Assembly: GCA_012026935.1 (NCBI GenBank) | Contig: VEPI01000134.1 | Coordinates: forward strand, 1 to 50,577 | Source: Melioribacter sp. | Lineage (GTDB): Bacteria; Bacteroidota; Ignavibacteria; Ignavibacteriales; Melioribacteraceae | DNA length: 50,577 nt | Direction of reading: 5' to 3' | In this document: piece by piece, positions 1-50,577 of the stretch | Numbering within the stretch: the first letter of the stretch is position 1 | Layout of the letters: the number at the start of each line of letters is the position of its first letter | Program-made: the position numbers and the translations under genes | Notes under the pieces: model-generated | The model's database searches: none | The model's input: only the letters and a program-made list of their open reading frames with translations | What the model was told of the DNA's origin: nothing

Positions 1-96
1 AAAAAATATAATACCCGGCTATGGAAAGAAAATTTTTGAAGAAGAAAAATTAACAACATGGTTCTGCTGTCTTTCAATTAGAATTGGGACACACAA
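1..96. other. Upstream region of otsA, no gene seen
   Basis: AT-rich leader before the trehalose synthase gene. No ORF, RNA gene or convincing promoter is visible. The GGGA at about 86-89 is only a weak Shine-Dalgarno candidate for the ATG at 97. The window edge may cut off the real promoter. Confidence 0.4.
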
Positions 97-2355
97 ATGA
101 AAATAACATTAAATTTAATTTTCTCGCTTGTTCTTGTAGCTACTATTGTAATATCGGCTTTTACATATATACAAGTTCAAAATGAACGGGATAGGTTAAC
201 TCATGAATTAGATGTGCGTGCTGTTATAATGGCTGAAAGTTTACAAGAATCGGTAAAGGAACTTTTACGGGTGAATTCCTCTGTAAGATTAAAACGCTTA
301 GTTGAAAGATTTGGAGGGCGTGACAGACTTATTGGTGTTGCAATATATGATAGTAAAGGTACAAGTCTTATCTCCAGTATTGGTTCATTAACAACTCTAC
401 CGGATTCTATTACGCACATTCACGAATCCATTTTACGCGGCGAAGGTATAGCATCATTTAATTCACTTGACGGTAAATCAATACACTCATATGCAATTCC
501 GCTTTTCCTCGAAGAAAAGACAGTCGGAGCTCTTCTAGTAATTCATGACGCATCATTTATTGATGCAAGAATTAATAGTATTTGGCAGAATAATTTTGTT
601 CGCCTCTTAATTCAAACGATTCTTATAATTATCACAACAGTTTTAGTTGTAAAATGGAGTATTGCAGGATTTATTAAAAAGGTGGTAACGTGGATGAAAA
701 ATATAAGGACAGGTAAAACACATCCGCAATCACAGATATTAAAAGGAAATATCTTTAAACCTTTAGAGGAAGAGGTAACACTATTGGCTAAAAGTCTTTC
801 CTTAGCAAGAGCCAGCGCTGAAGAAGAAGCTCGCTTGCGATTACAAGCAGAATCCGTTTGGACAGCACAGAGATTAAAAGAATTTGTCCAGCAAGAAATA
901 AGCGATAAGGATTTAATAGTAGTTTCAAATCGTGAACCCTATATGCACGTACGACAAGGATCAAATACCGAGTGTATTGTTCCGGTCGGTGGTTTAGTTA
1001 CAGCTTTAGACCCAATATTAAAAGCATGCGGAGGTATTTGGGTAGCACATGGAAGCGGGGATGCTGATCAAGAGACATCCGATGAAAAAGGAAAATTATC
1101 TGTACCGCCTGAAGAACCGCTTTATCAGTTACGTAGAATTTTTTTAACTAAAGAAGAAGAAGAAGGTTATTACTATGGTTTTTCTAATGAAGGCATTTGG
1201 CCCCTTTGTCACATAACGCATACCCGGCCAACTTTTCGATTGCAAGATTGGATTCATTATCAAATGGTTAATAAAAAATTTGCCGAGCAAATTCTTGATG
1301 AAATAAAAAATAAAAAAAATCCCCTAATTTTGATACAAGACTACCATTTTGCTTTACTACCCTTGTTATTAAAATCGAAAAGACCGGACGTACGTATTGC
1401 TCTGTTTTGGCATATTCCATGGCCCAACCCGGAAGTTTTCGGAATCTGTCCGTGGAAAAAGGAAATCTTGTTAGGACTGCTTGGTGCGGATTTAATCGGC
1501 TTCCATATTCAGTTTCATTGTAATAACTTTCTTGAAACCGTTGACAGGTTTTTAGAATCTAAAATTAATTGGGATCAATTTACCATTCAACGCCGTGGTG
1601 GTGTAACTTTAGTAAAACCTTTTCCGATAAGCATTGACTTTCCTAGTATTGTTCAGGATGAAACGAATGCTACTCACTCTAAAGATGAGTTAAGAGAAAT
1701 AGTATTTAAAAAGATTGGACTTAGAGCCAAATATTTAGGTGTTGGAGTTGATAGGATTGACTATACAAAAGGAATAGTCGAGAGATTTAAAGCCGTTGAA
1801 AGACTTTACGAAAAATACCCCCAACTAATCGGGCAATTCACTTTTGTAGAACTTGGTGCACCAAGCAGAACTCACATTAAACAATATCATGATTTGATGG
1901 CGGAACTGGATGAAACTGTTGATAAAATTAATTGGCGTTTTCAAACTAAAAATTGGAAACCAATCATTTTCTTAAAAGCCCATCATAATCATAAAACAAT
2001 CAATCTATTCTACAAAACTGCAGATGTATGCATGGTAACTTCTTTACATGATGGTATGAACCTGGTATCTAAAGAGTTTATAGTATCACGTGAAGATGAA
2101 GATGGGGTATTAATACTTAGCCAATTTACAGGTGCCTCAAGGGAATTACACGATGCAATTATTGTAAATCCTTACAGTATTGAGGAAATGGCGGAGTCAA
2201 TATATACAGCCCTAAATATGAATTCTAAAGAACGTTCCGAAAGAATGAAACTTATGCGATCAATTATTAAAGAGCGTAATATATATCGTTGGGCAGCAAA
2301 TATTATTACAGCTCTTTCCAGATTAAGAACCACGATTAGCGACGGAGAAAATTAA
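97..2355 (+). CDS. otsA: Membrane-anchored trehalose-6-phosphate synthase (sensor-like N-terminus fused to GT20)
   Basis: Transfers glucose from UDP-glucose (or a related donor) to glucose-6-phosphate, giving trehalose-6-phosphate. The 752-residue protein is far longer than the usual 450-500. Residues 5-27 are a membrane helix, about 28-165 look like an extracytoplasmic sensor region, about 168-190 are a second helix, and about 190-265 are a HAMP/coiled-coil-like linker. The GT20 domain runs from about 270 to 745. It carries VVSNREPY, the acceptor-side [22 protein letters not shown], the phosphate-binding VDRIDYTKG near 552-560 and [13 protein letters not shown]. The otsB gene starts 5 nt downstream, which supports the assignment. 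The fusion suggests that an envelope signal or membrane state controls trehalose synthesis; this is inference. A related GT20 activity such as glucosylglycerol-phosphate synthase is less likely given OtsB next door. Confidence 0.88.
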
Positions 2356-2360
2356 TAATA

Positions 2361-3191
2361 ATGTCTACACCGGAATATTTATTTGAGAGAAGAAACAAAG
2401 CCGGCAGCCGGTTAATAGATAAGATTACTTCTCAACGTAAAATTATCTTGTTACTCGATTACGACGGAACACTTGTCCCCATTAAAAAGAAACCATCACT
2501 TGCCTTATTATCAGCAAGCATGCACAAGTTACTTAAAACATTAGCAGCCCATTCCAATTTTATTGTTATTGTAGTTACTGGCAGATCATTTTCAGATATA
2601 AAAAAATTGATAGGAATAAAAAATATAATTTACGCTTCCAACCATGGATTCCAGATTTCAGGTAATAGAATAAAATGGATACATCCCGGTGTAGAACGTA
2701 ATCTTTCGAACATAAAAAAGATTTCTTTCTCATTGAATGATGCTCTAAAATCATTTCCGGCAACATTTGTGGAAGATAAAAAACTGACTTTAAGCGTTCA
2801 TTTTCGAAATGAGAAAAACAATTTCATCCCGGTTGTAAAAAAAATTGTAGCAAAATCTATTCAGCCATTCCAAGAAAATATTATTAAGACAACGGGCAAA
2901 AAAGTTATAGAAATAAGACCAAATATTAATTGGAACAAAGGCAAAGCAGTTTTGAAAATATTAACCATGCTTCAACATAGAAAAAATAAAAATTCCGTCA
3001 TTTGCCTTGGCGATGATAAAACCGACGAGGATGCATTTAGAGCATTAAAGAATAAGGCGATTACCATACATGTAGGAAGCAAACGAAATACACAAGCCCA
3101 TTTTTATCTGTATAATTCAAAGCAGGTAAAAACATTTCTAGAAATGATACTTTTACAGAATAAGATTAAATTCCCAATGCTGTCAGGTTAA
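2361..3191 (+). CDS. otsB: Trehalose-6-phosphate phosphatase
   Basis: Removes the phosphate from trehalose-6-phosphate to give trehalose, the second step after OtsA. It is a HAD-superfamily protein of 276 residues, normal for the family. Visible motifs are the nucleophile loop LLLDYDGTLVPI near residue 30 (first Asp nucleophile, second Asp acid/base), VVTGRSF (motif II region), SNHGFQI, a Lys in the central cap region and the Mg-binding GDDKTDEDAF near 217. The start lies 5 nt after the otsA stop, so the two genes are almost certainly co-transcribed. No signal peptide is seen; the protein is cytoplasmic. Confidence 0.92.
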   Translation: MSTPEYLFERRNKAGSRLIDKITSQRKIILLLDYDGTLVPIKKKPSLALLSASMHKLLKTLAAHSNFIVIVVTGRSFSDIKKLIGIKNIIYASNHGFQISGNRIKWIHPGVERNLSNIKKISFSLNDALKSFPATFVEDKKLTLSVHFRNEKNNFIPVVKKIVAKSIQPFQENIIKTTGKKVIEIRPNINWNKGKAVLKILTMLQHRKNKNSVICLGDDKTDEDAFRALKNKAITIHVGSKRNTQAHFYLYNSKQVKTFLEMILLQNKIKFPMLSG

Positions 3192-3300
3192 CAATTTTTT
3201 TTTATAAACCCGGCTATCCCGTAGCGACGATTCAAAATCGGTGAAAGGAAATTTAACATTTTGCTTCTCACTTGTTATGCTTTGTGCGGTACCCACTTAG

Positions 3301-5085
3301 TCAAATATTTTCTTTCTGCCCTTTTGCCCAAATAGATATGTATTTGTTAAAAATATTTGATTTAGAAATAAAGCCTATGTATTCATCCCTATCGGTAACT
3401 GCTAAATTCCATAGTTGCGATTCTTCAAATATTTCAATGGCTTTGTTAATATCTTCATTGAGATTAATTGTTTTGAAATTAGGATTCATAACATCATCAA
3501 TAAGAATAACATTATGTGCCTCAAAATCAAGCATAACCTCTCGAATATCATCAAGAGTAATAACACCAATTAATTTTTTCTTTTCATCAACAACCGGAAA
3601 TAAATTTCTTTTAGTAAGGGGTATTTTTTTAACTAATTCTTTTAAAGTGGTACCGGGTTTTAAAATAAGAAAGTCGCTTTCAACCAAATCACCTACTTTC
3701 AATTGCTGATTAAAATATTTCTCTTTTTCAGATCTGAACTTAATTCCTTTTTCCGCTAATGCAGTTGTATATATAGAGTGAGGATGGAAATATTTTGAAA
3801 TAAAAAAAGATAAAGCGGTAACAATCATTAAAGGAACAATTAATGTGTACCCACCTGTAATTTCTGCAATTAAGAATATACCGGTTAAAGGTGCATGTAA
3901 AACTCCGCATAGTACACCGGCCATTCCAACAACAATAAAATTTTGATAGTTAAGTTCGGCAACACCAAAATATTTCATTGTATGAGCTAAAATAAAACCA
4001 GTTAATGCACCCATGAAAAGAGACGGTGCTATAATACCTCCGTTTCCACCTGAGCCAATTGTTAATGAAGTAGCTATCACTTTTGTAAAAATTATTAGTG
4101 CAATAAAAATAATTAATGAAAGATCTTTATCTGCGAATGAATTGAAAAAACTATTATCCAAAAGTTGGTTGTAATTACCTGCAAGTAACTTAATTATACT
4201 TGAATAGCCTTCACCGAAAAGCGGGGGGAAAAAATAAATTAAAACGCACAGCAATATTCCTCCAATAATAGCTTTCGTATATTGCTTCTTAAATCTTTCA
4301 GTACTTTTATCCAATAAAAATGAAATTTTGATTACGTATAATGAAATAAGTCCGCAAATAATTCCCAACAACATATAAAATGGAATTGCATAAAGATGCC
4401 AACCCTCTGTAACTAAATAAAACAACTGTCCGCTGTAGAGGAATTTTGAGAGTACAGCCGAAGATGCCGATGCAATTAGAAGAGGTATGAATGAAGATAC
4501 AGTTATTTCCGGTAATAAAACTTCAAACGCAAAAATTACACCGGCAATAGGGCTATTAAAAATTGCAGATATACCCGCAGCCGAACCGCATGCCAATAAT
4601 AATGTTCTTGTTTGATAATTTAACTTAAAACCTTGAGCAAGATTGGAACCGATAGATGCACCAATTACAACTATTGGCGCTTCTAATCCTGCAGAACCAC
4701 CTGTTCCGATTGTAATACCGCTTGTTAGCAAATGAGAAATTATTTTACGACTTGGTACATTAGCTTTTTGTCTAATTATTAAATATATGATGTGACTTAA
4801 TCCCTTTTCAATCTTTCCTCCGAATAGAAGATTTACTATGAAGACTGATAATAGAATTCCAATTAAGGGGGTTAACGGCAATATAAATTTTAAGCCGAGT
4901 TCATTAATAAATATTCTAGGTTCCTGTTGGAAGAAATAAACCAATTTTTTAAGAAGCACTGAAGCTAAACCGGATAATATTCCGACAATCACACTGGCAA
5001 GAACTATAAAAGTTTTGTATTCAATTTTCTTTTTTAGAAAAGAGATAAGTCGAATTATAGATTCTTTCATGTTAAAAGTACTCAT
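3301..5085 (-). CDS. ClC-family chloride channel/transporter with C-terminal CBS pair
   Basis: Integral membrane anion protein of 594 residues. The ClC core covers about residues 25-430, and two CBS domains (about 455-590) probably sense nucleotides or ionic state. The external gating glutamate is kept: GGSAGLEAP, Glu135. The internal proton glutamate of E. coli ClC-ec1 (E203) aligns with Val189 in NSPIAGVIFAFEVLLPEI, a substitution also found in ClC channels. The first selectivity motif GSGIP is replaced by EKGLSHI, while the GGIIAP motif is present. The gene follows the PDZ-SpoIIE phosphatase by 29 nt and is probably the last gene of the stress-signalling operon. AAAGGTGA about 8 nt upstream supports the first ATG; a second ATG lies five codons in. 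Channel versus antiporter cannot be settled from sequence. Confidence 0.88.
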   Translation of the reverse strand: MSTFNMKESIIRLISFLKKKIEYKTFIVLASVIVGILSGLASVLLKKLVYFFQQEPRIFINELGLKFILPLTPLIGILLSVFIVNLLFGGKIEKGLSHIIYLIIRQKANVPSRKIISHLLTSGITIGTGGSAGLEAPIVVIGASIGSNLAQGFKLNYQTRTLLLACGSAAGISAIFNSPIAGVIFAFEVLLPEITVSSFIPLLIASASSAVLSKFLYSGQLFYLVTEGWHLYAIPFYMLLGIICGLISLYVIKISFLLDKSTERFKKQYTKAIIGGILLCVLIYFFPPLFGEGYSSIIKLLAGNYNQLLDNSFFNSFADKDLSLIIFIALIIFTKVIATSLTIGSGGNGGIIAPSLFMGALTGFILAHTMKYFGVAELNYQNFIVVGMAGVLCGVLHAPLTGIFLIAEITGGYTLIVPLMIVTALSFFISKYFHPHSIYTTALAEKGIKFRSEKEKYFNQQLKVGDLVESDFLILKPGTTLKELVKKIPLTKRNLFPVVDEKKKLIGVITLDDIREVMLDFEAHNVILIDDVMNPNFKTINLNEDINKAIEIFEESQLWNLAVTDRDEYIGFISKSNIFNKYISIWAKGQKENI

Positions 5086-5114
5086 ATAAAAATCACCTTT
5101 GCAGAGCGGACTTT

Positions 5115-7670
5115 CTATTTTATTTTTATCACAATAGACGTCACATCATCATATTGAGGAGTTTTGCCGCGGAAGTCATTTAACTTTTTTATTAAGGTAT
5201 TTTGAATCTCTGAACAACTATTATTCGAGTGATCAAGTAATAATAATTTCAATTTTTCTTCGCCAAATTGTTCATCATACTGATTCATCAATTCCGTCAC
5301 TCCGTCGGAGTAAAAGAAAAATAAATCATCCGGTTTGAATTGAATTGTAATTTCTTCTAAAGAAGATTGAAATAGCTCTCCCCTTTCCAAACCAACGCCT
5401 ATTCCTGATGGTTGAAACTCTTCAACAATTTTATTCCGAATTCTAATTAATGGGGTATGACCGGCGCGGCAAAATTTTATTGTGCCTTCTTCAATATCAA
5501 ATAATGCTAATGAAACTGTAATGAACCAATTCTTTTCAATATTCTCATAGATCTTTTTATTCACTTCAATTAGAATCTCACTCGGTGATTTACCTTCGGT
5601 ACAATAAAGCCCGACCATGGTTTGAAGTTTCGACATATAAAACGAAGCACTTAATCCCTTACCGGATACATCTCCTATCACAACAAACAATTTTTTATCT
5701 GAAATTTTTATCAGATCAAAATAATCGCCGCCAACATGCATGGCAGGAATCATTTTACCAGCGATATCGAGCCGATCAATCTTAGGGAAAGTTTTCGGCA
5801 AAAGTGTCTCTTGAATTCTACGTGCGTTTTCCAAATCTCTTTCAAGTTTTTGTTTCTCTGCCTCAGATTCATAAAGACGCGCATTATCAATCGAAATTGC
5901 TGTTTGTGTTGCCGCAGCAATCAACAGATCTAAGTCTTTCCCGGCAAATTGAGAACCCGATTGCTTAAGTCCGAATAATAAAAATCCAATGATTTTCGAC
6001 TTAATAAAAAGAGGAATTATTGTATAAATATTTTCAGAGAGGAATTTTTCTGACGACTCTTCCAACACTTCCTTAAAATCCTGGCGCTCAAGAACTTGTT
6101 TCTTTCCAAATTTATTACACTCCAAACAATAATTTGCTACGCGGAAGTCATTATCAACAATATTCAAATCTAAATTGTTAATTCCCTTGTGCCGAATGAG
6201 ATTGAAAGAATAATCTTCATTTTTTAAAAGAAGTCCAAAAGTTTGAATACGAAGCGAGTGAACAAAAAGTTCTTGGATTGAATCGAAAATATTTTCTTTT
6301 CCAACAGTACTTGCAATTTCACTGCTGAATTTTAACAGTGCTTTTTGAAATGTGAATTGTTCAGGATAAAATTTTTCCGTAAGAATATTTTGGAATTTAT
6401 CTTTAGTAGATTGAAATACAAAAGAAAAGACTACGAATACAGCACCCGCAATCATTACCTGATATTCTGTACCAACTGCACTGCTAACCAACTGTCCTAA
6501 CAAATAAATAACAAAATAATAGATGCCCGCAACAGTAAATGTTGCGACACCATAAACAATTGCATTCTTTACAAAATCTTTAATATCCATTAAGGAATAT
6601 TTAAAGATAGAATAACCAAACGCGATAGGAACAACAGCAATAAGTAAAATCGGTGTAAAGTATTGAGGGTTGTTAAATGCTAGTCCGGCAATTGGCTGTG
6701 CTAAAAAGGTGAAATATATTCTAGCTAGAACAGCAATAAAGAAAGCAATAAGAATTATTAATATTGGCTTTCTATCTTCTTTTGTCGGTAACTTAAAATA
6801 AGTTATTGCCAAAAGAATGAATGCTAAAACAAATAAAGCAAACCCTATATAAAATAATGCATTACCTAAGACATTTGAGACAGGAGTTTTTCTAACTGAG
6901 AAATATTCATAACCGATTAGCAAATAGTAGAAAAGGAAAATCCCAAAACTAATTTTGCCGATTATCAGTTTGAACCATTTCTTCGAAACAAATGAATACT
7001 CACGCGGGAACACGCTAAAAAAATGTACCAATGAGACCGGGAAAAAGACTGTTCCCAGTACGATACAAAACGCTACCAATACAATCAAAACCGGATTATT
7101 GAAAATTACATTTTCGACTTGCTGACCGCGGTAAACAAGTGCAGTTGTAGAAAAGAAAACCGAAAAAATTGCGACTCGATAAAATAAATTCTGAATTTTC
7201 CCTTCAGGTTTAGACATCACTACGACAAAAGCTACAATTAACCAGATAAAAGAAAGTAGTGTAACACCCAATCCGTTTATATCAATCAATTTTTTTACAA
7301 ATACATTTGTTTCAAACTCCTTTCCGTTTTTTTGAACAGTATATGTTGCATAGTCTCCATAAGGGATTTTATCAAGAATTTTTGTAGCGTTTAAGTTGTT
7401 TGAGGCTGGTATCCCGTCAATAGCAAGTAGTAAATCTCCATCACGGATTCCTGCCTGCCATGTAACCCCGTTAACTTTCACTTGTTCAAATGTTATAATT
7501 ATTTTACCATTACTCTTCTTCTCTGTCCACAAACATTCGTCATTAGATTGGGCAGTTACATTAAAGATGAAATAAAAGTTAAAAAAAGATAGTATAGCAA
7601 GAAGCGCTGTTGAGATTACAATCAATATCTGCTTCTGCTTTGTATAAAATTTTTTAATGTTGTTAAACAT
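5115..7670 (-). CDS. PDZ-7TM-GAF-SpoIIE (PP2C-type) serine phosphatase
   Basis: 851-residue multi-domain membrane phosphatase expected to dephosphorylate a STAS-domain antagonist. Order: membrane helix about 15-39; PDZ-like domain about 55-125 (AGIRDGDLLLAIDGIPA); about seven membrane helices between 130 and 420; GAF-like domain about 445-600 with a CLEC cysteine pair; coiled coil; then the SpoIIE/RsbU PPM domain about 625-851. The PPM domain shows GGDYFDLIKI, GDVSGKGLSASFYMSK, CRAGHTPLI, FFYSDGVTELMN and YDDVTSIVIKIK, so the metal-binding aspartates are present. If the N-terminus is cytoplasmic, the PDZ domain sits outside the inner membrane and could bind a peptide or protein C-terminus as the signal. 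The stop of the upstream phosphatase overlaps this ATG (TAATG), so the two are translationally coupled. Confidence 0.87.
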   Translation of the reverse strand: MFNNIKKFYTKQKQILIVISTALLAILSFFNFYFIFNVTAQSNDECLWTEKKSNGKIIITFEQVKVNGVTWQAGIRDGDLLLAIDGIPASNNLNATKILDKIPYGDYATYTVQKNGKEFETNVFVKKLIDINGLGVTLLSFIWLIVAFVVVMSKPEGKIQNLFYRVAIFSVFFSTTALVYRGQQVENVIFNNPVLIVLVAFCIVLGTVFFPVSLVHFFSVFPREYSFVSKKWFKLIIGKISFGIFLFYYLLIGYEYFSVRKTPVSNVLGNALFYIGFALFVLAFILLAITYFKLPTKEDRKPILIILIAFFIAVLARIYFTFLAQPIAGLAFNNPQYFTPILLIAVVPIAFGYSIFKYSLMDIKDFVKNAIVYGVATFTVAGIYYFVIYLLGQLVSSAVGTEYQVMIAGAVFVVFSFVFQSTKDKFQNILTEKFYPEQFTFQKALLKFSSEIASTVGKENIFDSIQELFVHSLRIQTFGLLLKNEDYSFNLIRHKGINNLDLNIVDNDFRVANYCLECNKFGKKQVLERQDFKEVLEESSEKFLSENIYTIIPLFIKSKIIGFLLFGLKQSGSQFAGKDLDLLIAAATQTAISIDNARLYESEAEKQKLERDLENARRIQETLLPKTFPKIDRLDIAGKMIPAMHVGGDYFDLIKISDKKLFVVIGDVSGKGLSASFYMSKLQTMVGLYCTEGKSPSEILIEVNKKIYENIEKNWFITVSLALFDIEEGTIKFCRAGHTPLIRIRNKIVEEFQPSGIGVGLERGELFQSSLEEITIQFKPDDLFFFYSDGVTELMNQYDEQFGEEKLKLLLLDHSNNSCSEIQNTLIKKLNDFRGKTPQYDDVTSIVIKIK

Positions 7671-9349
7671 TATTTCACCTTTATAACTAAACTTGTTATA
7701 TCATCAGATTGTTCGGCCCCATGCGTGAAATCTTCAACATTGGATTTAACATGTGCTAAAATATTTTGAGCGCTCTCTTCGTATTTCTGTAATGCTAAAG
7801 TCTCCAATCTTTCATCGGAAAATTCTTCCCACTTATCATTCATAGCTTCAGTGATTCCATCTGTAAAAAGAATAATTGCATCACCACTTTCAAGCTGAAT
7901 AGTTTCTGAAATATATGGAATCATAGTTTCCATAACGCCTAGAATCATTCCGCCTTTTTTAAGTTTTGTAATATTTGAGTTCCTTATATGAAGAGGAGGA
8001 TTATGACCTGCATTTACATAAGTAAGTTCTTTTTTTGCATTATCAATTATTCCCCAAAAGAAAGTAATAAAACTTCCCATAGTTGTATTTTCAGCTACAA
8101 GATCATTCATTAAACCGGTAGCTTCTGCAAGCTGCATTTTCATTTTGCATATTGATTTTAAGAATGCTTGAATGTTTGCCATCAACAATGCAGCAGGTAC
8201 TCCTTTACCTGAGACATCGGCAATTGCGAACAAGACTTTATCTTCATCTAATTTTACAATATCATAATAATCGCCGCCAACCATACGAGCAGATTTATTA
8301 AATGCGGCAATTTCAAAATTGGAAAATTTAGGAATTGATTTGGGTAAAAGATTATTCTGAATATTTCTTGCGGTTTCCAAATCTTTTTCAAGCCGCTGTT
8401 TCTCAAGTGTTTCCTTAAAAAGACGCGCATTTTCTATTGAAATAATTGCAAGACTTCCAACAGAAGAAACAAATTCAATATCGGATTTAGAATACTGAAG
8501 CTCATTCTTCCTTTTGCCGAGGAGAATTAATCCTTTAGTTTCACCCTTGATCTGCATCGGTACAATAAGGTCAACACCTACTTCGGCAAATGGTTTATAA
8601 TTATCAACTAATTCGGGTCTGGTAAGCGCTTTGGTAAATTGGTGTGGTTCACATTGTTTGAGTGAATTTCTCAAATGATTTTCATCAAATCTATTATCAA
8701 GAAAGTATGGTGAATTCGTTGCACATGATATAACAGCATATTTAGAAACCAGCATTTGCCCGATTAATGAATACACGAGCATTTTGCTAACCATTTCTAT
8801 CTGCAATATGCCGCTGAATTCTTTGCTAAGATCAAATAGAGAGCTAAGCTGATTTACCTTTGCATCCAGATCACGGTTTACTCGTTTTAATTTTTCTACC
8901 ATTATTGAATTCTCAATAGCAGTTGATCCGACATTGAGAATTGTTTTTAAAAAATTAATGTCCTCTTCTTCGTAATGTTTGCCTGTTAGTCTTTGGCCAA
9001 GAATTAATATTCCTTTTAATCCTTCGGATGATTTAATGTCCTGAACAATCGGAAAATTATTCTCTTCAATATAAGTGCTCAGTTCACCGCTTGTTTCATA
9101 ATTGTTAATTGTAATTTTGGGAAATTTAGAAATAATATTATTTGGAATTCCTTTTGATACTTTTACTTCAAAATAATTTTCATCGTTTAGAAGTGCAATT
9201 ATTCCTTTCGTAGTATGGAATTTTCCAAAACAGGTTAGAAGAATATTGTTAAGGCTAAAATTTAGATCGAGAGTAGAATTTATAAGATTGCTGAAATCAA
9301 CGAGAGCTGAAAAATTTCTTAGGGCCGCATTATTATCTATTTGCTGCAT
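7670..9349 (-). CDS. GAF-GAF-SpoIIE serine phosphatase (RsbU/RsbP-like)
   Basis: Soluble 559-residue phosphatase of the partner-switching type. Two GAF sensor domains (about 15-155 and 170-315) are followed by a short coiled coil and a PPM/SpoIIE domain (about 345-559) with MVGGDYYDIVKL, DVSGKGVPAALLMAN, YVNAGHNPPLHI, ILFTDGITEAMN and SDDITSLVIKVK. The catalytic aspartates are in place, so it should be active. It begins 2 nt after the RsbW-like kinase stop and overlaps the next phosphatase by 1 nt. The likely substrate is the phosphorylated STAS protein encoded at 9792-10145. The ligand of the GAF domains is unknown. Confidence 0.88.
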   Translation of the reverse strand: MQQIDNNAALRNFSALVDFSNLINSTLDLNFSLNNILLTCFGKFHTTKGIIALLNDENYFEVKVSKGIPNNIISKFPKITINNYETSGELSTYIEENNFPIVQDIKSSEGLKGILILGQRLTGKHYEEEDINFLKTILNVGSTAIENSIMVEKLKRVNRDLDAKVNQLSSLFDLSKEFSGILQIEMVSKMLVYSLIGQMLVSKYAVISCATNSPYFLDNRFDENHLRNSLKQCEPHQFTKALTRPELVDNYKPFAEVGVDLIVPMQIKGETKGLILLGKRKNELQYSKSDIEFVSSVGSLAIISIENARLFKETLEKQRLEKDLETARNIQNNLLPKSIPKFSNFEIAAFNKSARMVGGDYYDIVKLDEDKVLFAIADVSGKGVPAALLMANIQAFLKSICKMKMQLAEATGLMNDLVAENTTMGSFITFFWGIIDNAKKELTYVNAGHNPPLHIRNSNITKLKKGGMILGVMETMIPYISETIQLESGDAIILFTDGITEAMNDKWEEFSDERLETLALQKYEESAQNILAHVKSNVEDFTHGAEQSDDITSLVIKVK

Positions 9350-9351
9350 GC

Positions 9352-9789
9352 CTAATTTGATAGATATTTAACTAATATGACTTGATTCTTATTTCCGCTA
9401 AGAGTAGAATAATTTACTTCATCCATAAGTTTTTTTATTAAGAACATTCCAAGGCCGCCAATCCGTTTTTGTTTGTAATATTCACGTAGATCGGGCTCAG
9501 GTACTTTATTCGGGTCAAAATGTGATCCTTCATCGGTTATAGAAATACTGAATTTCGGGTCATTAAATTTTATCTTAATTAGTATATTTCCTTCGGGAGA
9601 ATATTTATATGCGTGTTTAATTATGTTGGTACAAGCTTCGTCAACAGCAAGTATTATCTTGCCGGTAGAATCTTCAGAGAATCCGCTTTGATTTGCAGCA
9701 GATTTTATAAAATCTCTTATGACGGCAAGATTGTCGGTTGTGCTTTTAACGAGAAGCTCTTTCTCAAATATTTTGTTTACAGAATTCAA
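9352..9789 (-). CDS. RsbW/SpoIIAB-like anti-sigma serine kinase (HATPase_c)
   Basis: GHKL-fold protein kinase of 145 residues, typical for RsbW/SpoIIAB. Such proteins phosphorylate a STAS antagonist and sequester a sigma factor or other partner. The N-box is DEACTNIIKHAYK (about 50-62), the G1 box DEGSHFDP and the G2 box GGLGMFLIKKLMD. The start is TTG, supported by AGGA 5 nt upstream and by the family length. It lies 2 nt from the STAS gene upstream and 2 nt from the GAF-SpoIIE gene downstream, the classic antagonist-kinase-phosphatase arrangement. Its true partner could be the ECF sigma at the head of the operon, another sigma factor, or a non-sigma output protein. Confidence 0.87.
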   Translation of the reverse strand: MNSVNKIFEKELLVKSTTDNLAVIRDFIKSAANQSGFSEDSTGKIILAVDEACTNIIKHAYKYSPEGNILIKIKFNDPKFSISITDEGSHFDPNKVPEPDLREYYKQKRIGGLGMFLIKKLMDEVNYSTLSGNKNQVILVKYLSN

Positions 9790-9791
9790 GT

Positions 9792-10145
9792 TTATCCTTG
9801 ATCGCTAAATTTGTGAACAGCTTCTTTTTCTTCTTTGTAGAATTCGTACAAAATAGGAAATCCTAAAAGATCGAAAATGTTGTAAACATTTTCCTTCATG
9901 TTGGAAAACTTTATGTCGCCTTTGTTTTCCCTCATAGTTTCCACATATGCCATAAAGACACCTAGACCCGCACTGCTGATATATTTCAACTCGTCGAAGT
10001 TAACAACGACCTTAAACTGTTTTTCCACAAGCAGTTTGTTGAAAATATTTTCTAGCTCGGGCGCTGTGTGGGCATCGAGATACCCTTTCACATCAATTAC
10101 ACTTACAGAACCGACATCCCGTAAGTTTACATTGAACTCCGCCAT
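9792..10145 (-). CDS. STAS-domain anti-sigma factor antagonist (RsbV/SpoIIAA-like)
   Basis: 117-residue single STAS domain. The conserved phospho-acceptor serine region reads YISSAGLG (about residues 55-62), as in SpoIIAA/RsbV. When unphosphorylated it should bind the adjacent RsbW-like kinase and release the kinase's partner; the SpoIIE phosphatases in the same operon would reactivate it. It starts 18 nt after the TM-GAF-SpoIIE gene and ends 2 nt before the kinase. The C-terminal 15-20 residues are a charged extension (KEEKEAVHKF). Confidence 0.9.
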   Translation of the reverse strand: MAEFNVNLRDVGSVSVIDVKGYLDAHTAPELENIFNKLLVEKQFKVVVNFDELKYISSAGLGVFMAYVETMRENKGDIKFSNMKENVYNIFDLLGFPILYEFYKEEKEAVHKFSDQG

Positions 10146-10163
10146 TAAATATCTCCGCTTTTA

Positions 10164-12206
10164 TTAATTATTTTGATTCCACTTAAATAATACAAGTGTG
10201 ATGTCATCATGTTGAGAATGATTTTTTGAAAACAAACTTAACTCTTTCATTACTTCATTTGAAATTAAATCCAAACTTTTTTCACGATTATTAAGAACAA
10301 TGTTGTCTAATCTATCATAACCGAAATCTTCTTCTTTATGATTCTTTGCTTCGGGGATACCATCAGAATAACATATAATAATATCATTATTCTTTAATTG
10401 AATTTCCATCTCTTTTAGTGAGGAAGCGAAACCGGGATTGTAATCAAGCCCAAGTCCAATGCCAGGTGGCTGAATGCTCTGTATTCTTTCTCCGCTGCAT
10501 AGTAATATCGGTGTATGTCCTGCTCTTGCAAAATTTAGCGTTCCATTTTTTTTATTAATAATACCGTAAATAGCAGTCACGAAATTTCTCTTATCCAAAC
10601 TTCTTTTTAATGTATCATTCGCTTTAATCAAAAGCTCTTTCGGGTTTGTAATAATTTTTGATAATGATTCGAATATACCCTTAACTTCTGCCATAATAAA
10701 CGCCGAGCTGATTCCCTTTCCTGATACATCGGCAACAACAAAACCGAGAAGGTCATTACTAAGTTCAAAGAAATCATAGTAATCTCCCCCAACTTCAAAT
10801 GCCGGAACAAATAGAGCGGAAATCTCAAGTCGGTTAGAAGTGGGGACTGTACTTGGAAGAATTTTCTTTTGAATATCCCGGGCTACATCAAGTTCTTTTT
10901 CTAATCTTTCTTTCTCGATTGATTCTTCTATCAACTTAGCATTTTCCAAAGCAACTGCGGCATAATCCGCAAATGCTTGAACAGTTTTTTTCTCATCTTG
11001 ATCAAAATTATTTTCCCGATGTCTTGCAGCAAAAAGATATCCGTTAATTTTTTTGTGAACTTTAAGAGGTGCTATTGCAATTGACTTAAATAATTGTCCG
11101 CCGGCGTTAGTGTTTGACAGGATAGAATCAAATTGAACAATTTCAATTGAATCATAATTTTCGCCTGATCCTAAAAGATTATTTGTAATTTTATCCGCAT
11201 CAACATACCCAATATTATGTACAGAACTTAACTCAATATTAATATCAGATTTTAATACAAGCCATGCAGAATCAGAATTACATACTCTTGTTGTTATTGT
11301 AGTTATAGTTTCCGCTAATTCCTTAAAATCAAATACCTGTGTGATAAGGTTTGTTAAGTCCATCAAAGATGAAACTTCTTCGGCTTTTCTATCAAATGCT
11401 TCTGCCGTTGGTAAATGGAAAAGAGTTGTAAAAAATATTATACCAAAATTTATTGTCCCGTAAATCATAATCAGGCTCATTAATGTATGCAGCCCGGGAG
11501 AAAATGTATAAATGATTTGACGCATAATGCTATTATCAATAAATGTCGCAAAATTAATCCCGAATAAAGTGGACAGTATTACTGAGATTATTAATAAATA
11601 ATATTTCTGTTTTTTTGTTAGGAAGGCGATCCATGAAACACGAGTCGAATTAAGACAAATTAGAACAATCGTTACTACATAGAATGCATCTTTCGGATAG
11701 TCAAATGAAGAATCAAATAGGATTAAGATATTAGAGAAAAAACTCAGCGCAAAAAAAATGAGCATAGTATTATAGAATGTGCTAAGATCTTTCTTTTGTC
11801 TAAGAAAAAATAATTCGCGGAATGTTGAAAAGATATAAACTATTGATCCGATAAAAACAAATGCTAATAAAACAGAAAACAGCGAATTGAAAAATCCAAT
11901 TCCTTTGCTGCTATCGGAAGAACCTAAAATTGAATTTGTAATTGACACTATAAAGAAAATTAGAGCGGCAAGTATTCCGGCATTTAATACTAATGTTAAA
12001 GGAGAATCAACTTTAGCATTTAAGAACTGATGAAGATAATGATAAAGAAAAAAGACCGAGAGAAATACAAGTAACTCATTTATAATAGCAAGTACTACCG
12101 AATCATGAAGGGGAAAAATTAAGTTGAATAAAAAAAGTAAAATGGAAAGAAGAATTGCATTTTCTAATCCGCGGGAACGGGCAATATTTTTTAATTGGTT
12201 GCGCAT
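10164..12206 (-). CDS. Multi-pass membrane GAF-SpoIIE serine phosphatase
   Basis: 680-residue phosphatase. Residues about 15-265 hold about seven to eight membrane helices with little extramembrane sequence. A GAF domain (about 285-430) and a coiled coil precede the PPM/SpoIIE domain (about 460-680), which shows VGGDYYDFFEL, DVSGKGISSAFIMAE, FARAGHTPILL, IICYSDGIPEAKN and HDDITLVLFKW. It is the third phosphatase of the operon and the first after the unknown membrane-anchored protein (46 nt gap). With a different input module from the other two phosphatases, it probably delivers a membrane-derived signal to the same STAS/kinase pair; this is inference from operon structure. Confidence 0.87.
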   Translation of the reverse strand: MRNQLKNIARSRGLENAILLSILLFLFNLIFPLHDSVVLAIINELLVFLSVFFLYHYLHQFLNAKVDSPLTLVLNAGILAALIFFIVSITNSILGSSDSSKGIGFFNSLFSVLLAFVFIGSIVYIFSTFRELFFLRQKKDLSTFYNTMLIFFALSFFSNILILFDSSFDYPKDAFYVVTIVLICLNSTRVSWIAFLTKKQKYYLLIISVILSTLFGINFATFIDNSIMRQIIYTFSPGLHTLMSLIMIYGTINFGIIFFTTLFHLPTAEAFDRKAEEVSSLMDLTNLITQVFDFKELAETITTITTRVCNSDSAWLVLKSDINIELSSVHNIGYVDADKITNNLLGSGENYDSIEIVQFDSILSNTNAGGQLFKSIAIAPLKVHKKINGYLFAARHRENNFDQDEKKTVQAFADYAAVALENAKLIEESIEKERLEKELDVARDIQKKILPSTVPTSNRLEISALFVPAFEVGGDYYDFFELSNDLLGFVVADVSGKGISSAFIMAEVKGIFESLSKIITNPKELLIKANDTLKRSLDKRNFVTAIYGIINKKNGTLNFARAGHTPILLCSGERIQSIQPPGIGLGLDYNPGFASSLKEMEIQLKNNDIIICYSDGIPEAKNHKEEDFGYDRLDNIVLNNREKSLDLISNEVMKELSLFSKNHSQHDDITLVLFKWNQNN

Positions 12207-12252
12207 ATCTTACAATTTTGGGTTTAATATATTTATTATAATTGTAATAATG

Positions 12253-13545
12253 TTACTTCACTTTAGTAGAATCCTGTTTACGGTAATCATATTTTTTGAA
12301 ATCCTTTTTCAATTTCATCATAGCTTCACGAATTTTGGCTTTTGTTGCTGAATCTTTTACAAAGTATTTATCACCATAAATAGAATCCATCTTTGCGCCA
12401 AACTCTTCAAGTTTGCTAAAATCTTTTTGAGAAAGCATTTCCATAGTTTTGTTAACAATTTCATATGGATCAATAAGCTTTAATTGTTCGTCATTTCCTG
12501 CATGCCGAGAAACTGATGTTTTTGGCTGCTTATATGATTTATTACGCGGGATATAAACGGGAATTGAAATATTTTTTAATTGTTTTGCGACCTCATTAAG
12601 TTTAATTCTAATGGTGTCGGAAATCATATTAGTAAAACCATTAACAGTTTCGGCTGGTATTACAACCTTAAACAGATTAGAGTCTAATTTAAACGAGTAA
12701 TCGGATTCGGCTGCAACTGAGTGCTTATTATTCGATCTTTCAGGCATAACATCAAAATTAAATTCATATTTAGGAATATTCGGATGTCCAGCAATTTGAC
12801 TTTGCTCAATTTCATTAATGTGCTTATTAAATTTTTCCTGATCCCAATTAAAAAAAGTTCTGGCAACTGTATCCGGAGAGATTAGAATATATTCGTTTTG
12901 AGGAATTTCTTTCGCCGAAACAATCATATTAGAAATTTTTTTGTTGTCGTAAAATTTATAAGCATTGGGAAAAAGTTCTTTCGATTTTGTTTCGTCAATT
13001 TTTTGTGCAAATGCTATAAGATCAGCAAGTACAGCCTGCTGTAAGACCGGTAGTTTTGGATTTACAGCAATTGTATTTTTATCATTTACCAATACGGATG
13101 AATAGATTTCTTTTTTATATGAATTTAAAATCGAATCTGCTTCAGCTTTTTGTTTTTCATTCAATCCAAGAAGTTTAACAAAAGTATCATAATTTCTGGT
13201 CTGCTGATTATACGAGGCGGGTCTTATTTCGTATATATTGTTACCTGGTTCATCTTTCGAAATTAACAGAACTTTATTTTTATTTTTATCAAGCGGAATA
13301 CTTTGATATAGAGCAAAATTAAAAACATCCTCGCTGTTAATTTCAGTTTCAAAAAGAAGTGGTTTTAGATTTTGGGCTAATGCTAGTAAGTTATTTTTTC
13401 CGGCTTCAATTATTTTGCTGATATCCCTCCTATTATATTTGAAAAAAAACATCAGTGCTATAGTTAGAAGAAATAAAAATATATAGGGGATTATTTTTTT
13501 GAAATTAGCAAATCCTGTTACTTTTTTTTTTGCCTGTTCTTCCAT
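12253..13545 (-). CDS. Unknown membrane-anchored extracytoplasmic protein co-encoded with ECF sigma factor
   Basis: I do not recognise this 430-residue protein. A short basic N-terminus (about 17 residues) is followed by one membrane helix (about 18-36, IIPYIFLFLLTIALMFFF); everything after it should lie outside the inner membrane. The outer part is rich in Lys, Asn and Ser with predicted alpha-helical stretches (e.g. about 125-180 and 375-425) and no cysteines or catalytic motif that I can name. The gene starts 3 nt after the sigma factor stop, the usual position of an anti-sigma gene. The cytoplasmic tail looks too short for a classical anti-sigma domain, so a sensor, co-regulator or periplasmic partner of the downstream phosphatases is equally possible. 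Confidence 0.7.
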   Translation of the reverse strand: MEEQAKKKVTGFANFKKIIPYIFLFLLTIALMFFFKYNRRDISKIIEAGKNNLLALAQNLKPLLFETEINSEDVFNFALYQSIPLDKNKNKVLLISKDEPGNNIYEIRPASYNQQTRNYDTFVKLLGLNEKQKAEADSILNSYKKEIYSSVLVNDKNTIAVNPKLPVLQQAVLADLIAFAQKIDETKSKELFPNAYKFYDNKKISNMIVSAKEIPQNEYILISPDTVARTFFNWDQEKFNKHINEIEQSQIAGHPNIPKYEFNFDVMPERSNNKHSVAAESDYSFKLDSNLFKVVIPAETVNGFTNMISDTIRIKLNEVAKQLKNISIPVYIPRNKSYKQPKTSVSRHAGNDEQLKLIDPYEIVNKTMEMLSQKDFSKLEEFGAKMDSIYGDKYFVKDSATKAKIREAMMKLKKDFKKYDYRKQDSTKVK

Positions 13546-13548
13546 TTG

Positions 13549-14148
13549 CTAAGCTCTTAATTCTTTTTGATATGGTTCTAAAATCAATTTTAAGTTTTCA
13601 CGTGCACGAAATATTCTTGATTTAATTGTTCCGACTTCTGTTCCCATTTGATCTGCTATTTCTTTATAACTAAATCCATCAATATCTCTCAGCACAAGCG
13701 GCGTTCTCAATTTTTCAGGAAGCTTCTCAATCGCACTTCTTACCAAATTTGGGATATCAACATTTTCAGAAAAAGGGCCGGTACCATATTCAGTATCAGA
13801 ATCTTTTATTGGAACAAAAATGCTTCGCACTCTTTTTTTACGAAGATAATCCCTGCATTTGTTAACTGTTATTCTATACAACCAAGTAGTAAATTTTGAT
13901 TCAAAGCGAAATTCTCTGAGCTTATGATAAACACTAATAAAAACATCTTGGGAAATATCATCTACAAATTCCACATCACCCAGAGTTAAAAAAACCAGAT
14001 TTCTAACCTTTTCCTTATGCTTGATAACAAGTGTTCGAAATGTTGAATCGTTACCTTTAATGAAGGCTTTAATTAATATAAAGTCCTCATCTCTCTCATC
14101 CCTGCCTTCACTAAAATCAAATGTTTCTTGGTCTTTTAATAAATCCAT
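13549..14148 (-). CDS. ECF-type RNA polymerase sigma factor
   Basis: 199-residue sigma-70 family protein of the extracytoplasmic-function group. Region 2 (about 40-110) includes FVDDISQDVFISVYHKL and WLYRITVNKCRDYLRKK, which recognise and melt the -10. Region 4 (about 135-190) includes LPEKLRTPLVLRDIDGFSYK and a helix-turn-helix EIADQMGTEVGTIKSRIFRA for the -35. Region 3 is absent, as expected for ECF factors. It is the first gene of the eight-gene minus-strand run, so it probably controls or is controlled by the partner-switching module. No classical zinc-binding anti-sigma gene is adjacent. Confidence 0.92.
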   Translation of the reverse strand: MDLLKDQETFDFSEGRDERDEDFILIKAFIKGNDSTFRTLVIKHKEKVRNLVFLTLGDVEFVDDISQDVFISVYHKLREFRFESKFTTWLYRITVNKCRDYLRKKRVRSIFVPIKDSDTEYGTGPFSENVDIPNLVRSAIEKLPEKLRTPLVLRDIDGFSYKEIADQMGTEVGTIKSRIFRARENLKLILEPYQKELRA

Positions 14149-14381
14149 ACTTTTAGACGATAATGGGGGTTTATTGTTCCTCCAAACTAATCATTTTCGA
14201 AATCATTTTTTTAAAAAGATACAGAGATAAAATGACTTTCTTTTTAGTCGAGTATTCAATAATTTACTTGTGAATATAATTATTTGTGAATTATTATATC
14301 CAATCAGTATTTTTTTTATTTTGATTATCATTGTAAAATATAATATCGCTATTAAACTTAAATTAAAATTCAGGAGTAACT
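14149..14381. promoter_or_regulatory. Divergent regulatory region between ECF sigma and STAS genes
   Basis: A 233-nt, very AT-rich gap between divergently transcribed genes, so it should hold promoters in both directions. For the plus-strand STAS gene a TATAAT lies at 14339-14344 with only a weak -35, and AGGAG at 14372-14376 is a good ribosome site for the ATG at 14382. On the minus strand I could not find a clear -35/-10 pair. The sigma gene may use its own, unknown ECF promoter here. Confidence 0.4.
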
Positions 14382-14720
14382 ATGAAGGTCAAAACAATTG
14401 AGAAATATGGGGCTGTTGTAATAGAATTAAAAGGAAATGTTATGGGCGGGCCTGAAGCTCAGGAATTCAGCGATACCCTTCATAAACTTATTGATGACAA
14501 TAAGAAAAATGTTATTGTTGATTTAGCTGAAACAAAATTTATGAATAGTTCGGGACTTGGTATGTTGATAAGTGGTTACACAACTATGAAGAATGGCGGC
14601 GGTTCAATGAAACTTGCTAACGCTACTGAGAAAATCGAGAGTTTACTTGTAATTACAAAGCTCATTTCAGTTTTTGAACATTATACATCCGTTGAAGACG
14701 CTGTTAATAGTTTTAAATAA
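14382..14720 (+). CDS. STAS-domain protein (anti-anti-sigma factor)
   Basis: 112-residue single STAS domain with the phospho-serine loop FMNSSGLGMLI (about 58-68). It is a second antagonist-like protein, divergent from the sigma/phosphatase operon and separate from the STAS gene inside it. The two share the fold but differ clearly in sequence (NSSGLG here, SSAGLG there). It could be an alternative substrate for the RsbW-like kinase or the SpoIIE phosphatases, or belong to an unlinked module. AGGAG 5 nt upstream supports the start. A strong terminator follows. Confidence 0.9.
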   Translation: MKVKTIEKYGAVVIELKGNVMGGPEAQEFSDTLHKLIDDNKKNVIVDLAETKFMNSSGLGMLISGYTTMKNGGGSMKLANATEKIESLLVITKLISVFEHYTSVEDAVNSFK

Positions 14721-14739
14721 TTCTTTGCAGAATTATTTT

Positions 14740-14775
14740 ATTACTCCGGTATAAAAAAGCCGGAGTAATTTTTTC
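14740..14775 (+). terminator. Intrinsic terminator after STAS gene
   Basis: Perfect 10-bp stem: ATTACTCCGG (14740-14749) pairs with CCGGAGTAAT (14760-14769), with a 10-nt loop and a T run ending at about 14774. It separates the STAS gene from purA. Confidence 0.85.
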
Positions 14776-14801
14776 CTACCAAATTTTTAACCGAGGTATA
14801 G

Positions 14802-16070
<1,269 letters not shown>

Positions 16071-16155
16071 AATAATTTTTACCATATCTATAATTTAATT
16101 AGCAAAATCCGTTTTCGTAAATTCCATTTAGAATTATTTCTCGTTGGAGTATAAA

Positions 16156-17379
16156 ATGAAAATGACCGGCGGCCCTGCCTCAATGAATATTAAACTTGTA
16201 CTAATTATTATCGGTGCAACGATTGCTCTGGGAACCCTTTATTACACTCAAAATCTAGTGAGTAGATTACAACAACGAGAAAAAGATATAGTTAAGTTAT
16301 ACGCCAGCAGTCTTGAATATAGCGCAAGTACTGAAACTATTAATGCTGATTTCACATTTGTTTTTCAAAATATTATTGGAAGAATTGATTTCCCTCTTAT
16401 CTTAACAAATGACGTTGACCAAGTCTCTTCTAATGGAACCATAATCGGATTTAAAAACATTGATTATGACGCAAAACTCTCAAACGAAAAATTAAAAATT
16501 ATCCTTCAAGAAAAAGTATTTGATTTATCAAAACAACACTCACCAATAATAGTTAAATCACCAACCGGAAAAATTTTATCGAAAATTTATTTTGGTGATT
16601 CTGAAATAATTCAACGTTTACGTTTTTATCCGTATTTGCAAATTTTATTTGCACTTGTCTTTCTGATAATTGCTTATACAAGTTTTAGTTATGTTAAGAA
16701 AAGCGAGCAGAGAAATATCTGGGTGGGAATGTCTAAAGAAACAGCTCATCAACTTGGGACGCCCATTTCCAGTCTTATGGGATGGAATGAAATGCTGAAA
16801 ATGAATTATTTAAACCAGGATAAAGTTCTTGATATTTCGGAGGAGATTGGCAGTGATTTAACGCGATTAAGTAAAATCACAAAACGATTTTCAAAAATTG
16901 GTTCAAAGCCAGAATTAATTGATGAAAATCCATATAAAATAATTGAGAATGTTATCAATTATTTTCAACGACGCTTACCTCAGCTTGGCAAAAACGTATT
17001 AATTTCTGTTGAGGGAAACAAAGAACAAAAAGTAAAACTGAATACTGAATTATTTGAATGGGTCATTGAAAATTTGATTAAAAATGCACTAGATGCAATT
17101 GAAAACAAAGAAGGAAAAATTACTTTTAAAGTTGAGCATAACCGCAGTAAGATTGAAATTGAAATTACCGATAACGGTAAAGGGATAGAACACAACAGAA
17201 GAAAAGATATTTTCAGGCCTGGTTATAGCACTAAAAGAAGAGGTTGGGGATTAGGATTAAGTTTATCAAAAAGAATTATTGAAGACTACCATCACGGGAA
17301 AATTTTTGTTAAGCAGTCAATAATTAATACCGGTACCACTTTTAAAATTATTCTGAATTCAGCCGAAGAAATTACCTGA
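16156..17379 (+). CDS. Orphan two-TM sensor histidine kinase
   Basis: 407-residue membrane kinase. Helices at about 12-30 and 158-180 flank an extracytoplasmic sensor of about 125 residues. The H-box reads AHQLGTPISSLMGW with His198, a variant of the usual HELRTPL. The ATPase domain carries ENLIKNALDAI (N-box), DNGKGI (G1), FRPGYSTKRRGWGLGLSLSK (F and G2). I chose the ATG at 16156 rather than the in-frame TTG at 16144, because GGAG at 16146-16149 is then a ribosome site with 6 nt spacing. No response regulator is encoded nearby, so its partner must be elsewhere. The signal is unknown. Confidence 0.88.
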   Translation: MKMTGGPASMNIKLVLIIIGATIALGTLYYTQNLVSRLQQREKDIVKLYASSLEYSASTETINADFTFVFQNIIGRIDFPLILTNDVDQVSSNGTIIGFKNIDYDAKLSNEKLKIILQEKVFDLSKQHSPIIVKSPTGKILSKIYFGDSEIIQRLRFYPYLQILFALVFLIIAYTSFSYVKKSEQRNIWVGMSKETAHQLGTPISSLMGWNEMLKMNYLNQDKVLDISEEIGSDLTRLSKITKRFSKIGSKPELIDENPYKIIENVINYFQRRLPQLGKNVLISVEGNKEQKVKLNTELFEWVIENLIKNALDAIENKEGKITFKVEHNRSKIEIEITDNGKGIEHNRRKDIFRPGYSTKRRGWGLGLSLSKRIIEDYHHGKIFVKQSIINTGTTFKIILNSAEEIT

Positions 17380-17618
17380 AAATTATTCCTCTGTAGCACA
17401 CTTATACATTCCTTCCATCTGTCTGTTTAGTAACAAATAGCGGAATTCCATTCCAATTTTCAAGAATGCACCCATATCTATTCCCAAATTCAAGGATATG
17501 CACTACTCGTATCGAAGATATTACTATGATTTTCCAAATATTGTTTTGGTATGTTCTTTGAACAGGTAATGTGGCTCCAATTATTGAATGTGTTAAACCC
17601 TCCTATATAACAGATCAG

Positions 17619-17649
17619 ACTGCTATGGTTCGCCCTCAACCATAGCAGT
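17619..17649 (+). terminator. Perfect 12-bp hairpin, possible terminator of the kinase transcript
   Basis: ACTGCTATGGTT (17619-17630) pairs fully with AACCATAGCAGT (17638-17649) around a 7-nt loop. Only a short, broken T stretch follows, so it may be a weak or bidirectional terminator or some other RNA structure. It lies 240 nt after the kinase stop. Confidence 0.5.
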
Positions 17650-17703
17650 TTACTTTCCAAGATAATTCAAAACAATTGATGAATATCAAAGCATAATATT
17701 TTG

Positions 17704-17711
17704 TAAATTTG
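17704..17711 (+). promoter_or_regulatory. Candidate Bacteroidota-type -7 box for the deaminase gene
   Basis: TAAATTTG matches TAnnTTTG exactly and lies 26 nt before the ATG at 17738. No well-spaced TTG -33 element was found. Confidence 0.35.
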
Positions 17712-17737
17712 CCCCTCAAAATAATCTTCGTGATTTA

Positions 17738-18232
17738 ATGAATAATTCCAATATTAAACGGCCTTCGTGGGATGAATATTTCCTAAAGGTTGCCATGCTC
17801 GTTTCAGAACGTGCCACATGCCCCAGAATGCATTGTGGATGTGTGTTAGTTAGAGACAGGCAGATCCTTTCAACCGGGTATAATGGCTCAATTCCAGGAG
17901 ACAAGCATTGTGAAGACGACGGATGTATAATAGTAGATAACCATTGTATTCGGACTATTCATGCAGAAATGAATGCAATACTTCAGTGTTCTTCTCATGG
18001 CATTAGCACGCATGGATCAACAGCTTATATAACTAACATGCCGTGTACAAACTGTTCAAAAGCTCTTATTACTTCAGGTATCAAAGAGATAGTTATATTT
18101 TCTGATTACCATGATACCTTGGCGGAAGAATTCTTTAAGAAAGCGAATGTTAATATTAAAAGGTTATCAATGCCCAATAAAAATATTGAATATGATATTG
18201 AACGTTTTAGCTCAGCAAAAAAATTCAAATAA
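17738..18232 (+). CDS. dCMP deaminase / ComEB family zinc deaminase
   Basis: Cytoplasmic zinc deaminase of 164 residues, probably turning dCMP into dUMP for thymidylate synthesis. The catalytic HAEMNAI (His zinc ligand, Glu proton shuttle) is near residue 75, and the zinc-binding PCTNCSKAL follows near 105. An extra Cys/His set in CPRMHCGC and DKHCEDDGC is typical of the dCMP-deaminase/ComEB branch, which binds a second structural zinc. It lies 27 nt upstream of ppk1 and may be co-transcribed with it. Confidence 0.9.
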   Translation: MNNSNIKRPSWDEYFLKVAMLVSERATCPRMHCGCVLVRDRQILSTGYNGSIPGDKHCEDDGCIIVDNHCIRTIHAEMNAILQCSSHGISTHGSTAYITNMPCTNCSKALITSGIKEIVIFSDYHDTLAEEFFKKANVNIKRLSMPNKNIEYDIERFSSAKKFK

Positions 18233-18259
18233 TATTTAATGCTGATTGAGAAATACTAA

Positions 18260-20392
18260 ATGAAATTAAGTAAGGAATATCTCCAGAAATATTTAAAGCC
18301 GGAAAATTTTTTTAACAGGGATCTCAGCTGGCTTGAATTTAACCGTAGAGTTCTGGAAGAAGCGCTCAATCCCGAATTGCCGTTATTAGACAAAATAAAG
18401 TTTATCTCTATTTTCTTTTCCAACCTAGATGAATTCTACATGATTCGCGTAGCGGGTATCAAAGAACAGTTACGTGCCAAAGTTATAGATACATCCATTG
18501 ACGGATTAACTCCTATAGAACAGTTACGAAAAATAGAAAGTACAATTCAGCCAATGCTGAAACAGCTGTCGGATTTTTGGCGGGATGAAATAATTCCCCA
18601 ATTAAAAGAAAATAAAATTAATATCTATAATAATTTAGATGCGATTTCTAAAGAAGAACGGGATGCTCTTGATCAATATTTTTTTAAGGAAATTTATCCT
18701 GTACTCACACCGTTAGCTTTCGACCCTGGCAGGCCATTTCCCTATATTTCAAATTTAAGTTTAAGCTTTGCTATACTAATTAAAAAACCTTCCGGTGAGA
18801 AACATTTCGCACGTGTTAAGGTTCCGGGTATTATTCCAAGATTACTCCGTATTGACAATATTGTAAAAACAAAATCTAAAAATGGTTCTAACGGCACTTA
18901 CAAATACGTTTGGATATGTGATCTAATCAGATCAAATCTAAGTTTGCTTTTCCCGGGTCTCGAAATATTAGAAGCTTATTTGTTTAGGATAACACGCGAT
19001 ACTGATCTTGAAATACAGGAAGATGAAGCTGATGATCTTCTTCAAATGATAGAAGAAAATATTAAGCAAAGAAAGTTCGGTTCAGTTGTTCGGCTTGAGG
19101 TTGAAAAACAGATGCCGGAATATATGATTGATACTTTAATTGAAAATCTAGAAATCTCCCGCGATGACCTTCATGTAATTGACGGTAATCTTGGTTTAAG
19201 TGACGTGATTTTACTTTATGATTTACAACTACCTCACTTGAAAGAGAAACCGTTTCATCCGGTTACTCCAAATATTTTCGAAGACGAAGAAAATATTTTT
19301 TCGCTTATTCGAAGAAAAGATATTATGCTGCATCATCCTTATGATTCTTTCAATCCTGTAATTGAATTTATTAAACATGCTTCTAGAGATCCGGAAGTAT
19401 TAGCAATAAAACAAACTCTTTACAGAGTTGGACCGGATTCCCCTATTATTAAATATCTAATAGAAGCAGCTGAACTAAAAAAACAAGTTGCTGTTTTAGT
19501 TGAACTTAAAGCACGTTTTGATGAAGAGAATAATATTTTTTGGGCGCGTGAGCTTGAAAAAGCCGGAGTACATGTTGTTTACGGTTTATTAGGATTGAAA
19601 ACACATGCTAAAATAACACTTATTGTTAGAAAAGAAATTGATGGTGTTAAACGTTATGTCCATTTGAGTTCGGGTAATTATAATATTGATACAGCAAAAA
19701 TTTACACAGATATCGGTTTGTTCACGGCTGACCAAAATATTTGTTCTGATGTCTCAGAAATATTTAACTACCTTACCGGTTACTCCGAGCAAAAAACATT
19801 TCGAAAATTGTGGGTAGCTCCGGTAAACAAAAGACAAAAATTTTTAGAACTTATTGAAAGAGAAATTAAAAATGTAAAGTCCGGTGGTAAAGGACATTTA
19901 ATATTCAAATTAAATGCTCTTGTGGACCCACTATTAATTGCAGCTTTGTATGAAGCCTCGGCAAAAAATGTTAAGATTGATTTAATTGTTCGTGGAATTT
20001 GCTGTTTGATTCCGCAGGTACCAGGGCTAAGTGAAAATATTCGTGTAGTGAGTATTGTAGGAAGATTTTTAGAACACGCACGGGTTTATTATTTTTATAA
20101 TAACGGTACCGAAGAAATATACTGCAGCAGTGCCGATCTAATGCAGAGAAACCTTGACAGAAGAGTGGAAACAACATTCCCAATCCTTGATACTGATCTA
20201 AAAAAATACATCAAAGAAAAAATCTTGGATACTTCTTTATCTGATAATGAAAAAGCAAGAATATTATTTCCTACCGGAAAATTTATCTTTAATAAGAAAG
20301 TTTATACAGAAGAGAAAGTAAACCATCAAGAAGTTTTAATGTCACGACAGTATCCTGCAAGAAAAAAAATATTACCTGTAGAGACCGCCTAA
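18260..20392 (+). CDS. ppk1: Polyphosphate kinase 1
   Basis: Reversibly transfers the terminal phosphate of ATP to a polyphosphate chain. At 710 residues it has the standard four-domain layout. The N-terminal domain begins FFNRDLSWLEFNRRVLEEA, and LDEFYMIRVAG follows. The catalytic core has LHHPYDSF, IKQTLYRV and GLKTHAKITL, where His449 is the expected phospho-histidine. The C-terminal part has VRGICCLIPQVPG and SSADLMQRNLDRRVE. Its stop lies 4 nt from the convergent barrel gene, leaving no room for an intrinsic terminator between them. Confidence 0.96.
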   Translation: MKLSKEYLQKYLKPENFFNRDLSWLEFNRRVLEEALNPELPLLDKIKFISIFFSNLDEFYMIRVAGIKEQLRAKVIDTSIDGLTPIEQLRKIESTIQPMLKQLSDFWRDEIIPQLKENKINIYNNLDAISKEERDALDQYFFKEIYPVLTPLAFDPGRPFPYISNLSLSFAILIKKPSGEKHFARVKVPGIIPRLLRIDNIVKTKSKNGSNGTYKYVWICDLIRSNLSLLFPGLEILEAYLFRITRDTDLEIQEDEADDLLQMIEENIKQRKFGSVVRLEVEKQMPEYMIDTLIENLEISRDDLHVIDGNLGLSDVILLYDLQLPHLKEKPFHPVTPNIFEDEENIFSLIRRKDIMLHHPYDSFNPVIEFIKHASRDPEVLAIKQTLYRVGPDSPIIKYLIEAAELKKQVAVLVELKARFDEENNIFWARELEKAGVHVVYGLLGLKTHAKITLIVRKEIDGVKRYVHLSSGNYNIDTAKIYTDIGLFTADQNICSDVSEIFNYLTGYSEQKTFRKLWVAPVNKRQKFLELIEREIKNVKSGGKGHLIFKLNALVDPLLIAALYEASAKNVKIDLIVRGICCLIPQVPGLSENIRVVSIVGRFLEHARVYYFYNNGTEEIYCSSADLMQRNLDRRVETTFPILDTDLKKYIKEKILDTSLSDNEKARILFPTGKFIFNKKVYTEEKVNHQEVLMSRQYPARKKILPVETA

Positions 20393-20396
20393 TAAA

Positions 20397-21203
20397 TTAA
20401 CGCGGTAATCTAATAGATATACCAAATCCGCCAAACCAATCTGATATATCACTATTCAAGGTCGTTCCGATAGAAAAATCAATTTGGACATTTTTTGTAT
20501 GAAGGTAGGTTAATCCGCAGTCAAAATTATTTGAAGGGATATAACCGTTTCTCATTGTTCCATATATTTCGAAAAAAGAATTCATTCTTTCACTTAATGA
20601 AATACCAATAGTTGTTGTATAACTATAAAAATATTTTCCAACATCGCTAACTTCTTCAGTCCCAAAATTTACGCCAAACGAAATCCTATCATTTATTTCC
20701 TGTTCAAGACAAAGTTTAATTTCCGGTTCAAATTTATCCTGTCTTAATTTTTCGTTTCCGAATGGAATAATACATTGTACTAATATTGCGGCATTTGTTA
20801 AAATTTTCTCGTCGGATCTAAATAGGAGTTTCGTACCTACAAAAATATTTTGCACTCCTTGTATTGTTGATTTTACATCATTTAAAAAATTCTGTCCATA
20901 AAAATATTCTCCTCCAAAGCGGAACTCAATATTTGAACTAACACCATATCTCAAAAGCGTACTGCCCAGAATAAGATTATCATTTTCAATATTTATGATT
21001 TCTTCAGAATATTTTTGTTGTTGATATAAAAACCCCATTTCTATTTGAATAAAATCTATTGGGACTATGCTTGTTGATTCAGTCTGATCGGGGCGATCAG
21101 TTACTAATTCTGGAATTTCTGACTGAGCAAAAAGACCGGAAGAGAATAAAATATTTATTAGTAATGTTATTGATAACAGAAATCCTTTTTTCAAATTACG
21201 CAA
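20397..21203 (-). CDS. Outer-membrane beta-barrel protein of the MetA/phenol-degradation-like family
   Basis: 268 residues with a clear signal peptide (basic MRNLKKG, hydrophobic core, cleavage near LFAQ). The mature start [16 protein letters not shown] is typical of PF13557-like barrels, followed by alternating beta-strand sequence ending in IRLPR. It is probably an outer-membrane channel; its substrate cannot be read from sequence. The start is TTG at 21203, supported by GGAG 8 nt upstream. It overlaps the end of the FeoB permease gene by 8 nt, so it is translated as part of the iron operon. This suggests, as inference, a role in bringing iron or another small solute across the outer membrane. 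Confidence 0.75.
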
Positions 21204-22614
21204 CGAATAATCTCCAAATTTGTGTTACAAAGAAACAGATCAACAAACCCATTACTATAGGAATGAATGTAGAAAGCATGGTCCATTTTACGTTCTTTGT
21301 CTCTTTATAAATTGTATATATAGTTGTTGAACACGGATTATGAAGTAAACTAAATAACATTAAATTAATTCCCGTTAATAATGTCCATCCTCCCGCATGT
21401 AAAATATTTGCTGTATCGCTAACGGAATCAAGTTCAAACATAACTCCGGCGCCGGCGCCCATTGCCATTTTTGTACTTAAGGCAGTAAGCATTAAAACAG
21501 TTGGAATAACAATTTCATTTGCAGGTATTGCTATTATATACGCAAGAATAATAACTCCATTCAAACCAATGAACAAAGCAAAAGGATCTACCGTATGAAT
21601 AAAATATTCTGCTAAACTCAATCCGCCAATTTGAATATTAGCAACTAACCAAATAACAACTCCTGCCGGTACTGCAAAAACCACAGCGCGCCATAATACA
21701 AAAATAGTTCTGTCAATAAGTGATGTATAAAGCGTTTGCAGCAATCTCGGTGGACGATAAGGAGGTAGTTCCAAACTAAAAGCAGATGCCTCTCCTTTAA
21801 GGACAGTTCTTGAAAGTCCCCAAGAAACAATTAAACTAAAAAGGACGCCAAGAATTGCAATTGTAACAACTGCAGCAGCAGAAGCTAAACCTGCAAGATA
21901 TGCCGGGACAGTCCCACCGATAAATATTGTAGCAATTAATATTTGTGTTGGCCATCTGCCGTTACAAAGCGAAAAATTGTTTGTGATGATAGCAATTAAT
22001 CTTTCGCGCGGACTGTCAATAATGCGTGTTGCAATTACTCCTGCGGCATTACAGCCAAAACCCATACTCATAGTTAATGCCTGTTTACCGTGTGCACCAA
22101 CTCTCCTGTAAAGATTATCCATATTGAAAGCAACCCGTGGCAGATAGCCGAAATCCTCAAGCAGCGTAAACATCGGGAAGAAAATTGCCATTGGAGGAAG
22201 CATTACACTTATAACCCATGCTGCTGCAAGATAAGCTCCATCAATTAATACACCGGTAATCCACCATGGTATTTGAATTGAGTTGAAAAAATTTTTCATT
22301 AGCGGGTGAAGCGTATCAACTAAAAGAGAGGCAATCCATCCGGATGGTACATTAGCGCCTACAATTGTAATCCAAAATACGACTGCAAGAAGTATAAACA
22401 TGATCGGGAAACCTGTCCATTTACCTGTTACGATCCGATCTATAAATCTATCAAGATCAAACTTTGATTTTTCTCCATCTTGAATCACAACTTTACTTGA
22501 AATCTCGGAAGCATCCTTATAAATAGATTCAAGAATCGAGTCGTGAAAATTCTCTCCAACTTCCCATCTCAATTTGTTGGCAGTTAATAATATTTCATCG
22601 GTATCGTTTTTCAC
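21196..22614 (-). CDS. feoB: FeoB ferrous iron permease, membrane (Gate) part encoded separately
   Basis: 472-residue membrane half of FeoB. A cytoplasmic lead (1-65, with [13 protein letters not shown] as after the GTPase in single-chain FeoB) is followed by two Gate domains and about nine to ten helices. Conserved motifs are [18 protein letters not shown] with Cys188, the [11 protein letters not shown] loop and the C-terminal [15 protein letters not shown]. The start is GTG at 22614 with AAAGGA upstream. The GTPase half is encoded 30 nt upstream in the same frame but separated by TAA and TGA stops, so the two halves are distinct proteins that should assemble into one Fe(II) transporter. Confidence 0.92.
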
Positions 22615-22644
22615 TTCTTTCCTTTCTCAAATTCGGCTTTGTAA

Positions 22645-23436
22645 TTACTCGCTAAAATTTTCTACAGGTCTTAAACTTCCGATTTCACCTGATCTGACTG
22701 CATCTATAACCTTTTGATCACCTTCCAACAAACGAAGTGCTATCCAACGTGTGTTGGGAAGATCGGGAAACGCAAAAGAAATTTTTTTATTAAGCTCATC
22801 AACAGCGCGGGAAACATTTTTTATTTCACTGCTAAGACGATGCGGTTTACAAATAAACTTTCCTGTTGCAACATCATGGATATTTTTTAACAGTTCCTGA
22901 ATACCAATACCTTGTCTTGCTGCTGTTGGCACAACCGGTATTCCAAGATTTCTTGATAACAACCGATCATCCACCTTGATCTTGTGCCGGGAAGCTTCAT
23001 CAATTAGATTAAGACATAAAACAGCACGGTCTGTTATTTCTAAAACTTGTAATACTAAATTCAAATTCCTTTCAAGTCTTGTTGCATCAACAACAATAAT
23101 CGTAACATCGGGCTGGCCAAAGAGAATAAAATCACGCGCAATTTCTTCGTCATCACTTGTGGAAAGAAGTGAATACGTACCGGGCAGATCAACAATTTTA
23201 AATCGTTTATCCGCATATAGAAATGCACCTTCAGCACGCCCTACTGTTTTACCCGGCCAATTTCCGGTATGCTGTTTTAATCCCGTTAGATTATTAAAGA
23301 CAGTGCTTTTTCCAGTATTAGGATTTCCTGCTAACGCAACAACATAATCAAAGTTGGACATATCAATCCCAAGTTTGACGAGATTTGCGAGGTTGTGTGC
23401 AGGACAGGTTGCACAGTTATTGTTTTCTAAGTTCAT
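22645..23436 (-). CDS. feoB: FeoB ferrous iron transporter, separate GTPase domain
   Basis: 263-residue soluble G domain of FeoB: G1 GNPNTGKST (37-45), G3 DLPGTYSL (83-90), G4 NLIDEA (142-147) and G5 TAARQGIG. A helical region (about 175-250) corresponds to the GDI domain. The N-terminus carries a CATCPAH cysteine pair that most FeoB proteins lack, possibly an iron or redox-sensing site. The ATG overlaps the upstream DtxR-FeoA stop (ATGA). It should associate with the membrane half at 21196-22614 to gate Fe(II) uptake. Confidence 0.92.
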
Positions 23437-24464
23437 GCTACTAATTTCCTATCAACACGTTTTACATAAATTAAATCAGATTGATTTTTTCTTAAGGCAA
23501 TTGTGGCGCCTCTAATTTCATAACCGGTTGGATCTCCGCTTAAACTTTTTAACTGTGCCCGCACAATGGTTCCGGGTACTATACCAAAATCCAGTAATCG
23601 TCTTCTCTGCTGACCGCGCATTGCTTTAGAAATGCCAACGACAATTGCTTCTTCATCTTGTTTCAGCGACGACAGTGTTTCAAATGATTCTTTTACCTTT
23701 TCTTTTTCAACAATCGGATAAACAGTAATGTTTGAGGCAAGAACAGGTGCCAATACACATTCTTCCCCGTCGGCTTCAAAACTTATTCTACCTTTCGCAT
23801 TTTCCAAAAGGTAGATCTGCATACCGGGATAAAGTTTTAATGCCGATAGCTGCGCATAAACTTCTTTCGGCTCATCTTCAATATGAATTATAGTTGCAAA
23901 CTTTCCGCTTTCAAGATTGTTCAGTGTTAATCCTTTTCTAACCGGTATCTCCCCGCTTTCAGATGGAATCGGATCGCCGTGAGGATCAATTAATGGATTT
24001 CCTAATTGAGCGGCAAGTTTGTTTGTCTGCTCACGTGAAAGTTCATGCTCTTTTTCCTCTGCTATGACGTGCCAATCTGTTTCGCTCACACTTGTTTTTT
24101 CTGCAAGATATTTTTCCAATAATCTATGAACACGTATAACTCTAAGAGCATAAGATCTCCCTTCCGGTGTAAGAGTAATTTTATTTTCAACGTTAGAAAT
24201 CAAGTTCATGGCTTCAAGCATAGAAATAATATTTGCTGATCTTTCTCCGCTTATATATAAACTTCCGCTAATACTGTTAAGCGAACAATCTACACCTTTA
24301 TATTCACAATCGTATAAATGCTTAAGCGCATCTTCTATCAACTCCCGCGATCTGTCTTTTTTCATCTTCACTAATCTTGATACCAGTCCGCGCTGCGGCT
24401 TGAAAAGAAAGTACAACATTACCAGGATGAGAACTCCGATCAATAATGCAAGAAGCGGATCCAA
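23433..24464 (-). CDS. Membrane-anchored DtxR-type regulator fused to FeoA domains
   Basis: 343-residue fusion. A membrane helix (about 5-22) and basic stretch are followed by a DtxR-like winged helix (about 38-100) and the metal-binding/dimerisation region ([16 protein letters not shown] and DPHGDPIP, about 108-165). A diverged FeoA/SH3-like domain (about 175-250) and a canonical FeoA domain (about 262-340; [23 protein letters not shown]) end the protein. The start is TTG at 24464 with GAGG 7 nt upstream. It lies 15 nt after the soluble DtxR gene and overlaps feoB by 4 nt, so it supplies FeoA to the transporter. Whether the tethered winged helix still binds DNA is unknown; it may be an iron-sensing FeoA scaffold instead. 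CEYKGVDC adds a cysteine pair. Confidence 0.85.
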
Positions 24465-24479
24465 TTTAGTACCTCAATT

Positions 24480-25139
24480 TTATTTTAATATTTTTACAAA
24501 TATAGACTTAGAAATTTTTTCGCTAAGTGAATTCTTTTTATTATCTACCTTTACAACAACAGAATTATCGAACGACAGTTTATCTACCACTTCCAATTTA
24601 GAATTAAGCAGCAAATTATTTTTCGTTAGATAATTCATTAACTCAGTATTTTGGTCGTTAACACGGATTATCTGATAAGTGTTTCCAACTTGTACTTCAC
24701 TTAATGAAATTGATTTGGGAATTTTTGGAAACGTACCGTTCTTTTTAGGAATCGGTTCACCATGAGGATCAAAATCCGGGAAAGATAAATACTCATCAAT
24801 TTTATCTATCAAAGAATCGGATGAATGATGTTCTAATCTTTCAGCTTCGTCGTGGACTTCATTCCATGACATTCCCAATGCTTTTATTAAAAACGATTCC
24901 CATAAACGATGCCGCCTTAAGACTCTTAAAGCAATCTTCTCGCCTTCAGCCGTTAATTCCATACCTCGATATTTTTCGTAAGAGATCAATCCCTCTTGTG
25001 AAAGTTTTTTAGCCATATCGCTAATTGCCGCATTCGAAACTGAAAGCTTATTGGCAACTTTGGAAGTGCTGGCGTTCTCACCTATACGATTATGGAGAAA
25101 AATCGCCTTTAGATAATTCTCTTTTGAAATTGTAGACAT
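24480..25139 (-). CDS. DtxR/MntR-family metal-dependent repressor
   Basis: 219-residue regulator with an N-terminal winged helix (about 1-70; ASTSKVANKLSVSNAAISDM is the HTH) and a dimerisation/metal region (RRHRLWESFL, HDEAERLEHHSSD and DPHGEPIP, about 75-140). The C-terminal SH3/FeoA-like domain is at about 145-215. The His/Glu metal ligands of the family are visible. It heads the feo operon and is preceded by a 20-bp palindrome (25160-25179), so autoregulation and iron-dependent repression of feo are likely. Fe versus Mn specificity is inferred from the neighbours. No good Shine-Dalgarno is seen before the ATG. Confidence 0.92.
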   Translation of the reverse strand: MSTISKENYLKAIFLHNRIGENASTSKVANKLSVSNAAISDMAKKLSQEGLISYEKYRGMELTAEGEKIALRVLRRHRLWESFLIKALGMSWNEVHDEAERLEHHSSDSLIDKIDEYLSFPDFDPHGEPIPKKNGTFPKIPKSISLSEVQVGNTYQIIRVNDQNTELMNYLTKNNLLLNSKLEVVDKLSFDNSVVVKVDNKKNSLSEKISKSIFVKILK

Positions 25140-25157
25140 AATATTTTTTTGTTTGTA

Positions 25158-25179
25158 AAAAGTTAAGCATACTTAACTT
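25158..25179 (-). promoter_or_regulatory. Palindromic operator for the DtxR-type repressor, with overlapping -7-like box
   Basis: AAGTTAAG (25160-25167) and CTTAACTT (25172-25179) are perfect inverted arms around CATA, 21 nt upstream of the repressor start. On the minus strand TAACTTTT (25165 to 25158) is one base off TAnnTTTG, so a bound dimer would cover the promoter. The layout fits DtxR-family operators. Confidence 0.6.
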
Positions 25180-25279
25180 AATAATCAAGTGACCATAAAT
25201 ATTTATCTAATATACATTTTATTATGAAACCATCTATAAAGAAAAAATGTTAATTATATGTCAGTTGTATTAAAATTGC

Positions 25280-25287
25280 TATTTTTG
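25280..25287 (+). promoter_or_regulatory. Candidate -7 box for mrp
   Basis: TATTTTTG matches TAnnTTTG and lies 21 nt before the chosen mrp start. A clear -33 TTG at the expected distance is lacking. Confidence 0.3.
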
Positions 25288-25308
25288 AAACCAAATTTTG
25301 GAGAAATA

Positions 25309-26409
25309 ATGTTAACAAAAGAATCAGTCTTAAATGCGTTGAGTAAAGTAAACGATCCGGATTTGCATAAAGATCTTGTTACGCTTGGAATGATAAAAGA
25401 GATAAATATAAATGGAGAAAACGTTTCGGTAACAGTTGAATTGACGACACCTGCCTGTCCGCTAAAAGAAAGAATTGAACAGGATTGTGTGGACGCAATC
25501 AAAAAAGAAAATCCCTCAGCAGGAAAAATTTCCATTACTATGAACGCAAAGGTTCAACATAGCAAAAATCAAAGAATGAGCGAGATTTTACCCGGTGTAA
25601 AAAATACAATAGCAGTCGCAAGCGGAAAAGGCGGAGTAGGAAAAAGTACAGTTGCTGTAAATCTCGCTGTTGCTCTTGCGCTGGAAGGAGCTAAAGTTGG
25701 CTTGATTGACGCCGATATTTATGGCCCTAGTGTTCCTATGATGTTGGGAATAAACGGTAAACCAAAAATTTTTCAAGATACTGCTACGGCAAAAATGGTT
25801 CCTCTTGAAAATTATGGTGTAAAAGTAATGTCTATCGGATTCTTAATCGATGAAGATGCACCGGTTATTTGGCGTGGACCAATGGCAAGCGGAGCTATAA
25901 AACAATTTATGAGTGATGTACACTGGGATGAACTCGACTACTTGTTTTTTGATTTGCCCCCTGGAACGGGTGATATTCAACTTACACTTGTACAAACCAT
26001 TCCTCTCTCAGGTGCCGTTGTTGTTACTACTCCACAAGATGTTTCTATCATTGATGTAAAAAAAGCATTAAAAATGTTTCAACGCGTTAATGTACCTATA
26101 CTTGGCATTGTAGAAAATATGAGTTATTTTATTACACCCGATACAGGTAAACGATATGATATTTTTGGGACCGGTGGCGGTAAAAAACTAGCTGAGGAAT
26201 TATCAGTCCCGTTACTTGGTTCAATTCCGATCAATCAAGAAACTCGTGAAGGTGGAGATAAAGGTAAACCGATTGTTTTTAATAAACCGGATTCCGAACA
26301 ATCTAAAAAATTTTTAGAGATCAGCAGAAATATGGCCGCTGAAATTAGTAAAAATAATTACTCCTCCACTTCACCCAAAATTGAAATATCTTTGAATGAT
26401 GAAAATTAA
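25309..26409 (+). CDS. mrp: Mrp/ApbC-family Fe-S cluster carrier ATPase
   Basis: 366-residue P-loop ATPase that is expected to carry and deliver [4Fe-4S] clusters. An N-terminal DUF59/MIP18 domain (about 1-80; LSKVNDPDLHKDLVTLGMI, TPACPLKERIE) precedes the ATPase with the deviant Walker A ASGKGGVGKST (near 104-114), DADIYGPSVP and DLPPGTGD. The C-terminal CxxC that binds the cluster in many members (ENMSYF.CP.CG) is absent; here it reads ENMSYFITPDTG. I chose the ATG at 25309 because GGAG lies 5 nt upstream and the family N-terminus fits; an in-frame upstream ATG at 25258 adds only unrelated residues. A NifU-like gene follows by 12 nt, and the iron regulator is divergent. Confidence 0.92.
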   Translation: MLTKESVLNALSKVNDPDLHKDLVTLGMIKEININGENVSVTVELTTPACPLKERIEQDCVDAIKKENPSAGKISITMNAKVQHSKNQRMSEILPGVKNTIAVASGKGGVGKSTVAVNLAVALALEGAKVGLIDADIYGPSVPMMLGINGKPKIFQDTATAKMVPLENYGVKVMSIGFLIDEDAPVIWRGPMASGAIKQFMSDVHWDELDYLFFDLPPGTGDIQLTLVQTIPLSGAVVVTTPQDVSIIDVKKALKMFQRVNVPILGIVENMSYFITPDTGKRYDIFGTGGGKKLAEELSVPLLGSIPINQETREGGDKGKPIVFNKPDSEQSKKFLEISRNMAAEISKNNYSSTSPKIEISLNDEN

Positions 26410-26421
26410 AAGGAGTTTACG

Positions 26422-26658
26422 ATGAATGAAGTTCTTCACGAGAAAGTTGAAAAAGCGTTACAAACAATTCGTCCATATCTAAAAGCAGACGGCGGAGATG
26501 TTGAACTTGTACAAGTAACTAATGAAGGAATTGTTGAAGTTAAACTCACCGGTGCTTGTAGCGATTGCCCTATGTCTCAGATGACATTACGCGCAGGTGT
26601 TGAACGCGCCCTTATAAGAGAGGTACCTGGAATAAGAAGAGTTGAAGCTGTCAACTGA
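26422..26658 (+). CDS. NifU C-terminal-domain (Nfu-type) Fe-S scaffold
   Basis: 78-residue single Nfu domain. RPYLKADGGDVELV and the cluster-binding CSDCPMSQMTL (CxxC) are both intact. It probably binds an Fe-S cluster as a dimer and passes it to apo-proteins, working with the upstream Mrp; the genes are 12 nt apart. AAGGAG is a clear ribosome site. Its stop codon lies inside the following terminator hairpin. Confidence 0.92.
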   Translation: MNEVLHEKVEKALQTIRPYLKADGGDVELVQVTNEGIVEVKLTGACSDCPMSQMTLRAGVERALIREVPGIRRVEAVN

Positions 26659-26670
26659 CAGCTTTTTTTT
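26646..26670 (+). terminator. Terminator overlapping the nfu stop codon
   Basis: AGCTGTC (26646-26652), loop AACT, GACAGCT (26657-26663), then a run of T to 26670. The TGA stop (26656-26658) is within the hairpin. It separates the Fe-S genes from tpiA. Confidence 0.75.
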
Positions 26671-26691
26671 CGAATAAATTAAGGATCCATC

Positions 26692-27447
26692 ATGCGTAAA
26701 AAAGTAATTGCCGGAAATTGGAAAATGAACAACGATCTTCGTGGAACTGTAAGTCTAATTTCAGATCTAAAAAAAGAATTGAATGGAAAGAATGTTGAAG
26801 CTGAAGTAATTATTTGTCCGCCCTTTACAAGTTTGGAAACCGCATCAACTTTATTAAAAGATTCTGTAATTAAACTTGGTGCTCAAAATATGTATTTTGA
26901 AGAAAGCGGAGCTTTCACTGGCGAAGTATCTGGTGCTATGCTTAATAGTGTAGGATGCAAATATGTAATTCTTGGCCATTCGGAAAGAAGAACAATTTTT
27001 GCCGAAAGTGATCAAGTCATTAACAAGAAAATCAAATCAGCAATTAGGTTTGGATTAAAACCTATTTTTTGTATTGGTGAAACATTAGAAGAAAGAGAAA
27101 AAGGAATTACATTCAAAGTTGTTGAAACCCAGATTCAAAACGGATTAAAAGATTTAAGTGAAAATGATTTATCAAATTTAATAATAGCCTATGAACCAGT
27201 ATGGGCAATCGGTACAGGAAGAAATGCTACTCCTCAACAAGCTCAAGAGGTTCATCAGTTTATCCGCGGATTGATCTCCAAATTATACTCATCAAATTTC
27301 GCACGACAATTAGTTATTCAATACGGCGGAAGCGTAAAAGCAGATAATGCTAAAGAACTCCTTTCCCAGCCTGATATTGACGGCGCTTTGGTTGGAGGTG
27401 CGTGCTTAAAAGCAGATTCATTTATTAAAATCATTGAAGCAGCTTAA
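26692..27447 (+). CDS. tpiA: Triosephosphate isomerase
   Basis: Interconverts dihydroxyacetone phosphate and glyceraldehyde-3-phosphate. It has 251 residues, normal for the family. The N-terminal AGNWKMNN supplies Asn and Lys, GHSERR the catalytic His, YEPVWAIGTG the catalytic Glu and the start of the mobile lid, and YGGSVKADN with GALVGGACLK the phosphate site. AAGGA lies upstream of the ATG. It is a single-gene unit between two terminators. Confidence 0.97.
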   Translation: MRKKVIAGNWKMNNDLRGTVSLISDLKKELNGKNVEAEVIICPPFTSLETASTLLKDSVIKLGAQNMYFEESGAFTGEVSGAMLNSVGCKYVILGHSERRTIFAESDQVINKKIKSAIRFGLKPIFCIGETLEEREKGITFKVVETQIQNGLKDLSENDLSNLIIAYEPVWAIGTGRNATPQQAQEVHQFIRGLISKLYSSNFARQLVIQYGGSVKADNAKELLSQPDIDGALVGGACLKADSFIKIIEAA

Positions 27448-27478
27448 ACAATCTTGAATGCTTTGATTTTATTTCAAA

Positions 27479-27507
27479 ATAGGCTCAATTAGAACCTATA
27501 TTTTTAG
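27479..27507 (+). terminator. Probable terminator after tpiA
   Basis: ATAGG-TC (27479-27485) pairs with GA-CCTAT (27492-27499) with one internal mismatch and a 6-nt loop, followed by ATTTTTA. It is weaker than the other terminators of the window. Confidence 0.45.
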
Positions 27508-27515
27508 GATTTTTA

Positions 27516-27547
27516 TTGATACCCCCCCCTTCGATTTTGTATATTTG
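27516..27547 (+). promoter_or_regulatory. Bacteroidota-type promoter with a C8 tract in its spacer
   Basis: A TTG (27516-27518) is followed after 21 nt by TATATTTG (27540-27547), an exact TAnnTTTG, 29 nt before the ATG at 27577. The spacer contains eight consecutive C (27522-27529), out of keeping with the AT-rich surroundings. Confidence 0.5.
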
Positions 27548-27576
27548 TATGATTCTTTCGAAAAATTATTGGTAAT

Positions 27577-30141
27577 ATGACAAAAGTTCTTAATCGTCTC
27601 TTCATCCTTATTATATTGCTTCAAAACCCACTTTTAGCTCAAATTAAAGTAACATCTCTTCCTCAAAATCAAAGAGATATTTTTGATACGATTTTCTTTG
27701 ATAAGAATGATTACCGAAATGTGGAATTGATTAATTCTGAGTGGAAAGTCTATCACGAAAGTGATCCCGAAAAAAAAGTTGCTGTTTCTATACCGGCAAT
27801 TTTTGAAGGTGAAGAATATTTAATATTTGAGAAACAAATTTCATTAACTGAAACTCAAATTCAAAGTTCACAGCTAATATTGGGATTTCTTGGAATTAAT
27901 TACTCAGCAGAAATTTCAATTAACGGTTACAATATTTATAAGCACTCCGGAGGATCATATCCTTTTGAACTTGCTCTCCCGAAAGATATTTTAAAAGAGA
28001 ATTCAGTTATAACAATAAAAATCAGCAACAAACTTGATTCGGAATATTCGGTTCCATCAACACAAAGATTTTTATTCTCAAGTTTGAGCGGCGGAATTAT
28101 TAGGGATGTCTATCTTAAAACCGTTTCAACAATTCACATTACTAATAATTTATTTTCGTATTCGTTTGATCAGAATTTATCCAAAGCAATTTTAAATTTT
28201 AAGATTGGTATCGGAAATTCCGACTTCAAAACAAATTCTCTTTCCAGTGATGTAATTATCAGAATAAATTTATTCTCTCCTGGTTCCACATCAGCTCAAT
28301 CAAAGGGAGATTTTGTTCAAATAATTTCTCAAGAAGATAACGAAGTTACATGCAGACTTGAAATTAACAATCCGCAATTATGGTCACCTCAAACACCGAT
28401 AAATTATTTATGTGATGTAAGTTTGATACGCAATGGCCAAGTGATAGATAAATCAATTAAACAGATTGCATTTTACCAATTAAAAAAAGACGCAACAACA
28501 TTAACACTTAACGGAAGTTCATTTTCACTTCAAGGTACAACGTATTTATTTGACGAGACCTCTCTTCGCAGAATAAATGCTTACAATAAAATAAAAGATG
28601 ACCTTACTTTAATTAAGAATACAGGTTTTAATGTAGTTCGTTTTTCCAAACAATTCCCCAATCCTTATGCCGTTAAACTTTGTCAAGAACTTGGATTGTT
28701 TGCTATGATTGAACTTCCAATAAATTCCGTTCCTGAAGAAATTTTATCTCATAATGATTATCGGCTAAAAGCGGCACGGCTTATTAAAAATTTTCTTTCT
28801 AGTTACAGTGAGTATTCTAATACGATTATAGCCGGAGTGGGGAGTTCGTTTCTTCCAAATTCTGAGATAAGCAGTAATTTTATTTCTAATCAATCCAATA
28901 CAATAAAAGGAAAAGGATTTTTGTCTTATGCTTCTTTTATTGGAATTCAAACCGCTCAAATTCAAAATTTAGACTTTTATGGAATTGAATTATACTCCCC
29001 GCAAATTGATGAGATAAAAGATCAATTACAAAAATCAATTGATGCGTTAGGTAAAAATTCAGTCTCTATCAGCGAGGTATCGTATCCTAATTATAAAGGA
29101 AGTACCAGCGGATATTTAACAAAATATTCTTCAGATGCCCAAGCAAAATATTTGGGTGATATGATAGATTTATCACGCCAATTAAAATTATCCGGAATTA
29201 TCATAAATAGTTTATTTGAATACAGCGGTGAATACGCATCACTTTATGGCGGTTATTCGGTAAATAATATTTACAAATTTGGTTTACTAGATAAATCACG
29301 TAATCTAAATACTATCGGTTACAAAGTCCTCGCTGCAAAACTCAGTGGAAATAGTAAAGTTACAATTCCAATAGGAACACGCAAAGATGATAACCCAATA
29401 ATATTTATAATTCTCGCACTTTTGCTTTCTGTAATTATGGCTGTTCTGATCAACACGAAGAAAAAATTCCGTGAAGATTGCACTCGTGCGTTATTACGCC
29501 CGTATAATTTCTTCGCAGATGTACGAGATCACCGGATTATCTCCGGCGTTCATACTGCAATATTAATGTTAATTCAAGCCGGATCAGTATCGCTTTTGAT
29601 GACAATATTATTATACTTTTATAAATCAAATTTTTTGTTAGAAAAAATTGTTTTATCCTTTGGTCATCACAGCCTATTAAAATTTATCTCCTACCTTTCT
29701 TGGAATCCGCAAGTATGTTTCGCCGTTCTTTTTATTTTAATCATAATAAAGTTTGCTCTGATTTCATTAGTAATAAAATTTGCTTCTTTTTTTATAAAGA
29801 CCAGGGTAGAATTTACGAGCATATCATATACTGTTATTTGGACTTTTTTACCATTTACAATTTTACTCCCTGTTGAATTAATTCTATTCAAAGTTTTAGT
29901 AAACGGAAATTTTAGCATAGTTGTAATTATCTTTTTAATTCTTTTTATGCTATGGATACTTCAGCGGTTGCTCAAAGGCATTTATGTAATTTTCGATGTT
30001 AGACCTATGAAGGTTTATATATATAGTTTCTTCATAATTATATTAGTAGCCGGCGGGGTATTATTGAAATATCAACTGACAAGTTCTACTTTCTACTACA
30101 TTACTAATTCATTTAAACAATACAACTCAATGATTTTTTAG
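27577..30141 (+). CDS. GH2-like membrane protein with degenerate active site
   Basis: 854 residues. A signal peptide or helix (about 5-21) is followed by a GH2 sugar-binding-like beta domain (about 45-180), an immunoglobulin-like sandwich (about 185-305), a TIM-barrel GH2-like domain (about 310-595) and a C-terminal part (about 605-850) with about six membrane helices. The barrel keeps GFNVVRFSKQFPNP and LCQELGLFAMIELP. The acid/base motif (usually WSLGNE) reads AGVGSS, so the catalytic Glu is lost; a nucleophile-like Glu remains in SISEVSYPN. It may be a carbohydrate-binding pseudo-enzyme tethered to the membrane. It is followed 9 nt later by smc, whose Shine-Dalgarno overlaps its stop codon. 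Confidence 0.72.
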   Translation: MTKVLNRLFILIILLQNPLLAQIKVTSLPQNQRDIFDTIFFDKNDYRNVELINSEWKVYHESDPEKKVAVSIPAIFEGEEYLIFEKQISLTETQIQSSQLILGFLGINYSAEISINGYNIYKHSGGSYPFELALPKDILKENSVITIKISNKLDSEYSVPSTQRFLFSSLSGGIIRDVYLKTVSTIHITNNLFSYSFDQNLSKAILNFKIGIGNSDFKTNSLSSDVIIRINLFSPGSTSAQSKGDFVQIISQEDNEVTCRLEINNPQLWSPQTPINYLCDVSLIRNGQVIDKSIKQIAFYQLKKDATTLTLNGSSFSLQGTTYLFDETSLRRINAYNKIKDDLTLIKNTGFNVVRFSKQFPNPYAVKLCQELGLFAMIELPINSVPEEILSHNDYRLKAARLIKNFLSSYSEYSNTIIAGVGSSFLPNSEISSNFISNQSNTIKGKGFLSYASFIGIQTAQIQNLDFYGIELYSPQIDEIKDQLQKSIDALGKNSVSISEVSYPNYKGSTSGYLTKYSSDAQAKYLGDMIDLSRQLKLSGIIINSLFEYSGEYASLYGGYSVNNIYKFGLLDKSRNLNTIGYKVLAAKLSGNSKVTIPIGTRKDDNPIIFIILALLLSVIMAVLINTKKKFREDCTRALLRPYNFFADVRDHRIISGVHTAILMLIQAGSVSLLMTILLYFYKSNFLLEKIVLSFGHHSLLKFISYLSWNPQVCFAVLFILIIIKFALISLVIKFASFFIKTRVEFTSISYTVIWTFLPFTILLPVELILFKVLVNGNFSIVVIIFLILFMLWILQRLLKGIYVIFDVRPMKVYIYSFFIIILVAGGVLLKYQLTSSTFYYITNSFKQYNSMIF

Positions 30142-30150
30142 AGGCTCATT

Positions 30151-33100
30151 TTGTTTCTATCCAAATTAGATATATTTGGTTTTAAATCTTTTGCTAATAA
30201 AACATTAATAAATTTTAATCGCGGTATTACAGGAATTGTTGGCCCTAACGGCTGCGGTAAAACAAACATTGTTGATGCGATCCGCTGGGTTCTTGGCGAA
30301 CAAAAAACAACAACTCTCCGCAGCGACAAAATGGAAAACGTTATCTTCAATGGTACAAGAGAAAAGAAACCAATGGGTATGTCGGAGGTTTCTCTCACAC
30401 TTGTAAACGATCAAGGCGTTCTTCCAACAGAATATACCGAAGTAACTATAACCAGACGGATTTTCCGTTCCGGTGAGAGCGAATATTTGCTAAATAAAAA
30501 TATTTGTCGCTTAAAAGATATTACAAACCTTTTCATGGATACAGGAATGGGCACAAACGCTTATTCGGTTATTGAATTGAAAATGGTTGAAACTATTCTT
30601 AGCAGTAAAACCGAAGAACGGAGAAGAATGTTCGAAGAAGCTGCCGGAGTTAATAAATATAAATTACGCCGCCGCCTTTCTCTAAAAAAACTTGATGACG
30701 TTAAATCCGATCTTACGCGTGTTAATGACATTGTTTCTGAAGTTGAAAAAACTGTTCGATCTTTAGAGCGCCAGGCCAAACGTGCCGATCAGTATAATCA
30801 AATTCAAGTTGTACTAAGAGAGAAAGAGATTGATTTAGCCGAGCGCGAATTTTCTTCTCTGAATTCCAAATTAAGCAACCTGAAAAATGATATTTTGGAA
30901 TTTACCCACAAAAAGGATCAAATTGATCTAGATATCAGAAAAATTGAAAATGAATTGATAGAGTACAGGAACAGAATTAATGCAATAGACTCAGAATTAC
31001 AATTCAAGAGGGACGAACTTTCTTCTAATACGGAACAACTCCATGATACACAAAAAAATATTTCAGTTTCCGAAGAGCGATTTAAATCTCTGATCAATAA
31101 CCGCGAAAGGTTGCAGACAGAAATTGGCGAGCTACAGCAGTCATTTGAAGATGCTGATCAGTATATATTACGAAGTAATAACGAACTTAAATCTCATTCG
31201 GATAATTTATCAGACAAGAACAATGAAATTATTGATAATGAACAAATTATTGTTGAGAAGAAGGAATCTTTAGAAAATAAACGTTCCAATTTAAAGCAAA
31301 CAAACGAAGAAAAATTCGATCTCGCTCGTGAAATATCCGACAAGGAAAATTACTCGGCAAGCGTAAAGAAGGAACTTTCAAATCATAATTCTAACATTGA
31401 AAAGCTGAATCATAAAATTCAAAGTATTACTACAACAATTGCAAAGACAGTCGGTTTTATTGAAGAGCTTAGCGCTGAAAAATCCCACGCTGAGAATAAA
31501 CTTAAAGAAGCAGGTTTATTAATAGCTCATCGTGAAAAGGAAAAACAAGAACTAGAGCATGAACTAAATTCGCTAAAACAAAAAGAGATTGAAGAAAAGA
31601 CCTTACTTGCAGGGCTCAAAGAAAAAATTGCTTTCTTTCAAACATTGATCGCTAATCTCGAGGGCATTTCCAAAGGCGCTAAAGTACTCTTAGAAAATAA
31701 AGAGTGGACTAAAAAGAATAAAAATATTTTTGCCGACGTAGGCAATACACAAGAGAAATACAGATTCGCTCTTGAAGCAGCATTAAAATCCGTGTTGAAC
31801 AACTTGCTCGTAGATAGTTTTGATGATCTTCAGAATGCAATTGAGTACTTAAAGAAAAATGATCTGGGCAAAGCTTCTTTCTATCTGCTCCGCGCCAATA
31901 ATAATTCTAAAAAATCTTTTCTTGATAGCTTTACATCATTTAATCTAAAGAGAAAAGAAAAAAGATTAATGAAAGAAGTATCATTCCTCGGTTGGGCAAA
32001 AGATTTTGTAGAAACAGAAAGCAATTGGCTTCCCTATTTTGAACAAGTCTTATCTAAAATTGCAGTTACCTCAGATCTTAAATCAGCGATAGAACTGAAT
32101 TCAAAATACCCGGATTTTAATTTTACAACTTTAGATGGCGACTTTGTAAAACATGATGGCGTTGTTGAAGCCGGTTCACTTCCAAAACAAGATGAAACGA
32201 TATTTGGAAGAAGACAACTTCTGGATAATCTGATCAAAGAGTATCCTAAGCACGAATCTAATCTTGCGAAACTGCAAGCTTTTATTGCTGAGACTGAAGG
32301 AAAAATATCTCGGATTGATATAAAAAATCTAAGTGACAGCGAAAAACTTATTTCGAGCGATATTTCCAATATTGAAAAACAAATCTCTCAATTTGAATTC
32401 GAGAAGAATAAGGCCAACGAAGAGATTGTCTCTTCCCAAAAAGATATTCAAGAACTCGCGGATAAATCAAATTTGCTTTTTGTCCAAGCCTCTGAAATTG
32501 AAAAAGAGATCAATCTTCTTCTCGAAAAAAAGATTTCAATTGATGATAACATTACAAAACAAGAAAATGAACTGAGTGATTCTGAAAATGATTTTAATCA
32601 ATTTGTAGATCTTCAGAACGAAAGAAAACTTGAGCTTGAGAGATTAAAAGGACAGATCGAAAATATTCACAATGCTATTAAACGGACTGAATCAAATCAA
32701 TTATCAATTACTAACGGAATTGAAAAACGTCGGGCGGAATTGCAAACTAATGAAGAAGAAACCAATTCATTACAGAAAATTATTGATCAATCAAATTTAT
32801 CTTTAATTCAAATTAATACTACCCGAACAACATTACTTTCCGAAGAAAAAGAAATTAACGATAAATTAAAAGTTGTTAAGGATGAAGCCGCACAATTTGA
32901 AAATCAGTTAAATGCATTAAGAAATGAGCGGCAGACGGTTTCAGATCAAGTTCATTCATTTGAAATAAAAGAAAATGAATTCAAACTCCGCACTGAAAAT
33001 TTGATCGAACATATTAAAGAAAACTATTCCATTGAATTAACGCTTAAACAATTTGACGATCTTGATACTTTTGATTTTGAAAGCACTACAAATGAAGTTC

Positions 33101-33762
33101 AAACTCTAAAAGAAAAAATTAGAAACATTGGTCCGGTCAATTTGCTGGCTTACTCGGAATACGAAGAAGAGAAGAAACGTCTTGACTTTTTACATAAGCA
33201 GCGCGATGACTTGGTCAATTCTGAAAAAGATCTAATCAAAACAATAAATGAGATTAACGAAACGGCACAGCAGTTGTTTATGGATACATTTGAAAAAATC
33301 CGGCAGAATTTCACAACTATCTTTCAAACATTATTCAATCCGGGCGATGAAGCGGATTTATATCTTGAAGAAGGTATTGATCCGTTGGAAGGAAAGATTG
33401 AGATTATGGCTAAGCCGAAAGGCAAGCGTCCGACTTCGATTGAACTTTTATCCGGAGGAGAAAAAACTTTAACGGCAACGGCTCTTCTCTTTGCAATTTA
33501 TCTTGTCAAGCCAAGTCCTTTCTGTATTATGGATGAAGTTGACGCACCTCTCGATGATGCCAATATAGACAGATTTACAAAACTTATTAAAGAATTCAGC
33601 AGAAGAACTCAATTCATTATCGTAACACACAACAAACGCACAATGGAATCATCAGAAACCATGTACGGTATTACAATGCAGGAAGAAGGAATTTCAAAAT
33701 TAGTCGGTGTTAGTTTTGAAGAAATTCCTGAAAATACAGAGCAGGGATTAGTGAAAGATTAA
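30151..33762 (+). CDS. smc: Chromosome segregation protein SMC
   Basis: ATPase that folds and segregates the chromosome, acting as a dimer with ScpA/ScpB. It has 1203 residues, normal for bacterial SMC. The head starts LDIFGFKSFANKT with Walker A GPNGCGKTNIVDAIRW. Long coiled coils (about 170-500 and 660-1010) flank the hinge (about 515-650). The C-terminal head has LSGGEKTLTATALLFAI (signature) and FCIMDEVDAPLDDANIDRF (Walker B and D-loop). The start is TTG at 30151 with GAGG at 30141-30144; this start reproduces the usual family N-terminus. Only 4 nt separate it from the next gene. Confidence 0.96.
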   Translation: MFLSKLDIFGFKSFANKTLINFNRGITGIVGPNGCGKTNIVDAIRWVLGEQKTTTLRSDKMENVIFNGTREKKPMGMSEVSLTLVNDQGVLPTEYTEVTITRRIFRSGESEYLLNKNICRLKDITNLFMDTGMGTNAYSVIELKMVETILSSKTEERRRMFEEAAGVNKYKLRRRLSLKKLDDVKSDLTRVNDIVSEVEKTVRSLERQAKRADQYNQIQVVLREKEIDLAEREFSSLNSKLSNLKNDILEFTHKKDQIDLDIRKIENELIEYRNRINAIDSELQFKRDELSSNTEQLHDTQKNISVSEERFKSLINNRERLQTEIGELQQSFEDADQYILRSNNELKSHSDNLSDKNNEIIDNEQIIVEKKESLENKRSNLKQTNEEKFDLAREISDKENYSASVKKELSNHNSNIEKLNHKIQSITTTIAKTVGFIEELSAEKSHAENKLKEAGLLIAHREKEKQELEHELNSLKQKEIEEKTLLAGLKEKIAFFQTLIANLEGISKGAKVLLENKEWTKKNKNIFADVGNTQEKYRFALEAALKSVLNNLLVDSFDDLQNAIEYLKKNDLGKASFYLLRANNNSKKSFLDSFTSFNLKRKEKRLMKEVSFLGWAKDFVETESNWLPYFEQVLSKIAVTSDLKSAIELNSKYPDFNFTTLDGDFVKHDGVVEAGSLPKQDETIFGRRQLLDNLIKEYPKHESNLAKLQAFIAETEGKISRIDIKNLSDSEKLISSDISNIEKQISQFEFEKNKANEEIVSSQKDIQELADKSNLLFVQASEIEKEINLLLEKKISIDDNITKQENELSDSENDFNQFVDLQNERKLELERLKGQIENIHNAIKRTESNQLSITNGIEKRRAELQTNEEETNSLQKIIDQSNLSLIQINTTRTTLLSEEKEINDKLKVVKDEAAQFENQLNALRNERQTVSDQVHSFEIKENEFKLRTENLIEHIKENYSIELTLKQFDDLDTFDFESTTNEVQTLKEKIRNIGPVNLLAYSEYEEEKKRLDFLHKQRDDLVNSEKDLIKTINEINETAQQLFMDTFEKIRQNFTTIFQTLFNPGDEADLYLEEGIDPLEGKIEIMAKPKGKRPTSIELLSGGEKTLTATALLFAIYLVKPSPFCIMDEVDAPLDDANIDRFTKLIKEFSRRTQFIIVTHNKRTMESSETMYGITMQEEGISKLVGVSFEEIPENTEQGLVKD

Positions 33763-33766
33763 GACT

Positions 33767-34489
33767 ATGCACAACAATACATTTAAAATATTTGTTGATT
33801 TCGACGGTACAATTTCTCAGAAGGATATCGGTGAAATGATGTTACTTCATTTCGGCGATTCTGAAAAAGCTCTTGAGATTGCAAACGATTGGATGAATTA
33901 TAACATTAAAGCAACAGATGCCTGGATTGCTTCCTGCAATACAATCAAAAAATTTGACCATACAGAATTCGATAAATTTCTTGAGGGAATTCAAATTGAT
34001 CCCGGATTTATAAAATTTGTTGACTGGTGCATGCAAAGTAATTCTGAATTAAAAATTCTGAGTGACGGATTTGATTATTACATTGATAAATTTCTTAGGA
34101 GAGAAGGATTAAGCCATATTGAAATACGTACTAATAAATTATTCTTTGGCAATGAAAATCAATTAATGCCGTTATTTCCCTACACAGATGAAGAATGTAC
34201 TAAATGTGCAAACTGTAAACGCAATCATATTCTCAATTATAGCAGCGATGAAGATTATACAGTTTATGTTGGTGACGGATTTACAGATTTTTGTCCTGCG
34301 CAATTCTGCGATTTTATTTTCGCGAAGAACTCTCTTCTAAAATATTGCGAAGTGAACAGAATTACTTACTTCCCCTATTTAACTTTTCACGATGTGATTG
34401 AAAAATTAGAAGAGCTTAAAGAGAAAAAGCGTCTTAAGAAAAGACACCAGGCTGAGCTTAAACGCAGAGAAGTTTTTATACAAGGTTAA
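33767..34489 (+). CDS. HAD-IB phosphatase, MtnX-like
   Basis: 240-residue HAD phosphatase. Motif I is FVDFDGTISQKD (near residue 10), motif II lies in LKILSDGFDYYI, and motif IV reads YVGDGFTDFCPA. The inserted CTKCANCKRN cysteine cluster may bind zinc. It resembles MtnX of the methionine salvage pathway (2-hydroxy-3-keto-5-methylthiopentenyl-1-phosphate phosphatase), but no other salvage genes are present here. The substrate is therefore open; phosphoserine-type or lipid-phosphate substrates remain possible given the lipid A genes that follow. It starts 4 nt after smc. A charged helical tail ends the protein. Confidence 0.72.
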   Translation: MHNNTFKIFVDFDGTISQKDIGEMMLLHFGDSEKALEIANDWMNYNIKATDAWIASCNTIKKFDHTEFDKFLEGIQIDPGFIKFVDWCMQSNSELKILSDGFDYYIDKFLRREGLSHIEIRTNKLFFGNENQLMPLFPYTDEECTKCANCKRNHILNYSSDEDYTVYVGDGFTDFCPAQFCDFIFAKNSLLKYCEVNRITYFPYLTFHDVIEKLEELKEKKRLKKRHQAELKRREVFIQG

Positions 34490-34493
34490 TCTG

Positions 34494-35075
34494 ATGAAAA
34501 AATTTGCATCAAAAATTTTTAAATATAGAAGTTATACACCGCTTCCGTTTGTAGTGTTAATGTTGATCTTTCAAGAATCTACAATTACAAGTTTATTAAT
34601 TGGTTTTGCTGTAATACTCTTGGGAGAATTTTTCCGTCTGTGGGGTATTAGTTATGCCGGTAGTGAAACAAGAACTACAGACGGAGTAGGCGGAACATAT
34701 TTGGTTGTATCCGGTGCTTTCTCCTACGTACGCAATCCGCTTTATCTTGGCAACATGCTGATGTATCTCGGTGTTGGAATTATGTCTATGGCTTTATTCC
34801 CCTATCTTCATATAGCTGCACTTCTCTTTTTTTTCTGGCAGTACACTGTTATCATAAAAGAAGAAGAAGGATTTCTTAAAACTAAGTTTGGTAAAAATTA
34901 CGAAGATTATTTAAAAGCCGTTCCTAAATTAATTCCTAGTTTTAGTAAGTATAGTAATTCTGCCATAGAACAGCCTCCGTTAAATTTAGGAGCCGGCCTG
35001 CGTTCTGAAAGAAGAACTATGCAGGCAATTTTTACGGTCTCATTTTTAGTAATAATTCGTTATGTGTTAAGTTGA
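34494..35075 (+). CDS. ICMT/PEMT-like membrane methyltransferase
   Basis: 193-residue membrane protein with about four to five helices. The C-terminal half has the isoprenylcysteine carboxyl methyltransferase/phospholipid methyltransferase signature: VRNPLYLGNMLMYLG, then KEEEGFLKTKFGKNYEDY and the closing proline-rich VPKLIPSF. It should use SAM to methylate a membrane or lipid substrate that cannot be named from sequence. It starts 4 nt after the HAD phosphatase and overlaps lpxB by 4 nt, within the lipid A gene run. Confidence 0.78.
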   Translation: MKKFASKIFKYRSYTPLPFVVLMLIFQESTITSLLIGFAVILLGEFFRLWGISYAGSETRTTDGVGGTYLVVSGAFSYVRNPLYLGNMLMYLGVGIMSMALFPYLHIAALLFFFWQYTVIIKEEEGFLKTKFGKNYEDYLKAVPKLIPSFSKYSNSAIEQPPLNLGAGLRSERRTMQAIFTVSFLVIIRYVLS

Positions 35076-36208
35076 ATAAAAAATTAATGATAATAGCCGG
35101 TGAAGCGTCGGGTGACTTACACGGTGCTAGTCTGATTAAAGAATTACACAAGTTGGATCAGTCGCTTCAGATTTTTGGAATTGGCGGAGACAAGATGATC
35201 GCTGCCGGAATGAATGCTCAATTTCATATTAAACAAATGGCTTTTCTAGGATTTATAGAAGTGTTAAGACATCTTCCGTTTATCTCGAAAGTGAAAAAAG
35301 AATTACTGCACAAAATTGCGGAAGAAAATATTGGAACTATAGTTTTGATTGATTATCCCGGCTTTAATTTAAATATTGCTGAAAAACTTCATGAGATTGG
35401 TAAGAAAGTAATTTATTATATATCACCGCAAGTTTGGGCTTGGGGTAAAGGCAGGATTGATAAGATCAGAGAAGTTGTTAATAAAATGATTGTTGTATTT
35501 CCTTTTGAAGAAAAGATGTACCGTAAATATAATGTTGATGTTGAATATGTCGGCCATCCTTTGGTAGAATATGTTGAGAATTACCAATTGTTAAACAAAG
35601 AAGAACTTTTCAAAAAATTAGATCTGGATAGAGACAAAGAAATATTGCTCGTTCTACCCGGAAGCAGAAAACACGAGATCAAAAAAATATTTCCGAAGTG
35701 TATTAAAGCTGCGGTGAAACTTTCGAAAGATTTTAATTTGCAGACTGTTGTCGCTTGTTCCGAAAATATTGACGAAAGTATTTTCACAAATTTAACTACG
35801 GAAAATAATTACAAGTTGGCAAAAGGATATACTTACGATCTGTTTCAGCATTCACGTTTTGGAATTATTAAATCCGGAACATCCACACTAGAAGCTGGGT
35901 TATTCCAGCTTCCATTTATCGTGGTTTACTCGACTAATTATTTAACATACCTTCTCGGCAGAATTGTAGTTCAGATAAATAATATTGCAATGGCTAACAT
36001 AATTCTTGGCGAGAATGTAATAGACGAACTAATTCAGTACGATGTTAATACAGAAAATATTTATTCAAAATCCGAAGCGATATTAAAAGACAATCAAAAA
36101 TATAATTTCATCAAACAGAAACTTGGTTTGATTAAAGAAAAACTTGGCGGAAGCGGAGCTTCACAAAAAGCTGCTCAAAAAATTTACGCATTATTAAATG
36201 AAGCTTAG
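35072..36208 (+). CDS. lpxB: Lipid-A-disaccharide synthase
   Basis: Joins UDP-diacylglucosamine and lipid X to form the lipid A disaccharide at the inner face of the inner membrane. It has 378 residues, normal length. The N-terminal IIAGEASGDLHGASL, GIGGDKM, DYPGFNLNIAEKL, YYISPQVWAWGKGRI, YVGHPLVE and PGSRKHEIKKI are all characteristic. The start is taken as TTG at 35072, overlapping the upstream stop (TTGA); an ATG five codons later (35087) would also keep the core. No strong ribosome site is seen, consistent with translational coupling. Confidence 0.95.
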   Translation: MNKKLMIIAGEASGDLHGASLIKELHKLDQSLQIFGIGGDKMIAAGMNAQFHIKQMAFLGFIEVLRHLPFISKVKKELLHKIAEENIGTIVLIDYPGFNLNIAEKLHEIGKKVIYYISPQVWAWGKGRIDKIREVVNKMIVVFPFEEKMYRKYNVDVEYVGHPLVEYVENYQLLNKEELFKKLDLDRDKEILLVLPGSRKHEIKKIFPKCIKAAVKLSKDFNLQTVVACSENIDESIFTNLTTENNYKLAKGYTYDLFQHSRFGIIKSGTSTLEAGLFQLPFIVVYSTNYLTYLLGRIVVQINNIAMANIILGENVIDELIQYDVNTENIYSKSEAILKDNQKYNFIKQKLGLIKEKLGGSGASQKAAQKIYALLNEA

Positions 36209-36857
36209 TGATTTTCAAAGAAATGTTCTTCGATATATTGGAATTCAATTTGCAAGCGCTGCAATTAGCGCACTAATAAAAACATTACGAATTAAGGTTA
36301 TCAACGGCGAAACAATTTCGAAGCTAGCAAGTGATAAGAAAAATTTTGTTTCTGCTTTTTGGCATGGCAGTATGTTAATCGGCTGGTATATGCACAGGAA
36401 CGAAAATGCTGCCGCACTTGTTAGCCAAAGCAAAGACGGCGAAGTACTTGCAAAAATACTTGAGAAATGGAATTATAAAGTTGTGAGAGGTTCCAGTTCG
36501 CTTGGCGGCAACGAAGCATTATCCGTTATGATTGATTTAATACGCGGGAATAATTTTCTTGCAATTACACCCGATGGACCGCGCGGACCCGTTTACAAAA
36601 TGAAAGCCGGTGCCGTCATTTCGGCAAAAAAAACTAATGTGCCATTATTTCTGGCCGGTATAGGTATTAAGAAAAAATTTGTTCTAAAGAGTTGGGATCA
36701 TTTCGAAGTACCTAAACCATTTTCTAAAGTTGTGGTGCTTTATTCTGATCCGGTCCTAATAGATGACAGCTTTAGTTACGAAGAAACAAATCAAAAAATA
36801 ATTGAGTGCGAGGCACTCTTAAATAAATTACAAAAGGATGCGCTGCAGTTGTGTTAA
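36198..36857 (+). CDS. DUF374 lysophospholipid/lipid A-type acyltransferase
   Basis: 219-residue protein of the DUF374 branch of glycerolipid/lipid A acyltransferases. FWHGSMLIGWYM replaces the usual HxxxxD start motif. VSQSKDGEVLAKIL, VRGSSSLGGNEAL and AITPDGPRGPVYKMKAGAV are the signature blocks, and a hydrophobic N-terminal helix probably anchors it. It overlaps lpxB by 11 nt and lpxK by 7 nt, so it probably acts on a lipid A intermediate. The exact acyl position is unknown. Confidence 0.88.
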   Translation: MKLSDFQRNVLRYIGIQFASAAISALIKTLRIKVINGETISKLASDKKNFVSAFWHGSMLIGWYMHRNENAAALVSQSKDGEVLAKILEKWNYKVVRGSSSLGGNEALSVMIDLIRGNNFLAITPDGPRGPVYKMKAGAVISAKKTNVPLFLAGIGIKKKFVLKSWDHFEVPKPFSKVVVLYSDPVLIDDSFSYEETNQKIIECEALLNKLQKDALQLC

Positions 36858-37906
36858 AATTTTTCAGATTAATATCGTCACCATTAGTTTTTGTTTACTC
36901 GTTTATAGTTAAAGTAAGAAATGCGTTCTTTGATAAAAATATTTTCAATGCTGTAAAAGTAAATGCAAAAGTAATCTCTGTCGGAAATATAACAGTCGGC
37001 GGTTCCGGTAAAACTCCAACGGTTATGATGATTGCTTCATACTTAAAATCCGTAAATATAAAAGCCGGAGTATTAAGCCGCGGCTACGGTAGAAGCTCTC
37101 TCGGTTACATTTATGTAAGCGACGGAAATGATATTAAATCAACTGTTGATGAATGCGGTGATGAAATGTATTTCATGTCCGAGGAATTAAAAGTCCCAAC
37201 TGCTGTATCCGAAAGACGTGTTGACGGAACTCGTCAATTTATTGATGATTCTGCTGTTGATACGATAATCCTAGATGACGCATTTCAGCATAGATGGATT
37301 CACCGTGATGTTGACATTGTGGTTTTTGATCAAAGTTTCTTGGATAAAACCGGACAGATAGAACAGCGTATGCTTCCTCTTGGATCAATGCGGGAACCTT
37401 TTGATTCCTTAGAACGTGCTGATATTATAATCGTTAATAGAAAATTCTCCGATAAGATAGATGTACCCGATAAGCTGAAAAAATATTTCGAAAATAAAAA
37501 TGTGTTTACCGGTTTTTATCAAGCTGATGGAATTTACGATGTCAAGACTCATAAATTTTTTAGTATGAATGATTTTCAAGGACAGAAGAGTTTAGTTGTT
37601 TGCGGTGTAGCACTTCCCTATTCATTCTTAAAAGCACTTGAGAAAAATAAAATTGATATTACTAATAAAATGATTTTTCCGGATCATAAAAATTATACAC
37701 TTAAAGAAGTTCAGAACATTAGAAAAAAGTTTTACGATACAAATTCCTATTCTGTTTTAACAACTCAAAAGGATGCCGTTAAACTGAATAAATTTTCTAA
37801 AGATTTAGATGATATAGATATTTTCTATTTGAAGATCGGACTAAAACTTGATGAACAAAAAAAATTTAATGAACTAATTATTAAAACAATGAACAAAACA
37901 ATATAA
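36851..37906 (+). CDS. lpxK: Tetraacyldisaccharide 4'-kinase
   Basis: Phosphorylates the 4' position of the lipid A disaccharide to give lipid IVA, on the inner membrane. It has 351 residues with an N-terminal membrane-associated helix, Walker A VGNITVGGSGKTPTV (near 44-58), VLSRGYGR, GDEMYFMSEE, LDDAFQHR (catalytic Asp region) and the C-terminal FPDHKNYT and TTQKDAVKL. The start is GTG at 36851, overlapping the acyltransferase stop. Together with lpxB it shows that this organism makes lipid A. Confidence 0.95.
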   Translation: MLKFFRLISSPLVFVYSFIVKVRNAFFDKNIFNAVKVNAKVISVGNITVGGSGKTPTVMMIASYLKSVNIKAGVLSRGYGRSSLGYIYVSDGNDIKSTVDECGDEMYFMSEELKVPTAVSERRVDGTRQFIDDSAVDTIILDDAFQHRWIHRDVDIVVFDQSFLDKTGQIEQRMLPLGSMREPFDSLERADIIIVNRKFSDKIDVPDKLKKYFENKNVFTGFYQADGIYDVKTHKFFSMNDFQGQKSLVVCGVALPYSFLKALEKNKIDITNKMIFPDHKNYTLKEVQNIRKKFYDTNSYSVLTTQKDAVKLNKFSKDLDDIDIFYLKIGLKLDEQKKFNELIIKTMNKTI

Positions 37907-37934
37907 AAGAAAACTATTATTGGAGGAATGATCA

Positions 37935-40757
37935 ATGGCTCAAGCAACACAAAAATATGTTTATTATTTCGGCGGCAAACGTGCTGAAGGTAAAGCAGAT
38001 ATGAAAGAACTTCTAGGCGGCAAAGGTGCAAACTTGGCTGAAATGGTTAACATAGGTTTACCGGTTCCTGCCGGCTTCACTATTACCACCGAAGTATGTA
38101 CTGCATATTATAAGAACAATAAAAAATATCCTAAAGAACTTGATAAGCAGGTTAAAATGGCCCTTGCAAAAGTTGAAAAAGAAATGGGCGCAAAGTTTGG
38201 AGACAAAGTAAATCCGTTGCTTGTTTCTGTTCGCTCAGGGGCGCGTGCATCTATGCCGGGTATGATGGAAACTATATTAAATGTCGGATTGAACAATGAA
38301 ACTCGCGAAGCTTTAATAGCAAAAACAAATAATCCCCGTTTCGTTTATGATTCACACCGTCGTTTAATTCAAATGTATTCTGATGTAGTAATGGAAAAGG
38401 CTGCAGGTATTGAACCTGCAGAAGGCAAAGGTGTACGTCAGCAATTGGAAAAAGAATTGCACAATATGAAAGAAGCCCGCGGTGCAAAAAGTGATACCGA
38501 TTTAACATCTGATGATTTAAAAGAATTAATCGAAATTTACAAAGCAAAAGTTCTTGAAGTTCTTGGCAAACCATTTCCCGAAAATCCAATGGATCAATTA
38601 TGGGGTGCTGTCTCCGCAGTATTTCAAAGTTGGATGGGCAAACGTGCAATATCTTACAGAAGAATAGAAAATATTCCCGATGAATGGGGCACTGCAGTAA
38701 ATGTTCAATCAATGGTTTTTGGAAATATGGGTGATACATCTGCAACCGGTGTTGCATTCACACGCAACCCTGCAACCGGAGAAAATTATTTTTATGGTGA
38801 ATGGCTGCCGAATGCACAGGGTGAAGATGTAGTTGCCGGTATAAGAACTCCTAATCCAATTAATGAAATTGGCAAGAGCGAGCACACTGAACATCTTCCA
38901 TCACTTGAAACAGCAATGATTCCTGCTTACAAACAGCTTCATGCAATTCAACGCACACTTGAAAAACATTATCACGATATGCTTGATATCGAATTTACAA
39001 TCCAAGAGACAAGACTTTATATGCTTCAGTGCCGTGTTGGAAAAAGAAACGGACCCGCTGCTGTAAGAATGGCTGTTGATATGTACAAAGAAAAATTAAT
39101 TACTAAAGAAGAAGCTGTTATGCGGGTTCAACCTTCGCAATTAGATGAACTTCTTCACCCGATTATAGATCCAAAAGCAGAAATTTCTTCAAACGTTATT
39201 GTAAAAGGGTTACCTGCTGGACCTGGTGGTGCATCAGGACAAGTTGTTTTCTCAGCAAACGATGCTGTAGCCCGGGCAAAAGAAGGTAAGAGAGTAATTC
39301 TAGTTCGTGAAGAAACAAATCCGGAAGACATTGAAGGAATGCGGGCTGCACAAGCAATACTCACCGGGCGGGGTGGAATGACATCACACGCAGCTCTCGT
39401 TGCAAGAGGCTGGGGTAAATGTTGTATCGTTGGTGCCGGCTCTGTTAAAATAAATTATAATGAAAAATATTTTACTGTTGGAAATTATACAGTTCGTGAA
39501 GGAGAATGGCTTACTCTAAACGGTTCAAAAGGAACTGTATATCTTGGTGAATTGCCAATGATCAAAGCTGCAGAAGAAAATCCTGACTTCCAGGCATTTA
39601 TGAAAATCTGCGATGCAGTAAGAAAATTAAAAGTTAGGACAAATGCAGATACACCGGAAGATGCAGCACGTGCACGTGCATTCGGTGCTGAAGGTATCGG
39701 TTTGTTTAGAACCGAACATATGTTTTATGGAAAGAATTCCGAAGAGCCGTTATTCAAACTTCGTAAAATGATTCACTCAAATACCGAAGCTGAAAGACGG
39801 GGCGCTTTAAATGAACTCTTCCCTCACGTTAAACACGATGTAAAAGGAACTATGGAAGCAATGGATGGATACCCTGTAACATTTAGAACTCTCGATCCGC
39901 CGCTTCACGAATTTGTTCCAACACGTCAAGATGAGAGGGAAAAACTTGCAAAGAGTCTGGGTATTTCTTCTCAAGAATTAAACAAACGCGCCGATTCATT
40001 ACATGAAAATAATCCGATGATGGGACACCGCGGTGTTAGGCTTGGAATTACTTATCCTGAAATTACGGAGATGCAGGTTCGTGCAATCTTTGAAGCAACT
40101 GCAGAATTAATGCAAGAAGGTAAAAAACCATTTCCTGAAATAATGATTCCTGTAACATGTCATGTTAATGAAATCAAACATCAATACCAGATTATAACAA
40201 AAGTTCACCAAGAAGTATGTGATAAATTCGGCTTAAAGAAAATTCCACATCTAACCGGAACAATGATAGAAATTCCACGTGCTTGTTTAACAGCAAACAA
40301 GATTGCCGAGGTTGCTCAATTTTTCTCTTTCGGAACAAATGATCTAACTCAAATGGGATTTGGTTTCTCGCGTGATGATATAGGCGGATTCTTACCTGAA
40401 TATCTTGATAAGAAAATTCTTCCGGAAGATCCGTTCCAATCAATTGATCAAGAAGCAATTGGCAGTTTAATGAAGATTGCTGTTGAAGGCGGACGTGCAA
40501 CCCGTCCTGATCTTAAAATTGGAATTTGCGGTGAGCATGGCGGTGAACCAAGATCAGTTGAGTTCTGCCATAAGATTGGATTGAACTATGTAAGTTGTTC
40601 TCCGTTCCGTGTTCCGATTGCAAGACTTGCAGCAGCTCATGCTGTAGTTAAAGAACAAAAATCCGGTAAACCGGCGGTTAGAAAGACCATTGCAAAAAAA
40701 TCTGTATCAAAAAAATTAGTTAAGAAATCAAATAAAAAAGTATCAAAGAAGAAGTAA
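37935..40757 (+). CDS. ppdK: Pyruvate, phosphate dikinase with lysine-rich C-terminal tail
   Basis: Interconverts pyruvate, ATP and Pi with PEP, AMP and PPi. It has 940 residues, longer than the usual 870-890. The N-terminal nucleotide-binding part has GGKGANLAEM, SVRSGARASMPGMM and FTRNPATGEN. The swivelling phospho-His domain has GRGGMTSHAALVARGWGK with His485, and the C-terminal PEP barrel has GLFRTEHMF, MGHRGVRLG, FSFGTNDLTQM and GICGEHGGEP. The last 35 residues (40650-40754) are a low-complexity basic tail, KSVSKKLVKKSNKK-like, not part of the enzyme core. GGAGG lies 9 nt upstream of the ATG. It allows reversible glycolysis/gluconeogenesis flow. Confidence 0.96.
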   Translation: MAQATQKYVYYFGGKRAEGKADMKELLGGKGANLAEMVNIGLPVPAGFTITTEVCTAYYKNNKKYPKELDKQVKMALAKVEKEMGAKFGDKVNPLLVSVRSGARASMPGMMETILNVGLNNETREALIAKTNNPRFVYDSHRRLIQMYSDVVMEKAAGIEPAEGKGVRQQLEKELHNMKEARGAKSDTDLTSDDLKELIEIYKAKVLEVLGKPFPENPMDQLWGAVSAVFQSWMGKRAISYRRIENIPDEWGTAVNVQSMVFGNMGDTSATGVAFTRNPATGENYFYGEWLPNAQGEDVVAGIRTPNPINEIGKSEHTEHLPSLETAMIPAYKQLHAIQRTLEKHYHDMLDIEFTIQETRLYMLQCRVGKRNGPAAVRMAVDMYKEKLITKEEAVMRVQPSQLDELLHPIIDPKAEISSNVIVKGLPAGPGGASGQVVFSANDAVARAKEGKRVILVREETNPEDIEGMRAAQAILTGRGGMTSHAALVARGWGKCCIVGAGSVKINYNEKYFTVGNYTVREGEWLTLNGSKGTVYLGELPMIKAAEENPDFQAFMKICDAVRKLKVRTNADTPEDAARARAFGAEGIGLFRTEHMFYGKNSEEPLFKLRKMIHSNTEAERRGALNELFPHVKHDVKGTMEAMDGYPVTFRTLDPPLHEFVPTRQDEREKLAKSLGISSQELNKRADSLHENNPMMGHRGVRLGITYPEITEMQVRAIFEATAELMQEGKKPFPEIMIPVTCHVNEIKHQYQIITKVHQEVCDKFGLKKIPHLTGTMIEIPRACLTANKIAEVAQFFSFGTNDLTQMGFGFSRDDIGGFLPEYLDKKILPEDPFQSIDQEAIGSLMKIAVEGGRATRPDLKIGICGEHGGEPRSVEFCHKIGLNYVSCSPFRVPIARLAAAHAVVKEQKSGKPAVRKTIAKKSVSKKLVKKSNKKVSKKK

Positions 40758-40761
40758 TATA

Positions 40762-40825
40762 ATTCTGAGGAGCGGAGTTGTGAAGAATCCCTTTCTGATT
40801 TGAGATTCTTCGCTTCGCCCAGAAT
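40762..40825 (+). other. Long imperfect hairpin between ppdK and queA
   Basis: ATTCTG (40762-40767) pairs with CAGAAT (40820-40825) and GAAGAATC (40782-40789) with GATTCTTC (40804-40811), with partly matched sequence between. No T run follows on the plus strand, so it may be a Rho-dependent or mRNA-stabilising structure rather than an intrinsic terminator. Confidence 0.45.
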
Positions 40826-40843
40826 TAAAAAAGAGGAGAATAA

Positions 40844-41881
40844 ATGAAGTTATCAGATTTCAAGTACAACTTACCGAAAACTGCGATCGCAAAGCATCCA
40901 GCTAACCCACGCGATAAAGCAAGCATGATGGTTCTTAACCGCGCGACCGGTGAAATTGAACATCACAAATTTTCAGAACTTGTGAACTATATTCAGAAAG
41001 GTGATGTAGTTGTTGTTAATCAAACTAAAGTTATGCAAGCCCGTTTGTTCGGTAAAAAAGAACGGACGAATGCAAAGATAGAAGTCTTCGTACTTAGAGA
41101 ATTGAACAAGGAAGAAAATATTTGGGATGTTATTGTTGATCCAGCACGAAAAGTTAGAATTGGAAATAGAATTTATTTTAACGATAAACTTTGGTGTGAA
41201 GTAATTGATAATACAACATCTCGCGGAAGAACCGTTCGCTTTAACGAAGACGCGGGAGATATTTTTAAGGCGATCGAAAAAATTGGCCACACTCCTCTGC
41301 CCCCTTACATCAAACGCGATGCAGTTCCATCGGATAAAGAGCACTATCAAACAATCTTTGCTCAAACGGATGGATCTGTGGCCGCACCAACAGCAGGACT
41401 GCATTTCACACCTGCTCTTGTCAAGAAAGTTGAAAAGATTGGTGCAAGGGTTGTTCCGGTTATTCTTCATATCGGCCTCGGTACTTTCCGCCCCGTTGAA
41501 GTAGAAGATCTAACAAAACACAGAATGGATTCCGAATATTTTGAAATTCCCGAAGAGACAACGAAAATTATTAATAAAGCTCTTGAAGACAGGAAAAATG
41601 TTTTTGTGGTTGGTACAAGTACATGTAGAGCACTTGAAAGCAGTGTTACAGCAGACGGATTTGCAAAACCAAATTCCGGATGGACCGATAAATTTATTTT
41701 TCCGCCTTACGACTTTAGAGTAACAAAAAAGTTAGTAACAAATTTCCATCAGCCGGAATCAACTTTAATGATGCTTGCTGCTGCATTTGCAGGTTATGAT
41801 TTCATAATGAAAGCTTATAAGAAAGCATTAAAAGACGGCTATCGCTTTTTAAGTTACGGCGATGCAATGTTAATTGTATAA
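40844..41881 (+). CDS. queA: S-adenosylmethionine:tRNA ribosyltransferase-isomerase
   Basis: Makes epoxyqueuosine in tRNA from preQ1-tRNA and SAM. It has 345 residues with the normal landmarks: MKLSDFKYNLPKTAIAKHPA at the start, GDVVVVNQTKVMQARLFG, GHTPLPPYIKR, QTIFAQTDGSVAAPTAGLHF, HIGLGTFRPVEVEDL and TNFHQPESTLMMLAAAFAG. AGAGGAG precedes the start. Its TAA stop shares a base with the ispD ATG, so the two are translationally coupled. Confidence 0.97.
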   Translation: MKLSDFKYNLPKTAIAKHPANPRDKASMMVLNRATGEIEHHKFSELVNYIQKGDVVVVNQTKVMQARLFGKKERTNAKIEVFVLRELNKEENIWDVIVDPARKVRIGNRIYFNDKLWCEVIDNTTSRGRTVRFNEDAGDIFKAIEKIGHTPLPPYIKRDAVPSDKEHYQTIFAQTDGSVAAPTAGLHFTPALVKKVEKIGARVVPVILHIGLGTFRPVEVEDLTKHRMDSEYFEIPEETTKIINKALEDRKNVFVVGTSTCRALESSVTADGFAKPNSGWTDKFIFPPYDFRVTKKLVTNFHQPESTLMMLAAAFAGYDFIMKAYKKALKDGYRFLSYGDAMLIV

Positions 41882-42561
41882 TGAAAGTATTTGCTATAAT
41901 TCCATCAGGAGGCTCAGGATCGCGGATGAATAATCTGCTTCCCAAGCAGTATATCCGTATCAACGGAAAAGAAATTATTGCTTATACTTTGGAAGTTTTT
42001 CAGAAATGCGATTTGATTGATGAAATAATTATATCAGCTAACAAAGATTATTTCGATCTTCTTCTAACAATAAAAAATAATTATTCATTCTCTAAGATTT
42101 CAAAAATTGTAGAAGGTGGAGAAGAACGGCAGCATTCGGTTTTCAATGCATTAAAATCTATCAACGCTAAGAACGATGACTTAATTGTCGTACATGATGC
42201 CGTTCGTCCGTTGCTATCTATAGGTATATTAACAAACGCGATAGATACAACAAAAAGATCAGGGAGCGCAGTTGTTGCTGTAAAAGCAAAAGATACTTTA
42301 ATCAAAGGAACGGATTCAGTTCTTTCATATATAGATAGGCAGGATGTTTATTATGCACAAACACCGCAAGTATTCAGATATAAAATTTTATTGGAAGCCA
42401 TGAACAAAGCAGAAAAAGAAAATTTTATCGGAACTGATGAATCAATGCTCGCTTATCGTGCCGGGCACAAAGTAGATATCGTGAGCGGTTCTTCTTTAAA
42501 CTTTAAGATTACAAATGAGGAAGACTTGTTGATTTTTGAAAAAATGACTCAAAAGAGCTGA
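41881..42561 (+). CDS. ispD: 2-C-methyl-D-erythritol 4-phosphate cytidylyltransferase
   Basis: Third step of the MEP (non-mevalonate) isoprenoid pathway, forming CDP-methylerythritol. It has 226 residues. The CTP-binding PSGGSGSRMNNLLPKQYI, VEGGEERQHSVFNAL, VHDAVRPL, VAVKAKDTLIK and AQTPQVFRY are all present. The start overlaps queA by one base (TAATG). No other MEP genes are in the window. Confidence 0.96.
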   Translation: MKVFAIIPSGGSGSRMNNLLPKQYIRINGKEIIAYTLEVFQKCDLIDEIIISANKDYFDLLLTIKNNYSFSKISKIVEGGEERQHSVFNALKSINAKNDDLIVVHDAVRPLLSIGILTNAIDTTKRSGSAVVAVKAKDTLIKGTDSVLSYIDRQDVYYAQTPQVFRYKILLEAMNKAEKENFIGTDESMLAYRAGHKVDIVSGSSLNFKITNEEDLLIFEKMTQKS

Positions 42562-42626
42562 ATGGAATCTGGCTTGTTTATAAAATACTTTTTCTCTAAT
42601 TTTAACACAAAATTTAGGAACATCGA

Positions 42627-43295
42627 ATGTTGAATTTAGCTTTTGTTGTAATCCTTTCTTACTTAGTAGGTTCTGTCCCGACCAGTATTATTGTAAGTAA
42701 ACTGGTTCGTGGAATAGATATAAGAGAACACGGCAGCGGTAATGCAGGCGGGTCTAATGTTTTTAGAGTATTGGGCTGGAAGTACGGCATACTTGTCATT
42801 TTGCTCGATGCTCTTAAAGGTGCTCTTGCCGTCATTGTTGTAGCTCGTTTTTATTTAGATAGTTTTCCTTTTAAGAATATAACCCCATTTGATGATTTTA
42901 CACTCGTTCAAATTATTTGCGGCGTAAGCGCTGTAATAGGGCATATATGGACTGTCTTTGCCGGATTCCGAGGCGGGAAAGGTATTGCTACGGGACTTGG
43001 AGTTCTAATAATGTTAGTTACTATAGATATGGCTCTTGCACTAGGAATATTCTTTATTGTTGTTGCCGTATCACGATATATTTCACTAGGTTCTTTAGCG
43101 GCGGCAGTTGCTGTTCCTTTAATTCTTGTAGTACGGGAAAACATTTTCGGGGTTGATATTCCGGGCTATCATACTATTCTTCCGTTCTGTATAATGCTTG
43201 CACTATTGGTAATTTATACACACAGAAAAAATATTGATCGCATAATCAACGGCAGTGAAAGAAAAATATCATTCGTAAAAAAGAAATCAAATTAA
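42627..43295 (+). CDS. plsY: Glycerol-3-phosphate acyltransferase PlsY
   Basis: Polytopic membrane enzyme (222 residues, about five helices) that transfers an acyl group from acyl-phosphate to glycerol-3-phosphate. The signature blocks GSVPTSIIVSKL, DIREHGSGNAGGSNVFRVLG, GHIWTVFAGFRGGKGIATG and the C-terminal YTHRKNIDRII are intact. Its stop is immediately followed by the gpsA ATG with no spacer, so the enzyme that makes glycerol-3-phosphate is coupled to the one that uses it. Confidence 0.96.
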   Translation: MLNLAFVVILSYLVGSVPTSIIVSKLVRGIDIREHGSGNAGGSNVFRVLGWKYGILVILLDALKGALAVIVVARFYLDSFPFKNITPFDDFTLVQIICGVSAVIGHIWTVFAGFRGGKGIATGLGVLIMLVTIDMALALGIFFIVVAVSRYISLGSLAAAVAVPLILVVRENIFGVDIPGYHTILPFCIMLALLVIYTHRKNIDRIINGSERKISFVKKKSN

Positions 43296-44297
43296 ATGAG
43301 AATTTCTGTTCTCGGAGCCGGTGGCTGGGGAACAACTCTTGCCATCCTTCTTCATCATAACGGCCACGAAGTAACTCTGTGGGAATACAAACGTCACTAC
43401 GCCAGAACTCTTAAGAGCTCTCACGAAAATAAAGTTTACCTGCCAGGCATCAGGATTCCAAAAGAAATTAATATCACTCACTCACTTGAAGAAAGCTGTA
43501 CCAGTAAACACATAATTGTGCTTGCCGTTCCTTCACAATTTATACGGAGCGTTTTACACAGCATCAAACAATTTAATTTTTCCGATACTACTTTTGTTAG
43601 TGTTGCCAAAGGAATTGAAAAAGATACATTACTTACCGTTTCACAAATTGTTAAAGATGAACTTAAAAATATTTCCCATTCTCAAATTGGAGTCATTTCA
43701 GGTCCGAGTCATGCAGAAGAAGTTGCAAGAAAGATTCCTACTGCTGTTGTTGCCGGATCAAGAGATTATACAACTGCAAAACAGATTCAGACGGCATTTA
43801 TAACTTCTTACTTCCGCGTATACTCGTCCACTGATTTACTTGGTGTTGAATACGGCGGTGCTTTAAAGAATGTAATTGCAATTGGTGCGGGAATAATTGA
43901 CGGAGCTAAGTTTGGTGATAACACTAAAGCTGCAATAATGACCCGCGGTATCGCAGAGATTTCCAGACTTGGGATTGCTTTAGGAGCGAAACCGGAAACA
44001 TTTTCGGGTTTATCGGGTATGGGCGATCTTATTGTTACATGTATGAGTAAACATAGCCGTAACCGTTATGTGGGAGAACAGATCGGTCGCGGTAAAAAAT
44101 TGAATGACGTTTTAAAAAAGATGACAATGGTTGCAGAAGGAGTTGAAACTTGCCGGTCAGTCCATCAGCTTTCCGCAAAACATAAAATTGAAACTCCGAT
44201 TGCTAATGCTGTTTACAAGATACTCTTTGAAGACCGGGACGCCACAAAAGTAACATACGAATTAATGACCCGCGATATGAAAGCCGAAGACGAGTAA
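43296..44297 (+). CDS. gpsA: Glycerol-3-phosphate dehydrogenase [NAD(P)+]
   Basis: Reduces dihydroxyacetone phosphate to glycerol-3-phosphate for phospholipid synthesis. It has 333 residues: Rossmann loop GAGGWGTTLAILL, VSVAKGIEKDTL, SGPSHAEEVARKIPTAVV, then the catalytic EYGGALKNVIAIGAGIIDG with its lysine, and GLSGMGDLIVTC. Directly abuts plsY. Cytoplasmic. Confidence 0.97.
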   Translation: MRISVLGAGGWGTTLAILLHHNGHEVTLWEYKRHYARTLKSSHENKVYLPGIRIPKEINITHSLEESCTSKHIIVLAVPSQFIRSVLHSIKQFNFSDTTFVSVAKGIEKDTLLTVSQIVKDELKNISHSQIGVISGPSHAEEVARKIPTAVVAGSRDYTTAKQIQTAFITSYFRVYSSTDLLGVEYGGALKNVIAIGAGIIDGAKFGDNTKAAIMTRGIAEISRLGIALGAKPETFSGLSGMGDLIVTCMSKHSRNRYVGEQIGRGKKLNDVLKKMTMVAEGVETCRSVHQLSAKHKIETPIANAVYKILFEDRDATKVTYELMTRDMKAEDE

Positions 44298-44362
44298 ATT
44301 ACTACTCACCTTCCGTTTTTTTATTTATATTTCCTACAATTCATAACGAAATCATTTAATTC

Positions 44363-46540
44363 ATGCCCGAAAAAGTTTTTACATCTGTTCAATACTTAAA
44401 ATCTGTTGGACCAAAACGGGCTGAATCGTTTTCCAAGATTGGAATAAACACAATTAAAGATTTACTCTTTTATTTCCCCACAAGATATCTTGACCGTTCT
44501 ACTCTTTTAAACAGTGTAAAAGTTGTGCAGCATTTAATTGAGGGTTACCAGGGAGAAGTAACTATAATCGGTCATGTGATTGATTCTGAAGTACATTACT
44601 ATCACAAGAAACAAATTTTTAAGGTGCGGATGAAAGATGCTTCCGGATTTTTTGAATGTGTTTGGTTTCAAGGTGCAAAATATTTCAAAGACGTATTCAA
44701 AGCCGGTGATTACTTTGCCGTCTCAGCAAAACCGGTTTTAACCAAATACGGACATTTGCAATTTGTTCATCCGGATTTTGACAGACTTGCTGAAAAAGAA
44801 TCAAAAGAATTTTTAAATACAGGAAAGATTATTCCATTCTATAGAATGGCAAAAGAGTTGCGGGAAACAAATCTTGGCGACCTTAGCCTGCGGAGAATTA
44901 TTCATCAAGCTGTTGAAACATTTTCTGGGGATTTAGTAGAAACACTTCCCGATCATATCATAAAAGAAAAGAATCTTCTTGCTTTGACCGAAACAGTCCG
45001 CAATATGCATTTCCCGAAAGATTACCCTTCTTTAGAAACTGCAAAGCACCGGCTTAAGTTTGAAGAGCTGTTTTATTTTGAATGTCTTGTAGCATTAAGA
45101 AAGAAATTTTATAGTGAAAAGAGAAAAAGTTTTTCTTTTAAGGTTCAGGCAGGTCCTTTGAAAAGTTTTTTGAAGTCATTACCTTTTACTCTCACCGCCT
45201 CACAGTTAAAAGTTTTAAGTGAGATACGAAAAGATCTTGAAAGCAGTAAACCAATGAACCGATTACTTCAAGGTGATGTAGGAAGCGGTAAAACAATTGT
45301 TGCTTTGATCAGTATGCTGATCGTAGTCGAGAACGGTTACCAGGCTGTTCTTATGGCTCCAACAGAAATTTTAGCCGACCAGCATTTTAAAAGAATTACG
45401 GAAATGATGAAGCCATTTGGATTTATTGTTGACGAATTGATCGGAGGACAGAAAAAATCCGAGCGGGAAAAAGTTTTACGAAAAATCCGGGAAGGAAAAA
45501 CAAATATAATTATCGGAACTCATGCACTGATCGAGGAGAATGTTGAATTTCATAAACTAGGTTTAGTTGTAATAGATGAGCAGCACCGTTTTGGAGTTAT
45601 GCAGAGATCAACTTTAGTACAGAAAGGATTTCAATCCGATGTTCTAATAATGACAGCTACACCTATCCCGCGTACCTTATCAATGACAATTTACGGCGAT
45701 CTTGACATTTCTGTTATTGATGAGATGCCTTTGAATAGAAAACCGATTAAAACATATTTACGTGGTGAGAGCAAGCTGCCTGATATTTATGATTTCATTA
45801 AAACAAAAGCTAAAAATGGTTATCAAACATTTTTAGTCTATCCACTTGTTGAGGAATCTGAAAAGATAGAGTTGAAAGCCGCACAAACTTATTTTAACAA
45901 ACTTAGTACTAATCAATTAAAAGATTTAAGATTATGCTTAATCCACGGACGAATGAACTGGCAAGAGAAAGAAAAGATAATGTTCGAGTTTGCCGCTAAG
46001 AAATATGATGTGCTGGTTTCGACCACGGTAATTGAGGTCGGGATTGACATACCGGATGCGAATATAATTGTAATAAATGATGCATTCAGATTCGGTTTAT
46101 CACAGCTTCATCAATTACGCGGAAGAGTTGGAAGAAGCGACAAACAAGCTTACTGTTTGCTTGTTGCTAAAGATGAACTTGCTGTTAAGTCAAATCAATT
46201 CAATTTCAATTTCGATTATCTATCACCTGAACAAATTGAAAGGAATAAATCAATCATACGTTTGAACTCAATGGTTAAACACTCAAGCGGGTTTGATCTT
46301 GCGGAGATAGACTTAAAATTACGCGGACCGGGAAATATTTTTGGGATACAACAAAGCGGTTTACCCGAATTAAAGTATGCCAATGTAATTGAAGACACAA
46401 AAATTTTATCTGACGCTAGAGAAACTGCTTTTAAAATTATCGAGGGTGATAACAACCTTTCAAGTGGGAAAAATAATATTATAAAAAAATCTCTCGAAGA
46501 AAATTATTCCGATCAAATCTACTTCGCGCAAACAGCGTAA
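44363..46540 (+). CDS. recG: ATP-dependent DNA helicase RecG
   Basis: Remodels stalled replication forks and Holliday junctions. It has 725 residues: an N-terminal wedge/OB domain (about 60-180), then helicase motifs QGDVGSGKTIVALI (Walker A), MAPTEILADQH, IIGTHALI, IDEQHRFGVMQ (DEQH box), MTATPIPRTLSMTIYGDLD, STTVIEVGIDIPDA and QLRGRVGRSDKQAYC, and the C-terminal LRGPGNIFGIQQSG. The order and length are standard. A candidate TATATTTC box lies about 30 nt before the start. Confidence 0.97.
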   Translation: MPEKVFTSVQYLKSVGPKRAESFSKIGINTIKDLLFYFPTRYLDRSTLLNSVKVVQHLIEGYQGEVTIIGHVIDSEVHYYHKKQIFKVRMKDASGFFECVWFQGAKYFKDVFKAGDYFAVSAKPVLTKYGHLQFVHPDFDRLAEKESKEFLNTGKIIPFYRMAKELRETNLGDLSLRRIIHQAVETFSGDLVETLPDHIIKEKNLLALTETVRNMHFPKDYPSLETAKHRLKFEELFYFECLVALRKKFYSEKRKSFSFKVQAGPLKSFLKSLPFTLTASQLKVLSEIRKDLESSKPMNRLLQGDVGSGKTIVALISMLIVVENGYQAVLMAPTEILADQHFKRITEMMKPFGFIVDELIGGQKKSEREKVLRKIREGKTNIIIGTHALIEENVEFHKLGLVVIDEQHRFGVMQRSTLVQKGFQSDVLIMTATPIPRTLSMTIYGDLDISVIDEMPLNRKPIKTYLRGESKLPDIYDFIKTKAKNGYQTFLVYPLVEESEKIELKAAQTYFNKLSTNQLKDLRLCLIHGRMNWQEKEKIMFEFAAKKYDVLVSTTVIEVGIDIPDANIIVINDAFRFGLSQLHQLRGRVGRSDKQAYCLLVAKDELAVKSNQFNFNFDYLSPEQIERNKSIIRLNSMVKHSSGFDLAEIDLKLRGPGNIFGIQQSGLPELKYANVIEDTKILSDARETAFKIIEGDNNLSSGKNNIIKKSLEENYSDQIYFAQTA

Positions 46541-46704
46541 CTACATCTCGTAAAATTTTTCTCCGGACACTCCCGTCATAAATATTTTTTTCACCTCTAC
46601 ATTAGTCGTGCCAAAAAATTTTTTTCCGAAAAATTTTTCGAACAATTTCTTGCATAAAATTTTTAAATGGTTATATTTCAATCAGAAAAAATTAAGGAAA
46701 TGTT
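46541..46704 (+). promoter_or_regulatory. Promoter region of the ATP-grasp/GNAT/kamA operon
   Basis: AT-rich gap with several A-tract/T-tract blocks. A perfect 14-bp palindrome CGAAAAATTTTTCG lies at 46627-46640, a possible operator. TTGCAT (46650-46655) and TATATT (46672-46677) are 16 nt apart and resemble -35/-10; TATATTTC is also one base off TAnnTTTG. AAGGA (46694-46698) is a ribosome site for the first ligase gene. Confidence 0.45.
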
Positions 46705-47781
46705 ATTAGTTCCTATCTACCAAATAAAAAATTAAAAATTGCTCTGACATATAACGTAAAACCGGAAGAAAAAAATTTTTCCGACCGAACATCTCTCACC
46801 CTAAACACAAAATCATCAATTTCTTACAATGAAACTTATGCCGAGTGGGATACTATCGAGACAATTAATGCTCTAAAAGATTCTTTGGAACTGTTTCATG
46901 ACGTAACTTTGATCGAAGCGGATGAAAATGCATTCGAGAAATTTAAAAAGTTACGACCCGATTTAGTTTTTAATGTTGCCGAGTGTGCAAATGGCATAAG
47001 TCGTGAAGCTCAGATACCTGCGATGCTTGACATGTTACAAATTCCTTACACCGGTTCCGATCCATTAACGTTAGCTACATGCCTGGATAAAGCCAGGACG
47101 AAAGAAGTTTTATCATATCACAACATTCCAACTGCAAAATTCCTTCTTGTTGAATCAATTTCCGATTTAGGAAACTTCGATCTGCGTTTTCCGGTAATTG
47201 TTAAACCTGTAGCGGAAGGTTCCGGCAAAGGTATTTTCAATTCTTCACTGTTAAACAATTTGGATAAGCTCAAAGAGAATTTGACTGACAGTCTTAAGAC
47301 TTATAATCAGCCGTTCCTTGTTGAGGAATTCTTACCGGGGCGTGAGTTCACAGTTGCTATTATTGGCAATGGTGAGGATACCGAAGTTTTACCTATTGTA
47401 GAGATAAATTTAAGCGAATTACCGAAAGAATTGGCTCCGATATACTCTTACGAAGCAAAGTGGGTTGTTGATACACGTGATAATCCGCTGAATATCTTTT
47501 CATGCCCGGCCCAAATAGATACAGAACTTCAGAAAAAAATTACAAACATAGCTTTGAAAACTTATAAAGTATTACGATGCCGTGATTGGAGTAGAATTGA
47601 TATCCGCCTTGATGCGAACGGTGAGCCGAATATAATTGAAATTAATCCGCTGCCTGGAATTCTTCCCGACCCGAAAGACAATTCGTGTTTTCCTAAAGCT
47701 GCAAGAACCGGCGGAATGTCTTATGAAGAAATGATAAACAAAGTTTTATTCACTGCAGCAAGAAGATACAGCTTAGTATGA
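46705..47781 (+). CDS. Ddl-like ATP-grasp ligase (first of a tandem pair), start codon uncertain
   Basis: Amino-acid ligase of the D-Ala-D-Ala ligase family, about 358 residues if read from 46705. The N-terminal strand KLKIALTYNVKPEEKNF is encoded from about 46729, well upstream of the first canonical start (TTG, 46885), and the frame is open back to a TAA at 46693. AAGGA at 46694-46698 fits an ATT start at 46705 with 6 nt spacing; alternatively an ATG at 46700 in another frame plus a one-base shift would join. Later motifs: AQIPAMLDMLQIPYTGSDP, VIVKPVAEGSGKGI, FLVEEFLPGREFTVAI, YSYEAKW, IDIRLDANGEPNIIEINPLP. It overlaps the next ligase gene by 4 nt. Substrates unknown; context suggests lysine or beta-lysine chemistry rather than cell-wall D-Ala-D-Ala. 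Confidence 0.78.
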   Translation: MSSYLPNKKLKIALTYNVKPEEKNFSDRTSLTLNTKSSISYNETYAEWDTIETINALKDSLELFHDVTLIEADENAFEKFKKLRPDLVFNVAECANGISREAQIPAMLDMLQIPYTGSDPLTLATCLDKARTKEVLSYHNIPTAKFLLVESISDLGNFDLRFPVIVKPVAEGSGKGIFNSSLLNNLDKLKENLTDSLKTYNQPFLVEEFLPGREFTVAIIGNGEDTEVLPIVEINLSELPKELAPIYSYEAKWVVDTRDNPLNIFSCPAQIDTELQKKITNIALKTYKVLRCRDWSRIDIRLDANGEPNIIEINPLPGILPDPKDNSCFPKAARTGGMSYEEMINKVLFTAARRYSLV

Positions 47782-48836
47782 ATTTCGAACAAAAAATATT
47801 GATCTGTTATAATGAACCGACCAGATATTATGACAATTATCTTGGTAAAAATATATCCGACTCAAAAGATAATGTTGATCTTTCCGAAAGGGAATTTCTA
47901 AAACAGATTGCTTTGATCAAGAAATCCCTATCCAAAAAATATATGAGCGTTGAAACCCTTGCCGTTAACAGCGATATTAAGAGTGCAATCAAAAAAATAT
48001 TAAATTATTCTCCAGATGCCATTTTTAATTTCGTTGAATCGGTTGAGGGCAATACAAACCTGGAAAGTTACATCGCGGGACTTTTTGATATTCTTGGAAT
48101 ACCATACACAGGCAACGGGGCAATCGCTCTTGGCAATTGTCTGATCAAATCCAGAACAAAACAGATTCTTCAATCACATGGTATAAGAACTCCTAAACAT
48201 TTAATTACAGAAGTGAATGAAATCCCGGATAAGGATAAATTCTCTTTAAGATTTCCAGTTATACTAAAACTTGCCCGCGAAGATGCGAGCATAGGCATTT
48301 CAGAATTTTCAGTAGTGCTGAATTTTGATGCTTTGTTGGAAAGATTAAATTATCTCTACACTTCTTTCAACCAGGAAGTTTTGATCGAAGAATACATTGA
48401 GGGCCGCGAATTAAATGTTGCAATTCTTGGTGATAAGGTTCTTCCAATCTCCGAAATCCGTTTTGACGGATTACCTGACGATCTTCCTAAAATAGTTACT
48501 TATGAAGCTAAGTGGTCGCCGGAGAGCACCTACTTCAAACATACAACTCCAAAGTGTCCAACAGATTTAGATGAAAACATAAGACTTAAAGTTGAAAAAA
48601 TGGCACGTGAAGCATTCGAAGCACTAGAATGCAGAGATTATGCCCGCGTTGATATTAGATTAAATCAAAGAAATGTTCCTTACGTTATTGAAGTTAATCC
48701 TAATCCGGATATTTCTCCTGATACAGGATTTATCCGTGCAGCAGCAGCAGCAGGAATTAGTTATGATCAATTGCTTTATACACTTTCAAAGTTCGCATTG
48801 AAGAGAATAGCTTATGATACGCAAGCTGCAAGCTAA
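47778..48836 (+). CDS. Ddl-like ATP-grasp ligase (second of a tandem pair)
   Basis: 352-residue paralogue of the preceding ligase. The N-terminal QKILICYNEPTRYYDN, FDILGIPYTGNGAIALGNCL, VILKLAREDASIGISEF (ATP loop), VLIEEYIEGRELNVAILG, VTYEAKWSPES and YARVDIRLNQRNVPYVIEVN are in family order. The two share YEAKW and the metal-binding end but differ in the loop after the final Asn: NPNPDISPDTG here, NPLPGILPDPKD there, so they may use different acceptors. ATGA overlap upstream and a 23-nt overlap with the GNAT gene show tight coupling. Function beyond ATP-dependent ligation is inferred. Confidence 0.82.
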   Translation: MNFEQKILICYNEPTRYYDNYLGKNISDSKDNVDLSEREFLKQIALIKKSLSKKYMSVETLAVNSDIKSAIKKILNYSPDAIFNFVESVEGNTNLESYIAGLFDILGIPYTGNGAIALGNCLIKSRTKQILQSHGIRTPKHLITEVNEIPDKDKFSLRFPVILKLAREDASIGISEFSVVLNFDALLERLNYLYTSFNQEVLIEEYIEGRELNVAILGDKVLPISEIRFDGLPDDLPKIVTYEAKWSPESTYFKHTTPKCPTDLDENIRLKVEKMAREAFEALECRDYARVDIRLNQRNVPYVIEVNPNPDISPDTGFIRAAAAAGISYDQLLYTLSKFALKRIAYDTQAAS

Positions 48837-49287
48837 CGATAGGGAACAATTAGTCTCTATCATTAATAAAACAGATAATTTTAGTAATGAAGAGAAGAAA
48901 GTTGCTGTTGAATTAATTGATGAAGCGATTGGAAATCCGAATCATGAATATTACAATGTCTTTATTTATGAAAATGATGGAAAGATTGCCGGTTATCATT
49001 GTACAGGTAAGAGAGCGTTAACAGATGGTGTGTTTGATCTGTTCTGGATTGTTGTAGATAATAACGGTCAGAATAAAGGAATAGGAAAACAGTTGTTAGA
49101 TCACGCGGAAAATTTTGTAAAAGAAAATAAAGGAAGATGGATTCTTGCTGAAACATCTTCCAAAGATGTTTACAATGCTACAAGAAATTTTTATATGAGG
49201 AATAATTACTCGATAGTCTCCCAGATAAAAGATTTTTATACAATCAACGATAATTTGATTGTATTTGGTAAATACATAAAAACATAA
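48814..49287 (+). CDS. GNAT-family N-acetyltransferase
   Basis: 157-residue acetyltransferase fold. Motif A, the acetyl-CoA pyrophosphate loop, reads NNGQNKGIGKQLLDHA (about 87-102), preceded by the strand FDLFWIVVD; motif B includes YNATRNFYMRNNYSIV. It overlaps the second ligase by 23 nt and precedes the aminomutase by 27 nt. In the known N-epsilon-acetyl-beta-lysine pathway an acetyltransferase (AblB) works with KamA, but AblB is much longer, so this is not a clear AblB. It may acetylate beta-lysine, a ligated product, or protect the cell from one. Confidence 0.8.
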   Translation: MIRKLQANDREQLVSIINKTDNFSNEEKKVAVELIDEAIGNPNHEYYNVFIYENDGKIAGYHCTGKRALTDGVFDLFWIVVDNNGQNKGIGKQLLDHAENFVKENKGRWILAETSSKDVYNATRNFYMRNNYSIVSQIKDFYTINDNLIVFGKYIKT

Positions 49288-49314
49288 AAAGGAATAATAT
49301 AAAGGGTAACTATC

Positions 49315-50526
49315 ATGGAACTCTGGCAGCAAATGGTTAGAGACAGTGTTCACTCTGTTGATCAACTTGTGGAAAAATTTGGGATTGACAGAACAGTAGC
49401 AGAAGGTTTGGATGAATTTTTTCAAGCTCGTATAAATCCATACTATCTTAGCCTAATCCGATATCCGGGTGATCCGATCTGGAGACAATGCGTACCGGAT
49501 AAAGCAGAATTGGATGATCTGGAAGGATTTGAAGATCCGCTTCAAGAAGATAGAATGAGCCCTGTTCCTAATATTACGCATAGATATCCCGATCGGGCAT
49601 TATTCCTAACAACAAGCCAATGCGGAATGTATTGCCGTTTCTGCACTAGAAAAAGAAAAGTAGGTAACTCAGATAAAATTTCGATGAAAGAACTTGAATC
49701 GGCTTTTAAGTATCTCGAAAAGCATACTGAAATCCGCGATGTAATTATGTCCGGCGGCGATCCGTTAATGCTTACAGATGTTATGCTTGAAAAAATATTA
49801 AAGAGATTGAGACAAATACCACATATAGAAATAATCCGGATAGGTTCAAAAATGCCGTGCGTTCTTCCACATCGTATCACCCCTAAATTGGTTGAGATGA
49901 TCAAGAAGTATCACCCGATTTATGTTAACACGCACTTCAATCATCCATGGGAAATTACTCCTGAAAGCACCAAAGCTTGCGAGATGCTTGCCAATGCAGG
50001 AATACCGGTAAGTAACCAGGCAGTTCTAATGAAAGGAGTAAATGACGATGCTGAAGTAATGAGAGAGCTCTTTACGAAACTTCTCAAGATAAGAGTTAGA
50101 CCTTACTATTTATATATGGCTGATGAAACACGCGGAGCTAATCATTTTAGAACTTCACTTGAAACCGGTCTGGAAATTATGCAGAAACTACGCGGTTATA
50201 CAAGCGGACTTGCAATACCTCATTTTGTTATTGATGCACCGGGAGGCGGCGGTAAGATACCGATTCTCCCTCAATACGTTCTGCACCGCGATGAAGATAG
50301 AGTTGTAATGAAGAATTATAAAGGTGAGATTTTTGTTTACCGTGAAGCGCACAACGGCGAAGTTAAACCTGATTTGAAAATTCCAATTGAATTAGTTGAT
50401 AAGAAAAACGGTAACGGTTCTAATGGTAATGGATCGAACGGAAATGGTTCCAATGGATCATCCAAAAAACCAAGAAACTATAAAGAGAAGGTTGAAGTTA
50501 CCGAAGTTGCAACAAGCAATAATTGA
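49315..50526 (+). CDS. kamA: Lysine 2,3-aminomutase (radical SAM, PLP)
   Basis: Converts L-lysine to L-beta-lysine using SAM, a [4Fe-4S] cluster and PLP. It has 403 residues. LFLTTSQCGMYCRFCTRKRK gives the cluster cysteines C103, C107 and C110; VMSGGDPLM and RIGSKMPCVLPHRITP follow. The PLP lysine is K314 in DAPGGGGKIP. Asp270 (YMADETRG) and Asp307 (VIDAPG) match the two aspartates that bind the lysine epsilon-amino group in Clostridium KAM, with the same 37-residue spacing, so lysine is the likely substrate, not glutamate. The C-terminal zinc cysteines of clostridial KAM are absent; instead three NGNGS repeats lead to a charged end. AAAGGG lies 8 nt before the ATG. It ends the ligase/GNAT operon. 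Confidence 0.92.
   Translation: MELWQQMVRDSVHSVDQLVEKFGIDRTVAEGLDEFFQARINPYYLSLIRYPGDPIWRQCVPDKAELDDLEGFEDPLQEDRMSPVPNITHRYPDRALFLTTSQCGMYCRFCTRKRKVGNSDKISMKELESAFKYLEKHTEIRDVIMSGGDPLMLTDVMLEKILKRLRQIPHIEIIRIGSKMPCVLPHRITPKLVEMIKKYHPIYVNTHFNHPWEITPESTKACEMLANAGIPVSNQAVLMKGVNDDAEVMRELFTKLLKIRVRPYYLYMADETRGANHFRTSLETGLEIMQKLRGYTSGLAIPHFVIDAPGGGGKIPILPQYVLHRDEDRVVMKNYKGEIFVYREAHNGEVKPDLKIPIELVDKKNGNGSNGNGSNGNGSNGSSKKPRNYKEKVEVTEVATSNN
50407..50463 (+). repeat. In-gene 15-nt tandem repeat encoding NGNGS units
   Basis: Three consecutive copies of a unit coding Asn-Gly-Asn-Gly-Ser and a partial fourth (NGSS), with variable third codon bases, in the kamA C-terminal linker. Confidence 0.85.
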
Positions 50527-50549
50527 CCTGTTTTCAAAATAATATTGAC

Positions 50550-50577
50550 AAAAAACCCCGCATAAGCGGGGTTTTTT
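50550..50577 (+). terminator. Strong intrinsic terminator after kamA
   Basis: ACCCCGC (50555-50561) pairs with GCGGGGT (50566-50572) around the loop ATAA, extended by A and T tracts on each side; six T end the window. With flanking A tract the structure can work in both directions. Confidence 0.95.

What the first reader, a model, noticed from the sequence alone, without database searches (positions are those of the whole stretch)
46705..50526. Candidate new pathway: two ATP-grasp ligases + GNAT + lysine 2,3-aminomutase
Seen: four overlapping or tightly spaced genes under one candidate promoter and one terminator. KamA has both lysine-specific aspartates (D270, D307) and the PLP lysine. Known: KamA plus an acetyltransferase (AblA/AblB) makes the osmolyte N-epsilon-acetyl-beta-lysine, including in green sulfur bacteria. 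The GNAT here is too short for typical AblB, and two Ddl-like ligases are not part of that pathway. Inference: beta-lysine is ligated to one or two further amino acids and possibly acetylated, giving a small beta-peptide solute, a capped metabolite or a cell-envelope component. The adjoining stress-type genes make a compatible solute attractive.
Basis: partly seen in the sequence, partly recalled or inferred. Interest (0 to 1): 0.78.

Follow-up and report, generated by a model that had tools for sequence, protein, structure and literature searches.

The report
Four-gene beta-lysine peptide pathway
Four neighbouring bacterial genes that recur together in at least two phyla appear to make a small, acetyl-capped peptide containing beta-lysine, a metabolite I found no description of, and one of the genes starts at an unusual start codon.

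Summary
The four genes are real and form a conserved unit. Of 121 loci read, 105 hold all four families: 96 in the order ligA-ligB-gnat-kamA and 9 with kamA first. In nine genomes of the window's phylum where the genes are scattered, LigA, a second ligase, the GNAT and KamA are all present. No fifth gene travels with the set across groups. KamA keeps both lysine-binding aspartates and the PLP lysine. LigA and LigB have the Ddl fold but miss the curated Ddl cut-offs and the Ddl N-domain, and the genome has a separate canonical Ddl. No AblB and no above-cut-off EpmA were found. Best reading: KamA makes beta-lysine, LigA and LigB build a short beta-lysine peptide without an NRPS, and the GNAT acetylates it. 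A shared pathway is well supported; the exact product is inferred; the compatible-solute idea has no specific support. A further surprise: ligA begins at ATT, ATC or ATA behind a Shine-Dalgarno site in 58 of 64 assessed Ignavibacteria-type loci; none had a canonical start with such a site.

The parts
46650..46679 (+). Bacteroidota-type promoter motif (TTG-N19-TATATTTC) upstream of ligA
   Evidence: 39 of 66 ligA upstream regions carry the motif, 33 of the 39 ending 22-31 nt before the start; dinucleotide shuffles mean 2.25, max 7
46694..46698 (+). Shine-Dalgarno AAGGA, 6 nt before the ATT start codon
   Evidence: ATT/ATC/ATA with SD at the same place (9-11 codons before the conserved block) in 58 of 64 assessed genes
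46705..47781 (+). ligA: Ddl-fold ATP-grasp ligase, 358 aa, starting at a non-canonical ATT codon
47778..48836 (+). ligB: second Ddl-fold ATP-grasp ligase, 352 aa
48814..49287 (+). GNAT N-acetyltransferase, 157 aa, not AblB
49315..50526 (+). kamA: lysine-2,3-aminomutase-type radical SAM/PLP enzyme, 403 aa, with an Asn/Gly/Ser-rich tail
50550..50577 (+). intrinsic terminator hairpin with a T run
   Evidence: similar hairpins seen after kamA in L002, L003, L004 (sequences printed)

Best explanation
The operon is an NRPS-independent biosynthetic cassette. KamA converts L-lysine to beta-lysine. LigA, an ATP-grasp ligase that activates a carboxylate as an acyl phosphate, joins beta-lysine to another amino acid. 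LigB adds a further unit, or makes the second amide bond. The GNAT acetylates an amino group and so caps the product. The result would be a short N-acetylated beta-lysine peptide. Shown here: the gene families, the key residues, the Ddl fold of both ligase models, the conserved linkage and co-occurrence, and the separation from Ddl, AblB and EpmA. Inferred: the beta-lysine product, which ligase takes it, the partner amino acids, the order of steps, the acetylation site and the biological role. LigA is my guess for the user of beta-lysine because it tracks KamA closely in the window's phylum.
For: Linkage: 105 of 121 loci read hold all four families, in two gene orders, while no other gene family occurs in 30% or more of the loci of two of the three locus groups (70 loci with at least 3 kb on both sides). 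Co-occurrence in 296 genomes of the window's phylum: 53 have LigA at 430 bits or more; 52 of these 53 have a KamA of 426 bits or more, 51 of them over 500 bits, and no genome without LigA has a KamA over 500 bits. The one LigA genome without KamA (G047) has a truncated LigB match, which fits a contig end. In 347 genomes of the phylum of G298, 61 have the GNAT and 52 of these also have KamA (230 bits or more), 45 within 6 kb; 12.3 would be expected without phylogeny. In 9 of 9 genomes with scattered genes LigA, a second ligase, KamA and the GNAT remain. KamA carries the LAM aspartates and PLP lysine. Distances of the four proteins are strongly correlated, Mantel r 0.82-0.95 over 101 loci. KamA sits beside a related ATP-grasp ligase in other contexts: at least nine further genomes of the window's phylum, gap under 270 bp (G003, G008, G030, G050, G058, G155, G242, G254, G293), a Thioflavicoccus plasmid with SbnA and a Bradyrhizobium plasmid. 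Passages of the preprint PMC12154649 place beta-lysine genes and an ATP-grasp gene in the negamycin cluster.
Against: No substrate has been tested. KamA scores 454 bits, below the 525.4 cut-off of the AblA equivalog, so another amino acid is possible. In the other KamA-ligase pairs of the window's phylum that were aligned, KamA has Gln where the first lysine-binding Asp should be (9 loci), so the pairing does not always mean lysine. KamA also occurs without LigA: 15 of the 67 genomes with KamA of 426 bits or more, all 15 under 470 bits, and 18 of 70 KamA genomes in the other phylum lack the GNAT. KamA from the second gene order falls outside the clade of the first. Ligases beside the GNAT but no KamA at E<=1e-60 in the genome: G324 (L237) and G540 (L226, cut by the contig start). 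GNATs of this family also occur with no ligase in view (6 of the 42 GNAT loci read). Of seven LigA-like plasmid neighbourhoods opened, KamA is annotated in two, not in four, and one record has no annotation. No exporter or peptidase is conserved beside the cassette, so its role is open.
Confidence: 0.6

Rival explanations
1. It is a variant of the AblA/AblB route: KamA plus the GNAT make N-epsilon-acetyl-beta-lysine as a compatible solute, and the ligases serve a side branch.
For: KamA is LAM-type and a GNAT is in the operon. AblA/AblB operons are known (PMC1224877, passages read; a Bacillus example).
Against: The GNAT does not match TIGR03827, and no AblB was found in the genome while the control search rang in 5 of 14 genomes. 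LigA accompanies KamA even where the genes are scattered, and both ligases are part of all 105 four-gene loci.
Confidence: 0.1
2. The ligases and GNAT make a cell-envelope component, such as a beta-lysine-containing cross-bridge, lipid head group or teichoic-like decoration, rather than a free peptide.
For: The ligases are Ddl-fold enzymes. In 2 of 4 scattered-gene loci read, the GNAT overlaps a following murI-like gene (named by eye).
Against: No other gene family, so no wall or export gene, is conserved beside the cassette across the three locus groups, and a canonical Ddl is present.
Confidence: 0.12
3. The four genes make an acetylated small peptide, but KamA acts on an amino acid other than lysine, so beta-lysine is not the building block.
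For: KamA is below the AblA equivalog cut-off. KamA paired with single ligases in other genomes of the phylum has D to Q at the lysine-binding site.
Against: In the 25 rows of A3, in the scattered-gene genomes that could be read there and in the two clusters of the second order printed in full (L181, L182) both Asp residues are kept. The only solved relative found is LAM, E 2e-121.
Confidence: 0.13
4. The four genes are neighbours for historical reasons and act in separate pathways.
For: In Ignavibacteria-type loci the recG neighbourhood is syntenic, so some linkage there is inherited.
Against: The set recurs in another phylum with no recG or gpsA in any of 42 loci, in two orders, and it persists when dispersed.
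Confidence: 0.04

Closest known systems
AblA/AblB, N-epsilon-acetyl-beta-lysine synthesis
   Same: A LAM-type KamA and a GNAT in one operon
   Different: The GNAT is another family (157 aa, no TIGR03827 match), two ATP-grasp ligases are added, and no AblB was found in the genome
D-alanine--D-alanine ligase (Ddl) and Van ligases
   Same: The fold and ATP-grasp core; the models match Ddl chains at VIA-align Z 34.1 (LigA, rmsd 2.4, 301 aligned) and 32.9 (LigB, rmsd 2.3, 307 aligned)
   Different: Below the curated Ddl cut-offs, no PF01820 N-domain, HGxxGED motif replaced by FNxxE, Tyr216 replaced by Trp; a clade apart from the two Ddl rows in the tree
NRPS-independent ATP-grasp peptide pathways (dapdiamide, TabS, negamycin)
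   Same: ATP-grasp ligases that make small amides; negamycin also has beta-lysine genes (passages of PMC12154649; passages of PMC12568646)
   Different: Here two Ddl-type ligases and a GNAT form a conserved four-gene cassette with no other conserved neighbour
N-acetylglutaminylglutamine amide (NAGGN) synthesis
   Same: By recall, a GNAT and an ATP-grasp domain make an acetylated dipeptide
   Different: No KamA; the comparison of genes is recalled, not tested. The passages of PMC1224877 mention only the compound
EF-P beta-lysylation (EpmA/EpmB)
   Same: A KamA-family enzyme makes beta-lysine
   Different: No EpmA above cut-off in the genome, and KamA scores below the EpmB cut-off (247 against 369.3)

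Membership tests
Lysine 2,3-aminomutase (KamA/LAM) | CxxxCxxC radical SAM motif, Asp293/Asp330 lysine binding, Lys337 PLP (roles recalled) | tested here: met
   C103-C107-C110, D270, D307, K314
AblA equivalog (TIGR03820) | Score over the curated cut-off of 525.4 bits | tested here: not met
   454.1 bits; the wider KamA subfamily TIGR00238 is met, 306.9 against 199.2
Lysine 2,3-aminomutase (KamA/LAM) | Converts L-lysine to beta-lysine | not testable with these tools
   Needs an enzyme assay
AblB beta-lysine acetyltransferase (TIGR03827) | Match to the family model, cut-off 205.1 bits | tested here: not met
   Not listed at E<=0.001 for the GNAT; no match in the genome; the control rang in 5 of 14 genomes, over the cut-off in 3
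D-Ala-D-Ala ligase (Ddl) | Score over TIGR01205 (245.65) or NF002378 (243) | tested here: not met
   LigA 160/189.9 bits, LigB 140.6/161.2 bits
D-Ala-D-Ala ligase (Ddl) | Ddl N-terminal domain PF01820 | tested here: not met
   Absent at E<=0.001 in LigA and LigB, present in the genome's own Ddl, 77.6 bits
ATP-grasp carboxylate-amine ligase | ATP-grasp fold with catalytic Arg, Asp, Glu, Asn | tested here: met
   R297, D299, E312, N314 of LigA align to R255, D257, E270, N272 of Ddl 1iov; invariant in A1; fold match
EF-P beta-lysylation (EpmA/EpmB) | EpmA over cut-off in the same genome; KamA over the EpmB cut-off | tested here: not met
   Best TIGR00462 match 244.5 against 286.9 in a 518-aa frame; controls over the cut-off in 2 of 14. 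KamA 247 against 369.3 for EpmB
Lysine fermentation | Lysine 5,6-aminomutase present (PF09043) | tested here: inconclusive
   No match, but the controls were silent too

The most novel reading that the evidence does not exclude
A new, widespread class of primary metabolite: an acetyl-capped beta-lysine di- or tripeptide made by a dedicated pair of ATP-grasp ligases. It would be kept as near-core metabolism in the window's order (LigA in 23 of the 27 genomes of that order listed) and in part of a second phylum (GNAT in 61 of 347 genomes), and in the window's lineage its first ligase would be controlled at translation by a conserved AUU-type start codon.
Probability: 0.4. Interest if true: 0.85.

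Novelty: new variant of a known kind. Interest (0 to 1): 0.72.

Why it matters
If true, bacteria of at least two phyla make a beta-amino-acid peptide without ribosome or NRPS, as conserved metabolism rather than as a strain-specific antibiotic. The four families form a compact and testable parts list. The best NCBIfam matches of both ligases are D-alanine--D-alanine ligase models, and the GNAT's nearest solved relative is called a putative D-alanine N-acetyltransferase, so such a pathway can hide behind cell-wall names. The ATT start would probably make gene callers shorten ligA: the first ATG, GTG or TTG codon of its frame in the window lies 60 codons downstream, past the first beta-strand of the model. 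A conserved AUU-type start is rare; in E. coli only infC and pcnB are reported to start at AUU (PMC9410913, passages read).

Tried and rejected
Rejected: (1) ligases as the cell's Ddl. (2) EF-P modification. (3) The classical AblA/AblB pair. (4) A sigma-70 promoter; a Bacteroidota-type motif fits instead. (5) A frameshift or an upstream ATG as the ligA start: the ATG at 46700 is in another frame, and close relatives such as L005, L006 and L014 have other letters there.

Led nowhere or against me: GNAT matches on plasmids (8 records; the one opened, Aquisphaera, has no annotated ligase nearby). KamA neighbourhoods opened on Rhizobium, Bradyrhizobium LCT2, Deinococcus and Leptospira plasmids showed no four-gene set. 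LigA-like neighbourhoods on four rhizobial plasmids show no annotated KamA. PF09043 gave no information. The fold searches list only Ddl-type and Van-type chains in the 50 rows shown; other ATP-grasp ligases are not excluded. Literature: the listings of searches showed no paper on this gene set; the library holds open-licence PMC papers only, and a survey of amidoligases that I recall was not held.

Limits: taxon names of unnamed G genomes are my inference; 'window's phylum' is the group offered by the tool, which I take to be Bacteroidota, and the phylum of G298 (the genome of the Aminicenantes locus L061) I take to be Acidobacteriota in GTDB, both by recall. Co-occurrence p-values ignore phylogeny, and its list of KamA genomes in the window's phylum held only those with LigA; one search recounts it with all rows of 300 bits or more. 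Of 62 GNAT places I read 41 neighbourhoods; one search left out two of these (L246, L247, no ligase in view). Of 157 LigB relatives the tool kept 80. One search used 101 of 105 loci after a length filter. One search examined 70 ligA genes, left out 4 truncated and 2 without anchor, and excluded the 8 most distant loci (L074-L081) beforehand. One search used 70 loci. The KamA tree has long branches that the program flags as unsure.
Full report
WHAT IS THERE. At the end of the 50.6-kb window, four + strand genes follow each other: ligA (46705-47781), ligB (47778-48836), gnat (48814-49287) and kamA (49315-50526). The first two junctions overlap. Across the loci the ligA-ligB junction overlaps in 67 of 78 and ligB-gnat in 68 of 75. 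A Bacteroidota-type promoter motif lies at 46650-46679 and a strong terminator hairpin at 50550-50577. The sigma-70 scan was uninformative.

FAMILIES AND RESIDUES. Both ligases match Dala_Dala_lig_C and other ATP-grasp models, but not the Ddl N-domain, and they stay below the curated Ddl cut-offs. AlphaFold models (mean pLDDT 83 and 89) align best to Ddl chains: LigA Z 34.1, rmsd 2.4, 301 aligned; LigB Z 32.9, rmsd 2.3, 307 aligned. The catalytic Arg, Asp, Glu and Asn of Ddl are kept. What differs is the substrate side. Ddl Tyr216 is Trp in LigA and in the same YEAKW motif of LigB. The HGxxGED motif of the genome's own Ddl becomes FNxxE, and its His column holds Glu in 7 of the 8 non-Ddl rows (Tyr in the Bradyrhizobium protein). 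I infer a basic or diamino substrate, weakly. In a 58-row tree LigA, LigB and their relatives separate from the two Ddl rows with full support. The genome carries a canonical Ddl (L124, with PF01820) and a third ligase of the LigB kind.

KamA aligns to lysine 2,3-aminomutase 2a5h at E 2e-121; D270, D307 and K314 correspond to D293, D330 and K337. It is the only KamA match in its genome. It is below the AblA equivalog cut-off but over the KamA subfamily cut-off. The GNAT's nearest solved relative by profile is 2r7h, named putative D-alanine N-acetyltransferase. It is not AblB, and no AblB was found in the genome.

CONSERVATION OF THE UNIT. A scan with LigB kept 80 loci of 157 relatives. Their titles name Ignavibacteria, Melioribacter, Stygiobacter and the like, or broader labels (Bacteroidetes, Chlorobiaceae, bacterium), with one Acidobacteria and two Aminicenantes MAGs. 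Most show ligA-ligB-gnat-kamA, usually behind recG. In 347 genomes of the phylum of G298 (taken to be Acidobacteriota) the GNAT profile hits 61 at E<=1e-15. I read 41 of its 62 places. Twenty-nine hold all four genes, and one further genome (L182) makes thirty. Over the 121 loci, 105 hold the four: 96 in the window's order and 9 with kamA first. The other 16 are cut by contig ends, hold lone LigB relatives (L042, L045, L061), hold ligases and GNAT without adjacent kamA, or hold the GNAT with no ligase in view. For L221, L240, L244 (no kamA adjacent) and L218 (contig end), the genome has KamA on another contig. G324 (L237) and G540 (L226, cut by the contig start) are exceptions: ligases and GNAT, but no KamA at E<=1e-60.

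No fifth gene belongs to the set. In 70 loci with at least 3 kb on both sides, no further family reaches 30% of the loci in two of the three groups, and recG and gpsA are absent from all 42 loci of the second phylum. So the synteny with recG is a lineage feature, while the four genes are the shared core.

Co-occurrence does not depend on adjacency. In 296 genomes of the window's phylum, LigA at 430 bits or more occurs in 53. Of these, 52 have KamA at 426 bits or more (51 over 500; the other, in G133, is cut by a contig end). No genome without LigA has KamA over 500 bits, but 15 have one of 430 to 466 bits, so other KamA types occur without LigA. The one LigA genome without KamA (G047) has a truncated LigB match. 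In the window's order 23 of the 27 genomes listed have LigA, in the class 44 of the 73 listed (genomes without any ligase match may be unlisted). Nine LigA genomes (families f37, f22, f49) have the genes scattered, and all nine still have LigA, a second ligase at 216-252 bits, KamA and the GNAT; the second ligase was checked in two of them and is LigB-like. In the second phylum 52 of 61 GNAT genomes have KamA of 230 bits or more, 45 of them within 6 kb, where 12.3 would be expected by chance without correction for phylogeny; 18 KamA genomes lack the GNAT. Protein distances are correlated across 101 loci (Mantel r 0.82 to 0.95, no permutation of 999 reached it, also when permuted within groups). 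Shared vertical descent contributes to this.

KamA of the first gene order, including the scattered-gene genomes, is one clade (100/99); KamA of the second order falls outside it, on long branches. LigA of the second order groups with the ligases that sit beside the Gln-type KamA in other genomes of the window's phylum (100/98). The set was therefore either very old or assembled more than once with a different KamA. Both speak for a functional link.

WIDER PAIRING. KamA lies within 270 bp of a ligase of this kind in at least nine further genomes of the window's phylum (G003, G008, G030, G050, G058, G155, G242, G254, G293; coordinates). Two of three tested have no GNAT at E<=1e-10 (G003, G242) and one has a distant one (G254, 92 bits). 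Their KamA, where aligned, has Gln in place of the first Asp, so its substrate may differ. A Thioflavicoccus plasmid has diaminobutyrate transaminase, SbnA, an ornithine-cyclodeaminase-type protein and the ligase in a row, with KamA next on the other strand. A Bradyrhizobium plasmid has a divergent KamA, gamma-glutamyltransferase, a 7TM protein and the ligase in a row. Four other rhizobial ligase neighbourhoods show no annotated KamA. Passages of PMC12154649 describe beta-lysine and ATP-grasp genes in the negamycin cluster, a chemical precedent.

MECHANISM. Most likely, KamA makes beta-lysine, LigA forms the first amide with it, LigB forms a second, and the GNAT caps an amino group. Shown: families, residues, fold, linkage. 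Inferred: substrates, order, acetylation site, role. I put about 0.9 on one shared pathway and 0.6 on the acetylated beta-lysine peptide; the recount did not change these odds. The role is open. The solute idea rested on stress-type neighbours, but the adjoining genes look like plsY, gpsA and recG.

THE START CODON. No ATG, GTG or TTG precedes the conserved N-terminus of ligA in the window; the frame opens at ATT 46705 behind AAGGA. Of 70 genes of the close group (window included), 64 could be assessed. Fifty-eight have ATT (46), ATC (6) or ATA (6) with a Shine-Dalgarno site, 51 of them exactly 11 codons before the conserved block. None has a canonical start codon with such a site. Fifty-seven have no ATG in the stretch and 22 have no ATG, GTG or TTG at all; the rest have GTG or TTG codons, or in seven an ATG, without a Shine-Dalgarno site, so a few could still use those. 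By contrast ligB, gnat and kamA mostly have ATG at the aligned start (65 of 81, 60 of 75, 74 of 75), and most ligA genes read in the second phylum carry ATG at the start. Of the six genes without the signal, three have an ATG (L029, L037, L040). This is a lineage trait of the window's relatives. It suggests weak or IF3-sensitive initiation, as described for infC and pcnB (PMC9410913), but this is untested.

NOVELTY. Each enzyme family is known. I found no description of the four-gene combination in the searches listed. I rate it a new variant of NRPS-independent ATP-grasp peptide synthesis.

Noticed in passing
window 46694-46707; 58 of 64 assessed genes: ligA starts at ATT/ATC/ATA with a Shine-Dalgarno site and no canonical alternative with such a site: a conserved AUU-type start codon in the window's relatives.
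   Followed up: yes
L120:926-1996 (G000:C156) and L122:5627-6664: A third, LigB-like ligase in the same genome (and in G220) lies beside a divergent gene that weakly matches Peptidase C39 and BtrH_N.
   Followed up: partly
L042, L045, L061: Lone LigB relatives in Acidobacteria/Aminicenantes MAGs (50-54% identity to the window's LigB), with a nitropropane-dioxygenase-like gene (named by eye) a few kb away; two of them (L042, L045) were in the tree and nest inside the Ignavibacteria LigB clade, suggesting horizontal transfer.
   Followed up: partly
Its substrate is unknown.
   Followed up: partly
L138:5815-7785, L139:6089-8011: Proteins of 640-656 aa join an unidentified N-terminal region to a LigA/LigB-like ligase.
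   Followed up: no
L115, L116, L117, L118: Where the genes are scattered, ligA is preceded by a small gene (122 to 159 aa) with a membrane-like segment (judged by eye); of the two scanned one has a sub-threshold BON-domain match.
   Followed up: partly
L259, L262: In two of four scattered-gene genomes read, the GNAT gene overlaps a following murI-like gene (named by eye).
   Followed up: no
window about 50410-50470: KamA ends in an Asn/Gly/Ser-rich repeat tail; KamA lengths in relatives vary from 363 to 423 aa.
   Followed up: no
L160:2213-6978: Bradyrhizobium plasmid cluster: a divergent KamA (annotated lysine 2,3-aminomutase), gamma-glutamyltransferase, 7TM protein and ATP-grasp ligase in a row.
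   Followed up: partly
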